Assembly: GCA_029551395.1 (NCBI GenBank)
Contig: JAKPFN010000034.1
Coordinates: 1 to 64,000, forward strand
Origin: Armatimonadota bacterium
GTDB lineage: Bacteria > Armatimonadota > UBA5829 > DTLH01
Length of the DNA: 64,000 bases
Direction: 5' to 3'
This document shows positions 1 through 64,000 of this stretch, one piece after another. Within the stretch, counting starts at the first letter, position 1; the number at the start of each line of letters is the position of its first letter. The notes beneath the pieces were generated by a model. That model was given only the letters and a program-made list of their open reading frames with translations, did no database searches and was not told where the DNA came from. The translations under genes were made by a program, and so were the position numbers.

Positions 1-75
1 ATTCGGCGTCACTTCCGTTTATTTTGCTTGCCTGGTATACTACAAAGAAGATTCAACGTTGGAGAGTTACTGGAT

Positions 76-912
76 ATGAAATTAGACCTGCCTATTGTTT
101 GCGTTACTGCTACTACACTGCCGGAAGCATGGGAAACTGCTGTTGTCCGCACATGGATGGAAGGCACAGCCATTGAAACAGAATATGATAAACCTGGCGA
201 TCCTCCCAGCCGTGATGCTACTGCGATAATTGCCATAACCGAACCGTTATCTGAGCCTCGCATTCATAGGGCATTCCCAGGTGGTATTGCTGAACTCGAA
301 GCATACAGGCAGGAAGTAGTCGATGGTATTCATGACCACTGGGTCGACCCTGATGAAGGCAAGTGGGAGTATACATATCACGAGCGGCTGGCAGCATACT
401 CTGTTCCTGGAATTGAAAAACCGGTAAATCAGTTGGATTATGTAGTTGAAGCTCTTGCTAAAGCTCCTCATACTCGTAGAGCACAAGCAATCACATGGAA
501 ACCCTGGGAAGACGCTGGAATCCACGATCCGGCCTGCCTACAGCGGCTCTGGTTCAGAGTTTTCGGTGATAGACTGGTAATGAACGCACACATGCGATCT
601 AACGATGCATTCAAAGCTGGATTTATGAATATGTATGCCTTTACTGATCTCCAACGGGTAGTCGCAGAGAAGCTCTCAGAAAGATTGCAACGTCAAATAT
701 TGCCAGGCCAGTATACTCATGTAGCTGATTCGTTTCATATATACGGCAGCTACTTCCCGGAGTTCGAAGGGTTCTTGAACTCTTTGAAAGTCCGCACGTT
801 CGAAGATCGCACGTTCCGTACAGAGGATGTTCAGGAACTGATAGATGAAGCAAAAGAGAAGATAAGAGAGTCTCTTGAAGCAGAATTATCGACAGGACGC
901 CGCGGATTATAA
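76..912 (+). CDS. Thymidylate synthase-family protein (divergent ThyA fold)
   Basis: About 278 residues. The second half carries a recognisable ThyA core in order: a cysteine in a DPACLQRLWFRV stretch (about residue 154, matching the catalytic Cys of PPCH..QFY in ThyA), then HMRSNDAFKAGFMN (phosphate-binding RS.D segment), then ADSFHIYGSY (matching D.HIY). ThyA enzymes methylate dUMP with methylenetetrahydrofolate, and related enzymes hydroxymethylate pyrimidine nucleotides. The canonical PPCH and PFNI motifs are altered, so the substrate is uncertain. I chose the ATG at 76 because GGAGAG lies about 10 bases upstream; an in-frame ATG at 28 lacks an SD. Family assignment is fairly firm, exact reaction is not. 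Confidence 0.7.
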   Translation: MKLDLPIVCVTATTLPEAWETAVVRTWMEGTAIETEYDKPGDPPSRDATAIIAITEPLSEPRIHRAFPGGIAELEAYRQEVVDGIHDHWVDPDEGKWEYTYHERLAAYSVPGIEKPVNQLDYVVEALAKAPHTRRAQAITWKPWEDAGIHDPACLQRLWFRVFGDRLVMNAHMRSNDAFKAGFMNMYAFTDLQRVVAEKLSERLQRQILPGQYTHVADSFHIYGSYFPEFEGFLNSLKVRTFEDRTFRTEDVQELIDEAKEKIRESLEAELSTGRRGL

Positions 913-998
913 ATAGATTATCGATATACGTAAATAATTACCTTCCAATTAATATGCTCAGGTTGTGTCACCAGTTTAGCAGCTTGAGCCTGTCCAGC

Positions 999-1027
999 TT
1001 GACAAATAGTTATTGCTGGACTAGAAT
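999..1027 (+). promoter_or_regulatory. Sigma-70-type promoter for the two-component operon
   Basis: A perfect -35 TTGACA (999-1004), a 17-base spacer and -10 TAGAAT (1022-1027) lie 55 bases before the response-regulator start. The rest of the 913-1082 gap holds nothing else I recognise. Confidence 0.6.
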
Positions 1028-1082
1028 GTAAATGGCTTGTGCAATCTATCACAAACTCTTCCAACACGACTTGGAGTTACTT

Positions 1083-1790
1083 ATGTCTCAGAAAGTACTG
1101 CTGATTGAAGATGATGCTGCGATAGCAGACTCCATCAGTTACTCCCTCACAAACGAAGGTTTTGAAGTTTTTACTGCAGATGATGGTGTTACAGGACTTG
1201 CTGCAGCGAGAAATTCGTATCCCGATATCATAATCCTCGACCTTATGCTTCCTAAGTTATCTGGTCTGGACTTATGCAGGACTCTGCGGAAGGAAAGCAG
1301 CGTTCCAATCATAATGCTTACAGCCAAAACTGAGGAAGTAGACCGGGTAGTCGGACTTGAACTGGGAGCCGATGATTACGTCACTAAACCGTTTAGCACC
1401 CGCGAATTGATTGCAAGAATACGCGCTGTGTTGCGCAGAATAAAAGGTGCAGCACAGGAAGATACTCAGATGAAATTGCAGGCTGGTGATATCTCTGTTG
1501 ACCTTGCTCGAAGACGCGTTACGGTTGGTGAAAAGCCTATCCACCTGCCGCTTAAGCAGTTTGAGTTGCTGAGAACCTTGATGTCTCACCAGGACAAGGT
1601 ATTGACAAGAGAGTATCTGTTCCAGACCATCTGGGACAGTGATTCAACTTACGATACCGGCACTCTGGATGTCCATATCAGGTGGCTCAGAGAGAAAATC
1701 GAGAAGGATCCCGGCAGACCCAAATATATCCGAACAGTTCGCGGAGTTGGTTACAAGTTTGTTGCGGAAACTGACGAACGCACCTATTAA
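1083..1790 (+). CDS. OmpR/PhoB-family response regulator
   Basis: A 235-residue two-domain regulator. The N-terminal receiver domain has the acidic pair D10/D11, phospho-acceptor D53 in IILDLMLPK, the switch Thr in MLTAK and Lys in the VTKPF loop. The C-terminal winged helix (about 130-230) ends with the typical VHIRWLREKIE and IRTVRGVGYKF of OmpR/PhoB DNA-binding domains. Start ATG 1083 follows GGAG in TTGGAGTTACTT; an upstream in-frame ATG at 1032 would add 17 residues lacking family similarity. It is co-transcribed with, and overlaps, the histidine kinase downstream, so it should be phosphorylated by it. No pst or phoU genes lie nearby, so a phosphate-starvation role cannot be assumed. Confidence 0.93.
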   Translation: MSQKVLLIEDDAAIADSISYSLTNEGFEVFTADDGVTGLAAARNSYPDIIILDLMLPKLSGLDLCRTLRKESSVPIIMLTAKTEEVDRVVGLELGADDYVTKPFSTRELIARIRAVLRRIKGAAQEDTQMKLQAGDISVDLARRRVTVGEKPIHLPLKQFELLRTLMSHQDKVLTREYLFQTIWDSDSTYDTGTLDVHIRWLREKIEKDPGRPKYIRTVRGVGYKFVAETDERTY

Positions 1791-3567
1791 ATGGCGTCTG
1801 ACTATAGCCTATTTAGCTATCATGTTCTTTGCCATGACTGCTGCTGGGCTTGTATTGTCGTCTCTCATAGAGCGGGAATACTTGATGGGCTACCGGCAGG
1901 TCTTGTCATCTCACGCCAAGCTTGTAAAGACTGCTGTTGAGGACGATTATCGTGCAGGTAACCCGAACCTTGACCAGCTATGCAAAGAACTAAGCGATAA
2001 GATTAATGTCAGAGTCCAAATCCTCGATAACAATCGCAACATAATAGGCGATAGCAAACCTGAACAAGGCGATTCAACTAATAATCCTGCAGGCAAGCTC
2101 AAAGGAGCAGGATGCCTTGTTTGTCACCCTGAAGCACGTGTCTCAACTAATATAGCCGAATCCCAGCCTATCATCCATGATGGCAGAATAATTGGTGAGG
2201 CTAGAATCTCCACATCACTGTTTGGCATTAAACAGGCCTCAGCTCGGGCGCGCAGGATTATCTTTAGCGCCTTAGTAGTAGCTGCATTAGTCGCTGCTGT
2301 TTTAAGCCAAAGACTTGCTGCGTCCATCTCTAAACCAATAACTGATATGAGTAATGTTGCGAAGCGGATGGCGCAAGGCGATTTAAGCCAACGGGTTACT
2401 GCAAATGGTGGAGATGAAATCTGGCAGTTAGCTGCAAGCTTCAACACAATGGCTCAGCAAATAGAACGAATGCTGGGTGAAATTGCCGAAGACAAAGATA
2501 AAATCGAGACCATTCTGACCACAATGGCGGATGGGATAATAGTTACCGATGAGACCGGTAAGATAGTGCTGTTTAACAAAGCTTCTGAAAGCATTTTCCA
2601 ATGTTCGGCTGCGGATGTGCTGGACAAGCCGATTGATGATGCAGGACTGCACACTAAATTGTCTCACATGGTACGCGAAACGCTCAATGCACGCCGCCTT
2701 GTTCGGAAAGAACTTCGGCTTCCGATAGAACAGACAAATGTGACCCTGAGTGCCTATTCATCACCTGTCAAAGACCAGTCTTCTGCAATAAAAGGCGCAG
2801 TTGTTGTCTTGCACGACTTAACAGAAATCCGAAAGCATGAGATGACCCAAAAAGAGTTTGTTGCAAATGTAAGCCATGAGCTTCGTACACCGATAACTGC
2901 AGTCCGGGTTACTGCAGAAGCTCTGCTTTCCGGTGCGAAGGACGATCCGCAGTTGCTCGACCGGTTCTTAACGACTCTTGTGAAAGAGAGCGAGAGACTG
3001 TCACTGCTCATCGATGATCTTCTTGAGATTGCCAAGCGGGAAGCAGGACAGCGAAAGATTCGCAGGACAGAGATCGATCTCCCAAGGCTTATGACGCGAA
3101 TTATTGCCCTTCATAGAGCAAAAGCAGAGGCCAGCAATATTGGTATTACATCTGAAGTTCAAGATGACCTGACAATCTATGCAGATGAACAGCAGATAGA
3201 ACAGGTAATCTCCAACTTGCTGGATAACGCCATCAAATATACTCTGCAAAATGGGAAAGTTGATGTCAGGGCAGAAGGCAACGGTAAGAGCGTGACAATC
3301 AGCGTAACCGATACAGGCATTGGAATTCCTAACAATGAAGTCCCCAGGATATTCGAACGGTTTTACAGGGTGGACAAGGCAAGATCTCGTCAATTAGGCG
3401 GTACTGGGCTTGGATTATCGATTGTAAAGGATATTGTCGAGGCGCATAATGGGACAATCACAGTCGAGACTGAACTGGGATCAGGCAGCACCTTCACAGT
3501 TTCCATACCTCGAAATAACGCTGGAAATGATGAGGATGAGGATCAGGATCATTCATCTGCTGTTTAA
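1762..3567 (+). CDS. PhoR-type membrane histidine kinase with CxxCH in its sensor domain
   Basis: Domain order: TM helix (about 10-30), extracytoplasmic sensor (30-155), second TM (about 160-180), HAMP, PAS (TMADGIIVTDETGKIV), HisKA with H-box VSHELRTPITAV (His about 372), and HATPase with N box (LLDNAIKYT), G1 (DTGIGIP) and G2 (GGTGLGLSIV). It autophosphorylates and passes phosphate to the adjacent regulator. The sensor loop contains C-L-V-C-H (about 118-122), a c-type haem attachment motif. The start is uncertain: no ATG fits, so I use TTG 1762 (TTG 1759 adjoins it) downstream of GCGGAG, giving about a 29-base overlap with the regulator gene; a longer in-frame reading to 1639 would run deep into that gene. 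Confidence 0.88.
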   Translation: MRKLTNAPIKWRLTIAYLAIMFFAMTAAGLVLSSLIEREYLMGYRQVLSSHAKLVKTAVEDDYRAGNPNLDQLCKELSDKINVRVQILDNNRNIIGDSKPEQGDSTNNPAGKLKGAGCLVCHPEARVSTNIAESQPIIHDGRIIGEARISTSLFGIKQASARARRIIFSALVVAALVAAVLSQRLAASISKPITDMSNVAKRMAQGDLSQRVTANGGDEIWQLAASFNTMAQQIERMLGEIAEDKDKIETILTTMADGIIVTDETGKIVLFNKASESIFQCSAADVLDKPIDDAGLHTKLSHMVRETLNARRLVRKELRLPIEQTNVTLSAYSSPVKDQSSAIKGAVVVLHDLTEIRKHEMTQKEFVANVSHELRTPITAVRVTAEALLSGAKDDPQLLDRFLTTLVKESERLSLLIDDLLEIAKREAGQRKIRRTEIDLPRLMTRIIALHRAKAEASNIGITSEVQDDLTIYADEQQIEQVISNLLDNAIKYTLQNGKVDVRAEGNGKSVTISVTDTGIGIPNNEVPRIFERFYRVDKARSRQLGGTGLGLSIVKDIVEAHNGTITVETELGSGSTFTVSIPRNNAGNDEDEDQDHSSAV

Positions 3568-3585
3568 CTGCCGACTACAACTGCA

Positions 3586-4965
3586 TTAGTGAAGCTCGTA
3601 ATACAGTCCGATTGCTTTCAGGACGGCAATGTTAGCTGCAACTAGAGCAAGAAACAGCAGCAATCCTAAAATAGCAGACGTGATATTCTTAATCAGCTTA
3701 TACTCAAGCTGTTTGCCCCGTTTTAAAAGACCAACCAACCTGATAACTACACTGGTTACCGGGCGTTCAATCAATGCACGCAACCCTACCACCATTGCCA
3801 GTCCCAAAATTATAGCTGCAGGCAAGAAGAGACTGCCCCGCTCCGATGCGCCCTTATCAATTAACAATGTATGGCGGAACCAGGAAACATAAATAACCAG
3901 CCAAGGCATCAGCAGAAATGCCCACACATCAGCTCTACCTTCCAGTTCAGTAAGCTTACTGCCTCTGCTTCTACGTATGTGGACAATCACGCCTAGAAAC
4001 ACCACAAGACATAATGCAAGCAACAACCTTGACATCTTTTCAGGATTAACCGTGTCAGATAAGAGCCAGAAAGGTGTCCAAAAGTAAAGGAACAGATGAT
4101 TAGTCGCCAACCAGACAACAGCTATCCAGTCGGAGATACCTAGAGTCGTTGCTGAAGATACCAGGGGATTATGCAAGGTCTGTGTTATAAATGATTTATA
4201 AACATACCAGTTTCTGAAGAACCAAATAAAGCTTACCAAAGAAGCAATCAATAGGGTTATTACGCTATTGATAATAGACTGTCTTGATATTTCCCACCCT
4301 TTCTTGAAACCGATGATAATCACAGCTACAGCAAGAATCGGCAGAAGAAGAAGTCCCTGAGCTTTAGTCAAGATTGCCAGACCGATTGCTACACCAATGC
4401 TGATACCAGCTTTGCGGTCGATACTGCCATTTTTAATGGCTTTAATCATCAGCCAAAGCGCAATGGTAAAGAATAACGCAATGGCTATATCGTTATTGAC
4501 TACGCTGGCTGTATATGTGGATAAAGGCAAGAGTGCCACACATGCTGCTGATAAAACGGCTGCATAGGGTTTATCACCCAGCACTTCTCCACTCAAGCGG
4601 TAAAGAAAATAGACCCAGCAGGCACCTAGTAGAACGGTAAACAACCTTAGTACCATCCAGGTCGTATTTATATCAGCGCCAAGTGCTCTTGATATTGCAA
4701 AGGGAACTGCAGCAAGCATATAGTAAAGCGGAGGTTGATGTGCCTCGTGGCTCTTATGTAAAGAGATTACGTGAGTCTCTTCATGTGTCAGCAAAGGCAG
4801 CCGCATGTATTGCCCGATTTCACGAATATAGATGAAATGAGCAGGTTCATCCGGCCCATACCTCAGTCTTGTAGTAAATGCTGAAGCAGTAGAAAGCGCA
4901 ATATATGTTGCGATCAGTAAAACTACTGCTAATTTTGGGAACAAGTTTTTTCGAGGCTTTTGCAT
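3586..4965 (-). CDS. Polytopic glycosyltransferase, GT39/ArnT-like
   Basis: About 459 residues with many membrane helices. After the first helix comes GPDEPAHFIYIREIG and then HEAHQPPLYYM, the acidic Asp-Glu pair and H.PPLYY loop typical of polyprenyl-phosphate-sugar-dependent GT-C glycosyltransferases (PMT/ArnT/DUF2142 relatives). These enzymes transfer a sugar from a lipid carrier on the outer face of the membrane. ATG 4965 (MQKPRK) gives a positively charged N-terminus followed by a TM helix; an in-frame ATG at 5055 adds 30 residues but lacks an SD and would reach into the divergent promoter of the cation exporter. The gene converges on the kinase with an 18-base gap. The acceptor is unknown. 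Confidence 0.75.
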   Translation of the reverse strand: MQKPRKNLFPKLAVVLLIATYIALSTASAFTTRLRYGPDEPAHFIYIREIGQYMRLPLLTHEETHVISLHKSHEAHQPPLYYMLAAVPFAISRALGADINTTWMVLRLFTVLLGACWVYFLYRLSGEVLGDKPYAAVLSAACVALLPLSTYTASVVNNDIAIALFFTIALWLMIKAIKNGSIDRKAGISIGVAIGLAILTKAQGLLLLPILAVAVIIIGFKKGWEISRQSIINSVITLLIASLVSFIWFFRNWYVYKSFITQTLHNPLVSSATTLGISDWIAVVWLATNHLFLYFWTPFWLLSDTVNPEKMSRLLLALCLVVFLGVIVHIRRSRGSKLTELEGRADVWAFLLMPWLVIYVSWFRHTLLIDKGASERGSLFLPAAIILGLAMVVGLRALIERPVTSVVIRLVGLLKRGKQLEYKLIKNITSAILGLLLFLALVAANIAVLKAIGLYYELH

Positions 4966-5062
4966 GTCTATGAGTATAGCAAATAAGCCAGACAACGGCA
5001 ATATCCAGTTGAGAGTAAAACAGAACAATTTTATGCAACGATGGCATTCAGACATTAAGATG

Positions 5063-5091
5063 TTGATGTGCTTGGTTTATGTTGGTATAAT
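5063..5091 (+). promoter_or_regulatory. Sigma-70 promoter of the cation-exporter leader
   Basis: TTGATG (5063-5068), 17-base spacer, perfect TATAAT (5086-5091). A start near 5098 places the riboswitch at the very 5' end of the transcript. Confidence 0.7.
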
Positions 5092-5100
5092 CCCCATAGA

Positions 5101-5217
5101 TTATGATTGGATCAGGCGGTCTTGGATATATCGAGACGCTGCCGGGCCTGGAATTTCGGGCAGCAGGTGATGTGAGTCGAGGACCTGTGGGACTGTAATA
5201 AGTACCGCAGGTCTTTT
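5101..5217 (+). ncRNA. NiCo (czcD-motif) riboswitch with intrinsic terminator
   Basis: The leader matches the four-way-junction cobalt/nickel riboswitch architecture as I recall it. CAGGC is followed by a helix (GGTCTTGG..TCGAGAC), then GCTGCCGGGC and a helix closed by CGGGCAGCAGGT, then a hairpin loop, then ACCTGTGGGACTG. These are the conserved GCCGGGC, GGCA.CAG and CTGTGGGAC segments. The 3' strand of the last helix (GACCTGTGG, 5182-5190) can instead pair with CCGCAGGTC (5205-5213), which is followed by TTTT: a mutually exclusive terminator. In this class, metal binding prevents termination and turns on an exporter, matching the CDF gene downstream. The outer P1 helix is weak and A/U-rich. 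Confidence 0.8.
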
Positions 5218-5233
5218 ATATTTTGAGGGCATA

Positions 5234-6163
5234 ATGGGAATCAAAAGTGGTGCTGCAGCACTTTCAATTTTATCTAATACAACACTTGTTATCATAAAGC
5301 TCGTAGTTGGGTTATTGACAGGCTCAGTCAGCATAATCTCTGAGGCTGCGCATTCTGCTACTGATCTGGCAGCATCATTCATGGCGTATTTTTCTGTTCG
5401 GGCTGCTGATGTTCCGGCAGATGATGAGCATCCTTTTGGACATGGCAAGATAGAGAACGTTTCAGGTGTAATAGAGGCTATCTTGATCTTTCTTGCAGCC
5501 GGATACATCGTTTTCGAGTCTATCCGAAGGTTTCCGTCAGCGCTCAGGGGCGATTACGAAGTAGACCCTTTACTTGGTATCATAGTGATGCTGTTCTCTG
5601 CTATAGCAAATTTCGCAATCTCCAGTTGGTTGTTCAAAGTAGCTAAAGACACCGATTCCATAGCACTTGCAGCAGATGCCCAACACCTGCAGGCTGATGT
5701 TTGGACCTCAGCAGGAGTTTTCCTGGGACTTGTATTGATTCAGATTACCGGGTTAGTGGTGCTTGACCCAATCATTGCACTTATGGTTGCGCTTATGATT
5801 ATTCGTGCAGCATACCGGCTGACTAAAGAAGCAGGAGCACCTCTTGTAGATGCGCGGCTGCCTCAAAGAGAAATTGACAAGGTTATCGATATACTCCTGT
5901 CAGACCGCCGAATAGTTGGATTCCACAAACTCAGGACGCGCAAAGCAGGCGCAGAACGTCATATAGATGTCCATATCCTGGTGTCGGAAAAACTCAGCAT
6001 CGGTGAAGCTCATGAACTGGCTGAGCAGATTGAAGATGAAATACGCAGTGCTCTGGGAGGAGTACATATAGTAACTCATGTCGAACCTGATACGGAAGAA
6101 AACCTGCGTGAGACTCCACCGGAAGGATTGGCTGATAGTGGAACCAACAGCACAGATAAGTAA
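5234..6163 (+). CDS. Cation diffusion facilitator (CDF) metal exporter
   Basis: A 309-residue CDF transporter. Helix 2 carries SEAAHSATD (H..D site A), followed by the diagnostic HPFGHGKIEN loop. Helix 5 has AADAQHLQADVWTS with the second half of the metal site, and the C-terminal cytoplasmic ferredoxin-like domain runs from about 205 (HIDVHILV, HIVTHVEPD). CDF proteins export divalent metals in exchange for protons. The start ATG has GAGGG eight bases upstream. The riboswitch in front predicts Co(II)/Ni(II) as the physiological inducer and probably substrate. A Glu/Asp/Thr/Asn-rich tail follows the ferredoxin-like domain. Confidence 0.93.
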   Translation: MGIKSGAAALSILSNTTLVIIKLVVGLLTGSVSIISEAAHSATDLAASFMAYFSVRAADVPADDEHPFGHGKIENVSGVIEAILIFLAAGYIVFESIRRFPSALRGDYEVDPLLGIIVMLFSAIANFAISSWLFKVAKDTDSIALAADAQHLQADVWTSAGVFLGLVLIQITGLVVLDPIIALMVALMIIRAAYRLTKEAGAPLVDARLPQREIDKVIDILLSDRRIVGFHKLRTRKAGAERHIDVHILVSEKLSIGEAHELAEQIEDEIRSALGGVHIVTHVEPDTEENLRETPPEGLADSGTNSTDK

Positions 6164-6206
6164 TATGTCTGTTCCAGATATCAATATGCAATCAATTTAG
6201 CTGTAA

Positions 6207-6234
6207 TATAAAAAGGGCCCGCATCTGCGAGCCC
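6207..6234 (-). terminator. Intrinsic terminator for the 6266-6499 gene
   Basis: Read on the minus strand, GGGCTCGCA-gat-GCGGGCCC is followed by TTTTTAT. On the plus strand it lies just after the CDF gene but lacks a T run there. Confidence 0.7.
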
Positions 6235-6265
6235 TGCCTTCATCTAATGTATAATCAAACTCACC

Positions 6266-6499
6266 TTATTTAGGTGCCGGAGCTAAACCTTTCGGTGCTG
6301 CTATTGGCGCTGCTGGCGCTGCTGGCGTTCCTGAGCCACTCGGACCAGTCTGCAGCGGAGGAGCTGAACCGAATCCTGCAGCGTTAGGGCTAATTTCCGG
6401 AGCAGGTTCCCGATTTAGGAACTTCCAATAACCCCAACCTGCTAACACAAGGACAACGATTATAATAACAACGATAATCGGCGATACTTGTTTCTGCAA
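6266..6499 (-). CDS. Small membrane-anchored Pro/Ala-rich protein
   Basis: 77 residues: a single N-terminal TM helix of Ile/Val-rich character (about 8-28) followed by a Pro/Ala/Gly-rich tail. No family recognised. TTG start at 6499 is well placed, with GGAGG seven bases upstream. It lies downstream of the prepilin-like gene on the same strand and ends at a terminator, so the two may form a transcript; the tail could reach into the periplasm or cell wall. Confidence 0.6.
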   Translation of the reverse strand: MQKQVSPIIVVIIIVVLVLAGWGYWKFLNREPAPEISPNAAGFGSAPPLQTGPSGSGTPAAPAAPIAAPKGLAPAPK

Positions 6500-6561
6500 A
6501 ATATTCCTCCATAAGACAGGAGTCGCATCCTGCCGGACTAACTTCAGTTAAACGCTATTAA

Positions 6562-7392
6562 CTACCTGAGATCCCAAAGATCGTTATCAGCCAGGTCTTT
6601 TGGCCGCATAACTGATGCATGACCATCCAACCAGATTACATTAGCAGCGCCCCTATGTCGGCCATAGACCCAACCAGTTTCCATAGCTGGAAAAGTAGCA
6701 TCTTTTCTCCAGTTACCATATGTCACTGTATCTGGTATTTGTCCTGCAAGTGGTGCACTGATCAGAAAATATCCATAAGACTCTCCTGATTCAGCCCAGA
6801 GTGGGCAGGAATCAGCAAACATAACTGTCTGTGCTGGTCTCGCGGCCGAAGATGTATACACCGGCATTGCATCCCCAGTCTGAGCGGAAAACGGTGAAAG
6901 GTAAGCATAGTTGTAACCAGGGCTGGCACAAACAGACCAGTTATAGAACCAGTAATACTCGCTGCCGGGCCTGTATAATCCCCTGTTTCCATTTTCCGGT
7001 CGATCCATCGGGTCAATTTTATCAGCAGGACATCTCAACAACCGCCAAGCCATGTGGCTATCACTTTGCCAAAATGAAGGTCGTTGTTTCTTAAAATAGG
7101 CCTCAATCATTGCTGGCCACAGTTCAGCATCACGCGGATTATCTGGTGTAGTTCCCCCGATATTATATGTAGCCGGTGGGAGTTTGCCATTTCTGTCATC
7201 TGCATATTTGCTGGCAGCCTGCCAAATTTGTTTCATCTGGGTCATACAACTGACACGCAGCGCTGTTTTTCGGACTTCAACAAAAACTGGCATCAAGATC
7301 GCCGCGAGGATGGCGATGATTGCAATGACAACAAGCAACTCAATCAGTGTGAAACCTGATTTACTCCTTTGTTTACTAACTAATGATAGCAT
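6562..7392 (-). CDS. Prepilin-like protein with H-X9-DG C-terminus
   Basis: 276 residues. The N-terminus has a type IV prepilin leader and helix: SGFTLIELLVVIAIIAILAAI, with Gly before Phe as the peptidase cleavage site and Glu at +5. The C-terminus contains H-R-G-A-A-N-V-I-W-L-D-G, exactly H-x9-DG, the hallmark of the large pseudopilin-like family abundant in Planctomycetes, Lentisphaerae and Armatimonadota. It is probably processed by a prepilin peptidase and displayed at the membrane or in a type II secretion-like pseudopilus; function in these lineages is largely unknown. Start ATG 7392 with GGGAGG and GGAG upstream. Confidence 0.9.
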   Translation of the reverse strand: MLSLVSKQRSKSGFTLIELLVVIAIIAILAAILMPVFVEVRKTALRVSCMTQMKQIWQAASKYADDRNGKLPPATYNIGGTTPDNPRDAELWPAMIEAYFKKQRPSFWQSDSHMAWRLLRCPADKIDPMDRPENGNRGLYRPGSEYYWFYNWSVCASPGYNYAYLSPFSAQTGDAMPVYTSSAARPAQTVMFADSCPLWAESGESYGYFLISAPLAGQIPDTVTYGNWRKDATFPAMETGWVYGRHRGAANVIWLDGHASVMRPKDLADNDLWDLR

Positions 7393-7624
7393 TAACTCCA
7401 GCCTCCCAAAGATGAAGTGTTACGCGCCTAGTTCGAACTGCAACATCACTCGCAACCACTTTTCTGCCAGGCTGGCGTGTCAGACCTCATTATCTTTCAA
7501 TGCAGCAACTATCTACACTGCACTTCGGAGCCTAACTAATTACCAGCAAACCGCTGCGTGACCGCTTAATCGCGCGGCGGCACTGCCAATGCACGGTTAA
7601 CGGTGCTGTTGCTGACCATTCCCC
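7393..7624 (-). promoter_or_regulatory. Long structured 5' leader of the prepilin-like gene
   Basis: If the promoter at 7632-7660 is used, the mRNA has a leader of about 230 nt. It contains small inverted repeats such as GCAC-8 nt-GTGC and GCCAG-C-CTGGC, and a possible closing pair CAGCAA with TTTGCTG. I could not match it to a known riboswitch class. Confidence 0.35.
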
Positions 7625-7631
7625 ATACCTT

Positions 7632-7660
7632 TTATAACCGTTCATGCGCCCGTCTGTCAA
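7632..7660 (-). promoter_or_regulatory. Sigma-70 promoter reading toward the prepilin-like gene
   Basis: On the minus strand: perfect -35 TTGACA (7655-7660), 17-base spacer, -10 TTATAA (7632-7637). Confidence 0.55.
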
Positions 7661-7968
7661 GACCCATGTAAGCTTCTGTTCAAAAAGGCGCCTATTTTCT
7701 GTCAAAGGCCGGATTCTCTCTCTGAGTTTTACCCATTAGCATTAAAAAATCAGCATCCAAGTTAAAACAAAGAGTCAAAATCATAGTCTCTGACAAAACT
7801 ATACGCCCTCAGGTTGGGAACTGATATTTTCCAGACGTCATCTTTTATTTCGACTTCCTTAAGCTTGATTGTGTTCCATCCTTATTTAAAAGTATTATCG
7901 GATTTTGCATTTAAGACTTCTACTGCAATTTTTTATTCTTTGTTTGATTATGTGACATTAGCCTTAAG
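7661..7968. other. Intergenic region without recognised feature
   Basis: This AT-rich 308-base stretch lies downstream of the carrier gene. I see no convincing terminator, RNA or ORF with family similarity. Confidence 0.4.
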
Positions 7969-8877
7969 TCAGCCTAATATAGAAAGAATAGCCGGAATTG
8001 TCAATATGGAGCCAAGAGTCATTAGAAATGTTGCACCTGAAACAAATGCCCCATTTGCTCCATAACGGCTGGCAATCACGCTGGTCATTATGGCAGATGG
8101 CATTGCTGCTTCAATTACCCCAACATCTCTAACCACTCCCTGTGTACCTACTAATATCAATCCAACATATGCAAGTACTGGAAGCACGACCATCTTCAAA
8201 ATAGCTGCAACCATAAAAGGCACACGTGCCATCTTCAGCGAAGACCCTGAGATTGATAAGCCAATGGATATCATTGCCAGAGGTACAGTTGCTGCAGCGA
8301 GAAGCTCAAGTGAAGTTACAAGCACCGCTGGAATCGCAACACTTCTGAGAAGAATCGCTAGAACTGTCGCTATGAACAACGGAGCCTTCAAAAACTCCAG
8401 CACCTGCCAGTTATTGATTTTGGTAGAGGCAAAAGTTGCAGCTACAGCGACTCCCACAGAGTAAAGAGGCAACGCCATTCCGAACTGGTCTGTTATTACA
8501 GCCGTTGACAACGCCTCTCCCTGGCCCGGAAAAGCTGCAATCGTCACCGGATAGCCCAAAAACCCAGTATTGCCAAACGCGGCAGCAAGCATTACGCCTC
8601 CTGTCGTGCGCCGGTCGAACCGCAGGGCTTTTGCCAATATATATGCAAGCGTTAGTACGATGAGCGATGTGATGCAAAGAACAATCGGAGGCCGGATCAT
8701 TTCGGTCGTAAGGGGCTTTCCATATATCGCCATAAACGCAAACGCAGGCCCGGTGATATTTACAACAACCGAGTTTACAACCAGTGTATCGCTGCCTTTT
8801 AGAACGTTGAATTTGCGAGCAGCATACCCAACAAGAAGCAGCACAAATATCGCAGCTACAGTAGATAATACATTCAC
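7969..8877 (-). CDS. Auxin efflux carrier (AEC) family permease
   Basis: 302 residues with about ten hydrophobic helices in two halves. The signature AFGNTGFLGYPV sits near residue 105-116 and the second half contains ATVPLAMISIGLSIS, both typical of bacterial AEC/MdcF-type secondary transporters of carboxylates or related anions. Length is normal for the family (about 300). It stands alone between the prepilin-like gene and the c-di-GMP gene on the same strand, so its substrate cannot be inferred from context. Confidence 0.88.
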   Translation of the reverse strand: MNVLSTVAAIFVLLLVGYAARKFNVLKGSDTLVVNSVVVNITGPAFAFMAIYGKPLTTEMIRPPIVLCITSLIVLTLAYILAKALRFDRRTTGGVMLAAAFGNTGFLGYPVTIAAFPGQGEALSTAVITDQFGMALPLYSVGVAVAATFASTKINNWQVLEFLKAPLFIATVLAILLRSVAIPAVLVTSLELLAAATVPLAMISIGLSISGSSLKMARVPFMVAAILKMVVLPVLAYVGLILVGTQGVVRDVGVIEAAMPSAIMTSVIASRYGANGAFVSGATFLMTLGSILTIPAILSILG

Positions 8878-9008
8878 TTAGTCAGGATAACAGATGGAGA
8901 GGTAAAGATGCCAGAATTTAGTTCAAATCAATACACTTGATAGCAGTGGTGAGCTGGAATACTACGAAAACTCAATCTTCATATTTATTAATGGAGCCAT
9001 AAATTCGC

Positions 9009-10502
9009 TTATGCCGCTTCGCGGTTGTCGTCCCTGTCTTTCCCTTTATTTTTGCCCTGTTTCTCACTTTGGATTATCTCCACGAACATCTGCACCAATT
9101 CAGGGTCAAACTGCGTACCAGCACAGCGCTTGATCTCCTCAAGGGCTTCACCGCTGGATAGAGCACTTCTATATGTCCGGTCGGAGACCATTGCATCATA
9201 AGCATCTGCAAGAGCGATTATCCGGGCAATCAATGGGATATTCTTTCCTGCCAGCCCGCAAGGATAGCCAAGACCATCATATCTCTCGTGGTGATGTCTG
9301 ACTGCCGGAACAATTGAGTTCAACTGTTGGACTCTCTCCAGTATCTCAGAACCAATCCTTGGGTGGTCTTCTATAACCTGCCATTCATCTATCTTCAATG
9401 GGCCAGGTTTACGTAAGATAGAGTCAGGTGTGCCTATTTTTCCAATATCATGCAGCAAAGCCGCTGCTTTCAGGTTCTCCATTTCTGTTGTTGAGAGTCC
9501 CAGGCGTTTTGCCAGAGCGAGTGAGTATTTTGCAACAGAATCAGAGTGACCACGGGTGTAATGGTCTTTGGCATCAACCGCAGCAGCAAGCGCTTCGATT
9601 GCTTCCATGTGGCTGCCGCCTATCAGAGCGCGAAGTCTGTCTGAGTTCGTACGATAAGACTTCTTGTAGTTTTCCTCATACACAACCGCACGGTTTTTCC
9701 CAGTTTGTTTGGCATAGTAAAGTGCGGTGTCGGCGTTCAATATAAGAGTGTGACGTGTCTTTCCATGCTCAGGATATGCAGCTACACCTACACTTACCGT
9801 TACTGATGGAACACCAGAGAACTTCACAGGCCCTTCAGCCTCGATAACTTGCCTTATCCTATTAGCTACCTGTAACGCTTCATTAGACGATGTTTCCGGG
9901 AAGATAATGATAAACTCTTCACCGCCATAACGAGCGAGGACATCTATCACTCTTATATTAGCCTGACAGACCTCAGCAAACCAGGTTAGCAGCCGATCAC
10001 CTTGTTGATGGCCGCATCTATCGTTGAAAGCCTTAAAATCGTCAAGGTCAAACATCGCAATGGCAACGCGCCTGCCGTAGCGATGAGACCTTTCTATCTC
10101 AGCTGTGAGTCTATCCTGGAAGTAACGATGATTATAACAACCCGTGAGACCATCCACATTGGCTTTGAGTTCAGCACGGCGGCGGAAGAATACTTCGCGA
10201 TCGAACAGGTAACCAATTGCCACAGATAACCCGGTAATGCTGCAAACCCAGGCAATCAGTGTGAAGGGATGCTCTGGTACCATTCTTTTGATATGCATCC
10301 ACAGGTTGGGCATCGGCTTGCCATGGACTATTGCTGATTCCACAGCAAATCCCCATATACCCATCACATACGTTATTGCAGCAAAAACCAATCCCGCGAA
10401 ATATGAAGCCAATCTATAGGTTATACCAGGTTCCTGATTAGTCTCGCTGGTCATTCCAGCACCTGTATTCAACTTACTATTAGCCAAACGAAACTTCTCC
10501 AA
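9009..10502 (-). CDS. Membrane GGDEF / HD-GYP c-di-GMP signalling protein
   Basis: About 497 residues: two TM helices (about 30-55 and 75-95), a GGDEF domain (LTGCYNHRYFQDRL ... RYGGEEF) and an HD-GYP domain with HDIGK, HHERYDGLGYP and DAYDAM. GGEEF is compatible with diguanylate cyclase activity and intact HHE..DGLGYP with c-di-GMP phosphodiesterase activity, so it is potentially bifunctional. Start: TTG 10502 or the internal ATG 10454 (AGGTG upstream), which would trim 16 residues. It is the only c-di-GMP gene in the window. Confidence 0.9.
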   Translation of the reverse strand: MEKFRLANSKLNTGAGMTSETNQEPGITYRLASYFAGLVFAAITYVMGIWGFAVESAIVHGKPMPNLWMHIKRMVPEHPFTLIAWVCSITGLSVAIGYLFDREVFFRRRAELKANVDGLTGCYNHRYFQDRLTAEIERSHRYGRRVAIAMFDLDDFKAFNDRCGHQQGDRLLTWFAEVCQANIRVIDVLARYGGEEFIIIFPETSSNEALQVANRIRQVIEAEGPVKFSGVPSVTVSVGVAAYPEHGKTRHTLILNADTALYYAKQTGKNRAVVYEENYKKSYRTNSDRLRALIGGSHMEAIEALAAAVDAKDHYTRGHSDSVAKYSLALAKRLGLSTTEMENLKAAALLHDIGKIGTPDSILRKPGPLKIDEWQVIEDHPRIGSEILERVQQLNSIVPAVRHHHERYDGLGYPCGLAGKNIPLIARIIALADAYDAMVSDRTYRSALSSGEALEEIKRCAGTQFDPELVQMFVEIIQSEKQGKNKGKDRDDNREAA

Positions 10503-10665
10503 CTTTCATCCAACTACTTGACACTTGGAGTAACCCTTAATTGTATTATTGGCGAGTAAGATTGACTCTGGAGGTCTTATAAAAGGAACCTTATTGGTAT
10601 AAACTATAGTCATGCAAATAAAAACACCACCTGGGAGAATACTGCGGACACAGGAGAGAGTATAG

Positions 10666-11631
10666 ATGACCACCACCGGAACCAACAGAATCAGTATGAG
10701 AATCGAAGATGCAGCGGAGAGAGTTAGAGAAGTAATTATTGGTAAAGAAGAGGTCATCAGGCTTGTTTTTGCGTCATTTCTAGCTGGAGGACATGTTCTT
10801 ATTGAAGATGTGCCAGGTGTAGGCAAGACGACTTTGGCAAAGGCTGTAGCAAAGGCAATTGGATGCTCGTTCAATAGAATCCAGTTTACTCCTGACCTTC
10901 TGCCCTCAGATGTAACAGGAATCTCCATATACAGCCAGAAAACGGGTGAATTCAGCTTCAGACCAGGTCCTGTGTTTGCAAATGTTATTCTGGCGGATGA
11001 AATCAACCGAGCAACACCAAAGACACAATCAGCTCTTCTTGAATGTATGGAAGAGCTGCAAGTAACAGTAGACGGCTCAACCTTGATGCTGCCTAAACCG
11101 TTTCTTGTCATCGCCACTCAGAACAATATCGAGCACGGAAGCACATATCCTCTTCCAGAAGCTCAATTAGACAGGTTCTTGATAAGGGTATCAGTTGGAT
11201 ATCCGGCTAAAGAGGATGAAGTGGCTGTGCTGAACAGGCAGATTTTATCCCATCCAATCAATGAGATATCTCCAGTAATGTCTCCAGAAGAGCTGGCATC
11301 ACTCCAGGATGAGGTCAAGAATATTTACATAGATGATTCGCTTAAAGATTATATTGTAGATATAGTCACAGCCACAAGAAATCGCCGGGATGTGCTTCTT
11401 GGAGCAAGTCCGCGAGGCTCACTCGCACTTATGAGAGTATCCAGAGCATTGGCTGCAATCTCAGGACGTGATTATGTGCTGCCTGATGATATCAAGCTTG
11501 CCGCAGTCCCAACTTTGGGGCATCGTATACTGGTATCTCACGATACCTGGCAGACAGATGCTGGGAATCAGGTGATAAAAGAAGTATTGGCATCGATTCC
11601 TGTGCCGGTCAATTATGGACGAAAACAATAA
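10666..11631 (+). CDS. moxR: MoxR-family AAA+ ATPase
   Basis: 321 residues. Walker A DVPGVGKTTLAK (about 48-58), Walker B ILADEINRATPK (about 107), sensor 1 in FLVIATQNNIEH, and the MoxR hallmark TYPLPEAQLDRFL. MoxR ATPases act as chaperone-like factors for partners encoded beside them, often VWA or DUF58 proteins, and influence cell-envelope or enzyme maturation. It heads a three-gene operon: its stop overlaps the DUF58 start by 17 bases, and that gene in turn overlaps the transglutaminase gene. ATG 10666 follows AGGAGAG. Confidence 0.95.
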   Translation: MTTTGTNRISMRIEDAAERVREVIIGKEEVIRLVFASFLAGGHVLIEDVPGVGKTTLAKAVAKAIGCSFNRIQFTPDLLPSDVTGISIYSQKTGEFSFRPGPVFANVILADEINRATPKTQSALLECMEELQVTVDGSTLMLPKPFLVIATQNNIEHGSTYPLPEAQLDRFLIRVSVGYPAKEDEVAVLNRQILSHPINEISPVMSPEELASLQDEVKNIYIDDSLKDYIVDIVTATRNRRDVLLGASPRGSLALMRVSRALAAISGRDYVLPDDIKLAAVPTLGHRILVSHDTWQTDAGNQVIKEVLASIPVPVNYGRKQ

Positions 11632-12826
11632 CAAGCTAAAGAACATTACTGAAGACACCAGCATTTTGCTTTTGAACCCCAGGTTCATTGGGCCATGCCT
11701 GGCTGGCATATTTTGCCTCATTGTTGCAACGGTAGTTGGAGTGTCGTACCTCTTTACTATGTCTACAGTGCTGCTTGCCCTACCCGTTGCAAGTTATATA
11801 ATCGGGATAAAAGCTCTCAAAAGGTATGTATCGAGTTCTGAACCACAAATCACCACCGTACAAGGCAAACGAACGCCAATTACAGTCAGGATTCTAGCTA
11901 AAAACTATGAACTCGACGCGCAAGAACTCAATGTAAAGCTGCCTTTTCCGAAAACCATAAGCATTGAAGATAACCAGGAGGCCGAAACACTGCCTGATGG
12001 ACAAATACAGGCTAGTATATGGTTCATACCAGGCAAACGGGGCAAATTCACTCTTGGACCAATTGTAATCTCCGCATCTGACCCACTTGGTATGTTCAGA
12101 TTGAAGCGAAAGATGCAGGAGACAACAGAATTGATAGTCTATCCGTGTCCGGTAGCAATCGATTTGGGATTGTTCACAGGAAGCAGTAAAGAAACCTCTG
12201 TAAATCATCCACAAGCCAGGCGCTCCGTGCGTGGTGACTTTGCAGGAGTCCGAGAATACCGGGAAGGCGATGAACTCCGCCGGATACACTGGAAAACAAC
12301 AGCACGGACTCAACAATTGTCTGTAGTGGAACTTGAAGAAACAACAGTCGGCTCTGCGACTATCCTACTGGACTTATCAAAGGGAAACGACTTCGGGCAA
12401 AAAGTTGTTACATCGCTCGATGTAGCCGCAGGTGCTGCAGCTTATGCAGTCACGGAATATCTGCATTATAACGTGCCGGTTAGGCTGATTCTGCCTGACA
12501 AAGATAATATAGACACTGTTGAGGTCAGAGCATCTAGAGACATTCCGCAAGCTATGGCGAAACTTGCTGAGGCTAAGGCTAATGCATCTATTCGGATAAC
12601 AGAAGTACTACGTAAATCTACAGGCAAGGGCAGCATCATATTAATTACCACTCAACTTGGCGAAGACTTGGTTAATGCCGTAAAGGAAGTTAGGGCGGCT
12701 GGAATAAGGATACAATTAGTTTGTGTAGACCCGACAGCTTTCGGTAAAGCATTTCAGGAAAATAGAATAACTGAACTGGAACGTGCAGGAGTCAAGGTTC
12801 AGGTTATTCGAGAGGTAACTGAATGA
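11615..12826 (+). CDS. DUF58 domain membrane protein
   Basis: 403 residues. Two N-terminal TM helices (about 27-65), an Ig-like segment, then the DUF58 signature VRGDFAGVREYREGDELRRIHWK at about residue 205-228, followed by a vWA-like fold. DUF58 proteins are regularly encoded between moxR and a TgpA-type transglutaminase. The 17-base overlap with moxR and 4-base overlap (ATGA) with the next gene indicate translational coupling. Biochemical function is not established for the family. Confidence 0.93.
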   Translation: MDENNNKLKNITEDTSILLLNPRFIGPCLAGIFCLIVATVVGVSYLFTMSTVLLALPVASYIIGIKALKRYVSSSEPQITTVQGKRTPITVRILAKNYELDAQELNVKLPFPKTISIEDNQEAETLPDGQIQASIWFIPGKRGKFTLGPIVISASDPLGMFRLKRKMQETTELIVYPCPVAIDLGLFTGSSKETSVNHPQARRSVRGDFAGVREYREGDELRRIHWKTTARTQQLSVVELEETTVGSATILLDLSKGNDFGQKVVTSLDVAAGAAAYAVTEYLHYNVPVRLILPDKDNIDTVEVRASRDIPQAMAKLAEAKANASIRITEVLRKSTGKGSIILITTQLGEDLVNAVKEVRAAGIRIQLVCVDPTAFGKAFQENRITELERAGVKVQVIREVTE

Positions 12827-14850
12827 TGAGGCGGACAACCGGCAGGACTTTCAGCTACACTCTTTATATAAGCGGCTTCGCAACTATCATCTGCGGACTT
12901 GCAGCATTGAATTCAGTGTTAAATGACCCAAGTTTTGCCACCGTGACAGGAAGCCTCATCTGCGCAGGTTACGGTGTCAGCATGTTCCTGAGAAGAGTCG
13001 GCTACACTGCCCGGTTAGTCGAACTTGCCGTCCTTGCTGCAGCACTGTTAATCTACGCTCAGTTGATAGGCGGACATGCAATCAGTGAATTGATTGTCCC
13101 TATGGCTGCAATAGAAGCACCTGAATTGAGATTGGCGGCCATGCTGCTTTGGCTCGAGGTGTTGAGAAGCTTCACGTTAGTCTCTGATGAGGCTGTAGTG
13201 TTTTCCGCTGTACCTTCGGTCGTTTTAATCAGTCTTGCATCAACCAACAACGTAAACCCGGAGATAATGGCGTTTTTCATCATCTATCTGGTGCTGACAA
13301 CATTCTTGCTAGCACATAGGGTGAACACTGGAGAGAACATCAGAAAGCTAAAACTGGTTTTTCGCACGGTCTTTTTGGTCTCGATTACTGCACTTGTAAT
13401 CGGCTCGGTAGTCGTAATTCCGATTCGTCTGGCCTGCACAAGCGTATTTAATGCAGCCATGCCGGAGTTCACCAGACTGAGAGACCGGCTGACGATAAGC
13501 GGTTATGCCGATAGCAACTATCTACAGATAGCACAGGGACCTGTCAGGCTCTCTGAAGAAACGATGATGACCGTCCGTTCTGTGGATATGAAGAGCGGTC
13601 AACATGTTCCATTGTACTGGAGAGGTAAAGTATTCGATACCTATACAGGGCATGGATGGCAGTCATCGAGCAACTATCATCATGTCTATCCCATCAATAA
13701 CCAGCAGAATGAAAATGGGAACTACATCTACAGCGGTCCGCAGGTACCGGGCAAGCGCTTAATTCGGCAGGATTTCCATAAATCCCGCAGAGGTATGACT
13801 CGTGAAGTCTTTGCAGCCGCTGAACCGGTAATAATTGAGTCAGCAGCCCGCACTCTTTCACAAAATGAGTTCAACTGCTGGCACGGCATCTATGGAAGAT
13901 CCGGCAAGACCAGATATACGGTTGTCTCTGTATTGCCTAATGACGACCCTGGAGCCTTAAGAAAAGCTCCGGCAAAATATAGTCCAGATATTCAGACCAG
14001 GTATCTGAGAAAAATCACCAGCACGGCCAAAGTCGGTGAGTTATCGAGAAAAATCACTAAAGGTATCAACAATCCATACGACAAGGCGATGGCTATCCAG
14101 CGCTATCTTGGCCAGACTTGCATCTATGATCTGGATGCTCCCCCTACTCCACCTGGTGAAGATGCAGTAGAGCATTTTTTGTTCAACTCCCGTGTGGGCT
14201 ATTGTGATGTGTTTGCAAGTGCGATGGTTATCATGTGCCGTGAAGTTGGTATTCCAGCACGGCTGGCAACCGGATATTTGACCGGTGTATATGACGAGCA
14301 GCAAGACCTATACAGCGTGAGAGATATGGACCGTCATGCCTGGGCAGAGCTTTATTTTCCTGGCTGTGGATGGATAACTTTCGATCCTACAGAGTATACA
14401 AGCAGTCAAAACCAAGGGTGGCTGGAAGTAACGGCAAAGCAGATACGCAGGACGATAAGCGAGATATTTGGCGGCCCTGGTATCGTTCCGCTAGCTGCAG
14501 CCCTGTTCATCGTAGGAGCGCTCTTTGCATTCGGGTCTGAGATAAAGGAAATCATCAAGTCCAGGCAGGCTGACAGCCCAAGCAAGATGCATAACGCCGC
14601 CCTGATGCAGTATCTAGCCATACGAAAGACTCTTGAAGCTACAAATCCAAGTCTTACACCGGCAGAGGTTGCAATTACGGCTAAACGTATCTCTGAAGAT
14701 GCTGGAAAACTCGCAGAAGAGGCTGTCGGATTGTTCGGAGAGATACGCTACGGCCAACGCGATGTAAACCTGGAAGATATTCAGCGGCTTAAAACTCTCC
14801 GCAGAGAAATAAAGTCATCGATAAAGCAGAGCAGGCGAAGGTCTAACTGA
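12823..14850 (+). CDS. TgpA-like membrane transglutaminase
   Basis: 675 residues: an N-terminal set of TM helices (to about 215), an extracytoplasmic region with the transglutaminase-like core, a C-terminal TM (about 550-570) and a DUF4129-like cytoplasmic tail. The Cys-His-Asp triad is visible: C461 in RVGYCDVFASAM, H505 in DRHAWAEL and D521 in ITFDPTEY. It resembles Pseudomonas TgpA, a periplasmic transglutaminase important for viability. Start ATGATG overlaps the DUF58 stop. The third gene of the moxR operon. Confidence 0.93.
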   Translation: MMRRTTGRTFSYTLYISGFATIICGLAALNSVLNDPSFATVTGSLICAGYGVSMFLRRVGYTARLVELAVLAAALLIYAQLIGGHAISELIVPMAAIEAPELRLAAMLLWLEVLRSFTLVSDEAVVFSAVPSVVLISLASTNNVNPEIMAFFIIYLVLTTFLLAHRVNTGENIRKLKLVFRTVFLVSITALVIGSVVVIPIRLACTSVFNAAMPEFTRLRDRLTISGYADSNYLQIAQGPVRLSEETMMTVRSVDMKSGQHVPLYWRGKVFDTYTGHGWQSSSNYHHVYPINNQQNENGNYIYSGPQVPGKRLIRQDFHKSRRGMTREVFAAAEPVIIESAARTLSQNEFNCWHGIYGRSGKTRYTVVSVLPNDDPGALRKAPAKYSPDIQTRYLRKITSTAKVGELSRKITKGINNPYDKAMAIQRYLGQTCIYDLDAPPTPPGEDAVEHFLFNSRVGYCDVFASAMVIMCREVGIPARLATGYLTGVYDEQQDLYSVRDMDRHAWAELYFPGCGWITFDPTEYTSSQNQGWLEVTAKQIRRTISEIFGGPGIVPLAAALFIVGALFAFGSEIKEIIKSRQADSPSKMHNAALMQYLAIRKTLEATNPSLTPAEVAITAKRISEDAGKLAEEAVGLFGEIRYGQRDVNLEDIQRLKTLRREIKSSIKQSRRRSN

Positions 14851-14864
14851 GGCGTACACAAAAA

Positions 14865-14940
14865 TGGCTGCCGGACTAGGGCTCGAACCTAGGGCCTACT
14901 GATCCAGAGTCAGTCGCTCTCCCAACTGAGCTATCCGGCA
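14865..14940 (-). tRNA. tRNA-Gln(CTG)
   Basis: Full cloverleaf on the minus strand: acceptor TGCCGGA/TCCGGCA, discriminator G and encoded CCA. D arm is GCTC/GAGC, anticodon stem ACTGA/TCAGT with loop CTCTGGA (anticodon CTG, reads CAG), T arm CTAGG-TTCGAGC-CCTAG. It lies about 95 bases downstream of glnS on the same strand, so it may be part of that transcript. Confidence 0.96.
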
Positions 14941-15033
14941 GCGACGCAATATATTACCATAATCGGCTCGATGTGTCAATTATCGAAGTCCAAAAATAAG
15001 GTAAATTACTCATATCAGGCAGGAGCGCGGACG

Positions 15034-16770
15034 TTAACCGCCCGCGCTTTTCATTGCCTTCTCAATCTTTGCCCATGTATCACGCAAGGTAGCTGTACGG
15101 TTGAAAACCAGCTTCTCAGGTGTCGAATCCACATCCACAGTAAAGTATCCCTGACGTTCGAACTGATAGCGTGTGCCAACTTCAGCACCAACTACGCTAG
15201 GTTCGACGTAACATGTGGTCACTTGAAGTGAATTCAGGTTCAGATTGTCCATCCATGTCTGACCTTCTTCAACATCATCCGGGTCAGGTTTTTTAAAGAG
15301 ATGATCATACAACCTGGCTTCTGCAGGAACGGCATGTCTGGCCGATACCCAATGCAGTGTAGCCTTCACCTTGCGGCCATCTGGAGCATCCCCACCCCGC
15401 GTTTCGGGGTCATAGGTGCAGTGAAGCTCCACTATCTCACCGTTTTCGTCCTTAACTACATCCATGCACTTGATGAAGTAAGCATTGCGAAGCCTTACTT
15501 CCCGGCCTGGAGCCAATCGGAAGAATTTGGGCGGCGGTTCCTCTCTGAAATCGTCTCGTTCTATATACAGCTCCCGGCTAAACGGAACCTTGCGAGTACC
15601 GGCTTCCGGGTCTTCCGGATTGTTTATTACATCCAGCTCTTCAACCTGGTCTTCCGGGTAGTTGATTATAACAACCTTGAGCGGGTTCATAACTGCCATC
15701 ACACGTTGAGCGCGCTTGTTCAAGTCCTCCCGAATGCAGTCTTCCAAAACAGCAACATCAACAACGCTGTCAGTCTTTGCAACGCCTATCCTTCTGCAGA
15801 ATTCCCTGATGGCTTCTGGAGTATAGCCGCGGCGTCGCAGACCAGCCAAAGTCGGCAGCCGAGGATCATCATATCCCTTCACATAACCACCGTTGACAAG
15901 CTCAATGAACCTGCGCTTGCTCATAACCGTATAGGTCATATTGAGCCGCGCAAACTCTATCTGTCGTGGATGATAAATCCCAAGCTCATCCAGGAACCAA
16001 TCATACAAAGGACGATGGTTCTCGTACTCGAGCGAGCAGAGCGAGTGCGTAATCCCCTCTATCGAGTCCTCAAGACCATGCGCCCAGTCATACATCGGAT
16101 AGATACACCACTTGTTGCCCTGGCGATGGTGTTCGGCGTGCCTGATTCGATACATTACGGGATCTCGAAGGTTCATGTTAGGCGATGACATATCTATCTT
16201 CGCACGAAGTGTTCGTGATCCATCAGGGAATTCGCCTGCCCTCATACGCTGGAACAGATCGAGGTTTTCCTCAATACTCCGATTTCGGTAAGGGCTTTCA
16301 ATGCCCGGTTCAGTAGGTGTGCCTCTTGTAGCGCTGACCTCTTCAGGAGACAGGTCGCAAACATAGGCTTTACCTTTCTTAATCAGATCGATAGCCCACT
16401 CATACATCTGCTCAAAGTAGTCAGACGCAAAGAACAGCCGATCACCCCAATCAGCGCCTAGCCACCGAACATCATCTATGATGGCATCAACAAACTCCTG
16501 CTCCTCTTTGGTTGGATTAGTATCATCAAACCTCAGGTTGAACAACCCGTTGAACTCCAGCGCGATGCCGTAATCGATCCAGATAGCCTTCGCATGACCT
16601 ATGTGCAGATAGGCGTTCGGCTCCGGTGGAAAGCGCGTGTGAACATGATCAAACCTTCCACTTCGCAGGTCTTCTTTGATTGCCTCACGGATGAAATCAG
16701 TCGATTCGACGCGATCTTCATCCACCTTTTCAATATCATTTTTATCTGTATTCAGTTGAGTGTCTTTCAT
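15034..16770 (-). CDS. glnS: Glutaminyl-tRNA synthetase
   Basis: 578 residues, class I synthetase. Catalytic domain with HIGH motif in [17 protein letters not shown] and the MSKR form of KMSKS in [30 protein letters not shown] and the [17 protein letters not shown] stretch are GlnRS/GluRS-type signatures, and the two-part anticodon-binding beta-barrel fills the C-terminus. Length matches bacterial GlnRS (about 550-580). Direct charging of tRNA-Gln makes the amidotransferase route unnecessary for glutamine, if no GatCAB is present. Its cognate tRNA-Gln(CTG) follows on the same strand. Confidence 0.96.
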
Positions 16771-16949
16771 ACTCAGAGCAATATTCTCCGATCCCGATTT
16801 GTAAGCCTAATAACTTCTAATTTTCCCACATGAAGCAGCTAACGTCAAGGAAGCAGGCATACGCACATATGTTCTATTCAAAGGTTAAGGTATCTTTATT
16901 TGCCTACTCTTAAGGTTTGGAATAGCCTGAATTAGAGTAAGTATAACAA

Positions 16950-17747
16950 GTGGCTGAGATAGAACTATTCCCGCCAGGTCTGCCGACGATAAAAATTATG
17001 CTGCTGTTTTGGATAATCATCTTTTGCATTTTGGGAAGCGTGGGGTCGATAGCCCTTGCTGGTGTATTTCTTCTTCTTAAAGAAGGTCAACGTCAGTCAT
17101 TAGTGCCTCTGTTGGTCAGTTATGCAACAGGCACATTACTTGGGGCCTCGTTTCTTGCTCTTCTACCACATATTTTAGAAGAAATCGCTCCTTTAACTGC
17201 TTTCATCACTGTCCTTGCGACTATTTTAGCGTTCTTTGGAATGGAAAAGAGCATAATACTGCGTCATTGCCACGATAATCACTGTGATAGACACACTGCT
17301 GCTGGAACATTGATATTAATTGGCGATGCATTCCATAACTTCGTCGATGGTATAGCGATTGCAGCCGGTTTTTTGACATCCATTCCTGTTGGTATATCTA
17401 CCGCACTGGCAGCAATCAGTCATGAAGTGCCTCAGGAGGTTGGGGATTTTGCAATCCTGCTGGAATCGGGATTTGATCGCTTGAGAGCATTCGGTTACAA
17501 TGCGCTTTCAGGGCTTTCAGCACTACCTGGTGCGTTAGCCGGATACTTTCTCCTGGCACAGCTTGATATACTCGTTCCATATCTATTGGCTATAGCTGCT
17601 GCGGGTTTTATCTATATAGCAATGGCTGATCTGGTTCCGCATCTGCATGAAAAATCCGGACTGCGAAATAACTTGCTTCAGTTTATTCTCATCCTTGCCG
17701 GAGTAGCTACCATTGTTCTACTGGAATGGCTCGCAGGCGATATTTAG
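16950..17747 (+). CDS. ZIP-family divalent metal transporter
   Basis: 265 residues with eight predicted helices. The metal-binding helices are clear: HNFVDGIAIAAGF (helix 4) and SHEVPQEVGDFAILLESG (helix 5), the paired HN..DG and HE.PQE..D motifs of ZIP transporters, preceded by a His-rich loop (RHCHDNHCDRH). These proteins usually import Zn(II) or Fe(II). Starts with GTG 16950. The short gap between this and the ComEA-like gene suggests possible co-transcription. Confidence 0.93.
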   Translation: MAEIELFPPGLPTIKIMLLFWIIIFCILGSVGSIALAGVFLLLKEGQRQSLVPLLVSYATGTLLGASFLALLPHILEEIAPLTAFITVLATILAFFGMEKSIILRHCHDNHCDRHTAAGTLILIGDAFHNFVDGIAIAAGFLTSIPVGISTALAAISHEVPQEVGDFAILLESGFDRLRAFGYNALSGLSALPGALAGYFLLAQLDILVPYLLAIAAAGFIYIAMADLVPHLHEKSGLRNNLLQFILILAGVATIVLLEWLAGDI

Positions 17748-17807
17748 GAAAATATTATGAAGGAGAAAGCAAGTTGGGCAGCGTAATTACATCCTAGTGA
17801 TGTGATT

Positions 17808-18482
17808 ATGTCCGATATCAACTTATCTCGTAACCAGCAAATAGCGCTTGTTGCACTGATTGGAATTACATTGCTTGGATTAGCTTACGGGAAAATCCGA
17901 AGCGCCAAACCTGCTCAACTCCGAGAACAGGCATTTACCATAACCAAACCTTCAGCTACTGGTGATGTCAGTATAGACACTCCGGTAGTCAGAGCTTCAT
18001 CCTCTGAGGCCAATACACGTATGGTAACAGTCCATGTGGCAGGTTGTGTGAAACACCCGAGTGTTTATAAACTCCCCGTTGGCAGCAGAGTTGTCGATGC
18101 TATTCACGCTGCAGGCGGACCTACATCCGAAGCTAATCTGGATGCCATCAATATGGCTGCCAAAGCACAGGATGGTGTTCAGATTTACGTTCCATCCAAA
18201 CGCGACTCTATCTTCTCAAGCGCAGGCGCATCATCGGGAGGTAAGGTCTCATCGGCTGGTGGAAGTTCATCTTCGGGAGGCCACTTCAACAGCTTGGTCA
18301 ACATCAACACTGCAAGCATAGAGGAACTTGATAAGCTGCCAGGAGTAGGACCAGCTACTGCACAGAAGATCATCGACTACCGCAATGAAATCGGTGGGTT
18401 TACATCAATTGAGCAGCTTGAGGAGGTAAAAGGTATAGGGCCGAAGAAGATGTCTCAGATCCGGCCTTATTGCCGGTTGTAA
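17808..18482 (+). CDS. comEA: ComEA-like DNA-binding competence protein
   Basis: About 225 residues: N-terminal TM anchor (about 8-28), SLBB domain (about 70-125, VHVAGCVKHPSVYKLPVGSRVVDAI), Ser/Gly-rich linker, and a C-terminal helix-hairpin-helix pair (NINTASIEELDKLPGVGPATAQKIIDYR, then EVKGIGPKKMSQIRPYC). ComEA binds incoming double-stranded DNA outside the membrane during natural transformation. ATG 17808 is chosen over the GTG six bases upstream. comF at 35.5 kb is a second competence-type gene in the window. Confidence 0.9.
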   Translation: MSDINLSRNQQIALVALIGITLLGLAYGKIRSAKPAQLREQAFTITKPSATGDVSIDTPVVRASSSEANTRMVTVHVAGCVKHPSVYKLPVGSRVVDAIHAAGGPTSEANLDAINMAAKAQDGVQIYVPSKRDSIFSSAGASSGGKVSSAGGSSSSGGHFNSLVNINTASIEELDKLPGVGPATAQKIIDYRNEIGGFTSIEQLEEVKGIGPKKMSQIRPYCRL

Positions 18483-18523
18483 AGTTTTTATTGTTACGAA
18501 ACAATCATTACAAGCATGCTCTC

Positions 18524-18552
18524 TTGATTAGTTGGACAAATATTGCTAGAAT
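18524..18552 (+). promoter_or_regulatory. Sigma-70 promoter for the zinc-ribbon/RNase H operon
   Basis: TTGATT (18524-18529), 17-base spacer, TAGAAT (18547-18552); a small CGCC-TTCA-GGCG hairpin lies just before the SD. Confidence 0.5.
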
Positions 18553-18592
18553 TGCACTGCCGCCTTCAGGCGACTTGGAAGGAGCCTAAAAA

Positions 18593-19303
18593 TTGAATAC
18601 ACAGCTGAAGGCTCTCTATGAACTCCAGCAGATAGATGTCCAGCTTTCTGCTGCTCAGAGAGCAATCGCAGCACTGGACGACGGAACTAAGCTTCGCCAG
18701 CAGTTGGCGCTGGCCGAAAAACAGCTAACTGCACTTACTGAACAGCTTAAAAAAAGCCAGTCAGAACTTCAAGACAACGAACTCAACCTCAAGAGCCTCG
18801 AAACCAAAAAGAGTGACTTTGAAAAGAAACTATATGAAGGTAAAATAGTCAACCCCAAAGAGCTTTCGAGCATTGAGAAAGAGATCGAGGCTCTCGGCAA
18901 AACCAGAGCCAAGCTTGATGAACGCATTCTTGAACTCTACGATATCGTAGAGAAACAGCAGACAGATGCGGCAAAGATGGAAGCAGTGGCAACTCAGCTC
19001 AAGAAGCGGTTAACTGACCATTTAGCTCAATATCAATCAAAAACCAAAGACCTGCAGAAGCAAATCGAGACATTGACCGCATCAAGACAGGCTGCAATCG
19101 CAACAGTTACAGACCGCCAACTCCTTAGCAAGTATGAGACAATACGCGCTCGTTACAAAGATACCGGCCTTTCCAAAGTAGAAAATGGAAAATGCGGTGT
19201 TTGTCATGTTGGGCTTACATCTTACACTCAGCGGCTTCTAAAGGAAAACGAGCAATATCAGACTTGCGAAAGCTGCGGAAGAATCCTGTTCCTGGAAGAA
19301 TAA
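18593..19303 (+). CDS. Coiled-coil zinc-ribbon protein (DUF164/CT398-like)
   Basis: 236 residues. Residues 1-180 are a long antiparallel coiled coil rich in Leu/Glu/Lys. The C-terminus has a C4 zinc ribbon with CGVCHVGL and TCESCGRIL about 27 residues apart. This is the widely conserved zf-RING_7/DUF164 family, proposed to bind nucleic acids, often found next to RNase H or the GTP cyclohydrolase-like YqfO gene. TTG start has GGAAGGAG eight bases upstream. The RNase HI gene begins directly after its stop codon, so they form an operon. Confidence 0.88.
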   Translation: MNTQLKALYELQQIDVQLSAAQRAIAALDDGTKLRQQLALAEKQLTALTEQLKKSQSELQDNELNLKSLETKKSDFEKKLYEGKIVNPKELSSIEKEIEALGKTRAKLDERILELYDIVEKQQTDAAKMEAVATQLKKRLTDHLAQYQSKTKDLQKQIETLTASRQAAIATVTDRQLLSKYETIRARYKDTGLSKVENGKCGVCHVGLTSYTQRLLKENEQYQTCESCGRILFLEE

Positions 19304-19873
19304 ATGACAAGTTTTTCTATTGCCATTGATGGAGCATCAAAAGGCAACCCCGGTGCAGCAGGTATCGGGGTTGTTCTCTGTGACGATGCAGGGAATTTAA
19401 TACTTGAGATCAGCGAATATATCGGTGAGACCACAAATAACGTCGCAGAATACACTGCACTTATCAGGGGGCTTGAAGAAGCGCTTAAACTGGGTGCTGA
19501 ATCTATCAGAATATCCACTGACAGCGAACTGTTGGCAAGACAGATTGCCGGGATATACAAGGTTAAGTCGCCGCACCTGGTTGAGATCTATCAAAAAGCA
19601 AAATCGCTATTGTCCCAGTTCAAAGATGCAAAAATCAGGCACGTTCTTCGTGAGAATAATGCTCATGCTGATAAGCTGGCAAGCGAAGCAGCCCAAAAAG
19701 GCGCTAAAGCATCAAAGAAGCCTGCCAAGACCACAAAACCAAAACCAGGAGAAGAAATGGACATCCCCAGACAGACTCCACAGCCCCAACATAAAGCTTC
19801 AAAACCAACAGCTCGACCTGTTTCCCCGCCTAAGCAGCAGGATTCCCAAAGCCAACTCAATCTTGACATGTAA
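19304..19873 (+). CDS. Ribonuclease HI-family protein with basic tail
   Basis: 189 residues. The RNase H fold (1-130) has FSIAIDGASKGNPG (first catalytic Asp), NNVAEYTALIRGL (catalytic Glu), STDSELLARQ (Asp) and NNAHADKLA (last Asp). It cleaves the RNA strand of RNA-DNA hybrids. A Lys/Pro/Gln-rich, low-complexity tail (about 130-189) is an extension beyond the usual core and is probably disordered. It starts directly after the TAA of the zinc-ribbon gene. Confidence 0.92.
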   Translation: MTSFSIAIDGASKGNPGAAGIGVVLCDDAGNLILEISEYIGETTNNVAEYTALIRGLEEALKLGAESIRISTDSELLARQIAGIYKVKSPHLVEIYQKAKSLLSQFKDAKIRHVLRENNAHADKLASEAAQKGAKASKKPAKTTKPKPGEEMDIPRQTPQPQHKASKPTARPVSPPKQQDSQSQLNLDM

Positions 19874-19935
19874 ATGCGGAATGTGGAATGCGGAGTGCGG
19901 AATGAAGGGAAGTGACGAGGGATGAGTAATAATGA
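19872..19935. repeat. Dispersed GCGGAATG-rich intergenic repeat, copy 1
   Basis: Iterations of GCGGAATG/GCGGAGTG followed by AATGAAGGGAAGTGACGAG and GATGAGTAAT. A near-identical block occurs at 31665-31737 and a degenerate copy at 35430-35455. It begins at the stop codon of the RNase H gene. Confidence 0.7.
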
Positions 19936-20109
19936 TCGAAGTGCCTCACTCGTCGGTCTATCTTCCTGCTCACAACCTGTAAGAGTATTCTACATTTTGA
20001 AGCTATTTACTAAAACATATAAGGCTGTACTTTTAAGATAGCTTCGAGTTGAAATTCCTGCCGAAGTTAGTTTCATATACCTTTGATTTCGACGCTCAGA
20101 TTTGTTAAT

Positions 20110-20139
20110 TTGACTAGAATACAGGAAAAGTGGTAAAAT
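20110..20139 (+). promoter_or_regulatory. rnpB promoter
   Basis: TTGACT (20110-20115), 18-base spacer, TAAAAT (20134-20139). The predicted start near 20146 coincides with the first base of the P1 helix of RNase P RNA. Confidence 0.7.
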
Positions 20140-20144
20140 TTTGG

Positions 20145-20486
20145 AAAGTAAGCCAGATAATCGCTCCGGTAACGGAGAGGAAAGTCCGGGCTCCACAGGG
20201 CATGATGCTGGATAACGTCCAGCGGGCGAAAGCCTAGGGAAAGTGCCACAGAAAAGAAAACGGCCTCGGTCTTTTGACCGGGACCAGAGCTGAAACGGTG
20301 GTGTAAGAGACCACCGGCGGTGTGGTGACACACCGGCCTGGTAAACCCCATCAGGAGCAAGGCCGAATAGGAGAGGGTTGAAGCTGCCCGCCGACCTCTC
20401 GGGTAACGGCCGCTAGAGGGTCGGAGTAATCCGGCTCGTAAGAGAGATGATTATCCAAGACAGAACCCGGCTTATAGACTTGCTTG
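20145..20486 (+). ncRNA. rnpB: RNase P RNA, bacterial type A
   Basis: Catalytic RNA that removes tRNA 5' leaders. P1 is AAGTAAG (20146-20152) with CTTGCTT (20479-20485). The conserved cores are present: GAGGAAAGTCCGGGCTCC near the 5' end, GGGCGAAAGCCTAGGGAAAGTGCCACAGAAA in the middle, and ATCCAAGACAGAACCCGGCTTA near the 3' end. GGTAAACCCCATCAGGAGCAAG corresponds to the CR-II/III region. Length about 342 nt fits type A. Minus-strand reading frames across it are fortuitous. Confidence 0.97.
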
Positions 20487-20522
20487 AAAAAAAGGGGGGT
20501 TGCACTTGCGGCCGCCCTTTTT
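20486..20522 (+). terminator. rnpB terminator
   Basis: AAAAAGGGGGG pairs with CCGCCCTTTTT (one bulge) around a short loop, ending in a T run directly after the mature 3' end. Confidence 0.65.
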
Positions 20523-20556
20523 GCGCATTTATGGGCGATAATGAGACCGGAAACTA

Positions 20557-20585
20557 TTGCCTCAACCGTAGCGGACGGCTATAAT
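20557..20585 (+). promoter_or_regulatory. Sigma-70 promoter of the lipoprotein gene
   Basis: TTGCCT (20557-20562), 17-base spacer, perfect TATAAT (20580-20585), 66 bases before the GTG start. Confidence 0.6.
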
Positions 20586-20650
20586 GGTTGTGGCATAAAT
20601 CGGAAAACCGGTATGTCATGCTCGTCCGATAACCTCCAGGAGGTATCACA

Positions 20651-21310
20651 GTGAATAAAATTTTAGGATTAGCCAGTGTTGTCTTTCTGGCATGCATACT
20701 CATCGCCCTGGCCGTGGGATTGTCCGGGTGCGGAGGCGATGATGAGCAGACCGACGATGCATCATTGGCAGGAGTAACTGATCCATCTGCTGCAGACACA
20801 GGTACACCCTCACCTCAGGTTGCAAATCCAACTTACGGTGGAACACCTCCCACTAATACAGGCGGTACTACTCCAACAGGCGGAACCAGTACTCCTTCTG
20901 ACCCAGCTTCAGGCATTGCTTTTGAAGAAGTTCAGTTGAAATCACCAGTAAAGACAATCACTATCAAGAAAGGCAATACAATACTTGAGTTCAAACGGTT
21001 CAAGTATGAGGACTGGGAAGGCAAAGTTCAGCTTTGCGAAATGCCTGCTGATGAAACAAAAGTAAAGCGAAAGAAAGAGGCTTGGCTTGCAACATTCGAT
21101 ATCTACAGGGTAGAAGTCGAAGACAAGAAGAAGGAAGCTAAGAAGGATGTGGATACTCTAAGTGATTTCCCATTCGTATCTCCTCGGCCATCAAAGCAGT
21201 CTCAGGAAAACCAGCCTGGTCAATCAGGAAATCAAAATCAATTGCCAACCGGACAGATACCTGGAGCAGTCCCGCCAGGAAATCCCGGACAAAGACCACC
21301 TGGTTGGTAG
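20651..21310 (+). CDS. Putative lipoprotein, Thr/Pro/Gly-rich
   Basis: 219 residues, no family recognised. Lipoprotein signal peptide: MNKILGLASVVFLACILIALAVG followed by LSGC, a good lipobox with Cys at about 27. Then a Gly/Thr/Pro-rich linker (about 28-95), a folded segment of about 70 residues (VKTITIKKGNTILEFKRFKYEDWEGKVQ...) and a Gln/Pro/Gly-rich tail. GTG start with AGGAGG eight to ten bases upstream. It has its own promoter and terminator, so it is monocistronic. Confidence 0.75.
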   Translation: MNKILGLASVVFLACILIALAVGLSGCGGDDEQTDDASLAGVTDPSAADTGTPSPQVANPTYGGTPPTNTGGTTPTGGTSTPSDPASGIAFEEVQLKSPVKTITIKKGNTILEFKRFKYEDWEGKVQLCEMPADETKVKRKKEAWLATFDIYRVEVEDKKKEAKKDVDTLSDFPFVSPRPSKQSQENQPGQSGNQNQLPTGQIPGAVPPGNPGQRPPGW

Positions 21311-21345
21311 GTTTCCACCATAATAAATATTTGCAGTGACATCTT

Positions 21346-21380
21346 AAAAGCCCGGATAGCCAGTTCTTATCCGGGCTTTT
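21346..21380. terminator. Bidirectional terminator between lipoprotein and Wzz-like genes
   Basis: AAAAGCCCGGATA and TATCCGGGCTTTT form a perfect 13-base inverted repeat around an 9-base loop, with a T run on both strands, between two convergent genes. Confidence 0.9.
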
Positions 21381-21418
21381 ATTTTGGCAGACTATATAAC
21401 CATAGAGAAAGATCTGGA

Positions 21419-22837
21419 TTATACTGTGCGGCGTTTTGTCGGATGTTTAGATTCAAGCAGAATAGCAACCAGGCTGCCAAATATGAATCCCAGTAACAGG
21501 CCGGCGGCTATTGTCAGCTTGGCTCTTGGCTTAATGTGCCGTTTTTCAGGCGTAGCCCAGTCTAAAACGGTAAATCCGTTCGGTTCTCTAGCTTCAGCAA
21601 CTTTTGCCAGGCTTAGTTCAGTAAGAAGCGAAGTGTAGACTATCTCCAAAGCTTTTACATCACGCATTAATCTGACATACTGCATTTGGTCTTTGGCGAC
21701 ATCAGCGATATCGCGCTCCATGCGGGTCATTATACCGTTAAGAGCATCAATACGTGCCTGGACACCGCTCTTTTTGATCTCCATCACGGCCAAATCCTGC
21801 ACCAGAGCTTGCCGAACAGGATTTATTTGCAGAGTCTCGCTTGCTGTTACTTTTTCTACTTCCTGGCGGATTCTTTCCTGGATTTTGGCGATTTCTTCAG
21901 ATGCAGCAACTACATCTGGATGGATATCAGAACGGTCTTCAAGCAATGCCGCTCTTTTAACCTCTGATTCGGCAAGTTGAGCTTTGAGCTGGGTTACTAT
22001 GGGGTTCTCATGGACAACCGTTGACGCTGTCTGAATAAGCTCCTGATCATCTATGATTCCCTTGGCTTCATCGATGCTTCTATCAGTTTCCTCCAGCTCT
22101 GTCTCGGCTTCAATCTGTTTCGTGCGGACAGTTACAACCTGCTCTACTTGTTGAACGGCAGTCTCAGGCGGAGGCACAACCGGATGGGTTTCTTTGAACT
22201 TACGCAGCTTTTCTTCCGCCTCTGAGAGATCAGATTTGGTCTTGGCAACCTCACCTTCAAGGAAGACCTTGTTTCGGTGACCTGTGCTAAGCGAATGCCG
22301 ACGGTTGAAGTCCTGCAGACGCTTGATGTATGTGTTGGTAATCTCTGATGCAAGGAGCGCGGTCCGCTTCCCTGTCCCCTGGCTGCCCGCACGTTCATCA
22401 AGCCAGTCGAGCTTACCTTTCTCTGCCCAATCGGTTGAAGCAAAACAGCAGATTTCCATTCCGCCATCTTTGCTCATAACTACATGTATGTCTTTTTGCA
22501 GCTTTTCCGGCTCTATACCGGCCTTGGATAGCTGAAGGTCATCACATACCTGTTTGCTGATAGTCCGGCTTCTGAGTATCTCAGCGTACATACCAGGACC
22601 GTTGCCTGATCCCATACCTAAGTCACTCATCCCAGAAACTCCTGCAAGACGCGACAGCAGACCAGATGCCGCCTGCTCTGTCCGAGGAAAGATGAGGACT
22701 GCTCTGCCTCTGTAGGTCTGCGGGATAAACCGCAACGCAATCGCGACGACCAACGCGGCGATAACTGATAACAAAACAACCAGTCTTAGCCGTTTCATAA
22801 CTAATTGAGTATAGTATGTAATGTCAAAATCATCCAT
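21419..22837 (-). CDS. Wzz/GumC-like polysaccharide chain-length protein
   Basis: 472 residues. N-terminal TM helix (about 16-35) with the Wzz-type start (DDFDITYYTQLVMKRLR..), a long periplasmic coiled coil (about 190-400) and a C-terminal TM (about 440-460) preceded by LDWATPEKRHIKPRAKL, the Pro/Gly segment typical of GNVR/Wzz proteins. It lacks the cytoplasmic BY-kinase domain found in fused homologues. It regulates length and export of exopolysaccharide. It lies 31 bases after the SLBB export gene on the same strand, forming a two-gene export operon. Confidence 0.88.
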   Translation of the reverse strand: MDDFDITYYTQLVMKRLRLVVLLSVIAALVVAIALRFIPQTYRGRAVLIFPRTEQAASGLLSRLAGVSGMSDLGMGSGNGPGMYAEILRSRTISKQVCDDLQLSKAGIEPEKLQKDIHVVMSKDGGMEICCFASTDWAEKGKLDWLDERAGSQGTGKRTALLASEITNTYIKRLQDFNRRHSLSTGHRNKVFLEGEVAKTKSDLSEAEEKLRKFKETHPVVPPPETAVQQVEQVVTVRTKQIEAETELEETDRSIDEAKGIIDDQELIQTASTVVHENPIVTQLKAQLAESEVKRAALLEDRSDIHPDVVAASEEIAKIQERIRQEVEKVTASETLQINPVRQALVQDLAVMEIKKSGVQARIDALNGIMTRMERDIADVAKDQMQYVRLMRDVKALEIVYTSLLTELSLAKVAEAREPNGFTVLDWATPEKRHIKPRAKLTIAAGLLLGFIFGSLVAILLESKHPTKRRTV

Positions 22838-22868
22838 ATCTGTTAGTTTACTAATTAAATGAATAACA

Positions 22869-24503
22869 CTAGAAAAGTGTCAGCAAGCGGACTGTGGAAA
22901 TGATCTGAGAGATATCGCGCCAGTCCGTTATAATGCCCTCAGGCACGTAAACAACGTCTCCCGGCTCCAGTACCGGGTTATCCTTGTCTTGATTCGTGAT
23001 GCCTTTTTCGTTCAGGCTTACTTTTATGACTTCAGGTTTGTCAGGGTCTCCTCTAACGATAAGTGCAGAAGATTTAGCTCTGCTGCTTGGGCCTCCTGCG
23101 CTTGCCAGATAATCGAGCAGACGCCTTTCCGGTTCATAAGAGATACTACCTGGCCTATGGACCTGCCCGAGAACATAGACTTTATCGAGCAATGCGGGAA
23201 GTATAATCGTATCCCCATTCTCAAGAACTACATCAGCAGATTTATCTTGATAAGTAACTAGACGGTCAAGATCAAGAGGGATTATTTCAATCTTATTGTT
23301 CTTTCGTCTTTCGATTTTAGCGCGTTTAAGGTCAGCCTGCGGCGTAGTACCTCCAGTTCTGGCAATTACATCTCCGGCAGTTTCACCTTTCGCTAACCGG
23401 TAGATTCCAGATTTATTCAGCACTGCACCAGCGGTTCTCTGGTAGACATTTTCGCCTTTGAACTCGCCAACAAGCCGAATGATCGGCTGATATTCTATAA
23501 CAGATGGAACAATCAGGTTATCTCCGGGTTGCAGCACAGGATTCTCTCCTGATGACAGGTCTACATGCAACGCGGTGACCTGGTCTGATGTGCCTCTACG
23601 TTCGATGACGGCCTTTGAAAGCGCAGCGGTGGGCAAAAGACCTTCAGAAAGATTCAACAGGCTTTTTACGGTAAATGAAGTTGATTCATCGATTGGAGGA
23701 GGCACCATTTCATAATGCCCAGGACGGCAGACTTCACCTGTGACAGTTACCCAGTCCACAACAGCAGGAACGTGGATTTCGTCTCCAGCTGCCAGGGTGA
23801 TATTATCCTGAAGCTCACCGCAGTTGATTATGCTGAAAAGGTCGATAGTCTGCGAGTTGCCGTTTCTGGTGAGTCTGATCCGTCTTGTAGAGCCTGTAGG
23901 CAGGATATCAGCCCTCAACAGTGCTTCCAGTACTGTAGCTGATGATGTCAGAGCTTGAGGACCGGGATTGGCTACCTGTCCGCTGACCCAGACTCGTATC
24001 ATTCCAAGCGATGCGACACTTATATGAACGGTGAAGTGCTTGAAATATGCTGAGAGCTTCTCTGTTACGACTTGTTCAAGCTCGTTTACGGTCTTTCCTG
24101 CAGCCTCTACAGGCCCGATCAACGGCAGGTTCACCCGTCCATCAGGTGTTACTTCGTAATTATTCGTGCTGACTCCGTCTCCAGAGGCAGGATCTGCAGT
24201 TGATTGAACACCGTAACGGAGATCCACTCTTCCTTTGACATCAATAGTGAGCAAATCGCCAACACCGATTTGGTAATCCGGAGACAGCCGAATGGAAGCC
24301 CGCATCGAGTCGTCTGAACTGGCAGAAGGAAGCCTGACAGATGAACGGACACCATCACCTCGACCAATGGCAGTTTGATTAGCATCATCTGATGACAGCA
24401 CAGAATATGCAGAAGTAGATCTCTGTGAGGAGGCTGGAGGCGGTATGGTGATAATAGCAAGAAGAAGCAGAAAAACTGACGCAGTACGCAAGCTCGCATC
24501 CAC
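22869..24503 (-). CDS. Polysaccharide export protein (poly-SLBB, Wza-like)
   Basis: About 545 residues. A signal peptide (ASVFLLLLAIITIPPPASSQ) is followed by a Poly_export domain (PDYQIGVGDLLTIDVKGRVDL ... DGRVNLPLIGPVEAAGKT) and several SLBB repeats, each with the V.V.GQV..PG or VTGEVCRPGHYE pattern and EPGD/AGDE turns (ending LEPGDVVYVPEG). It would form the outer export channel partnered with the Wzz-like protein. Start is uncertain: GTG 24503 gives a neat signal peptide and GTG 24527 adds eight residues with Lys-Lys; readings further upstream pass into the promoter. Confidence 0.9.
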   Translation of the reverse strand: MDASLRTASVFLLLLAIITIPPPASSQRSTSAYSVLSSDDANQTAIGRGDGVRSSVRLPSASSDDSMRASIRLSPDYQIGVGDLLTIDVKGRVDLRYGVQSTADPASGDGVSTNNYEVTPDGRVNLPLIGPVEAAGKTVNELEQVVTEKLSAYFKHFTVHISVASLGMIRVWVSGQVANPGPQALTSSATVLEALLRADILPTGSTRRIRLTRNGNSQTIDLFSIINCGELQDNITLAAGDEIHVPAVVDWVTVTGEVCRPGHYEMVPPPIDESTSFTVKSLLNLSEGLLPTAALSKAVIERRGTSDQVTALHVDLSSGENPVLQPGDNLIVPSVIEYQPIIRLVGEFKGENVYQRTAGAVLNKSGIYRLAKGETAGDVIARTGGTTPQADLKRAKIERRKNNKIEIIPLDLDRLVTYQDKSADVVLENGDTIILPALLDKVYVLGQVHRPGSISYEPERRLLDYLASAGGPSSRAKSSALIVRGDPDKPEVIKVSLNEKGITNQDKDNPVLEPGDVVYVPEGIITDWRDISQIISTVRLLTLF

Positions 24504-24526
24504 CCCTAAGTTTTTTTTGGTATACA

Positions 24527-24545
24527 CTTGACATTTATAGTCAAG
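24527..24545. promoter_or_regulatory. CTTGAC/GTCAAG inverted repeat in the export-operon leader
   Basis: CTTGAC (24527-24532), 7-base spacer, GTCAAG (24540-24545): a perfect 6-base dyad just downstream of the minus-strand start site. Its half-sites match the -35 boxes of the divergent promoters nearby. It could be an operator or a fortuitous copy. Confidence 0.4.
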
Positions 24546-24557
24546 CACAGTGTTCAC

Positions 24558-24621
24558 AGTATAACAGACGGCCCTGTTATGGTCAAGCAAACTTGACGCT
24601 AAGCGGCCCTGATGCTATACT
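24558..24621. promoter_or_regulatory. Back-to-back divergent promoters for the export operon and accB
   Basis: Minus strand: -35 TTGACC (24581-24586), 17-base spacer, -10 TATACT (24558-24563). Plus strand: -35 TTGACG (24593-24598), 17-base spacer, -10 TATACT (24616-24621). The two -35 boxes form the palindrome GTCAAG-CAAA-CTTGAC (24582-24597), so only one polymerase should be able to bind at a time. Confidence 0.65.
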
Positions 24622-24721
24622 TTGGCTGACTGAAGCATAGCTGATCAGGGTGTAATATGAGCATCCTGCGTTTAGCTGCATCTATCTTTTTCTACATCAT
24701 GTAGTGGATCAGGAGACGACT

Positions 24722-25231
24722 TTGCCGGAAGACCTTGACCTCCAGGAAGTAAAAGAACTCGTCAGGCTGGTTGAGAAGCATAACCTTGCTGAACTGACAG
24801 TTGAAGAAAACGGAGTAACCATAACCGTAAAAGGTGCGGTTCAAGCGCCTACACAGGTAATACATCAGACCTCTATTCCTGTTTCGTCAGTGACAGACTT
24901 AACCACATCGCCGGTTCAGGCACCTGCAGAAGCTCTGATGCCACCAACTCAGCCTGCACAACCTGAACCAGATAACCTGGTAAAGATAGAGTCGCCTATG
25001 GTAGGTGTGTTTTATCGTGCTTCGTCCCCGGATGCCCCTGCATTTGTGGAAGTCGGTGATGAGATAGAGGTTGGACAGACTATAGGGCTTATCGAGGCTA
25101 TGAAGGTATTCAGCGAGATCCCATCAGAAGTAGCAGGTAAAGTCGTGGAAATACCAGCCGAGAACGGTAAGTTAGTGCAGCAAGGTCAGGTGCTTGTTGT
25201 GGTCCAAAAATTAGAGCCAGAGGTAGTTTAA
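24722..25231 (+). CDS. accB: Biotin carboxyl carrier protein of acetyl-CoA carboxylase
   Basis: About 170 residues. N-terminal helix (DLDLQEVKELVRLVEKHNLAELTVEENG), Pro/Ala/Gln-rich flexible linker, and a C-terminal biotinyl domain with IESPMVGVFYRASSPDAPAFVEVGD and the biotin-attachment EAMKVFSEI (the Lys is biotinylated). It carries carboxy-biotin for malonyl-CoA synthesis. TTG 24722 is preferred because AGGAG lies about seven bases upstream; an in-frame GTG at 24704 has no SD. Unusually, accC does not follow: homoserine dehydrogenase does, seven bases later. Confidence 0.93.
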   Translation: MPEDLDLQEVKELVRLVEKHNLAELTVEENGVTITVKGAVQAPTQVIHQTSIPVSSVTDLTTSPVQAPAEALMPPTQPAQPEPDNLVKIESPMVGVFYRASSPDAPAFVEVGDEIEVGQTIGLIEAMKVFSEIPSEVAGKVVEIPAENGKLVQQGQVLVVVQKLEPEVV

Positions 25232-25238
25232 GGATAAA

Positions 25239-26528
25239 GTGAAACCAGTCATAAATGTAGGGATAATCGGATTTGGCGTAGTTGGATGCGGTGTATATGA
25301 TATTTTCCAGCGTAATGCGCGAGCTATCGAGTTAAGAGTTGGTTCAAAACTTGTAGTCAAGCGAGTTGCTGATACAGACCCGGACAGACCTCGGCCTATA
25401 GAGTTCGACAGAAGTATCCTCACCACTAATCCTGAAGAAATCATAAATGATCCCGAGATTGATATTGTTGCTGAGTTGATAGGCGGCGTTGATCCCGCTC
25501 AGGACTATATAATGGCTGCCATCAGGAATGGGAAGCACGTAGTTACGGCTAACAAAGAGCTTCTGGCGAAATCCGGGCACTCTCTTTTGGTTGAAGCTGG
25601 AGAACGAAAGCAGGATTTCTACTTTGAAACGAGTGTCGGCGGTGGTATCCCGATTATCAACCCGATGAAGACCTCTCTTGCCGGAAACCACATCAGAGAG
25701 ATCAAGGGAATAGTCAACGGAACTACAAATTACATCCTTACACGCATGGCTGAAGAGGAAAAGGACTTCGAAGAGGTTCTGACCGAGGCTCAGGCTCTTG
25801 GTTATGCTGAACGAGACCCTACTAACGATGTTGACGGGCATGATGCGGCTTATAAGATTGCGATTCTGGCATCGATTGGCTTCATGAGCCGTGTGGATGT
25901 TAGCGAGGTTTACCGCGAAGGCATCAGAAATATCACCCAAAAAGATATTGCATACGCGAAAGAGCTTGGGTACAAGATAAAACTGCTTGCTATTGCTAAA
26001 GAGATCGATGGACAGATGCAGGTGCGCGTCCATCCGGCAATGATCCCAGTAAACCATCCGCTTGCAAGCGTTTCCCATGTGTATAACGCTATTTATATCA
26101 ATGCTGACCCTGTGGGGAACCTTATGTTCTACGGACGCGGCGCAGGTGCAGAGGCTGCTGGCAGCGCTGTGGTTGGTGATATCATCGATGTAGCCCGGAA
26201 TATCAATACAGGCTCTACCGGACGTATTTCCTGCACTTGCTTTGAGGAAAAAGTGCTCCAGAGCATGGATGAAGTGCAGTGTAAGCATTATATCAGGATG
26301 AAAACTACGGACAAGCCTGGTGTTCTCTCTGCCATTTCTACTGTTTTTGGGGCTAATAATGTGAGTATCACTGCTGTTCTAGCCAAGAGCACTGGAGAAC
26401 CGGGATCTGCGGAGAGTATCTGGGTTACGCATACAGCGCCAGAACCGAGTGTAAGGCTATCATTGGAAGCCATAAGCGCACTTCCGGTTGTTACAGAGGT
26501 ATCCAACTGGATCAGAGTCGAAGAATAG
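25239..26528 (+). CDS. hom: Homoserine dehydrogenase
   Basis: 429 residues. NAD(P)-binding fold with GIIGFGVVGCGVYDIF, the cofactor loop DPDRPRP, then VVTANKELLAK, the catalytic-domain signature KGIVNGTTNYIL and DVDGHDAAYKIAILASI. It ends in an ACT domain (MKTTDKPGVLSAISTVFGANNVSI), which usually gives threonine feedback control. It reduces aspartate semialdehyde to homoserine. GTG start with AAGGAT upstream, seven bases after accB, so the two are probably co-transcribed. Confidence 0.96.
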   Translation: MKPVINVGIIGFGVVGCGVYDIFQRNARAIELRVGSKLVVKRVADTDPDRPRPIEFDRSILTTNPEEIINDPEIDIVAELIGGVDPAQDYIMAAIRNGKHVVTANKELLAKSGHSLLVEAGERKQDFYFETSVGGGIPIINPMKTSLAGNHIREIKGIVNGTTNYILTRMAEEEKDFEEVLTEAQALGYAERDPTNDVDGHDAAYKIAILASIGFMSRVDVSEVYREGIRNITQKDIAYAKELGYKIKLLAIAKEIDGQMQVRVHPAMIPVNHPLASVSHVYNAIYINADPVGNLMFYGRGAGAEAAGSAVVGDIIDVARNINTGSTGRISCTCFEEKVLQSMDEVQCKHYIRMKTTDKPGVLSAISTVFGANNVSITAVLAKSTGEPGSAESIWVTHTAPEPSVRLSLEAISALPVVTEVSNWIRVEE

Positions 26529-26609
26529 CCAGCGTTGGTGCCTTGTCTTGCCTCATATGACTGGATTTCCAACCATTACTGAATTAATATCTATGGAGTT
26601 TTGACTGCA

Positions 26610-27557
26610 ATGACATTTGTTCGTTCGACAGAACTGCCGGGGGTTGCGAAACATGTGACCGGGAAGGTCAGAGATGTTTATGACCTTGGAGATTCGCTAT
26701 TACTTGTAGCATCTGACCGGCTTTCTGCGTTCGATGTTGTTTTACCAGGCGGGATACCTGACAAGGGAAAGGTGCTTACGCAGATATCGCTGTTCTGGTT
26801 CGATAAAACTCGGGACATCGTGGAAAACCACTTGATCACGGCTAATGCAGATGAGATAGTCGTCAGGCTTGCTGATGCCGGAGTGCCGGACGCCGCAAGT
26901 CATCGAGAAACTATCCGAGGAAGGTCTATCTTAGGCCGGAAAGCAGAGCAAATACCAATAGAATGCATCGTTCGTGGTTATCTGGCTGGGTCTGCCTGGA
27001 AAGAATACAAGGAACTGCTGGCTGGCAATAATGGAGATCGATCATGTGTCTCCCTGCACGGTATTCGTCTGCCGGTAGACATGGTGGAATCCGCTCAGCT
27101 TCCTGAGCCGGTGTTTACTCCTTCTACCAAGGCATCGAGCGGACATGATGAGAATATCAGCGTCGACCAGGCCAGAAATATAGTCGGAAAAGAGATTGTA
27201 GACGAGCTTCAGAGGTTGAGTCTGGAGATTTATACGAAAGCATCCGAATATGCCCGCACCAGAGGGATAATCATAGCTGATACCAAGTTCGAGTTCGGGA
27301 TTCTGGACGAGAAGATCATTTTGATAGACGAAATCCTGACTCCAGATTCTTCCCGGTTCTGGGCTGTGGATGATTATCAACCAGGACGGTCTCAGGACTC
27401 GTTCGACAAGCAGTTCGTGCGGGATTATCTCCTGACTTTGGACTGGGACAAGACCTACCCAGGCCCGGAACTACCTGAAGAGATAGTCAGAAAGACCAGC
27501 GAACGGTATAAAGAAGCTTATCTCAGGCTGACAGGGCACAAGCTGCCTGAGGGATAA
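26610..27557 (+). CDS. purC: SAICAR synthetase
   Basis: About 315 residues. Motifs: KVRDVYDLGDSLLLVASDRLSAFD, PDKGKVLTQIS, PIECIVRGYLAGSAWKEY, IADTKFEFG and ILTPDSSRFW, all diagnostic of phosphoribosylaminoimidazole-succinocarboxamide synthase, which joins CAIR and aspartate in purine synthesis. The long, yeast-like form (about 300 residues) rather than the 240-residue E. coli form. ATG 26610 has GGAG 11 bases upstream; the TTG at 26601 is too close to the SD. It follows hom by about 80 bases. Confidence 0.96.
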   Translation: MTFVRSTELPGVAKHVTGKVRDVYDLGDSLLLVASDRLSAFDVVLPGGIPDKGKVLTQISLFWFDKTRDIVENHLITANADEIVVRLADAGVPDAASHRETIRGRSILGRKAEQIPIECIVRGYLAGSAWKEYKELLAGNNGDRSCVSLHGIRLPVDMVESAQLPEPVFTPSTKASSGHDENISVDQARNIVGKEIVDELQRLSLEIYTKASEYARTRGIIIADTKFEFGILDEKIILIDEILTPDSSRFWAVDDYQPGRSQDSFDKQFVRDYLLTLDWDKTYPGPELPEEIVRKTSERYKEAYLRLTGHKLPEG

Positions 27558-27905
27558 AATAGGACGTTAACAACCAGAATACACTGAGCTTTACATTTAT
27601 TACATGGATGATATTGGTTGGTATTCATTTCTTAGCGGTAGGTTCAGTTGCTCAACCAAATCGATTTAGCTTTTAAGCTATACAGCTTTCTTGTATGATG
27701 AAACGCTAGCCTTCCCCAGCCAATTAATTGTTCACAATCCAGTTCCCCCAAAATAAAAACCGGAATACTAATATCACCTATTGCATGGATAACAGCTTCC
27801 TTTACTCCGTAATCGGAGGCTCTTAATGTGTTAGCTTATGGATTCTAGTATCTGGAATAGACTATTTAAGCATTTAAGATAACTTTAACGAACAATATGC
27901 TTGAT
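27558..27905. other. Intergenic region upstream of the sigma-54 promoter
   Basis: No gene seen. It contains the dyad TAGCTT-TT-AAGCTA at 27667-27680, about 230 bases above the sigma-54 promoter, a distance compatible with an enhancer site for a bEBP activator; this is only a candidate. Confidence 0.3.
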
Positions 27906-27921
27906 TGGCACATTAATTGCA
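27906..27921 (+). promoter_or_regulatory. Sigma-54 (-24/-12) promoter
   Basis: TGGCAC-ATTAA-TTGCA matches the RpoN consensus TGGCAC-N5-TTGCW at every position, with GG and GC correctly spaced. The predicted start near 27932 is about 40 bases before the GTG and 15 before the SD. Confidence 0.75.
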
Positions 27922-27971
27922 CTGGGGTAACAGGTGATCAGAATAACACTATCGATTGGAGGAGAAGATCA

Positions 27972-28619
27972 GTGAGAACCGCAATAATAACTATCTTGTT
28001 ATTTGCCATTTCAATCTCTCTGGCTCATTGTGATGTACTGGTAACAAGCACATTCGACAATGACGATGAAGGTTGGAGAATTGTCGGTGATGCACAGCAA
28101 GGGTCTAGTAAACCTTCCTGGTCCGCTGAAAACGGCAATCCTGGCGGGCATATTTATGCTAAAGACGACGTTCTTGGGGGTGTATTTTATTGGTTAGCTC
28201 CTGAAAAATTTCTAGGAGATAAGTCTGGCGCTTATGGATACACTTTAGATTTCGACTTGAAGCAGAGTATAGCAAACACCCAGTTCGATTCAGATGATAT
28301 TATTATCACTGGCGGTGGGATAACGATAAAGTACGATACTTCATACAACCCTGGCACTGACTGGACGCATTATTCGGTTTTATTAGCAACGGATGCAGGT
28401 TGGATGCGTGATAGTTCTGCAGCGACGTACGAAGATATTACTACAGTATTGTCATCCATATCATCCATTCAGATCAGAGCTGAGTACCGCACCGGCGCTG
28501 ATACGGATTATTTAGATAATGTAGTGCTTTATGGAGCCGTTCCTGAACCGGGATCGATATTCGGAGTGGCCTCTGGTTTAGGGATAGCGCTGGCGAGCTT
28601 TATCAGACGACGCAAATAA
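27972..28619 (+). CDS. PEP-CTERM protein with laminin-B-like domain
   Basis: 215 residues. Signal peptide (VRTAIITILLFAISISLAHC), then a domain resembling laminin B/IV: STFDNDDEGWRIVGD..., WSAENGNPGGHIYAKDDVLGGVFYWLAPEKFLGD and an LDFDL strand. The C-terminus VPEPGSIFGVASGLGIALASFIRRRK is a complete PEP-CTERM signal (VPEP, TM helix, basic tail) recognised by exosortase, so the protein is exported and sorted to the surface or matrix. GTG 27972 is chosen for GGAGGAG eight bases upstream; an in-frame ATG at 27897 precedes the promoter. No exosortase gene lies in the window. Confidence 0.85.
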   Translation: MRTAIITILLFAISISLAHCDVLVTSTFDNDDEGWRIVGDAQQGSSKPSWSAENGNPGGHIYAKDDVLGGVFYWLAPEKFLGDKSGAYGYTLDFDLKQSIANTQFDSDDIIITGGGITIKYDTSYNPGTDWTHYSVLLATDAGWMRDSSAATYEDITTVLSSISSIQIRAEYRTGADTDYLDNVVLYGAVPEPGSIFGVASGLGIALASFIRRRK

Positions 28620-28650
28620 GCATTATTCATATAGTCAGTTAAGGTTATTT

Positions 28651-28686
28651 ATGAGCCATTCTTACATTGAAATAAGAATGGCTCAT
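28651..28686. terminator. Perfect 14-base inverted repeat between convergent genes
   Basis: ATGAGCCATTCTTA and TAAGAATGGCTCAT around an 8-base loop, between the PEP-CTERM gene and the convergent protease-like gene. The following tract is ATTTG or AAATAA, without a clean T run, so it may be a terminator for both directions or an RNA-stabilising hairpin. Confidence 0.55.
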
Positions 28687-28704
28687 ATTTGTCTGTCAGG
28701 TTGA

Positions 28705-31563
28705 TTACATATCGCTTGTATCTCTCACCCGGATTACTGGATATTTTATCCCGTTGACTACCTCTGTCGTGCTGATTCCTGTTACTATGTGGAAACCAGA
28801 GGTTGGCGGAGTTATGCCGTCGCATCGGACTTTTATGCCCGGGTTGCCATTCGCATCGGTCAGGCCTGAGCCGTCGTCTATCGTTAACCATCCAGTACCG
28901 TATGCGGTGACTGTTCCAGCGACTTTGACCAGGAGAGCGGAATTGCTCAGGCCAACGAAGTCCTGCTGTCCACTCAGTCTGACTGCGGCCATTCCAAGAG
29001 GCTTGATGTTCTGTGTCGCGCCGGTTTCGGATATGTCTGCAAACTTGATTACCCTCTCACCGTCCTCAGTTGCCATCACTCCGGTTACTCGAACTACTGC
29101 ATTTACAGGCGGATTGCTGGAAGTCAACAGACGGATGCCGCAGGCTCTGTTCGACTGCTCTACAAAAACTTCACCAGGGAACACTGCCGTTACTACAACC
29201 GATGGGATGACAACCGCTGTGCCATCCGGCAACGAGTTTGCTGCAAAAATCGGCCCCTGTAAGAATGAGGCGGTATTCTGGCCGATCATACGAAGTAACG
29301 CGCCGCCTTTTCCTACCACCCAAGCCTCGTTTTCTGAGAGAGCGCAGATGTCATAAAGCGAATCCATTGTTCCGTGCGTCACCAAAGCCTGGTTGTAGTG
29401 TTGTCCCTGCTCGAAACGTTTGATTGGGGTAGTCCCATAGAACGAATGATAGCGTCCAGCAGTCCATCCTGTGCCTCCTGGGAGCATGTCTATACAATAC
29501 CAAGGCTCAGGATAGCCAAAACTATGCGCCAATACCCAGTTTCGGCCTCCATCGGTACTTTTGATGATTCCACCATTATCATTACACGCCCATGCTTCGG
29601 TCGGAGTCGGGAACGAGCAATCAATCAGCCAGTTATTACCAAATCCTGTGGCCGAATGCCAGTTAGCGCCGCCGTTGTTGGTGTAATAAGCAATTGCACC
29701 TTCTCCGACAAGTATGCCATTGTATGGATTGCTGAACCTGATGCTTCTGATATTGCCCGTTACGCCGTAAATACGGTTCCAGGTGGCTCCGCCATCAGTG
29801 CTGCGATAAAGGTAGCCGGAATTGCCTCCAACAAAGATAAGCGAGTCTGTAACGACATCGCAGGCGCGCATGTTAACGCTTATTCCAAGAGATTTCTTGA
29901 CCCAAGCGCCGTTTGAGTTGATCAGAACAGTGCCTGAATCTCCAACAGCACAAGCTACACCTGTTGGCGAGTTGGCATCCACTGCGTTAAGGTTGGAGGT
30001 GACGTTACTGGCCATCGGCGACCAAGTCTGCCCGTTCCATTCAAGGATTGTTCCGCCGTTGCCCACTGCATAACCGTGGTCTGGAGATGTGAGCTTGATG
30101 CCGTTCAGGTTGACAGTAGTCGTCCGGCCTTCAGGGATAATATTGGCCTGAAGATCGTAGGTGTATGAGTCTGTGAAACCTGACCAGTAGGCAATATTGA
30201 ACGGAAGAATCTCTAAGAACTGGTAGTCAGTCTGCCCTGCTGTTTCGATTTTAACGAGAAATACCCCGTTCGAGCCTACAACGTTGATCAAGCCCCAGGG
30301 GTTTTCACGAAGAGTATGCCCGGTGGCTGTAGTAATGCTTCCGTAGCAGGTTCGGTTTGGAAGTGTAGCGTAACCTCCGTTATCTGTAGTAAGCGTGAAA
30401 GTCGGTGGTGAGTTAAACTCCCGGTTCTTATCCTGGTAAAAAGCGAGCACAGCATTTGGGAGCGGCCTGTAGTAAGCGTCTACTACCCTAACCTTACAGA
30501 CCTGCGGGACATCGTAGAGATATTCGCCGTAGAATCCTCTCCTCTTGTGAAGATGGCTGTTCAGAGCATAAGCAGTATGGTCAGAATAACGGTGATAAGA
30601 GCCGGTCATCATCCCACCTTCTCGGGTATTTGGATGATTAATATCTGGTGTAACCTTGTTAGCACCGTTCTCTATGTTCAGAACATAAAGGTCTATGCAA
30701 CCTATCTGATGAGACAACTCATGCATGAGCGAGCCTTCATAGGTCTGAAGCACTTCAGGATGCTGTTCGTAGAAGTTAGGCGGGCCAAGGTAGCTGTTCG
30801 AAAACCCCCATCTGCCATCCCACTGCCAATCATCAGGAGCATGAGTGCCTCCGGGATCAGGAGTGCTATCTGGCACTATTACTATCTCATCCAACCTTAC
30901 CCGTTCAAGGATACCGTTTGGAGCATTGGGGAAAACAGCTTCCTTGAACATGCGGTTCATATGGTATATCTGCTGCTGCGCCCAATCGTCCCATGAGGCA
31001 ATGTGAGGCGCATAGTTCCTGGCATTGGTTCGGAACCAGTCGTAAAGCGACTGCCAGACGTGGAATCTGAACGTAAGCGCGTTTGTCGGGTCTTCCAATG
31101 AGTTGTTGGTCTCAATATCTTCAGCTATGACATTTGCAGGATCGGCAACAAACTTGATGAAGTGCGTGTTTTGTTCAGAATCCCACACCCAACTGTATGT
31201 AGTCGTTACCTGTCCACCAGGGGCGATTGAAGGAAGCGTACCGGACTTGACCTCGATGCCATCGAAGTACCATTTGTAAGAAAACGATCCTGTAGGAGCA
31301 TTTCCCGGATTTTTGACTACAGCAGTGAATGTAACGACTTCCCCCTGCTTCGGCCAGCGCTGCTTTTGCTGTTCCGCGGCAGTCAGGTAAGGTTTGCCTG
31401 TCCAGTAATCACTTGGATCAATGCCGTATTGGTATCTGACGTTGTACCTGTCGTAGCGAGGAGTCCTTGAGATATAGGCTACGTCAAGGTCTGGAAGTGC
31501 AATAGTGGGCAACACAAGCCCGGCTAGGAGCAGTGCAGTGAATATCGCGCAGAAGACGCGCAT
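28705..31563 (-). CDS. Secreted CARDB / metzincin-like / propeller multidomain protein
   Basis: 952 residues. Order: signal peptide (1-22); CARDB-like Ig domain (about 70-155, VVTFTAVVKNPGNAPTGS); alpha-beta region with FPNAPNGILERVRLDEIVIVPD; HELSHQIGCID (281-291), an HExxHxxGxxD zinc motif; GGMMTG (about 316-321), a candidate Met-turn; GEYLYDVP; an Ig-like segment (VRVVDAYYRPLPNAVLAFYQ). About 490-770 has Ycf48/BNR-like repeats (AVGNGGTILEWNGQTWS, AVGDSGTVL), probably a beta-propeller, and the C-terminus holds OB-like strands. This order suggests an extracellular zinc protease, not proven. Residues 70-420 resemble the 55933-58287 protein, and the C-terminus resembles the subtilase tail. Confidence 0.75.
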   Translation of the reverse strand: MRVFCAIFTALLLAGLVLPTIALPDLDVAYISRTPRYDRYNVRYQYGIDPSDYWTGKPYLTAAEQQKQRWPKQGEVVTFTAVVKNPGNAPTGSFSYKWYFDGIEVKSGTLPSIAPGGQVTTTYSWVWDSEQNTHFIKFVADPANVIAEDIETNNSLEDPTNALTFRFHVWQSLYDWFRTNARNYAPHIASWDDWAQQQIYHMNRMFKEAVFPNAPNGILERVRLDEIVIVPDSTPDPGGTHAPDDWQWDGRWGFSNSYLGPPNFYEQHPEVLQTYEGSLMHELSHQIGCIDLYVLNIENGANKVTPDINHPNTREGGMMTGSYHRYSDHTAYALNSHLHKRRGFYGEYLYDVPQVCKVRVVDAYYRPLPNAVLAFYQDKNREFNSPPTFTLTTDNGGYATLPNRTCYGSITTATGHTLRENPWGLINVVGSNGVFLVKIETAGQTDYQFLEILPFNIAYWSGFTDSYTYDLQANIIPEGRTTTVNLNGIKLTSPDHGYAVGNGGTILEWNGQTWSPMASNVTSNLNAVDANSPTGVACAVGDSGTVLINSNGAWVKKSLGISVNMRACDVVTDSLIFVGGNSGYLYRSTDGGATWNRIYGVTGNIRSIRFSNPYNGILVGEGAIAYYTNNGGANWHSATGFGNNWLIDCSFPTPTEAWACNDNGGIIKSTDGGRNWVLAHSFGYPEPWYCIDMLPGGTGWTAGRYHSFYGTTPIKRFEQGQHYNQALVTHGTMDSLYDICALSENEAWVVGKGGALLRMIGQNTASFLQGPIFAANSLPDGTAVVIPSVVVTAVFPGEVFVEQSNRACGIRLLTSSNPPVNAVVRVTGVMATEDGERVIKFADISETGATQNIKPLGMAAVRLSGQQDFVGLSNSALLVKVAGTVTAYGTGWLTIDDGSGLTDANGNPGIKVRCDGITPPTSGFHIVTGISTTEVVNGIKYPVIRVRDTSDM

Positions 31564-31664
31564 GATAAGCCTCCTTGTCCGATAGGTTCTCGTGGAGCCA
31601 CTTTCAGTTTAGCTGATGATTACGCATCGGTCTACTGGTAATTCTACTGAGTGCGGAACCTTTC

Positions 31665-31737
31665 AAATGCGGAATGCGGAGTGCGGAGTGCGGAATGAAG
31701 GGAAGTTACGAGTTTCGAGTGATGAGTGATGATTGAG
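31665..31737. repeat. Dispersed GCGGAATG-rich intergenic repeat, copy 2
   Basis: Iterated GCGGAATG/GCGGAGTG, then GAATGAAGGGAAGTTACGAG and GAGTGATGAGTGATGA. It shares the AATGAAGGGAAGT.ACGAG core with copy 1 (19872-19935). A shorter degenerate copy follows the cold-shock gene terminator (35430-35455). Confidence 0.7.
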
Positions 31738-31865
31738 ACTCATAACTGGGGCGTCGGCGCAAGAAGCGCGCCGACGCATATAACTTTACACTTTTCACTT
31801 TACTCTTTACACTCTCTTTTAAGAATTGTGATTTGCACTCTAGAATGGGATACAGGGGAGTGTTT

Positions 31866-34800
31866 ATGAAAGCTAACAGTGGTGTTGAGATTAAATCGGC
31901 GCGGGGTACGATATATTTTGTCAGAGAAGGTGAAGGGCTAAAGCAGGCGTTTGAGCTTGTTCTCGACAATCGCGGGACAGAGATAGATGGCCGGCTGCGA
32001 GTCCGATGGGAGTCTGATGAGTTTTCTACAGTACTTGAATCGATTCCACAGGGGCAGTCGTTTTTTCTAGTCTATCTTCCTGATATCCGGCGTGCTGTGA
32101 ATATGATTTTTACGTTGGAAGGCTGCGAGACAGAGTTAGTAGTCGAACATAAACCTCAACGGCATTGGACTGTGCATATTGTCCAGTTCTCACACCATGA
32201 TTTTGGCTATACAGACCTGCCATCCAGAGTGATTAACGAGCACTGCAGGTTTTATGATGATGTTCTCAGGTTCTGCAGAGAGACAGATAGTTTTCCAAAT
32301 GACAGCAAGTTCCGATATACCATCGAACAGGGATGGTCACTGCTTCACTGGCTGGAGCATCGGCCTGTAGAAGCGCGGGAGGAGATGTTCAGATGGCTGC
32401 GAGAAGGCAGAATAGAAGTAAATGCGTTTCTTGGAAATGAAACAACAGAACTGCTTGGTTCTGAGGAGATGGTGCGGCTGCTTTATCCAGTCTTTGCGCT
32501 CAAGAGATACTTCAGCGTGCCTGTTACTACAGCAGAGAACAATGATATACCAGGCTTGAGTTGGGGAATTGCATCTGTGCTTGCTGGTGCTGGAATTCGG
32601 TACTTCATATCCGGTCATTCGGATTATGAGTATGACAAGCCCTATCAAAGCAGCGTGTGGGATGAGGAAAAGGTGTCTCCTGGGAAAAGACCTCATGCGT
32701 TCTATTGGGAAGCTATAAATGGTGAAAAAGTGCTGTTTTGGCATCATAACCAGGGCGTAGGCGGAGATGCCGACTTCTCTCTCGGCAAGCTTCCTTGTTA
32801 TCTTGAAGAGCTTGAAAGCAAGGATTATCCCTATGATGTAGTGCGTTACCTTGTGCGAGGTGCTATGAGAGATAATTCTCCGCCAAGTATTGAGTTCTGC
32901 CGGGCTATCAAAGAATGGAACTCCAAATGGACATATCCGAGGTTTGTTTCATCTCTTAATTCGATGTTCTTTCCTGAACTTGAGAAACAGCTTTCTGATG
33001 ATACTCCCACGTGGCGAGGAGAGATTCCAGGAACTGATTACACAGTAGGCGCGAGTTCAACTGCAAAGCCGACTTCAGCTAACCGTAAAGCACATGATGA
33101 GCTTCTTGCTGCAGAGCGTTTTGCTGTTGTGGCTTCGTCAGCGGCATCCTTAACCTATCCCAAGCAGCAGATTTCAGAAGCGTATTACTGCACCTTGATG
33201 TATGATGAGCATACTTGGGGAATGGCGCAACCTGCTGGGCCAGCGCAAGATGCATGTGTAGCACAGCTTTCCGAGTATGCTTATCAGGCAGCAGCCCTGG
33301 CACACGATATTATGACAAAGAGTATCAATAAGATTGCAGACTGTATCCATCTTGAAGATGAAGGGTATTATGTTGTGGTGTTCAATCCTTCTGAACGGGT
33401 ACGGACTGACTTAGCAACAGTATCTGCCAGTCCGTTGAAGCCATGTGCTCTGGTTATTGGGGATAATTCGGTGCCGTATCGGACTCATCCCGTGTATGGC
33501 CGGTCTATGGCCGAGATTCCGATTGAGATGATAGAGAACGGCTTCGAGGTCATAGATGTTTCCAGTGGCAAATCGGTTCCTTATCAGATCAACGAGATAA
33601 CAGATCCGTTAGCGCCGGTTCCTTATGCTCCAGAGCGTTATTCTTTAGGTGCTCATAACCCAGGGCAGCGGTTTGATATTCAGTTTACGGCAGAAGATGT
33701 GCCTGCTATGGGTTGGAAGACTTACCGTCTCATGCCAGCGGCAAAGCAGGAGCAAGTTGAAGGGATTCAGGCTTCGGGAAACAGCATCGAGAACAGGTTC
33801 TATCGTGTTGAGGTTGATCCTGCCACGGGAGCAATAGCCAGTATATTCGATAAAGAACTGGGAAGAGAATTGGTAGACCGGGATGCGAAATATGGAGTCA
33901 ACCAGGTTGTTGTAAGGTCGTCAGTTACAGGAGAGGAATTCGGGCCAGGCAGCGCTGTTGTGATGAGTGGGAAAGTCGGCCCGGTTTCCGGCAGTCTGAT
34001 AGTGAAAAACAGCAGTGAAGGCTGCCCTCAGATCGTACAAGAGATCATGTTATATGCTGACATCAAACGAATCGAAATAGCAAACCGAATTTTAAAAGAT
34101 CCGACACCGATGCTTGAGGTGTTTTTCGCTTTTCCATTTGCTTTTAATAAGCCGAAAGTGAGGTATGAAGCTCCTCTTTGTGTAGTCGAACCTGCTGTTG
34201 ACCAGTTTCCAGGATCAAACACCAACTGCTATGCTGCGCAACACTGGGCTGATGTGAGCGACTGTGAGTGTGGAGTGACTTTGACCAGCATAGATGCCCC
34301 TGTGATGCAGTTTGGCAGCAACTGGCCTTTGAGGACTTCGATTAATCATCGCGGCATTAAAACGCCTTCTTCTAATCAATCTACAGAAATGAGGGTAGCT
34401 GATAACGGGCATATTTACTCTCTTGTAATGGCCAATAACTTCTGCACCAATTTTGCTATTTCTCAGTCTGGTAGTATGATCTTTAGGTATTCAATTACAT
34501 CTCATGCAGGTGATTGGAAAGACGGTGATGCTGCGGGATTCGGTTACAGTGTTAGTTTGCCGTTTCCTCATGCCATTGTGAAAGGAAGGCAGGATGGGCA
34601 TCTTGTGCCATTGGACGGATTCTTCAAGGTAGAACCTGAGAATGTTGTGCTGCTGGCGTTGAAACAGGCAGAAGATGAGATGGGGATAGTGGTGCGTTTG
34701 CTGGAAACTGCAGGTTTGGGCACTGATGTTATCGTGACTCTGCCATTTATAAGCATAAAGGATTGTGTCAAGACCAATATCGTTGAAGAAAGCCAGACGA

Positions 34801-34880
34801 ATCTTCCTCATACGGCTCACTCGGTGAAAGCGACTGTTCGGATGCATAGCACATTAACGATAAAGGTGATACCAAGCTAA
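31866..34880 (+). CDS. GH38-family alpha-mannosidase-like glycosidase
   Basis: About 1004 residues. The N-terminal catalytic domain has VQFSHHDFGYTD (the His-x-Asp zinc site of GH38), TIEQGWSLLHWLEHR, the nucleophile-type Asp in ENNDIPGLSWG and YDEHTWGMAQP. Beta-rich domains follow (SIFDKELGRELVDRDAKYGVNQ is the typical GH38 insert). GH38 enzymes cleave alpha-mannosides with a zinc-coordinated mechanism. No signal peptide, so it is probably cytoplasmic unless exported otherwise. ATG 31866 has GGGGAG five to ten bases upstream; the earlier in-frame ATG 31833 does not. Sugar specificity is uncertain. Confidence 0.85.
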   Translation: MKANSGVEIKSARGTIYFVREGEGLKQAFELVLDNRGTEIDGRLRVRWESDEFSTVLESIPQGQSFFLVYLPDIRRAVNMIFTLEGCETELVVEHKPQRHWTVHIVQFSHHDFGYTDLPSRVINEHCRFYDDVLRFCRETDSFPNDSKFRYTIEQGWSLLHWLEHRPVEAREEMFRWLREGRIEVNAFLGNETTELLGSEEMVRLLYPVFALKRYFSVPVTTAENNDIPGLSWGIASVLAGAGIRYFISGHSDYEYDKPYQSSVWDEEKVSPGKRPHAFYWEAINGEKVLFWHHNQGVGGDADFSLGKLPCYLEELESKDYPYDVVRYLVRGAMRDNSPPSIEFCRAIKEWNSKWTYPRFVSSLNSMFFPELEKQLSDDTPTWRGEIPGTDYTVGASSTAKPTSANRKAHDELLAAERFAVVASSAASLTYPKQQISEAYYCTLMYDEHTWGMAQPAGPAQDACVAQLSEYAYQAAALAHDIMTKSINKIADCIHLEDEGYYVVVFNPSERVRTDLATVSASPLKPCALVIGDNSVPYRTHPVYGRSMAEIPIEMIENGFEVIDVSSGKSVPYQINEITDPLAPVPYAPERYSLGAHNPGQRFDIQFTAEDVPAMGWKTYRLMPAAKQEQVEGIQASGNSIENRFYRVEVDPATGAIASIFDKELGRELVDRDAKYGVNQVVVRSSVTGEEFGPGSAVVMSGKVGPVSGSLIVKNSSEGCPQIVQEIMLYADIKRIEIANRILKDPTPMLEVFFAFPFAFNKPKVRYEAPLCVVEPAVDQFPGSNTNCYAAQHWADVSDCECGVTLTSIDAPVMQFGSNWPLRTSINHRGIKTPSSNQSTEMRVADNGHIYSLVMANNFCTNFAISQSGSMIFRYSITSHAGDWKDGDAAGFGYSVSLPFPHAIVKGRQDGHLVPLDGFFKVEPENVVLLALKQAEDEMGIVVRLLETAGLGTDVIVTLPFISIKDCVKTNIVEESQTNLPHTAHSVKATVRMHSTLTIKVIPS

Positions 34881-35007
34881 AGATGAGCTTCTTCATGGTT
34901 ACTATCGTGAAGACTTAGATATGTGACACTGATAAGTTAATAGTCTATGATTATCCACTTGATAAGTTAATAATAAACACAATAGGCTGCAAACAACCGG
35001 TTGCTTA

Positions 35008-35036
35008 TTTACAAGTTCGTCAGTAAATGGTATATT
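35008..35036 (+). promoter_or_regulatory. Promoter and long leader of the cold-shock gene
   Basis: TTTACA (35008-35013), 17-base spacer, TATATT (35031-35036). A start near 35043 gives a 5' leader of about 125 nt, as in cspA-type mRNAs with cold-sensitive leader structure. Upstream, TGATAAGTTAATA occurs twice (about 34930 and 34960). Confidence 0.5.
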
Positions 35037-35167
35037 TTAATGGTAGCTCGCCAGAGTTACACTATCCAATGCACTTAAGCGCAAGAACCGTAGATGAAGC
35101 TCATGGCGTACTGGCCGCGTCCCGACCCGGACTTGAACTTAGCGTGCAATGAAGGGGGGTTGGGGGT

Positions 35168-35371
35168 TTGCTAACCGGAACAGTAAAATGGTTCAGTGAC
35201 TCAAAAGGCTACGGGTTCATCTCCACCGCAGAAGGAAAGGATGTTTTCGTACACTTTTCAGCCATCAATGGCAGTAGTGGTCGTAAGAACCTATACGAAG
35301 GTCAGCAAGTGGAGTTCGAGATCGAGCAAGGCCCCAAAGGCCCACAAGCTGCTAATGTGACCGTCATATAA
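35168..35371 (+). CDS. Cold-shock protein (CspA family)
   Basis: 67 residues, one OB-fold. RNP1-like motif KGYGFIS and RNP2-like DVFVHFSAI bind single-stranded nucleic acids; [15 protein letters not shown] is the standard N-terminus. It acts as an RNA chaperone. TTG start following GAAGGGGGG. Monocistronic, closed by a terminator. Confidence 0.97.
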
Positions 35372-35396
35372 AAAGACGGCGCAACCCCAACAAAAC

Positions 35397-35425
35397 GGCC
35401 TCCACCAGTGTTGGTGGGGGCCTTT
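35397..35425 (+). terminator. Cold-shock gene terminator
   Basis: GGCCTCCACCA pairs with TGGTGGGGGCC (one wobble) and is followed by TTTA. Confidence 0.75.
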
Positions 35426-35510
35426 ACATAAATGCGGAATCGAGGGGAGACGAGGAAAGTTGGAAAGGGAGAAAAAGGAAAGTGATTGGGAATAGAGGCG
35501 CTCATTAATA

Positions 35511-36266
35511 CTATAGGTCTCTGGCTACTGTCAGTACGTGGACTTCCTTTGCTCCTCCGTCTTTAAGCGCTTTTGCTGATTCGTTTGCTGTACTTCCTGT
35601 AGTCAGAACATCGTCTATCAGGAGGACGATTCTTCCATCAATCAGACTCTTATTGACTACTTCGAATGCGTCTTCAACATTTTCCCGGCGCTTATCTGCA
35701 GACAACCCAAACTGTGCGCTTGTTTTTCGTGTCCTGACCAGAGATTCCGTAACAAGAGGCAGAGAAAAGGCACGGGACACATCGATTGCCAGCAGTTCCG
35801 ACTGATTGAACCTTCGCTGTTTGAGCCTTGATGGATGAATCGATACTGGGACGATACAATCAATTCTTTCAAGATAGCTTGGATATTTTTTAAGATGCTG
35901 GATCAGGAGGTCTGCCAGTATTGGAGCAAGCACTTGATGTCCCGAATACTTCAATTTATGAATTGCATCCCTGAGTACGCCATCATAGACTCCAACTGCT
36001 CTGGCGCTATCAAAGAAATAATCTTCTTCATGCCGTTCACGGCATCGGCCTTCTACTAATGGAAGACCACATTTCAAGCAGAACGGCGGTTCCATAAGTT
36101 GGATTTCGTCCAGGCAGGCGTCACAGATGTATTTTGGCTGCATATCATCACAAATCAGGCATTTTGGAGGGTATACAAGGTCGATCAGGCCGGTCCACAG
36201 GTCGCGAACCAGCCCAACCGCTTGTTTTTGGAGGTTTACAGATTTTGACTGCCGGTCTATTCTAAT
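35511..36266 (-). CDS. comF: ComF-family phosphoribosyltransferase-like protein, probable ATT start
   Basis: 251 residues if begun at ATT 36266. N-terminal zinc ribbon: DLVYPPKCLICDD, then CDACLDEI, CLKCGLPL and CRE. The C-terminal PRTase fold has HKLKYSGHQ, VPVSIHPSRLKQRRFNQSE and the PRPP loop VLLIDDVLTTGSTANE. ComF proteins support DNA uptake and recombination. The first in-frame ATG (36143) would delete the first CxxC pair and the PP-K-C motif of the family. Translating upstream restores both, with no ATG, GTG or TTG in frame; GGAGG lies eight bases before ATT 36266. It follows the glycosylasparaginase gene by about 30 bases. Confidence 0.85.
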   Translation of the reverse strand: MRIDRQSKSVNLQKQAVGLVRDLWTGLIDLVYPPKCLICDDMQPKYICDACLDEIQLMEPPFCLKCGLPLVEGRCRERHEEDYFFDSARAVGVYDGVLRDAIHKLKYSGHQVLAPILADLLIQHLKKYPSYLERIDCIVPVSIHPSRLKQRRFNQSELLAIDVSRAFSLPLVTESLVRTRKTSAQFGLSADKRRENVEDAFEVVNKSLIDGRIVLLIDDVLTTGSTANESAKALKDGGAKEVHVLTVARDL

Positions 36267-36296
36267 CTTTTGTGCCTCCGGTTTCTAATTGTAGAT

Positions 36297-37148
36297 TCAT
36301 ACAGGGTCGATTTCGAGCTGCTGAACCTCATCAGTTCCACCTGTGGCTACCGTAAAGCCTTTTTTACTTGCTGCAGCACCCCACTGACCGTCCTTGCCAA
36401 GAGCAATAACGCAAGATATGCGGTTTCTCATTCTTGGGTCATCCGTAACAGCCCATTCCATCGTATTTCTACAGGCTTCCATGGGGCTGTGGCCTCTACG
36501 CATTTCTTCAACAATACGGAAGCTCATTGCATAGCGCATGATGTCTTCGCCCTGGCCTGTAGCGGCAGCAGCACCAACAGCATTATCACAATACAGCCCG
36601 CAGCCGACAAGAGGAGAATCCCCTACCCTGCCGGGCATCTTGTATCTGATACCGCTCGTAGACGTGCCTGCGCAAAGGTCGCCGTTTTTGTCCAAAGCAA
36701 GAACGCAGACTGTATCATGGGATTCGTTTGCGATTCCGGTCTTCTTCCATTCTTCCCACCGTGCTTTACTCTCGGGAGTAAGCATATTGCGAGGTTTGAA
36801 CCCATTGGCAATTGCGAAATCTCGAGCGCCGATGCCTGTCAACAGACAGTGCGGAGTGTTTTCAAGAACCAGCCGGGCGACTGAGATAGCCTCAGCGATA
36901 TCTCTCAGCCCGGAAACCGCTCCCAAACGTCTTCCAGGGCCCCACATGATTGCTGCATCCAGTTCTACAATACCTTCGGCATTTGGCGCGCCTCCATAGC
37001 CTACCGTATCGATTTCAGGGTCATCTTCTGTGACTCTGATTCCACGTTCCACTGCGTCCAGCGCTGTTGCGCCCGATAGCAGGTGCTTCATTGCCTCCTC
37101 ACACGTGGCAAGGCCAAACCGCCACGTGGCTATCGCTACTGGTTTCAA
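36297..37148 (-). CDS. Glycosylasparaginase / isoaspartyl peptidase-type Ntn hydrolase
   Basis: 283 residues. N-terminus PVAIATWRFGLATCEEAM and VGYGGAPNAEGIVELDA precede the autoprocessing site HDTVCVLALDKNG, where the Thr becomes the N-terminal nucleophile of the beta chain. AGTSTSGIRYKMPGRVGDSPLVGCGLYCD is the best diagnostic and closely follows N4-(beta-N-acetylglucosaminyl)-L-asparaginases, which cleave the GlcNAc-Asn bond of N-glycopeptides; related enzymes are L-asparaginases or isoaspartyl peptidases. No signal peptide, so cytoplasmic. Together with the GH38 it fits glycopeptide catabolism, an inference. Confidence 0.88.
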   Translation of the reverse strand: MKPVAIATWRFGLATCEEAMKHLLSGATALDAVERGIRVTEDDPEIDTVGYGGAPNAEGIVELDAAIMWGPGRRLGAVSGLRDIAEAISVARLVLENTPHCLLTGIGARDFAIANGFKPRNMLTPESKARWEEWKKTGIANESHDTVCVLALDKNGDLCAGTSTSGIRYKMPGRVGDSPLVGCGLYCDNAVGAAAATGQGEDIMRYAMSFRIVEEMRRGHSPMEACRNTMEWAVTDDPRMRNRISCVIALGKDGQWGAAASKKGFTVATGGTDEVQQLEIDPV

Positions 37149-37322
37149 ATTTACATCCTTCCATTCTTGTATTGATTAACTGCTCCTCTATTTTCCTATG
37201 TAGAGGCGCATTCTGGCAAGAGGGCTTATTTAACTTGATGTTATCGTAAAATAAAAGGAATTAACCAGCATAATGAATAAGGTTGAAGTAAACGGGTGTG
37301 ATTCCAAAGGAGATGTCAGAAG

Positions 37323-38038
37323 ATGTATCCAGATGACAGTGCCAGTGTCCCTGTCTGGTTTGCACTACTAGTTTTTATCTTCGTTGGATTGTTGTTGTAT
37401 CAAGTAACACGCAAAATGCGAGAGCGCTCACGAAATAAGATACAAGAAGTGGAAGATATGCTGCACAACGAAGAAGAGAGTTTTCCGCGCTGGCATCTCC
37501 GTACAACTGTGAGTATAGTGATAATGGTTCATATCAAGAAGCACTGGATACAGAAAGGCGGTCATTTGATATTTCAGGTCCTATAAATGTACTAGTATGG
37601 CACAAGTTAGACGGGTTATCAGGTGATAACAAGTTTACTGTATCCGAATCGATGCGGTTTTCTCATAAGCATGATCTGTTGGCTCATTCAACTCAAATAC
37701 TACTCGATAAAGGCAAGGTATATAAGGATATTGTGATATCTCCACCTAACATACCTGTAGCTAACACAGCGGAAACTGGTTGTGATGAGTTTGATAAGCA
37801 TTACAGTATATGGTGCCAAGACAGCGATTATCTTCATGCAATTATAACTGGCGAGGTTAGAGACTGTCTTCTGTGCAACCCCGATTGGCGTGTAGAACTG
37901 GGAGGTTCCAGGATTAAGATAGACAAGGGCAGAAAGTTGGAAATCGACGAGATCAAGAATGGTATTGAGTTTATATGCCAGCTTGGAGATTTGATACCTG
38001 ATCCTGTTGAGTTGGATGAAGACGCTAAAGCAACGTAA
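37323..38038 (+). pseudogene. Membrane-anchored protein gene with one frameshift
   Basis: ATG 37323 (AAAGGAG ten bases upstream) opens a frame with a TM helix (PVWFALLVFIFVGLLLY), a basic stretch and MLHNEEESFPRWHL, then drifts into an unlikely reading and stops at 37586. In the next frame, from about 37500, translation gives a protein-like run (YNCEYSDNGSYQEALDTERRSF, then GPINVLVWHKLDG) continuous with the 37652-38038 reading. A one-base indel near 37480-37505 would join them into about 238 residues. No family recognised. It is either a true frameshift or an assembly error. Confidence 0.65.
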
Positions 38039-38228
38039 AGAATAAAAGGCAATAAATGCAGAATTTGACATCAAAAGCGTTGTCGAGGTTCTCCGGAATT
38101 AATTGCCTTGTTATCTGAATACTACTAATTTTCAGGTATTGATCTCAAAATGAGGTTTCAGAAATTCAACCTTCGGTCAGTTGAGTTTGTCAGCTATTTT
38201 GAGACTGAAAATATTCCTCGTTATTACA

Positions 38229-38258
38229 TTTACATTCAACCCGTATGAATGGTATAGT
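38229..38258 (+). promoter_or_regulatory. Promoter of the HelD-like gene
   Basis: TTTACA (38229-38234), 18-base spacer, TATAGT (38253-38258). A dyad CTCAAAAT...ATTTTGAG (38144-38151 / 38196-38203) lies upstream and could be regulatory. Confidence 0.5.
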
Positions 38259-38289
38259 TTAGGTTTGCTCTTGCGCAGGAGTTGAACGC

Positions 38290-40446
38290 ATGTTGAACGT
38301 TACCCATGAGAAAGAAGAACTGGACTGGTTTGAACGCGTGTCTTCGCTTATTAAAGAACAGCTAGCGATAATCGAAGCAAAAGGCGGGAAACAGACCGAT
38401 GAAGCAGAGACTTTTCGGCGGTTTATGTGGGAGTTTGCAGGCGATCTCGACCGGGTTGAAAAGATAGTCCTTGGAGATATCGCCGATGCAGACCAGCGCA
38501 AACTGCACAACATAGGACAAATAAGGCGCAGATTGCAGAAGTTGTCATCATCTCCCTACTTCGGCAGGATCGATTTCATCGAGGATGGAAAAACTGATGC
38601 AGCCAAGGTGTATATCGGTGTTCATTCGTTATATGATGAGCATCAGAACATTCTTATCCATGATTGGAGAGCACCTATATCCAGCCTATTCTATGATTAT
38701 GAACTAGGCCCAGCTTCTTTTGTTGCTCCTGAAGAATGCATATCTGGAGAAATCACACGAAAACGGCAATACAGCATTTCAAATGGTAAGGTACAGTATA
38801 TTCTGGACGGTGGATTAACTATTACTGATGCTGTACTTAGAGAAGCACTTGCTCGGAATACTACCGGCAGGATGAGGGAAATCGCCCAGACTATCCAAAA
38901 AGAACAGAATGCAATTATAAGAAACGAGAGGAACCAGGTTTTAGTAGTAGAAGGGGCAGCAGGAAGCGGAAAGACTTCCGTCGCATTGCACAGGGCTGCT
39001 TATTTGCTTTATCGACATCGTAACCGGATGACACACAGAAACCTGATGATCTTCTCTCCTAATGACATCTTCTCCGACTATATAGCAAACGTTTTGCCGG
39101 AACTCGGGGAAGAGAACATAATGAATACCACATTTGACGACTGTGCAAGGGCCATCTTAGGTGACAGACCGAAGTTTGAAGACAGATACGACCAGTTAGA
39201 GTTTCTCTGCACCAGTCCAAAAGATAAGTATTACCTTGAGAGATGTGAAAGCATCGAGTTCAAATCCTCACTGCTGTTTCTTGAGATACTTAGAAACTAT
39301 TTAGAGCATCTCAGGAAGAACATCATAGAGTTCAGCAGCCTCTATGAGGAAAGTTCGGTTGTAATATCTGAAAAAGAGCTGCGTAAACTCTATAGAGAAC
39401 ACTGCGCCTGGAGACTACTACTGCCCAGCCTGGAACATCTGGCTGAACTTGCAGAGATCAGGTATTCTCACCTCACTCATCCAAAGAGGATCAGAAGACA
39501 CATTGCAAGCATGCTGAAAAAGGCAGATATAAGAGAGCTATATGCAGATTTGTTTGATGATCCTGAGCTTATCAGGAGTCTGGCTGAAGGTAAAGAGGTT
39601 CCGCAGAACCTTGAAGCAATATGCAAGCTGACAAAAAAGACTGCAAGACGCGGTAAGGTGCTCTATGAGGATGTCGCGCCGATCCTGCTGCTTAAAGGCT
39701 TGTTTGATGGCTTCATGGCAGATAAAAGTGTCATACACCTGATAGTCGATGAAGCCCAGGACTATACACCTGTGCAGCTTGAGATAATAAGGAATGTGTT
39801 CAGCGAGAGTGCAATGACACTTCTTGGTGATTTAAACCAGTCGATCAATCCATTTATGCACATAGGAAGCTTCGATGCGGTGTGGAAGGTCTTTGACCGG
39901 GATAAGGGAATCTCAGTTCCGCTCTTAACTAGCTACAGGGCTACTTTTGAGATTGGACAGTTCACGAACCATATCTTGAAAGCAGATAATGTGACGCAGA
40001 TTGTAGCTCGGAATGGAGAAATGCCATCCGTAATCCATGTCAGAGATAAAGAAAAGCTGATAGGGATAATCTCGGAAGATATCGGCAGAATGAGAGAATC
40101 AGGATTATCATCCGTGGCAGTGATATGCAAGTCTGCACGAGAGGCTGCCGGAGTGTTCGCCAGGCTCAAAGACACTCACGATGTCAGCCTTGTTGGACGA
40201 GATGATAAAGTATTCAAGCATGGTATAGTGGTTGTACCTGTGTATCTGGCTAAAGGTCTGGAGTACGATGGGGTTATCATTTATGATGCAGGCAGCCATA
40301 ACTACAGTGGCGACAATGACAGGAGGATGCTTTATACAGCTTGCACGAGAGCGCTGCACGTTTTGCATGTGTATTTCACTGGAGTTTTATCTGATCTGAT
40401 ACCTCCGCTCGACTCGGGGCTTTTTGATTACATTACTATCAAGTGA
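38290..40446 (+). CDS. HelD-like RNA polymerase recycling ATPase (UvrD/Rep superfamily 1)
   Basis: 718 residues. An N-terminal helical arm (about 1-70), then YFGRIDF and a DWRAPISSLFYDYE stretch typical of HelD, followed by Walker A EGAAGSGKTSVALHRAAYLLY (about 221), DEAQDYTPVQLEI (Walker B), GDLNQSI, LLTSYR, KGLEYDGVII and YTACTRALHVLHV (motifs Ia to VI of UvrD-like helicases). HelD proteins eject RNA polymerase from stalled complexes rather than unwinding DNA. Start ATG has AGGAG about 8-10 bases upstream. A HelD outside Firmicutes and Actinobacteria is moderately notable. Confidence 0.9.
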   Translation: MLNVTHEKEELDWFERVSSLIKEQLAIIEAKGGKQTDEAETFRRFMWEFAGDLDRVEKIVLGDIADADQRKLHNIGQIRRRLQKLSSSPYFGRIDFIEDGKTDAAKVYIGVHSLYDEHQNILIHDWRAPISSLFYDYELGPASFVAPEECISGEITRKRQYSISNGKVQYILDGGLTITDAVLREALARNTTGRMREIAQTIQKEQNAIIRNERNQVLVVEGAAGSGKTSVALHRAAYLLYRHRNRMTHRNLMIFSPNDIFSDYIANVLPELGEENIMNTTFDDCARAILGDRPKFEDRYDQLEFLCTSPKDKYYLERCESIEFKSSLLFLEILRNYLEHLRKNIIEFSSLYEESSVVISEKELRKLYREHCAWRLLLPSLEHLAELAEIRYSHLTHPKRIRRHIASMLKKADIRELYADLFDDPELIRSLAEGKEVPQNLEAICKLTKKTARRGKVLYEDVAPILLLKGLFDGFMADKSVIHLIVDEAQDYTPVQLEIIRNVFSESAMTLLGDLNQSINPFMHIGSFDAVWKVFDRDKGISVPLLTSYRATFEIGQFTNHILKADNVTQIVARNGEMPSVIHVRDKEKLIGIISEDIGRMRESGLSSVAVICKSAREAAGVFARLKDTHDVSLVGRDDKVFKHGIVVVPVYLAKGLEYDGVIIYDAGSHNYSGDNDRRMLYTACTRALHVLHVYFTGVLSDLIPPLDSGLFDYITIK

Positions 40447-40490
40447 CGGGTTTTCTTGTTGTCTTTCAGATTAAGGTTTAGAATAATTAC

Positions 40491-41321
40491 GTGAGTCAGG
40501 AACAGATAATACCTACAGTTGCAGTCGTGATTCCGGTCTATTGCCGGTCAGATGAGCATGAGCAATATTTGACTGAGGCGCTTCAATCGGTCGCAGCACA
40601 GACTTTCAGGGATTTTGAAGTCATTATTGTCGATGATGTCTCTCCGAGAGATGTGAGGCCGATTTTGACAAAGGTCGATGGGCTTCCCCACGTTAGATAT
40701 ATAAGAAATGAAGCCAATGTCGGCCATGCAAACTCAAGGAATATCGGAGTCAAGAGCACCAAGGCCGAATTCGTGGCGTTTTTAGACCATGATGACCTTT
40801 GGAAACCAGAAAAGCTCGAGCGGCAGGTTCAAGAGCTGAAAAAACAAACTGATGCTGGGATGGTCTTCTGCGCTGTCGAGGTATTTGGCTCACATGCGAG
40901 GCGGCTTGGGATAGATCAATCCATCATTCCAGATAAACCATCTTTCTATTGGCTAATAAACCATGGCAACTACGTGATTACGGCAACCACTGCAATGGTC
41001 AGGCGGGATGTTCTTGTTGAGATCGGGTTATTTGACCCACGTTACAGCACTTGCGATGACTTCGATGCATGGCTGAAGATAGTCCGTAAGCGCCCGATTC
41101 TGTATCTGCCTGAACCGCTGGCAAAGTATCGGCTGCATTCACTGAATACAAACTATGGAGTTGACCGGCTTAACGATAACAGGCTGTTGACATCCCTCTT
41201 GATCGACTACTGGCGATCAGCACCCCTGAAAGAGAAAATGCTGCTGCTTCCAAGAATCGGCAGAAAGCTTTTGGGAAGAGCCTATTTTCATCTGTTTCGG
41301 TATCGCCGATTCAATGACTGA
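40491..41321 (+). CDS. Family 2 glycosyltransferase
   Basis: 276 residues. GT-A fold: VAVVIPVYCRSDEHEQYLTEAL, VIIVDDVSPRDVR, NEANVGHANSRNIGVK and the DxD-type AFLDHDDLWKPEKL (metal/nucleotide-sugar binding). Later ATTAMVRRDVLVEIGLFDPRYSTCDDFDAWLKI contains the catalytic-base-type Asp (EDxxxW-like). Uses nucleotide-sugar donors in polysaccharide, lipid or protein glycosylation; acceptor unknown. GTG start 45 bases after the HelD-like gene. Confidence 0.92.
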   Translation: MSQEQIIPTVAVVIPVYCRSDEHEQYLTEALQSVAAQTFRDFEVIIVDDVSPRDVRPILTKVDGLPHVRYIRNEANVGHANSRNIGVKSTKAEFVAFLDHDDLWKPEKLERQVQELKKQTDAGMVFCAVEVFGSHARRLGIDQSIIPDKPSFYWLINHGNYVITATTAMVRRDVLVEIGLFDPRYSTCDDFDAWLKIVRKRPILYLPEPLAKYRLHSLNTNYGVDRLNDNRLLTSLLIDYWRSAPLKEKMLLLPRIGRKLLGRAYFHLFRYRRFND

Positions 41322-41647
41322 TACTCTTAACGGATATAATGCAACGTTTGTTGATACTGGAAATACTGTTAATTCTTACAGTTGACAGCTATTATTAGCA
41401 TCTGATAGATTTATCCAACCATCATACCGGAGGCTAAAGAAGTCCCTTACAACACGAAGAGCAGTTAATAGCTTGAAAAGAGACCTCAACCGTGCAGCAT
41501 TTATCAATTACACAACAGCATCTAATTCTTTCTGATGTATACCAATAATTGTTATATATACGTTTCACGACATTAGGAACAAGCTGGCTTTCCCGGTCGT
41601 CGATGATATGTAGGAGCTTTGACGTACTTTTGCCTTATTACTTGCTG
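41322..41647. other. Intergenic region before the subtilase
   Basis: AT-rich, no gene or convincing promoter with both boxes at correct spacing. A TATAAT near 41336 lacks a good -35. The subtilase frame is open from 41549, but the signal peptide begins at 41648. Confidence 0.3.
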
Positions 41648-44600
41648 ATGATATTGAAGAACAAGATTAACCGCACTTGCCTAGCTTGTTGGAGCATCAT
41701 TGTTGTACTCGTGATGCTTGCGTTTTCTGTCGTCTGGGCAGCCGCACCTTTTACACCTGTTGAAAAGCCTCGGGAGACTGCTGTTGTAAGAATTCCCACA
41801 GAAGATACTCATAAACTCAGCGGGATCGACGTCATCAGTAGAATCGATTATGGCAGTTTTTCTATTATAGAAGTGCCTCGTGTGGCAGTTGATACTCTGA
41901 AATCAAGAAAAGCATTGGCGGTTGAGGATAAAGACCACGGTGTTGTGGGGCTTCGCCACTATAGATTTAACACCAAAGACGGCGAACCCAGCTTGCCAAT
42001 TGATATGAAGATAAATGGTACTCCAGGCAAATCCTCACTTTACCTGGTGCAGTTAAAAGGACCGACAAAACCTGAATGGATCACAGGTATTGAGGAAACC
42101 GGAGCCCGCATAATAAGCTACATACCTGAAAACACGTATCTGGTGTGGGCAGACCCTGCAAATCTTCCACAACTGGATAAAAGAGATTTTATACAGTGGA
42201 AAGGCATTTATCACCCGGCTTACAAGATATCAAAAGAATTGGAAAAAGCCTCCGGGCAGATTGATTATCTGGCTGTAACAATTGTTGATGATCCTGAGCA
42301 GCAGACCCTGAACAATATAATGACTATGGGCGCTACATTTGTAAAGAAGATAGACAGCGAGACGGTTCCGGGTATGCTCATGACCACTGCATACTTCTCA
42401 GCAGATAGTTCGCTGGTCAAACGGATAGCGCGACTGCCAAAAGTGTTATCTCTTGATAAATCACTGCTCAAATCAGGCACTGATGATGCAGTACCTTGTC
42501 AGATAATAGTCGGAAACAAGCTGGGTAGTGTTCCTTTTGCAAACCCCAGTTATCAATCCTGGCTGCAGCAGCATACGACTCAAGATGGAACTCCGTTAGA
42601 CGGCACAGGTTCGAAGGTGGCAGTCCTTGACACTGGCTGTGACACGCTGCAGCCACACCCAGACCTTCAGTCTCGGATAGAGACGGTCTTACACTATCCA
42701 AGCGCACCTAATCCTGTAATAGATATGTCCGGGCATGGGAGTCATGTAGCAGGGATTATTGCGGGAACCGGAGCACTCGGGACTGTGGATGAAGAAGGAT
42801 TCCTTCTGGGCCAAGGAGTAGCACCTGGGGCAAAGCTTATTATACAGGATGCGGTAGTAGGGCAGTTTCCACCACCGGTCACAGATCCGTGGGAAAGACT
42901 GACTCGTGATGCTGTTACTGCTGGAGCCTTTGTGTCCAACAACAGTTGGCATTGGGATACGGTTCCTGGCGCTGGATATACTTCCATTTGTCAGGAGTTT
43001 GATTCTCTTGTCAGAGATGCCAACAGGCAGGTGGCTGGCGAACAACCATTAGTGATGGTCTTTTCCACAGCCAATGCGGGGCCGAATACATGCACTATCT
43101 ATGAGCCTAAAGAAGCTAAGAATATTATCACGGTAGGAGCAACAGAGAATTACCGGCCAGACTTGCCTCTAGGCAGTTTGTGTTCAGCAGCAAATAATAT
43201 CGATGGTGTCGCAACATTCAGCAGCCGCGGTCCTTGTGTGGATGGCCGTTTAGCTCCTACCATCGTAGCACCTGGTTCCCATGTTGCATCCTGCGTATCT
43301 TATCAGGCAATCGAATTTGGCAGCTATCACGATCCCCTTTCACCATGCAAAAAACTTGTTGACCTTGATTATGCATGGATGAGCGGAACATCTCAATCTG
43401 CACCTGTCGTATCAGGCGCGCTTGCGATTATTGGACAATGGTGGAGATCGACGCATAACGGCGTTAACCCAAGCCCTGCCATGTGCAAAGCTATTCTGGT
43501 CAATACGGCTGATGATATAGCAGGCGGGCCTGATGGCCGAGGCGGATATTTACAGCATATTCCCAATGCAGACCAAGGCTGGGGACGGCTTAATCTGGCT
43601 TCAGCAATCGATTCGACGAACAAGTATTATGAAGACCAGGCTTATGTATTCACCCAAACTGGCCAAACCAGACGCTACCGGGTCAGGCCTGTTGATCCTG
43701 AGAAACCGCTGAAAATTACTCTGGTATGGACAGATGCACCAGGTATGCCTAGTGCAAATGCGTGGATGAATGATCTTGATCTTTTAGTAAGCTCAACTGC
43801 AGGTATATATTTGGGGAATATGTTCATCAATGGATGGTCAGTTATCGGTCCCAACCGAGATAACAAGAACAATGTGGAGTGCGTGTATATACCAAATCCA
43901 TCGGGAGAATACATGGTCACGGTTTCTGCTGCTAACATTGTCGCAAATGGAGTTCCGGGCGGCGCTGCGCAGGATCAGGATTTTGCAATTGTAATCAGCA
44001 ATGCCATTGTTGGCGGAGATACACTTGAGGAATATGTAACAATATCTAAAACCTCAGCAGCCTTACCAGATTATTATCAGAGCACAGTTGAATCAGGTGG
44101 ATGGTGCGCAGTTGGAACAAGACCTGCATCCGGCAGCGACCATGACATCGCACTTTGCTCAGACCCTGGTTTCGGAAATGTTTTAGGCGTATCTGAATCG
44201 CGAGGATCCATTTGTGATTTTGTTGCTATTGACGGAAATCGCGCGCCTTCCGAGCTTGTTTATTCTAAAGTAACGGCATTTTCCGGTAAAGCTGGTTACA
44301 AAGTCCAATGGGCCACCAAAACTGCAGACCTTGTATCGGGAATAGCATATGACGGTAATGGAACTGATTCTGACATCATCAGAATGTGGGATATATCAGT
44401 CGACGGGCCAACAACTTGCGCTGTAAGAGTCCAGCCAACATCAGGTACACCTGATTTGGGGATTGCAATATTCGGTTCTACCGAGGGCATAGTTGATACA
44501 TATTATCAAGGCCGGCATGAAGCTATTGCGTTAATGGACACAGGCGGAAATGGTCAGCCTGAGACTGTATCATTCCAATTGCCGACTGCAGGCCGGTATG

Positions 44601-45199
44601 GTGTCTTGGTTTGGAACAAAGGCGGAAGCGCAAGTTTTAGCTACTCACTACTATTTGACGATGATCCGCCGACAGTCCCAGATATCACTGTTGATTCATA
44701 CACGAATGATTTGACATCACTCAGCGCATCATGGACTGCAAGTGATCCTGACACAGGCATAACTAAATATGAATATGCCATCGGAACTACCGCCGAAGGT
44801 ACTGATGTCGTCAACTGGACGGATACAGGTACAAATACATCGTTTACAAGGAATGATCTAACTCTTGTCTCCGGACATAACTACTATATTAGCATCCGAG
44901 CAATAAATGGCTTAGGGCTTACCAGTCAGGCTACATCCTCAGCTATACTTGCGGTTGAGAATGTGACTGATATTCATGCTGCCAAATCTTTAGAGGATGG
45001 CAAGGGAGTTAAGCTAACATCCAAGCTGATCAGCGCCGGATTCGCAGACAGATTTTATATATGCGAACCAGACAGAAGTTCAGGAATCGGTGTTATATGG
45101 TCGTCTCCAGTCACTGAAGGTGCAGAGGCTACTATAATCGGCACAATGACAACAATCGATGGCGAGCGATTCATCCAGGCGACAATCGTTTCACCTTAA
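41648..45199 (+). CDS. Secreted subtilisin-like serine protease (S8), multidomain
   Basis: About 1183 residues. Signal peptide (ILKNKINRTCLACWSIIVVLVMLAFSVVWA), propeptide region, then a subtilase domain with D328 in VAVLDTGCD, H363 in SGHGSHVAGI, oxyanion Asn region in FSTANAGPNT, and S582 in MSGTSQSAPVVSGA. Downstream lie beta-rich domains (P/C-type at about 670-790), fibronectin III-like repeat (PTVPDITVDSYTNDLTSLSASW) and a C-terminal OB-like module (about 1110-1183, AKSLEDGKGVKLTSK ... TIDGERFIQA). ATG 41648 is the signal-peptide start but has no clear SD. Confidence 0.9.
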   Translation: MILKNKINRTCLACWSIIVVLVMLAFSVVWAAAPFTPVEKPRETAVVRIPTEDTHKLSGIDVISRIDYGSFSIIEVPRVAVDTLKSRKALAVEDKDHGVVGLRHYRFNTKDGEPSLPIDMKINGTPGKSSLYLVQLKGPTKPEWITGIEETGARIISYIPENTYLVWADPANLPQLDKRDFIQWKGIYHPAYKISKELEKASGQIDYLAVTIVDDPEQQTLNNIMTMGATFVKKIDSETVPGMLMTTAYFSADSSLVKRIARLPKVLSLDKSLLKSGTDDAVPCQIIVGNKLGSVPFANPSYQSWLQQHTTQDGTPLDGTGSKVAVLDTGCDTLQPHPDLQSRIETVLHYPSAPNPVIDMSGHGSHVAGIIAGTGALGTVDEEGFLLGQGVAPGAKLIIQDAVVGQFPPPVTDPWERLTRDAVTAGAFVSNNSWHWDTVPGAGYTSICQEFDSLVRDANRQVAGEQPLVMVFSTANAGPNTCTIYEPKEAKNIITVGATENYRPDLPLGSLCSAANNIDGVATFSSRGPCVDGRLAPTIVAPGSHVASCVSYQAIEFGSYHDPLSPCKKLVDLDYAWMSGTSQSAPVVSGALAIIGQWWRSTHNGVNPSPAMCKAILVNTADDIAGGPDGRGGYLQHIPNADQGWGRLNLASAIDSTNKYYEDQAYVFTQTGQTRRYRVRPVDPEKPLKITLVWTDAPGMPSANAWMNDLDLLVSSTAGIYLGNMFINGWSVIGPNRDNKNNVECVYIPNPSGEYMVTVSAANIVANGVPGGAAQDQDFAIVISNAIVGGDTLEEYVTISKTSAALPDYYQSTVESGGWCAVGTRPASGSDHDIALCSDPGFGNVLGVSESRGSICDFVAIDGNRAPSELVYSKVTAFSGKAGYKVQWATKTADLVSGIAYDGNGTDSDIIRMWDISVDGPTTCAVRVQPTSGTPDLGIAIFGSTEGIVDTYYQGRHEAIALMDTGGNGQPETVSFQLPTAGRYGVLVWNKGGSASFSYSLLFDDDPPTVPDITVDSYTNDLTSLSASWTASDPDTGITKYEYAIGTTAEGTDVVNWTDTGTNTSFTRNDLTLVSGHNYYISIRAINGLGLTSQATSSAILAVENVTDIHAAKSLEDGKGVKLTSKLISAGFADRFYICEPDRSSGIGVIWSSPVTEGAEATIIGTMTTIDGERFIQATIVSP

Positions 45200-45307
45200 A
45201 CGATTACCTAATTATACCTTCTAATACCCAGCAGTTAAGAAACTTGTATTTCTTCCAGTAAATACCCCATTGTTACGTTAAAAACATTACCAAAATAAAT
45301 TTTCCTC

Positions 45308-45337
45308 TTGCAATGCTGCCCACCAATTGCGTATACT
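45308..45337 (+). promoter_or_regulatory. groESL promoter
   Basis: TTGCAA (45308-45313), 18-base spacer, TATACT (45332-45337), immediately before the CIRCE operator. The 45200-45307 stretch shows nothing else. Confidence 0.6.
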
Positions 45338-45346
45338 CTTACGGGA

Positions 45347-45373
45347 TTAGCACTCCCTGTTGATGAGTGCTAA
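45347..45373 (+). promoter_or_regulatory. CIRCE operator (HrcA-binding)
   Basis: TTAGCACTC-N9-GAGTGCTAA, a perfect match to the CIRCE consensus, at the expected transcript start of groESL. It predicts repression by HrcA and heat-shock induction. Confidence 0.97.
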
Positions 45374-45501
45374 ATAGCATTGAGTTTTGCCAATTGATTT
45401 TAAAGAATATCTGGAAACAGTGCTGACAAAACTCTTCCGGGAGAGTTTCAATAGCTGAAACTCGAAAACACATACAAAGAAAATAGGAGGTGTATCATCT
45501 A

Positions 45502-47447
<1,946 letters not shown>

Positions 47448-47453
47448 ATAGTG

Positions 47454-47514
47454 ACGAGTAACGAGTTACTCGTTTCTGGAATCTGGGCTGGGTTGGTTAT
47501 CATTAACCCAGCCC
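47454..47514 (+). terminator. Two hairpins after groEL
   Basis: ACGAGTAAC-GA-GTTACTCGT (47454-47473) then GGGCTGGGTT-10 nt-AACCCAGCCC (47485-47514), both perfect. The second ends in TAGTCATTTC rather than a clean T run, so termination is likely but imperfect. Confidence 0.55.
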
Positions 47515-47639
47515 TAGTCATTTCTAGACTGTAACAATGCTATACCGATTAATGACTAATTCTGGTAAAACCACCGTCTATCATCAGGTTTCTTACCTGG
47601 AATAATTACCAGTTTTTCTGAGGAAAAACACTTTTCCCA

Positions 47640-47668
47640 TTGACAGACGGATAAGCATGAGTTACATA
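47640..47668 (+). promoter_or_regulatory. Promoter for the second PEP-CTERM gene
   Basis: Perfect -35 TTGACA (47640-47645) with -10 TACATA (17-base spacer) or CATAAT (19-base spacer). There is no sigma-54 consensus here, unlike the other PEP-CTERM gene. Confidence 0.4.
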
Positions 47669-47690
47669 ATGAATAACTGGCTATTTTGTG

Positions 47691-47741
47691 ACATCATGGT
47701 TGGCAGTATCTTCACTGCCTACACCGTGCATACCATGATGT
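47691..47741 (+). promoter_or_regulatory. Nested leader hairpin before the second PEP-CTERM gene
   Basis: ACATCATGGT (47691-47700) pairs with ACCATGATGT (47732-47741), a perfect 10-base outer stem, with GGCAG/CTGCC (47702-47706 / 47715-47719) inside. It lies in the untranslated leader and is followed by an A/T-rich stretch, so it may attenuate, protect or act as an operator. Confidence 0.5.
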
Positions 47742-47791
47742 ATTTTATTTATTAAACACCTGGCTAGACAAAAAAGAAAGGAGAAAATGAG

Positions 47792-48469
47792 GTGAAATAT
47801 ATTTTTGCACTGCTTACTATGGCAATGCTTCTGATCTCTATCGCTGCGCCAGCACAGATATTAGATCAGGCAACTCCTATACCTGAAAACACTGTCGTCA
47901 CAGTAGGCCCAAGGATTGCCGCAACAGAATATGATTATGACAACACAGTCAATGACAAACTCAACTACTATGTGGGTAATAACGCAATCGTGTTAGACGA
48001 TATTACCCGTACGACAAGTGCAGACATTGCGGCCATTACTTTCGGGTATTATATTGATGCGCCCATAGCTTCATTGGATGCCAATCTCTTTGTTTATGGA
48101 ATGGACATCAACACAGGAGATGTCACCGACCTGCTTGGGGCGTACAGCTTGACAGAGCTTCCTGTTGGAGCATGGATATTTGAAGTTGATTTACCAACTC
48201 CACTTGCAGCACCGCAGGACCTTTATATTGGTATGCAGTTTAGCAATCCTAATGCAGGTTTAATGATCTACGACCCACCGGTTGTAGGATATAGCCTTGA
48301 CTACTTTGCAAAGTCTACTGACGGAGGCAATACCTGGTCATACGTTTACTTTGGAGGTGAGCCTAAGGCTAATTTCTGTTTGGCAACACGGCCTGTCCCT
48401 GAGCCTGGCAGCCTTATGGCACTCGGCGGCGGACTGATGGGTCTGCTGGCTCTTCGCAGAAGACGCTAG
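47792..48469 (+). CDS. PEP-CTERM surface protein
   Basis: 225 residues. Signal peptide (KYIFALLTMAMLLISIAAPAQ), beta-rich middle, and a full PEP-CTERM tail VPEPGSLMALGGGLMGLLALRRRR (PEP, TM helix, basic end) for exosortase sorting. The beta-rich body (DLYIGMQFSNPNAGLMIYDPP, DGGNTWSYVYFGG) has no family I recognise. GTG start after AAAGGAG. Confidence 0.85.
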   Translation: MKYIFALLTMAMLLISIAAPAQILDQATPIPENTVVTVGPRIAATEYDYDNTVNDKLNYYVGNNAIVLDDITRTTSADIAAITFGYYIDAPIASLDANLFVYGMDINTGDVTDLLGAYSLTELPVGAWIFEVDLPTPLAAPQDLYIGMQFSNPNAGLMIYDPPVVGYSLDYFAKSTDGGNTWSYVYFGGEPKANFCLATRPVPEPGSLMALGGGLMGLLALRRRR

Positions 48470-48497
48470 TCGCAAGCGTTAATTATTGATAATGTAG

Positions 48498-48538
48498 AAA
48501 ATGACGGCTGAGGGTTTTCTCGGCCGTCATTTTTTTTG
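48498..48538 (+). terminator. Intrinsic terminator of the PEP-CTERM gene
   Basis: AAATGACGGCTGAG pairs with CTCGGCCGTCATTT (one wobble) and is followed by eight T. Confidence 0.9.
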
Positions 48539-48612
48539 TAGGGCTTTTTCACCTTCGATATACTACTGCTTTTCTTTTACTGACTGCGATTTTCGATTAA
48601 CTCCATTTCCTT

Positions 48613-48642
48613 TTGCACTTCATAGCATAGTTTTGTTATAAT
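48613..48642 (+). promoter_or_regulatory. Enolase promoter
   Basis: TTGCAC (48613-48618), 18-base spacer, perfect TATAAT (48637-48642), 55 bases before the enolase start. Confidence 0.6.
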
Positions 48643-48676
48643 ACCGTGGTTTTCAAGCCAGAAGAAAATCGAATAA

Positions 48677-49993
<1,317 letters not shown>

Positions 49994-50058
49994 TGATAAA
50001 AATTGACAGGTGCCGGTGAGTTGGATAGTAAAATCCAGACCCGGCACCAAGCGATAAA

Positions 50059-51477
50059 ATGAGAAGAACAAAAATCGTATGCACAATCGGACCGGCGTGT
50101 GCCTCCGAAGAGTGCCTGAAGAATATTATCAAGGCGGGCATGAATGTTGCCCGCCTCAATTTTTCTCATGGCACGCATGAGGAACATGCTGAGCGAATAA
50201 AGACCATTCGGAATCTTGCCAGTATACTGAACCAGCCAGTGGGGATTCTTCAGGACCTGTCTGGGCCAAAGATACGTCTCGGGAAAATCGAGACCGGGAG
50301 CGTAATGCTTCGTGCTGATGATACTTTTGTATTTACAACACGTAATGTCCCTGGTAATGAGCATGAAGTCACCCTGCCCTACCCTGAGTTTGTCGAACAG
50401 GTAAAGAAGGGCAGCACTATTTTTGTTGATGATGCACGGCTGCAGTTTCGTGTAGTATCGAAGACTGATACCGATATCGTTACCAAAGTAGTGATAGGCG
50501 GCGAACTCGGATCCAAAAAAGGTGTAAGCGTACCTGGGGCCAGTATTTCAGCATCACCTGCAACAGAGAAGGATATCAAAGACCTTGAATTCGGCTTGAA
50601 GCAAGGGGTCGATATGGTGGCGATATCCTTTGTACGTAGTGCGAGCGACAGGAAGCCGTTCGATGAGGTGATGAAGCGTGTCGGAGTGCATAGGCCGCTT
50701 ATTGCCAAGATAGAGCGTCCCGAAGCTGTTGCAGCGATAGATGAGGTTATTTCTGCGTTCGACGGCATAATGGTCGCAAGAGGCGATTTGGGGATAGAAC
50801 TACCGATATATGACGTTCCGATTATTCAGAAGTCGATTATCAGGAAGTGCAATCTGGCAGGAAAACCGGTCATTACTGCAACGCAGATGCTGGACTCGAT
50901 GATCAATAACCCGAGACCTACAAGAGCAGAAGCTACGGACGTGGCAAATGCCATTCTTGATGGCACGGATGCAACAATGCTTTCCGGAGAGACTGCTGCA
51001 GGAGATTATCCCATAGAATCGGTCAAGGTTATGGCGAAAATTGCAGCAAGAACGGAAAAGTCGATTCGGTATACGTCCAGACTGAATGAACGAACCGATT
51101 GGCCTGCAAAAAGCGTCACCGAGGCAATTGGTCAAGCCAGTGCAGAGCTTGCTGCTGACCTGAAGGTTGCAGCTGTTATCACATGCACTGCAACAGGAAC
51201 TACAGCCAGACTGGTTTCGAAGTATCGGCCGCCAGCGCTTATCGTAGCGGCAGTATCAAGACCGGAAGCTGTTGGACAATTAACTCTATCCTGGGGAGTC
51301 GCACCTATTCCAGTTCCTGAGACAAACAGCACTGACGAGCTGATTCGCGTTGCAGTCCGTTCCGCAAAAGATGCGGGATTTCTAAAGACTGGTGATACTG
51401 TGGTCGTGACTGCCGGAGTACCTGTAGGACTACCTGGCAATACGAGTCTAATCAGGGTTTTGACAGTGAATGACTAA
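50059..51477 (+). CDS. pyk: Pyruvate kinase
   Basis: 472 residues. RRTKIVCTIGPA, MNVARLNFSHG, ILQDLSGPKIRLG, IAKIERPEAVAAIDE (catalytic Lys), MVARGDLGIELP and MLSGETAAGDYPIESV (the signature) are present. Allosteric C-terminal domain fills from about 350. Makes pyruvate and ATP from phosphoenolpyruvate. No C-terminal PEP-utilising extension. Confidence 0.98.
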   Translation: MRRTKIVCTIGPACASEECLKNIIKAGMNVARLNFSHGTHEEHAERIKTIRNLASILNQPVGILQDLSGPKIRLGKIETGSVMLRADDTFVFTTRNVPGNEHEVTLPYPEFVEQVKKGSTIFVDDARLQFRVVSKTDTDIVTKVVIGGELGSKKGVSVPGASISASPATEKDIKDLEFGLKQGVDMVAISFVRSASDRKPFDEVMKRVGVHRPLIAKIERPEAVAAIDEVISAFDGIMVARGDLGIELPIYDVPIIQKSIIRKCNLAGKPVITATQMLDSMINNPRPTRAEATDVANAILDGTDATMLSGETAAGDYPIESVKVMAKIAARTEKSIRYTSRLNERTDWPAKSVTEAIGQASAELAADLKVAAVITCTATGTTARLVSKYRPPALIVAAVSRPEAVGQLTLSWGVAPIPVPETNSTDELIRVAVRSAKDAGFLKTGDTVVVTAGVPVGLPGNTSLIRVLTVND

Positions 51478-51691
51478 AATAAAAATTCGAATTCGGGAAA
51501 TAGAGAAGGAAGAAGACCCGGTAGTATTCGAATAAGAGATATGGGAGAGAGGATATACAGTGTGATTTAGCAACTGGGTATCGGGGTATCTTCTCCTAAT
51601 CCTGCAATTATGAGCAAGATTATATTCCAACTGAGGCTCCTGTTATAACTTGCTGACTGACTAAAGTGTCATGGGAGGTATTTTTCGGATT

Positions 51692-52738
51692 ATGAGCTCA
51701 TTTTTTGGAATGAATGGCATTGCACTGCTGGGTAATGGGAAATCCCGCAGCATATGTGGAGAGAACCGTACAGGAGAACCTGGTAAAGGAGCAATGGCAA
51801 TCCCAACAGAGAATAGTTGGGGCAGTATGCTTGGTCAGGGTTGGAAGATTAGCCCATGTCTTTTCGACGTACCCGCTCATTCAAATACAGTGCTTGCCGA
51901 TATCGAAGGACCAGGGGTAATTCGCCATATCTGGATAACAGTAGACCCTAAATTCTATCGGGACTGTATTCTTCGAATGTTCTGGGATGGAGAAGATTCA
52001 CCATCGGTAGAAGTGCCGCTCGGAGATTTCTTCTGTAATGGACATGCACTCAGGTGCAACATCAACTCTATTCCGATTGCAGTGAATCCATCTGGCGGGT
52101 TCAATTCCTTCTGGCCAATGCCTTTTAGAAAAAGCGCCAGGATTGAGCTTGAGAACCAAGGCAAGAACGTAATCAATCAGTTCTATTATCAGGTCAATTA
52201 TGAACTGGATGAGGTTCCTGATAACGCTGCATATTTTCATGCACAGTGGAGAAGAGCTGTAACCCCGATTGAAGCACCTCAGCACGTAATTCTCGATGGA
52301 GTAAAAGGCAAAGGACATTATGTAGGCACATATCTGGCCTGGACTCAGCTCTCTGACGGCTGGTGGGGAGAAGGAGAAATCAAATTCTTCATGGATGGAG
52401 ATAAGGAGTTTCCTACTATCTGCGGAACCGGAACTGAAGACTACTTTGGAGGAGCATGGGGGTTTGAGGATACTTTTTCTACAGCGTTCCTTGGTTATCC
52501 CCTGTGGGTAAGAGAGCCTGGGCAAGTTCCCAAGCATGGACTTTATCGCTGGCACATCCCTGACCCTATCAGGTTTGAAAAGGAACTGAAAGTAACTATT
52601 CAAGCGCTTGGTTGGTGGCCTAATGGAAAATTCCAGCCCCTACAGGACGATATAGCATCGGTGGCGTATTGGTACCAGACTGAGCCACATGCTTCTTTCC
52701 CCGAATTGCTTCCTGTCCATCTCAGGTGGCCTCGGTAA
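51692..52738 (+). CDS. DUF2961 / GH172-family protein
   Basis: About 348 residues. GPGVIRHIWIT, LRMFWDGEDSPSVEVPLGDFF, FNSFWPMPF, ICGTGTEDYFGGAWG and HGLYRWHIPDPIRFEK match DUF2961, now GH172, whose known members act on difructose dianhydride I and alpha-D-fructofuranosides or arabinofuranans. The conserved GTEDYF acidic residue is a catalytic candidate. No signal peptide, so cytoplasmic. ATG 51692 (GGGAGG 13 bases upstream) is preferred to 51671, which overlaps that SD. Substrate unknown. Confidence 0.85.
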   Translation: MSSFFGMNGIALLGNGKSRSICGENRTGEPGKGAMAIPTENSWGSMLGQGWKISPCLFDVPAHSNTVLADIEGPGVIRHIWITVDPKFYRDCILRMFWDGEDSPSVEVPLGDFFCNGHALRCNINSIPIAVNPSGGFNSFWPMPFRKSARIELENQGKNVINQFYYQVNYELDEVPDNAAYFHAQWRRAVTPIEAPQHVILDGVKGKGHYVGTYLAWTQLSDGWWGEGEIKFFMDGDKEFPTICGTGTEDYFGGAWGFEDTFSTAFLGYPLWVREPGQVPKHGLYRWHIPDPIRFEKELKVTIQALGWWPNGKFQPLQDDIASVAYWYQTEPHASFPELLPVHLRWPR

Positions 52739-52827
52739 TTGTTGGAACCATTACAACAGCGTAAATAGCGATGGTGCGTCGAGAATTGCACTTCGGCGCA
52801 CCTAAACTGCATCATCCAGTTTCGATA

Positions 52828-52857
52828 TTGTCAAAGCATTCAAAGAATAGGTATTAT
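52828..52857 (+). promoter_or_regulatory. Promoter of the interrupted gene
   Basis: TTGTCA (52828-52833), 18-base spacer, TATTAT (52852-52857), 31 bases before the start codon. GGTGCG...CGCACC (52773-52802) upstream may end the GH172 transcript. Confidence 0.45.
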
Positions 52858-52888
52858 TGTACAAACCACAACTGATGGAGACTAGTTA

Positions 52889-53707
52889 ATGTCTGAGAAT
52901 AATACTTCTGCTGCCAACTGGCAGATGGATGATGAAAAATTGGCCGAGTTGCAGGAGCAGGCACTTACTCTTTCTGCTTCCGGATATTTAGAAACGGAGT
53001 CCGAACAGGCTTATTTCCATCACGCTGCACAGTTAAAAGTCTCAGCCGTAGCTGCCAATGTGCTGCTTGAATCCATTGTGGTAGACAATAACATCAAACG
53101 GTAACGTATTCTTGTAGAGCAGTTCAGGTCGATAATCGGCGCTGCAATACGCGATAAATGGATTGATAAGCAGGAAGAAGCTGACCTTTTCACATGGGCG
53201 GCTGATAATGGCCTGCTAAAAGGCCTTGCTGATGAGATTATCAATGAAGTATGCCTGACCCAGGGCGCGGGACGTCAGTCTACAAAGATGCGGCCCGTCG
53301 GTGAACTGCGATACAAGATACTTGCTTTCGCATTGGCTACTGCGCTGGTCATTGTTTTAATAGGTTCTCTAGTCGCGTTTCGTGATAGAAGGCACTTAAG
53401 TCAGTCAGAACAGAAACGTGTTGAGGCTTATTATCTAAACGGACTCGATGCTGTGAGACGAGGGCAGTTTATTACCCCCTGAGAAGGTTTTGCTCAGCAA
53501 AGGATGGCTGAAATAGCCAACTTGGACCCGGCTCACCCAAGATTGGATGACCTGCGTGAAGCACAAAGGAAAGCTTATCTGGAACTTGCCAGGGAGCATA
53601 TTTACAGCGACAAAGAGAAAGCTATTCGTTACGCTGAGCTTGCAGGTGCTATTCGCCCTGGCGATGATGTTCATAAAATCCTTCGTGATATTCCAAGGAA
53701 GTGGTAG
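52889..53707 (+). pseudogene. Membrane protein gene broken by two in-frame stop codons
   Basis: One frame from ATG 52889 to TAG 53705 is interrupted by TAA at 53102 and TGA at 53480, with no shift of frame. Read through, it gives about 272 residues: an N-terminal helical domain continuing past the first stop (KR-stop-RILVEQFRSIIGAAIRDKW), a TM helix (LAFALATALVIVLIGSLVAF) and a C-terminal TPR-like helical region. Each stop is one C-to-T change from Gln (CAA) or Arg (CGA). Either a decaying gene or three short products; the protein-like sequence on both sides of each stop favours the former. No family recognised. Confidence 0.65.
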
Positions 53708-54168
53708 AACTAAGGAATAGGAAGAAAAAGTCGTAAGTTGGATTTGTGGAGGGAATCGGAGTGTTCGATTTCCTCCTTTTCAATTCTCTGCTTCCCAAAA
53801 GAATCCTTGGCACAGTCTAACCAATTTTCACATGATAAATATTGTGTCAGAATGAGTGTCACTACGGAAATTGTTGCCTCCTTGCATATGGATGTTGTAA
53901 AATTATCAGGTCGCTCGCTATAACGTGGTGTATTATTTAAGGTTGGTTGGGTAGTTTCCATTGGGATTCCATCTCGACCTGAGCGAATTTGTCTGACCAG
54001 GCAGAATTGGCGCGCTGTTAAGGCTGATTCCCCATCCGCAAGACAAAGCCAGCTCATATATTATGTACACTAGATAGAATCAATGAAGATTGTAAAGTCA
54101 AACAAGCTCGCGGTGGAGCTTATATAAGCGAGATGACTGCTCCATGAGCCGCTTTAAAAGGAGATGTG
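53708..54168. other. Intergenic region before the MFS gene
   Basis: No gene I can support. Near the 3' end, GCTTATATAAGC (54118-54129, perfect 12-base palindrome) sits inside CTCGC...GCGAG (54107-54132), a possible operator for the transporter gene. Confidence 0.35.
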
Positions 54169-55749
54169 ATGTTTCGTTTTCTGGATAAGGAGAGGACTAT
54201 TGCCGGGCCGACCTATAACCGCTGGCTAGTCCCACCGGCCGCTTTAGCAATCCATCTGTCAATTGGAATGGCATATGGATTCAGTGTTTTCTGGAAACCT
54301 CTGGGCGAACTAGACCCTACCTGGACACAAACCAAAGTCACTATAACATTCACCTTGTTCTTCGTACTGCTTGGTTCTTCTGCTGCTATCTTTGGCAGTT
54401 GGCTTGAACGCAACGGGCCTAGAAAGACAGGTGTAGTTGCTGCTCTTTGCTGGGGTGGCGGATTCTTTATTGCAGCGTTAGGTATCCGCTATCGAATCCT
54501 TCCACTGATTTGGCTTGGGTCAGGAGTTATTGGCGGATGCGGTCTTGGACTTGGATATATTTCACCTGTCTCGACACTCATCCGATGGTTCCCAGACAGG
54601 CGTGGAATGGCCACGGGAATGGCTATTATGGGATTCGGTGGAGGCGCATTGATAGGAATGCCGCTTGCTGAGAAGCTGATGAAGCACTATGCGTCAGGTT
54701 CTGCAACAGGAGGAGTCTTGGAGGCGTTCATTGCACTAGGTTTCATATACCTTGCTGCTATGTTATGCGGCTCTTTCCTGTATCGAGTTCCTGCGCCTGG
54801 TTGGAAACCGCACGGATGGACACCACCTGATGCTGCAAAAAGCGAAATGATAACTCACAGGCATGTTCACTTGAGAAATGCTCATAAGACACCTCAGTTC
54901 TGGCTTTTATGGGGCGTTTTGTGTTTGAACGTAAGTGCAGGTATAGGTGTTCTTGCCGTTGCTGCACCAATGCTTCAGGATGTTTTCGGAAGCAAGTTGC
55001 TCGGGCCTAATGTCTCTATTTCATCGATGAGCACTGAAGAGCTTAATCTACTCCTTATTCCTTTTGGAGTAGGTTTTGGAGGGCTTCTGAGCTTGTTTAA
55101 CATCTTTGGGAGAATATTCTGGGCATCTCTGTCCGATAAACTTGGACGGAAGTGGACATATCATATCTTCTTCTTTGTCGGCATAATCCTGTATCTAGTT
55201 GCTGCTCAGGCGGCCCTTCATAAGAATGTTGCACTGTTTGTGAGTATGTTCTGCGCAATTTTGACCATGTATGGCGGTGGATTTGCTACTATCCCGGCTT
55301 ACATTGCTGATCTCTTTGGAACGCAGTTCGTAGGCGCTATCCATGGACGGATTCTTACGGCATGGTCGGTAGCAGCTATAATCGGGCCATCACTGATAAA
55401 CCTTGTGAGAGATCATCAGTTGAAGCAAGGTGTTGCAAATGACGCAGCTTACAACGTCACACTTTATTTCCTAGCTGGACTGCTGCTCCTTGGCTTTATT
55501 TGCAACTTCTTAATAAGACCTATTTCCAAGAAGCATTTCATGAGTGATGAAGAGCTTGCAATTGAACGTAATCGCGGACATGAGCAGATGAAAAATAACA
55601 GCAATATCGAAACTGCACATGGAAAACATACCAGACCCAGTGCTCTGAGTTGGGTAGAGGTTGTTATCTCCTGGGCACTCGTCGGTATCCCACTCGGATG
55701 GGGTATCTATATGACTGTACTGAAGGCATCCAAATTCTTTGTTAGATAA
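54169..55749 (+). CDS. MFS transporter, oxalate/formate antiporter (OFA) family
   Basis: About 526 residues, 12 TM helices. GPTYNRWLVPPAALAIHLSIGMAYGFSVFWKPL and RRGMATGMAIMGFGGGALIGMPL match the OFA family; GGFATIPAYIADLFGTQFVGAIHGRILTAW is the second-half signature. Predicted to exchange or take up small carboxylates; specificity is not readable. ATG 54169 after AAAGGAGATGTG. Monocistronic with a terminator at 55773-55807. Confidence 0.9.
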   Translation: MFRFLDKERTIAGPTYNRWLVPPAALAIHLSIGMAYGFSVFWKPLGELDPTWTQTKVTITFTLFFVLLGSSAAIFGSWLERNGPRKTGVVAALCWGGGFFIAALGIRYRILPLIWLGSGVIGGCGLGLGYISPVSTLIRWFPDRRGMATGMAIMGFGGGALIGMPLAEKLMKHYASGSATGGVLEAFIALGFIYLAAMLCGSFLYRVPAPGWKPHGWTPPDAAKSEMITHRHVHLRNAHKTPQFWLLWGVLCLNVSAGIGVLAVAAPMLQDVFGSKLLGPNVSISSMSTEELNLLLIPFGVGFGGLLSLFNIFGRIFWASLSDKLGRKWTYHIFFFVGIILYLVAAQAALHKNVALFVSMFCAILTMYGGGFATIPAYIADLFGTQFVGAIHGRILTAWSVAAIIGPSLINLVRDHQLKQGVANDAAYNVTLYFLAGLLLLGFICNFLIRPISKKHFMSDEELAIERNRGHEQMKNNSNIETAHGKHTRPSALSWVEVVISWALVGIPLGWGIYMTVLKASKFFVR

Positions 55750-55772
55750 TCAAGAGAGTTATTCTGTTTTGA

Positions 55773-55807
55773 GGCCGCGCCATATCTATGGTGGTGCGGC
55801 CTTTTTA
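55773..55807 (+). terminator. Terminator of the MFS gene
   Basis: GGCCGCGCCATA and TGGTGGTGCGGCC form an imperfect stem followed by TTTTTAT. Confidence 0.8.
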
Positions 55808-55932
55808 TATCCTGCCTTGCTGTCATCCAGCTAAATGTGCTAAACTTGTAGTGTGGCTGCTAAACTGGTAATATGTGAGCATGTTCATGTATGCAGACCA
55901 TACCGTTAGTCCATATAAACAGGAGATCTGCA

Positions 55933-58287
55933 ATGAAAATCAGTTTTCCCAAGACCATTGCTGCTATTGGTCTTGCTATCGGGTTGGCAGTTGGTGCATC
56001 CGCTAATCCCAAAATCGTTAAAATGGATGGCTCATCCGAGCTATTCGGCCCAGGCGAAACACCAAAGGTTATCGCAGAAGGCAGATTTGAGTTAGAAAGC
56101 ACGAAACTAGACACAGGCAAGCCATCAGATATATTCGATGGCAACTATGATACTATTCTTCGCACTCCTTCGATCAACCCTGCTTATTTCCAGATTGTAA
56201 CAGAGGAACCAATTACATTCAGAGGTTTAAGGATAAGAATGTCGGAGGACAGCCATGATTATACACTGGCTGCTGCGTCCACACTAGATGATCTGAAGGC
56301 TAAGAAAGGATCTTATACTGTTCTCACAAAAGGTTCGATAGGCATGGATGGCTGCATTATATTTGTCAGCCCAAAGCCTGTTAGCTACTCAGCATTCAGG
56401 CTGGATGCAAAACGCACTTCAGGTGATGATTATGTCCATCTGCTTGAATGGGAGTTTCTAGAACCGGTCAAACTGGATAGTCTTACAGTCGATTACAAGA
56501 TCAGGTGCAAACATGGTGGAGGAGAGCCGGCTGTCTATGAACCACTTACGGAAAACTCTACCAGACCGGAAGACAGTATTCTGAGTCTGAGAGTTATGGC
56601 TAAGATTGGGGATGAAGTGTTCGATGCAACTGACACTGCAGAGGTCAAAGTAGATGCTAAATATGCTAAACCGTGGCTTGGTGGCCCGGCGTGGCATCTT
56701 ACTAAGCCTGAAACAGTCGGCGTCACAGTCACTGCAGGAGGACTTACAGCCAAAGGGAAGGTCAAAGTAGAACCAAGAACGTTGAAGAATCAGGAATTTG
56801 ATCTTGATGCCATGTATGTTGAGCGGCTGCCGAAGATCGATTTCGATGGACCGAACGGCGGCTGGCCTTACGAAGGTCAACCTGTGATATGGCGCGCTCA
56901 TGCAAAGAATTGGGGAGATAAAGCTGTCACAACAGACTACCGGTGGACGATAGACGGCAGAGAAGTCTCCAGAGGTAAGGTTAAAATCAGAGGTGGAGAA
57001 GAAGTTACGCTCGACCTTCCCTGGAATTGGGAGCAGAAACGGCACTACATCATGTTCGAGCTGGATCCTGAGGACAAAATCGAGGAGTTCATACCTTATA
57101 ACAACCGGGTTGAATTCGTATCCGATGCACTGACAGTGGGGATATATGTCGAGAGAAGTTTTGCAGACATCTACCATGATACACAGCCCGGTTTAGGATT
57201 TGGAGATGTAAACAGCTTCCACGATTGGACACAGCGTTTGGTGAAACACTGGAACAAGATGCTTCGCATGGCAAAATTCTATCCTGAATGTCCAAACGGG
57301 GCTTTGGATCAGGTTCGAATAGACAAGATTGTTGTATGCCCTGACCAATCGCTGCCTTACCAGAATGGAGACTGGCCAACCAACTTCCCTAATCTTGAAG
57401 ATAAAACGGTTGACCTCATTTGGGGTTATCCTTACAAGTTCGATGAGTTTAAGGAACCAATCGATGTCGAAGGTATACGAAAGAAAACTGCCCCTGATAA
57501 CGTGTATACAGACCCGTTCTTTATCAACTTCTGGACTATCCATGAGCTGGGCCACGCTCGTTATCTGGTAGACACATATGGGTTTGATGTTCACGCCACT
57601 TCCGGTGATCCAGAAACGCCTAACATTCTTATAAAAGATGACCTTGGAAGGGATATATTAGGTCTATATCTGCCAAAGAAGGGATTCGTTCACCGCTGCC
57701 ATTATGGAGGTCAGATGTGCGGTGAATATGAGCAGTACGGCCCTTATGACATTGTAATGCTTAACCGTGTGGCTGGTAAAAGACCTAAAAAAGGTAATGC
57801 AAACGGCACAAGCGATATTGGTGAATATCTATACGATATTCCTGAGACCTTCAAGATCAAATTTACAGGGCCGAACGGGGAAATCCTCGCAAATGATCCT
57901 GTGAAAGTCTACTGGGCAGGTCCAAAGAACGAATGGTACGGCAAACTGTACGATAATGTCGTTGACAGGGAGTTTACGACTGACTCAGAAGGCTGTATCA
58001 CAACAGACATCACGTTCTTCGATAAAGAAGGCAAAATAGCACATAGCTGGGGGCATGCGAATACTGTTCCGATCGTTCGCATAGACCACGAAGGAAAAAC
58101 CTACTATATCTTTGTAGAGGTAAGCCAGATCAATATGCTTATGCATCTATCGGAAGATCCCGTTCCGACACTTACGCTTGAAGTTCCACTTCGTGAAGGT
58201 GAACCAACACCTATCGATCCTGAATATGGGAGAAGGAAGCTGCCGGACTGGAGATTAAGGACCCAGTTCGACTTACCTGAATACTGA
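55933..58287 (+). CDS. Secreted discoidin-like / CARDB / metzincin-like protein
   Basis: 784 residues. Signal peptide (about 1-22); a discoidin-like region (about 40-170, LDTGKPSDIFDGNYDTILRT); beta domains; a CARDB-like domain (about 300-390, PVIWRAHAKNWGDKAVTTDYRW); FYPECPNGALDQVRIDKIVVCPD; HELGHARYLVD (537-547), an HExxHxxxxxD motif; GGQMCGEY (about 593-600) as a candidate Met-turn; GEYLYDIPETFKIKF and a terminal beta domain. It shares this order from CARDB to GEYLYDxP with the 28705-31563 protein, but has no propeller. Probable extracellular zinc protease, not proven. ATG 55933 has AGGAGATC upstream. Confidence 0.75.
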   Translation: MKISFPKTIAAIGLAIGLAVGASANPKIVKMDGSSELFGPGETPKVIAEGRFELESTKLDTGKPSDIFDGNYDTILRTPSINPAYFQIVTEEPITFRGLRIRMSEDSHDYTLAAASTLDDLKAKKGSYTVLTKGSIGMDGCIIFVSPKPVSYSAFRLDAKRTSGDDYVHLLEWEFLEPVKLDSLTVDYKIRCKHGGGEPAVYEPLTENSTRPEDSILSLRVMAKIGDEVFDATDTAEVKVDAKYAKPWLGGPAWHLTKPETVGVTVTAGGLTAKGKVKVEPRTLKNQEFDLDAMYVERLPKIDFDGPNGGWPYEGQPVIWRAHAKNWGDKAVTTDYRWTIDGREVSRGKVKIRGGEEVTLDLPWNWEQKRHYIMFELDPEDKIEEFIPYNNRVEFVSDALTVGIYVERSFADIYHDTQPGLGFGDVNSFHDWTQRLVKHWNKMLRMAKFYPECPNGALDQVRIDKIVVCPDQSLPYQNGDWPTNFPNLEDKTVDLIWGYPYKFDEFKEPIDVEGIRKKTAPDNVYTDPFFINFWTIHELGHARYLVDTYGFDVHATSGDPETPNILIKDDLGRDILGLYLPKKGFVHRCHYGGQMCGEYEQYGPYDIVMLNRVAGKRPKKGNANGTSDIGEYLYDIPETFKIKFTGPNGEILANDPVKVYWAGPKNEWYGKLYDNVVDREFTTDSEGCITTDITFFDKEGKIAHSWGHANTVPIVRIDHEGKTYYIFVEVSQINMLMHLSEDPVPTLTLEVPLREGEPTPIDPEYGRRKLPDWRLRTQFDLPEY

Positions 58288-58337
58288 TTGAGCATAATCT
58301 GTGGGATAAATGGAATTCCCCACTTACCGTACACAAC

Positions 58338-58368
58338 AAAAGCCGGTCGTTAAATTGACCGGCTTTTT
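58338..58368. terminator. Bidirectional terminator
   Basis: AAAGCCGGTC-8 nt-GACCGGCTTTTT, perfect stem, after the metzincin-like gene and just beyond the 3' end of tRNA-Leu on the other strand. Confidence 0.9.
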
Positions 58369-58373
58369 AATCT

Positions 58374-58459
58374 TGGTGGGGATGAGAGGAGTTGAACCTC
58401 CACCCAGTAATCTGGACTTGGCCCTCAACCAAGCGCGTCTGCCATTCCGCCACATCCCC
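58374..58459 (-). tRNA. tRNA-Leu(GAG)
   Basis: Class II tRNA on the minus strand: acceptor GGGGATG/CATCCCC, discriminator A and encoded CCA. Anticodon stem CTTGG/CCAAG with loop TTGAGGG (anticodon GAG), long variable arm, T arm GGAGG-TTCAACT-CCTCT. Reads CUC/CUU leucine codons. Confidence 0.96.
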
Positions 58460-58549
58460 TTGGCTGCGTAAGTATATTTTACTCTGAATAGCTGTTCATG
58501 TCAAGGATTTTGAGGCAAAAATCAAGCAATCAGGCTGTCATTATTAACG

Positions 58550-59335
58550 CTACCGCATCTCCTGGCCGCCAGTCACGTTGATGGCCTGACCTGTCATATA
58601 ACTGGATTCATCAGATGCTAGAAATACTGCGACATTTACAACATCTTCATAACTGCAACCTCGCCCCAGAGGCACCTGATCCAGATACTTCTGCCGAACA
58701 TGGTCAACTGTCAGGCTAAACCGCTTTGCATACTGCTCATAAAGGCTGTCAACCCAAAGCGGAGAGTCCAACAGGTTACCAGGACATACGGCATTTACTC
58801 TTATTCCATACGGCGCTAACTCAAGCGCAAGACTTTGAGTCAAGCCAATCCCTCCAAACTTGCTGGCTGCGTAAGCAGAGTTCCTGAAACTCCCTTTTTT
58901 ACCTGATTTGGAGTTGATTTGTATAATAGTGCCGGACTTATTCGGTATCATAACACTGGCAGCTTCTCTAGCACATAAAAAGTAGCCGACCAGATTGACA
59001 TCAATTACCTTTTTCCAGTGGTCAACAGAGATCTCAGTCACATCACCTGATATCAAAATGCCCGCGTTCGCAACCAACGTGTCAAGACGGCCGTATTCTT
59101 CCGTAACTCGATTGAAAGACGCCATAACCTCGGAATCGTTTGTAACATCCATCTTTATGCCGGTTGACTTTACACCATAATCCCGCTCGATTCTCTCTGC
59201 AAGGTCAACCGCACCCTGTTCGTTGATATCACATACAACAACACACGCGCCTTCTTTAGCCATTCGTTCAGCAAGAGCTGCTCCAAGCCCCTGTGCAGCA
59301 CCGGTTACCAGCACTACTTTGTCTTTTAGCCGCAT
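58550..59335 (-). CDS. Short-chain dehydrogenase, sorbitol-6-phosphate dehydrogenase-like
   Basis: 261 residues. VLVTGAAQGLGAALAERM (dinucleotide-binding Gly-rich), VCDIN (NAD preference), NAGI, and catalytic Ser/Tyr/Lys in QINSKSG...SAYAASKFG. The C-terminus PGNLLDSPLWVDSL ... VRQKYLDQVPLGRGCSYEDVVNVAVFLAS ... YMTGQAINVTGGQEM is close to SrlD, which converts sorbitol-6-phosphate to fructose-6-phosphate; other polyols are possible. It lies 25 bases downstream of smpB on the same strand. Confidence 0.9.
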   Translation of the reverse strand: MRLKDKVVLVTGAAQGLGAALAERMAKEGACVVVCDINEQGAVDLAERIERDYGVKSTGIKMDVTNDSEVMASFNRVTEEYGRLDTLVANAGILISGDVTEISVDHWKKVIDVNLVGYFLCAREAASVMIPNKSGTIIQINSKSGKKGSFRNSAYAASKFGGIGLTQSLALELAPYGIRVNAVCPGNLLDSPLWVDSLYEQYAKRFSLTVDHVRQKYLDQVPLGRGCSYEDVVNVAVFLASDESSYMTGQAINVTGGQEMR

Positions 59336-59360
59336 ATTCTCTTTTTTCTATCCTTATATT

Positions 59361-59822
59361 TTATTCTCTACCAGCTATCTCGCGTCTGCGTTCTCTTTCA
59401 ATATCACGCTTAGCGATTGCTTCCCGCTTATCATAGAGTTTCTTACCGCGCCCGATGCCTATTTCCAATTTGGCATAACCTCGCTCGAAGTAGACCTTGA
59501 GCGGAACAATAGTCAGTCCACGTTGTTCAGACTTGGACCGCAGACGGTCGATCTCGTCTCTATGAAGGAGTAGTTTTCTTGATCTTCGAGGATCTACAAC
59601 CCATCGGTTTGCGAACTCATACGGTGCAATGTACATCCCATGCACCCAGACTTCACCGTTTTCTATCCGGCAGAAACTATCCTGCAGATTTACTTTGCCT
59701 GCACGGATCGATTTGACCTCGGTTCCGACGAGCACGATTCCTGCATCGTAAGTCTCATCAATCGTATATTCGTGCCACGCTTTTCGGTTCGTGACTATAA
59801 CCTTCTTTGCTTCCTTTTCCAT
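59361..59822 (-). CDS. smpB: SsrA-binding protein SmpB
   Basis: 153 residues. VTNRKAWHEYTIDETYDAGIVLVGTEVKSIRAGKVNLQDSFCRIENGEVWVHGMYIAPYE, then RSRKLLLHRDEIDRL and the basic tail GRGKKLYDKREAIAKRDIERERRR. It delivers tmRNA to stalled ribosomes. ATG 59822. A TTGGCT/TATAAT promoter with a 16-base spacer (59833-59860) would start transcription about four bases before the ATG, and there is no SD, so translation may be nearly leaderless. The tmRNA gene is not in the window. Confidence 0.97.
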   Translation of the reverse strand: MEKEAKKVIVTNRKAWHEYTIDETYDAGIVLVGTEVKSIRAGKVNLQDSFCRIENGEVWVHGMYIAPYEFANRWVVDPRRSRKLLLHRDEIDRLRSKSEQRGLTIVPLKVYFERGYAKLEIGIGRGKKLYDKREAIAKRDIERERRREIAGRE

Positions 59823-59909
59823 GACAAGGGATATTATAACAGTTTAGAGCTGTAAGCCAATAGTAAACAGCCCTGAAAGGACGGAATTATTGAGTTTCAC
59901 ACCCTACTT

Positions 59910-60158
59910 GGGAGGGATTTGCAATTCCTCCCGGACAGATAGCTGAAGGATGTATGATCCCGAATAATCATCTAAAGCATCAATGATCGGGATTGTAAAT
60001 CCCTAATCCACTATTCCGGGCTAAATTGCAAATTTAGCCCGAGTATTGATCCGCTATTCCGGGCTAAATTGCAAATTTAGCCCGAGTATTGGTGTGGCCA
60101 GAGTATGGGTGTGGCCAGAGTATTGGCCCGAGTTTAGTGGTGTGGGCCCAAGTGTGAA
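59910..60158. repeat. Array of related hairpins with TGC/GCA/GTA loops
   Basis: Four consecutive dyads: GGGAGGGATT-TGC-AATTCCTCCC (59910-59932, one wobble), GGGATT-GTA-AATCCC (59989-60003), and CGGGCTAAATT-GCA-AATTTAGCCCG twice (60017-60041, 60060-60084). The last two lie in a 38-base direct repeat (60011-60048, 60054-60091). Two copies of a GGTGTGGCCAGAGTAT unit follow (60091 on), then degenerate TGGCCCGAG / GTGGGCCC remnants. The arms differ in sequence but keep pairing. The array sits between the M23 gene and smpB, both on the minus strand. Confidence 0.7.
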
Positions 60159-60180
60159 GATAGCTGTGTATTCACTCCGC

Positions 60181-61338
60181 TTACAACGGATTTACCGGTT
60201 TGCCATTGACACGCTTCTCAAAGTGGCAGTGAGAGCCAGTGCTGTAGCCAGTGCTTCCTGCTTTTGCAATAGTCTGGCCTTTTGAAACTTTCTGCCCTAC
60301 CCTGACAAGAAGTTTGGAGTTATGGCCGTAGAGCGTAGAGATTCCGCCGCCATGGTCGATGATGACTGCATAACCATAAGCTCCCATCCATCCAGCCCCA
60401 ATAACTTCCCCAGCAGCAGCAGCTTTTATTGGGGTACCTGTTGGGCAGGCAATATCTACACCAGTGTGCAAGGAACGAACGTGTGTAATTGGATGGACTC
60501 TGTATCCGAAACGAGAAGTAATACGCCCACTGACAGGCATTGATAATCCACCAGAGAAGGTCTGGTTATAACTGTTACTGCTTCTTCTTGACTGCTGATA
60601 CTGGAGAATTTTCGACTCAATTCGTTCAGATTCCGCAGCCAACTCATCCAGCATACCTTCGAGGAGTTCTCTGTCTTGCTCAATTGCCTGGAGTTCAGCA
60701 TATTTCTGTGCAGCCAAGTCTGCAACACCGTCACGGTCTCTAACAAGCTGATCCTGGATTTTGACAAGTCTGAGTTCTTCGGCAGCCTGTACTTTTTTGT
60801 CACGCTCTATCTGTTCCCGGTCTTTTTTAATCTCTTCAATCAGCTCTACATCGCTGGACACTATCTCTTTTACATAATAACTGCGGGAAAGGAAAGTGCG
60901 CATGTTCTCAGAACCGAGAAGCACTTCCAGATAGCCGATATCCTGTCCTTCATAGATATCAGCTAGGCGTTCAGAGAGTAGATTAGCACGGCGGTCCAGT
61001 TTTCGCTGTGTTCTGGCAAGTCGGGCATCAATTATCCTAAGCTTCTCCCGAACACGTTGAATCTCCATCTTGTTCCTGGATACACGTCTTTGGGCATCTT
61101 CAAGTCTTCGCTGCGTTGCATTCAATTGGGCTGCAACACTTCTTTTCTCGGACTTTGCCTTTCTGAGTTTAGCCTGAACTCCTTTTATTCGATAGTTAAC
61201 ATCCTTAAGTTGGCGTGATAGAGTGGGTTTACTGGTACCTTTAGCGCCGCTAACAAACGTAGCAGGTAATGATGCTAACAAAACTGCCGTTATTAACGAG
61301 AGAACAAGCCCTGCGCGTAATCGAAGTACTCGAGCCAC
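60181..61338 (-). CDS. EnvC-like murein hydrolase or activator (coiled coil + LytM/M23)
   Basis: 385 residues. Signal peptide (LVLSLITAVLLASLPATFVSG), a long coiled coil (about 38-255) and a C-terminal M23 domain: GRITSRFGYRVHPITHVRSLHTGVDIACPTGTPI and GSHCHFEKRVNGKPVNPL. H...D and HxH zinc ligands are present (HTGVD, HCH), so it may be catalytically active, unlike E. coli EnvC. It lies 18 bases after ftsX, in the ftsE-ftsX-hydrolase arrangement in which FtsEX switches the hydrolase at division. GTG start with GGAGG. Confidence 0.93.
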   Translation of the reverse strand: MARVLRLRAGLVLSLITAVLLASLPATFVSGAKGTSKPTLSRQLKDVNYRIKGVQAKLRKAKSEKRSVAAQLNATQRRLEDAQRRVSRNKMEIQRVREKLRIIDARLARTQRKLDRRANLLSERLADIYEGQDIGYLEVLLGSENMRTFLSRSYYVKEIVSSDVELIEEIKKDREQIERDKKVQAAEELRLVKIQDQLVRDRDGVADLAAQKYAELQAIEQDRELLEGMLDELAAESERIESKILQYQQSRRSSNSYNQTFSGGLSMPVSGRITSRFGYRVHPITHVRSLHTGVDIACPTGTPIKAAAAGEVIGAGWMGAYGYAVIIDHGGGISTLYGHNSKLLVRVGQKVSKGQTIAKAGSTGYSTGSHCHFEKRVNGKPVNPL

Positions 61339-61356
61339 AGTAAACCTCCGGAAGTG

Positions 61357-62241
61357 TTAGACTTTCAGGAACCGCCTGATTGAAATAAAACTACCAAGAG
61401 CGCCAATTGCAGCGCCGCCAAGTACAAGTAAAGCGATAAATTGAGTATGGCTAACACCGCTGGAAACATCTCTCAGTGTTGGAGGAAGCATTCTGACTAC
61501 TAAACCTGCTACATACTCCAAACTGACCGCGACCAAACCAACAGCAATCACAGCTCCTAAAGCACCTAAAATGATTCCTTCCAGCACCAGAGGTATCCTG
61601 ATAAACCAGTTGGTAGCGCCAACGAGCTGCATGATCCTGATCTCATGCCGTCTGGCAAATAATGTAAGCCTGATAGCATTACTGATAATGAACACTGTGG
61701 TAAGACACAAGACTACAGATGCAGCAAATCCAAGCAGTTTGACCAGATCTGCAACTGCCCTCACAACTCGATAGTCTTCTCGAGCGTCAGCTACGCGCTT
61801 AACACCCGGGATTTCTCTTATCTGCTGTGCCAGAGCAGCGGTTTTTCTTGGGTCTTTCGACTCAATATGCAGAGCATAGGGCAGCGGATTGTCCGTCACT
61901 CCGCCAAGGTCGATTTTCGTATTCATTTTGCGCTTGAACTCTGCCCATTCCTTATCGCGAGACAAAAGTTCTACATTTTTAGTAAGAGGAAGTTTGGCAA
62001 TGGTATCACGGACTTTTTCCGCATCTTCCTGGCTTGCTTCTCTTGGGAGAAAGGCAGCTACCTCAAATCCTGCCAACTGCCGTTCCACAAACCTGTGGCT
62101 GCCCAGAACCAGCAGCAGGAACACGCCAAGTATAGCCAGAGACAGTGCCACAGTAGACACTGCTGCTACAGCCATAATGCCGTTTCGCCAGATGCCTATA
62201 AATGCTTCCTGTATCAGATATTCAAGATTCCGTAATTTCAC
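61357..62241 (-). CDS. ftsX: Cell division protein FtsX
   Basis: About 295 residues, four TM helices: one near the N-terminus (VAAVSTVALSLAILGVFLLLVL), an extracytoplasmic domain with LPLTKNVELLSRDKEWAEFKRKM and DNPLPYALHIESKDP, then three C-terminal helices with LTLFARRHEIRIMQLVGATNWFIRIPLVLEG. Transmits ATPase state of FtsE to the periplasmic hydrolase. GTG 62241 overlaps the end of ftsE by about 20 bases; a longer frame to 62325 would run deep into it. Confidence 0.94.
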   Translation of the reverse strand: MKLRNLEYLIQEAFIGIWRNGIMAVAAVSTVALSLAILGVFLLLVLGSHRFVERQLAGFEVAAFLPREASQEDAEKVRDTIAKLPLTKNVELLSRDKEWAEFKRKMNTKIDLGGVTDNPLPYALHIESKDPRKTAALAQQIREIPGVKRVADAREDYRVVRAVADLVKLLGFAASVVLCLTTVFIISNAIRLTLFARRHEIRIMQLVGATNWFIRIPLVLEGIILGALGAVIAVGLVAVSLEYVAGLVVRMLPPTLRDVSSGVSHTQFIALLVLGGAAIGALGSFISIRRFLKV

Positions 62242-62947
62242 TCTTGCACATACTTTCTGATTCAGGTGTACTGCTGTAAGTGCCCCTGTTTTCATCACGG
62301 ACAATCTTGCCGCAATCCAGGGCAATAACCCGCCGCATAAGCCGGTCTACTACCTGGTTATCGTGAGTAGCTACGAGGATTGTAGTGCCTCGGGCGTTGA
62401 TTCTGGTAAGAATTTGCATAATTCCCCAGGATGTGTCTGGGTCGAGATTACCTGTTGGTTCATCAGCCACCAGGATAGGCGGATTGTTGACAAGTGCGCG
62501 AGCTATGGCAGCCCTTTGCTGCTCACCACCCGATAACTCCGCTGGAAAGGAATCGCACCTGTGCATCAATCCTACGAGGTCCAGAGCTTCAGATATCCGC
62601 TTCCTCATCTCTCTTCGAGGTACGGATGTAACTCTAAGTACAAATGCAAGATTTTCCCACACAGTTTTCTGAGGAAGGAGCTTAAAGTCCTGGAACACAA
62701 CGCCCAGCCGCCGTCTTAAAAAAGGAACTGCATTCTGAGGCAGCGTAGTAATATCCTGTCCTGCGATGAATACTTTTCCCTCTGTTGGGGAAAGCTCACG
62801 ATACAGCAGTTTAAGAAGAGTGGATTTGCCACTACCGCTGGTGCCAACAAGGAATGCAAAATCCCCGCGTCCCACACGGAGGTCCACATGTGATAACGCC
62901 TGTACGCCGTTTGGATAGACCAAAGATACGTCGCATAACTCTATCAT
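62222..62947 (-). CDS. ftsE: Cell division ATP-binding protein FtsE
   Basis: 241 residues. ABC ATPase with Walker A GTSGSGKSTLLKLLYRE, GVVFQDFKLLPQKTVWENLAFV (Q-loop, FtsE-type), signature LSGGEQQRAAIARALVN, and Walker B ILVADEPTGNLDPDTS and H-loop VATHD. First gene of the operon, ATG 62947. It energises FtsX-controlled peptidoglycan hydrolysis in septation. Confidence 0.96.
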   Translation of the reverse strand: MIELCDVSLVYPNGVQALSHVDLRVGRGDFAFLVGTSGSGKSTLLKLLYRELSPTEGKVFIAGQDITTLPQNAVPFLRRRLGVVFQDFKLLPQKTVWENLAFVLRVTSVPRREMRKRISEALDLVGLMHRCDSFPAELSGGEQQRAAIARALVNNPPILVADEPTGNLDPDTSWGIMQILTRINARGTTILVATHDNQVVDRLMRRVIALDCGKIVRDENRGTYSSTPESESMCKSEITES

Positions 62948-63025
62948 CGGGCAAAGATTCCCCTGCGGCTTTAATAAATTAAGCCGCGTTGAAAAAATGC
63001 TGCGTTAACTACTAACGCTCAGGTA

Positions 63026-63054
63026 ATTATACCTGAACTGTGAACCTAACGCAA
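63026..63054 (-). promoter_or_regulatory. ftsEX operon promoter
   Basis: On the minus strand: TTGCGT (63049-63054), 17-base spacer, perfect TATAAT (63026-63031). TTTGCC-7 nt-GGCAAA (63060-63078) lies just upstream and could be an operator. Confidence 0.5.
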
Positions 63055-63122
63055 GTCAATTTGCCAACATCAGGCAAACTTTGTGAACACAACAAATCAA
63101 GCTAGCGACCAAACAGTATCAG

Positions 63123-63151
63123 GTTTACCGTGTTGTATTGACGTGATATAA
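63123..63151 (+). promoter_or_regulatory. Promoter of the LptF/LptG-like gene
   Basis: Weak -35 TTTACC, 17-base spacer, perfect -10 TATAAT (63146-63151), about 20 bases before the start codon. Confidence 0.4.
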
Positions 63152-63172
63152 TCGCCTTACTGGAATAAACAC

Positions 63173-64000
63173 ATGAGGATTCTTCATAGATATATATTAA
63201 AAGAGATGATAGTACCCACGCTGGCAGGTATGCTGGTTGTGGTTATTATGATGCTGGGGAACTTCCTCTTTTATCATGTTACATATCTTGTACGGTATGC
63301 TTCCCTACCTGATGCCGTACAACTGCTTCTACTGCAAATCCCATCATCAGCCTGGATGATCCTGCCATCAGGTGCTTTGTTTGGCTGTGCTCTTGCCGTT
63401 ACACGCCTTGCGCGAGACAGCGAGTTGACTATGATGCGTATGGCTGGGATCAGTGTCCGGCGGATATTTATTCCTATTTTCATCGTTGGAATATTGCTCT
63501 CCGGGATTCATTACTGGGTCCAGGAGAGAGTCACCCCGTGGGCTGAGACAAAAAGCAAAGAAATATTTAACAGAATTGCCAACCTGCCTGGGGCACCTCC
63601 AGTGAGAGCTAACGTCTTCTTTAATTCAGAGAATTACTGGTTCTATGTTCAGCAAGTTGAGAGGCATGGTCAAAAAACGGTCCTTCGCCGGGTTATGATC
63701 TACGAATTATCGCCTACTGCCGACTACCCTCTGCTCACTACTGCTGAGACAGCGGTCCAGGAAGGTAATATCTGGGTCCTGCACAATGGAACGACTCGAA
63801 AAACCGGTCCGGATGGCTTTACTGAGTATGAAGCAAAGTTCAAAACGGCAAAACTTGACCTCAGGAGGACAGTGGCTGGGCTTTGGGAAGGTCAAAAGAC
63901 TACAGAGGAGATGACAGCGTCTGAATTGGGTAAGCAGTTGAAGACATTTGGATCGATGAACAGCCAAATATCAGATAACTGGCGAACTAATTATCACTTT
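63173..64000 (+). CDS. LptF/LptG-family permease (partial, runs off the window)
   Basis: The first 276 residues are visible. MRILHRYILKEMIVPTLAGMLVVVIMMLGNFLF is the standard YjgP/YjgQ start; RLARDSELTMMRMAGISVRRIFIPIFIVG is the family-diagnostic segment, followed by a beta-jellyroll periplasmic domain (from about 140). These proteins form the LptBFG transporter, which drives lipopolysaccharide to the outer membrane, implying a diderm organism. The stop codon is past the end of the window. Confidence 0.9.
   Translation, partial: MRILHRYILKEMIVPTLAGMLVVVIMMLGNFLFYHVTYLVRYASLPDAVQLLLLQIPSSAWMILPSGALFGCALAVTRLARDSELTMMRMAGISVRRIFIPIFIVGILLSGIHYWVQERVTPWAETKSKEIFNRIANLPGAPPVRANVFFNSENYWFYVQQVERHGQKTVLRRVMIYELSPTADYPLLTTAETAVQEGNIWVLHNGTTRKTGPDGFTEYEAKFKTAKLDLRRTVAGLWEGQKTTEEMTASELGKQLKTFGSMNSQISDNWRTNYHF

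Follow-up and report, generated by a model that had tools for sequence, protein, structure and literature searches.

The closest described counterparts of the locus reported here are the NiCo (czcD) riboswitches of Clostridium botulinum and Erysipelotrichaceae (4RUM), which combine a four-helix junction, guanine metal junctions, an overlapping intrinsic terminator and a downstream exporter gene. In the solved Erysipelotrichaceae RNA the metal ligands are G45-G47 and G87-G88, and the mechanism described for the class is antitermination by the metal-stabilised aptamer (PMC7689651). The same RNA class is also found ahead of a metal exporter in Listeria, where the target is a P1B-ATPase (LMO3448, PfeT-like; PMC7689651). 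The yybP-ykoY RNAs are likewise metal sensors located ahead of metal-homeostasis genes, but they form a separate family.

The ligand of the NiCo class has been termed under debate (PMC9294342). As related in PMC7689651, the original characterisation found selectivity for Co and Ni, by in-line probing under aerobic conditions as well as in Clostridium. The account given there of the work of Xu and Cotruvo (2020) lists, for one member of the class, buffered anaerobic affinities of 120 nM for Co, 61 nM for Ni, 93 nM for Zn, 400 nM for Fe(II) and 11 uM for Mn, together with activation by all five of these metals in E. coli; of the five, only Fe(II) and Mn(II) were judged available enough in cells for binding. 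The occupancy by Fe(II) has been calculated as 74.6% (PMC9434800), and a 2024 review classes the NiCo riboswitch as Fe2+ (PMC11477304).

A NiCo riboswitch ahead of a CDF exporter gene

The architecture of the Clostridium botulinum and Erysipelotrichaceae riboswitches, from the four-helix junction to the exporter gene, was also found in the window (the whole 64,000-nucleotide stretch of DNA analysed), with different helix loop lengths and with a metal response that is predicted here. The features of the locus are the following:

5063-5091, + strand: sigma-70-type promoter with a TG extension (-35 TTGATG at 5063-5068, 17-base spacer, -10 TATAAT at 5086-5091)
5098-5197, + strand: NiCo (czcD) riboswitch aptamer, Rfam RF02683 (covariance model positions 1-96 of 96, 57.5 bits)
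5115-5143, + strand: aptamer helix P2 (Rfam model; 8 of its 10 pairs show double changes in relatives)
5144-5146, + strand: junction GGG, probable equivalent of the metal-binding G45-G47 (invariant in 22 sequences)
5146-5161, + strand: aptamer helix P3 (Rfam model, covariation)
5163-5188, + strand: aptamer helix P4, whose 3' arm (5183-5188) is common to the terminator (Rfam model, covariation)
5179-5224, + strand: intrinsic terminator (stem formed by 5179-5194 and 5201-5216; T-rich tail at 5214-5224)
5189-5191, + strand: junction GGG within the terminator 5' arm, probably containing the equivalents of the metal-binding G87-G88 (invariant in 22 sequences)
5225-5229, + strand: probable ribosome-binding site GAGGG, predicted from the sequence
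5234-6163, + strand: CDF cation exporter of 309 aa (Pfam Cation_efflux 6.6e-47, ZT_dimer 4.6e-22)

The covariance-model search that had been proposed as a check of the first-pass annotation gave a full-length match to RF02683, whose 57.5 bits lie far above the curated cut-off of 37 (E 1.5e-10, calculated for 64 kb and 4227 families), and thus confirmed the assignment to the NiCo/czcD class. The unaided reading of the raw sequence had therefore located a real riboswitch. Its aptamer-like segments were also correctly placed (GCCGGGC at 5141-5147, GGCAGCAGG at 5159-5167 and CTGTGGGACTG at 5185-5195), as was the promoter with its TTGATG-17-TATAAT arrangement; the interval originally given, 5063-5233, runs from the promoter through to the start codon, and the aptamer proper is 5098-5197. 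The search of the Rfam families returned no match to the yybP-ykoY manganese riboswitch in the window. A genome-wide search found this NiCo RNA to be the only one in the host genome, which is estimated to be 98.7% complete.

The promoter matches 10 of the 12 consensus bases, and the TG lies just 5' of the TATAAT. Transcription probably starts near 5098; since the TATAAT ends at 5091, the 5' end of the transcript would coincide almost exactly with the start of the aptamer, whose first base is 7 bases past the TATAAT and whose last base is 36 bases short of the CDF gene.

When the Rfam structure was projected on the sequence, four helices were obtained and 25 of the 26 model pairs were standard. 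The exception, the outermost P1 pair (5107-5196), is U-U, and this pair is weak in relatives too. The two junctions at 5144-5146 and 5189-5191 correspond by position to G45-47 and G87-88, which suggests that they are the metal-binding guanines of this RNA. Folding of the isolated aptamer, calculated without metal, gave -32.0 kcal/mol for another fold versus -20.9 kcal/mol for the model structure. Several relatives' isolated aptamers likewise prefer a non-aptamer fold in the energy calculation, and because of this and of the metal-free calculation, the minimum-energy fold is uninformative as evidence against the aptamer. The competing fold (5118-5187) pairs the P2 5' arm with the P4 3' arm. It could represent an off-state intermediate, or else be an artefact of calculating the fold without metal.

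Terminator overlap and the predicted switch

The reuse of an aptamer strand by the terminator, as read in the first-pass annotation, was borne out by folding. The hairpin formed by 5179-5194 and 5201-5216 has an energy of -22.1 kcal/mol; within it, GACCTGTGG (5182-5190) pairs with CCGCAGGTC (5205-5213), and the T-rich tail follows. In 200 shuffles of the 45 nucleotides that follow, an equal stem length with the aptamer strand was never reached. A simple terminator scan omitted this hairpin, as it permits only loops of 3-8 bases and a single uninterrupted stem, and folding reveals it clearly. Since the 3' arm of P4, the second GGG and the greater part of the P1 3' strand all lie within 5179-5194, the aptamer and the terminator are mutually exclusive. 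For the full leader the energy calculation favours the terminator form. This preference would suit a switch that is off by default, but it carries little weight, as metal is left out of the calculation and several relatives behave alike.

In the absence of metal, 5179-5194 would pair with 5201-5216 to form the terminator, and transcription would halt at the T-rich tail and not reach the exporter gene. A divalent transition metal is expected to bind the guanine junctions at 5144-5146 and 5189-5191, and the metal-bound four-helix aptamer would then retain the second GGG together with the 3' strands of P4 and P1, blocking the terminator and allowing the exporter to be made. The metal-on direction is predicted by analogy, from the class of the RNA and the logic of an exporter, and the switching would presumably be co-transcriptional. 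Control of the CDF metal exporter by a NiCo/czcD-class riboswitch through transcription antitermination is almost certain, and the locus most likely encodes an efflux pump that is switched on when a divalent metal accumulates. It is an ordinary, textbook example of a known RNA class and, as a compact one located ahead of the genome's only CDF gene, it offers a simple system for asking which metal the class senses.

The exporter and its metal site

The downstream gene is of the type expected in the first-pass annotation, as it encodes a CDF protein with both the Cation_efflux and the ZT_dimer domains, and no other CDF gene was found in the host genome. The predicted metal site is formed by H40, D44, H151 and D155 (HD-HD). 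According to the rule for Mn-type CDFs, these carry DxxxD in TM5 (PMC1868760); the exporter has HLQAD at 151-155. HD-HD is common to the Zn and Fe clades (PMC5703985) and occurs in other clades too. The iron clade 2 has, in addition, Asp at position 14, Asn at 18 and His at 22 (PMC5703985); in the sequence comparison the exporter shared the HD-HD of this clade and had S48, D148 and L152 as second-shell residues. All of the NCBIfam equivalogs MntE, FieF, DmeF and ZitB scored under their cut-offs, the Co/Ni exporter DmeF (NF033827) with 55.9 versus 250 bits. The closest solved relative is FieF (E 5.4e-38), named a ferrous-iron efflux pump and annotated also as a cadmium and zinc pump. Judged from its residues, the exporter is thus probably not of the manganese type, but the HD-HD site does not discriminate between Zn, Fe, Co and Ni. 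Because HD-HD is shared by the Zn and Fe clades and the four equivalogs all fell below their cut-offs, the transporter gives no call for the ligand.

The metal sensed

The first-pass annotation had predicted control by cobalt or nickel, as opposed to zinc or manganese. This conclusion exceeds the evidence; iron, the ligand favoured in reviews, had been left out.

On balance, Fe(II) is somewhat more likely than not to be the physiological metal, and an excess of Fe(II) would open the one CDF exporter found in the host, in whose genome Fur was not detected. The class has been re-assigned to Fe(II) in the literature (PMC7689651, PMC9434800, PMC11477304), and the name of FieF points in the same direction. 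In the host, FeoB adjoins a gene whose product has a DtxR-type C-terminal domain (G000 contig 110, L107 and L108), and the search for the Fur family gave no match in its genome, while 13 of 14 control genomes were positive. The other annotations of FieF, the occurrence of HD-HD in zinc, iron and other clades, and the second-shell residues, which differ from those of iron clade 2, count against iron.

Independent genetic context for the ligand question is provided by two genomes of one genus, in which a NiCo riboswitch with its terminator immediately precedes a Rieske [2Fe-2S] gene (L123 and L016). The second of these copies is the following:

G039 contig 13, 16688-16784: NiCo riboswitch of locus L016, preceding the Rieske gene

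At L016 the frame of the Rieske gene seems to be disrupted, rubrerythrin and VIT-family genes adjoin, and large RND-type efflux genes, recognised by eye, flank the locus. In L123 (G076) a P-type ATPase gene comes after the Rieske gene. The context in these relatives leans to iron, but since a P-type ATPase gene follows in L123 and RND-type genes flank L016, this is only suggestive. In the literature searched, no paper was found that names both the NiCo riboswitch and Rieske. A tentative extension, which we consider possible, is that the NiCo RNA of this lineage is an iron-overflow sensor working beside DtxR/FeoB, with no detectable Fur, and that the relatives have a wider iron regulon comprising the Rieske protein and exporters.

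A physiological response to Co(II) and Ni(II) only, which would make the exporter a cobalt/nickel pump, is unlikely, even though it is the selectivity of the original characterisation as related in PMC7689651 and such metals are taken up by the host, in which a NikR gene is directly followed by CbiM-type and CbiQ-like genes (G000 contig 165, L105). The NikR gene means that the host already possesses a protein sensor for nickel in addition to the riboswitch. Moreover, free Co and Ni in cells would not attain the buffered anaerobic affinities, in the account of PMC7689651, the calculated occupancy is mostly by Fe(II) (PMC9434800), and the exporter is far below the DmeF cut-off. The NikR/CbiM-type and DtxR-like/FeoB pairs indicate that both kinds of metal are handled by the host, and these sensor and uptake genes do not settle the ligand of the riboswitch. 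A broader response, or one to another metal, is more improbable still.

Conservation of the riboswitch in the phylum

The NiCo RNA was found in 21 of 61 sampled genomes, including that of the window, and in at least 32 of the 291 genomes of the phylum; both counts are lower bounds, because stricter filters were used in the larger searches. An alignment of 22 sites contained 24 invariant columns, with both GGG junctions among them. Double changes, in which both partners of a pair differ, were seen in 82 cells, compared with 33.8 in shuffles. The proportion of paired cells was 87.7% (at most 43.7% with slid partners) and the covariation score 0.415 (at most 0.113 with slid partners), so that the four helices are supported by covariation. 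The overlapping terminator was beyond chance in 19 of the 22 sites tested, where no more than 4 of 200 shuffles did equally well. The three remaining sites comprised one interrupted by unknown bases, one that was weak in the gapless test and one intermediate, at 10/200.

A degenerate aptamer or a chance match, with the hairpin acting as an ordinary attenuator that is constitutive, is very improbable: although the calculated minimum-energy fold of the isolated RNA is a different one, the bit score, the invariant junctions, the phylum-wide covariation and the conserved overlap all stand against it, and chance as such was ruled out by the covariance-model score, the shuffles and the covariation.

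The downstream genes were read at 35 sites: 27 encode CDF proteins and six encode P-type ATPases (L022, L117, L118, L123, L125 and L129; one of them after the Rieske gene), one site has the Rieske gene alone, and in one case the gene lies off the contig. These relatives thus use P-type ATPases as Listeria does, whereas the target in the window is a CDF protein. All 15 of the CDFs called as open frames have HxxxD in TM2 and in TM5. At L117 (G097 contig 17) the riboswitch is followed by a gene for a small membrane protein and then by the P-type ATPase gene; the small protein has no Pfam match and resembles, by eye, the protein after the Rieske gene in L016.

The loci of the most similar CDFs elsewhere (L023-L102) were also scanned, and a NiCo RNA was present at one of 40. 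This RNA (L029, 2870-2959), from an Actinomycetes MAG, lies ahead of a CDF gene whose product is 47% identical to that of the window. Since L029 is the only one of the 40, the NiCo RNA is not generally tied to this exporter family.

Other RNA genes detected in the window were a class A RNase P RNA at 20145-20490 (+ strand, 281.7 bits) and tRNA genes at 14868-14940 (- strand) and 58377-58459 (- strand).
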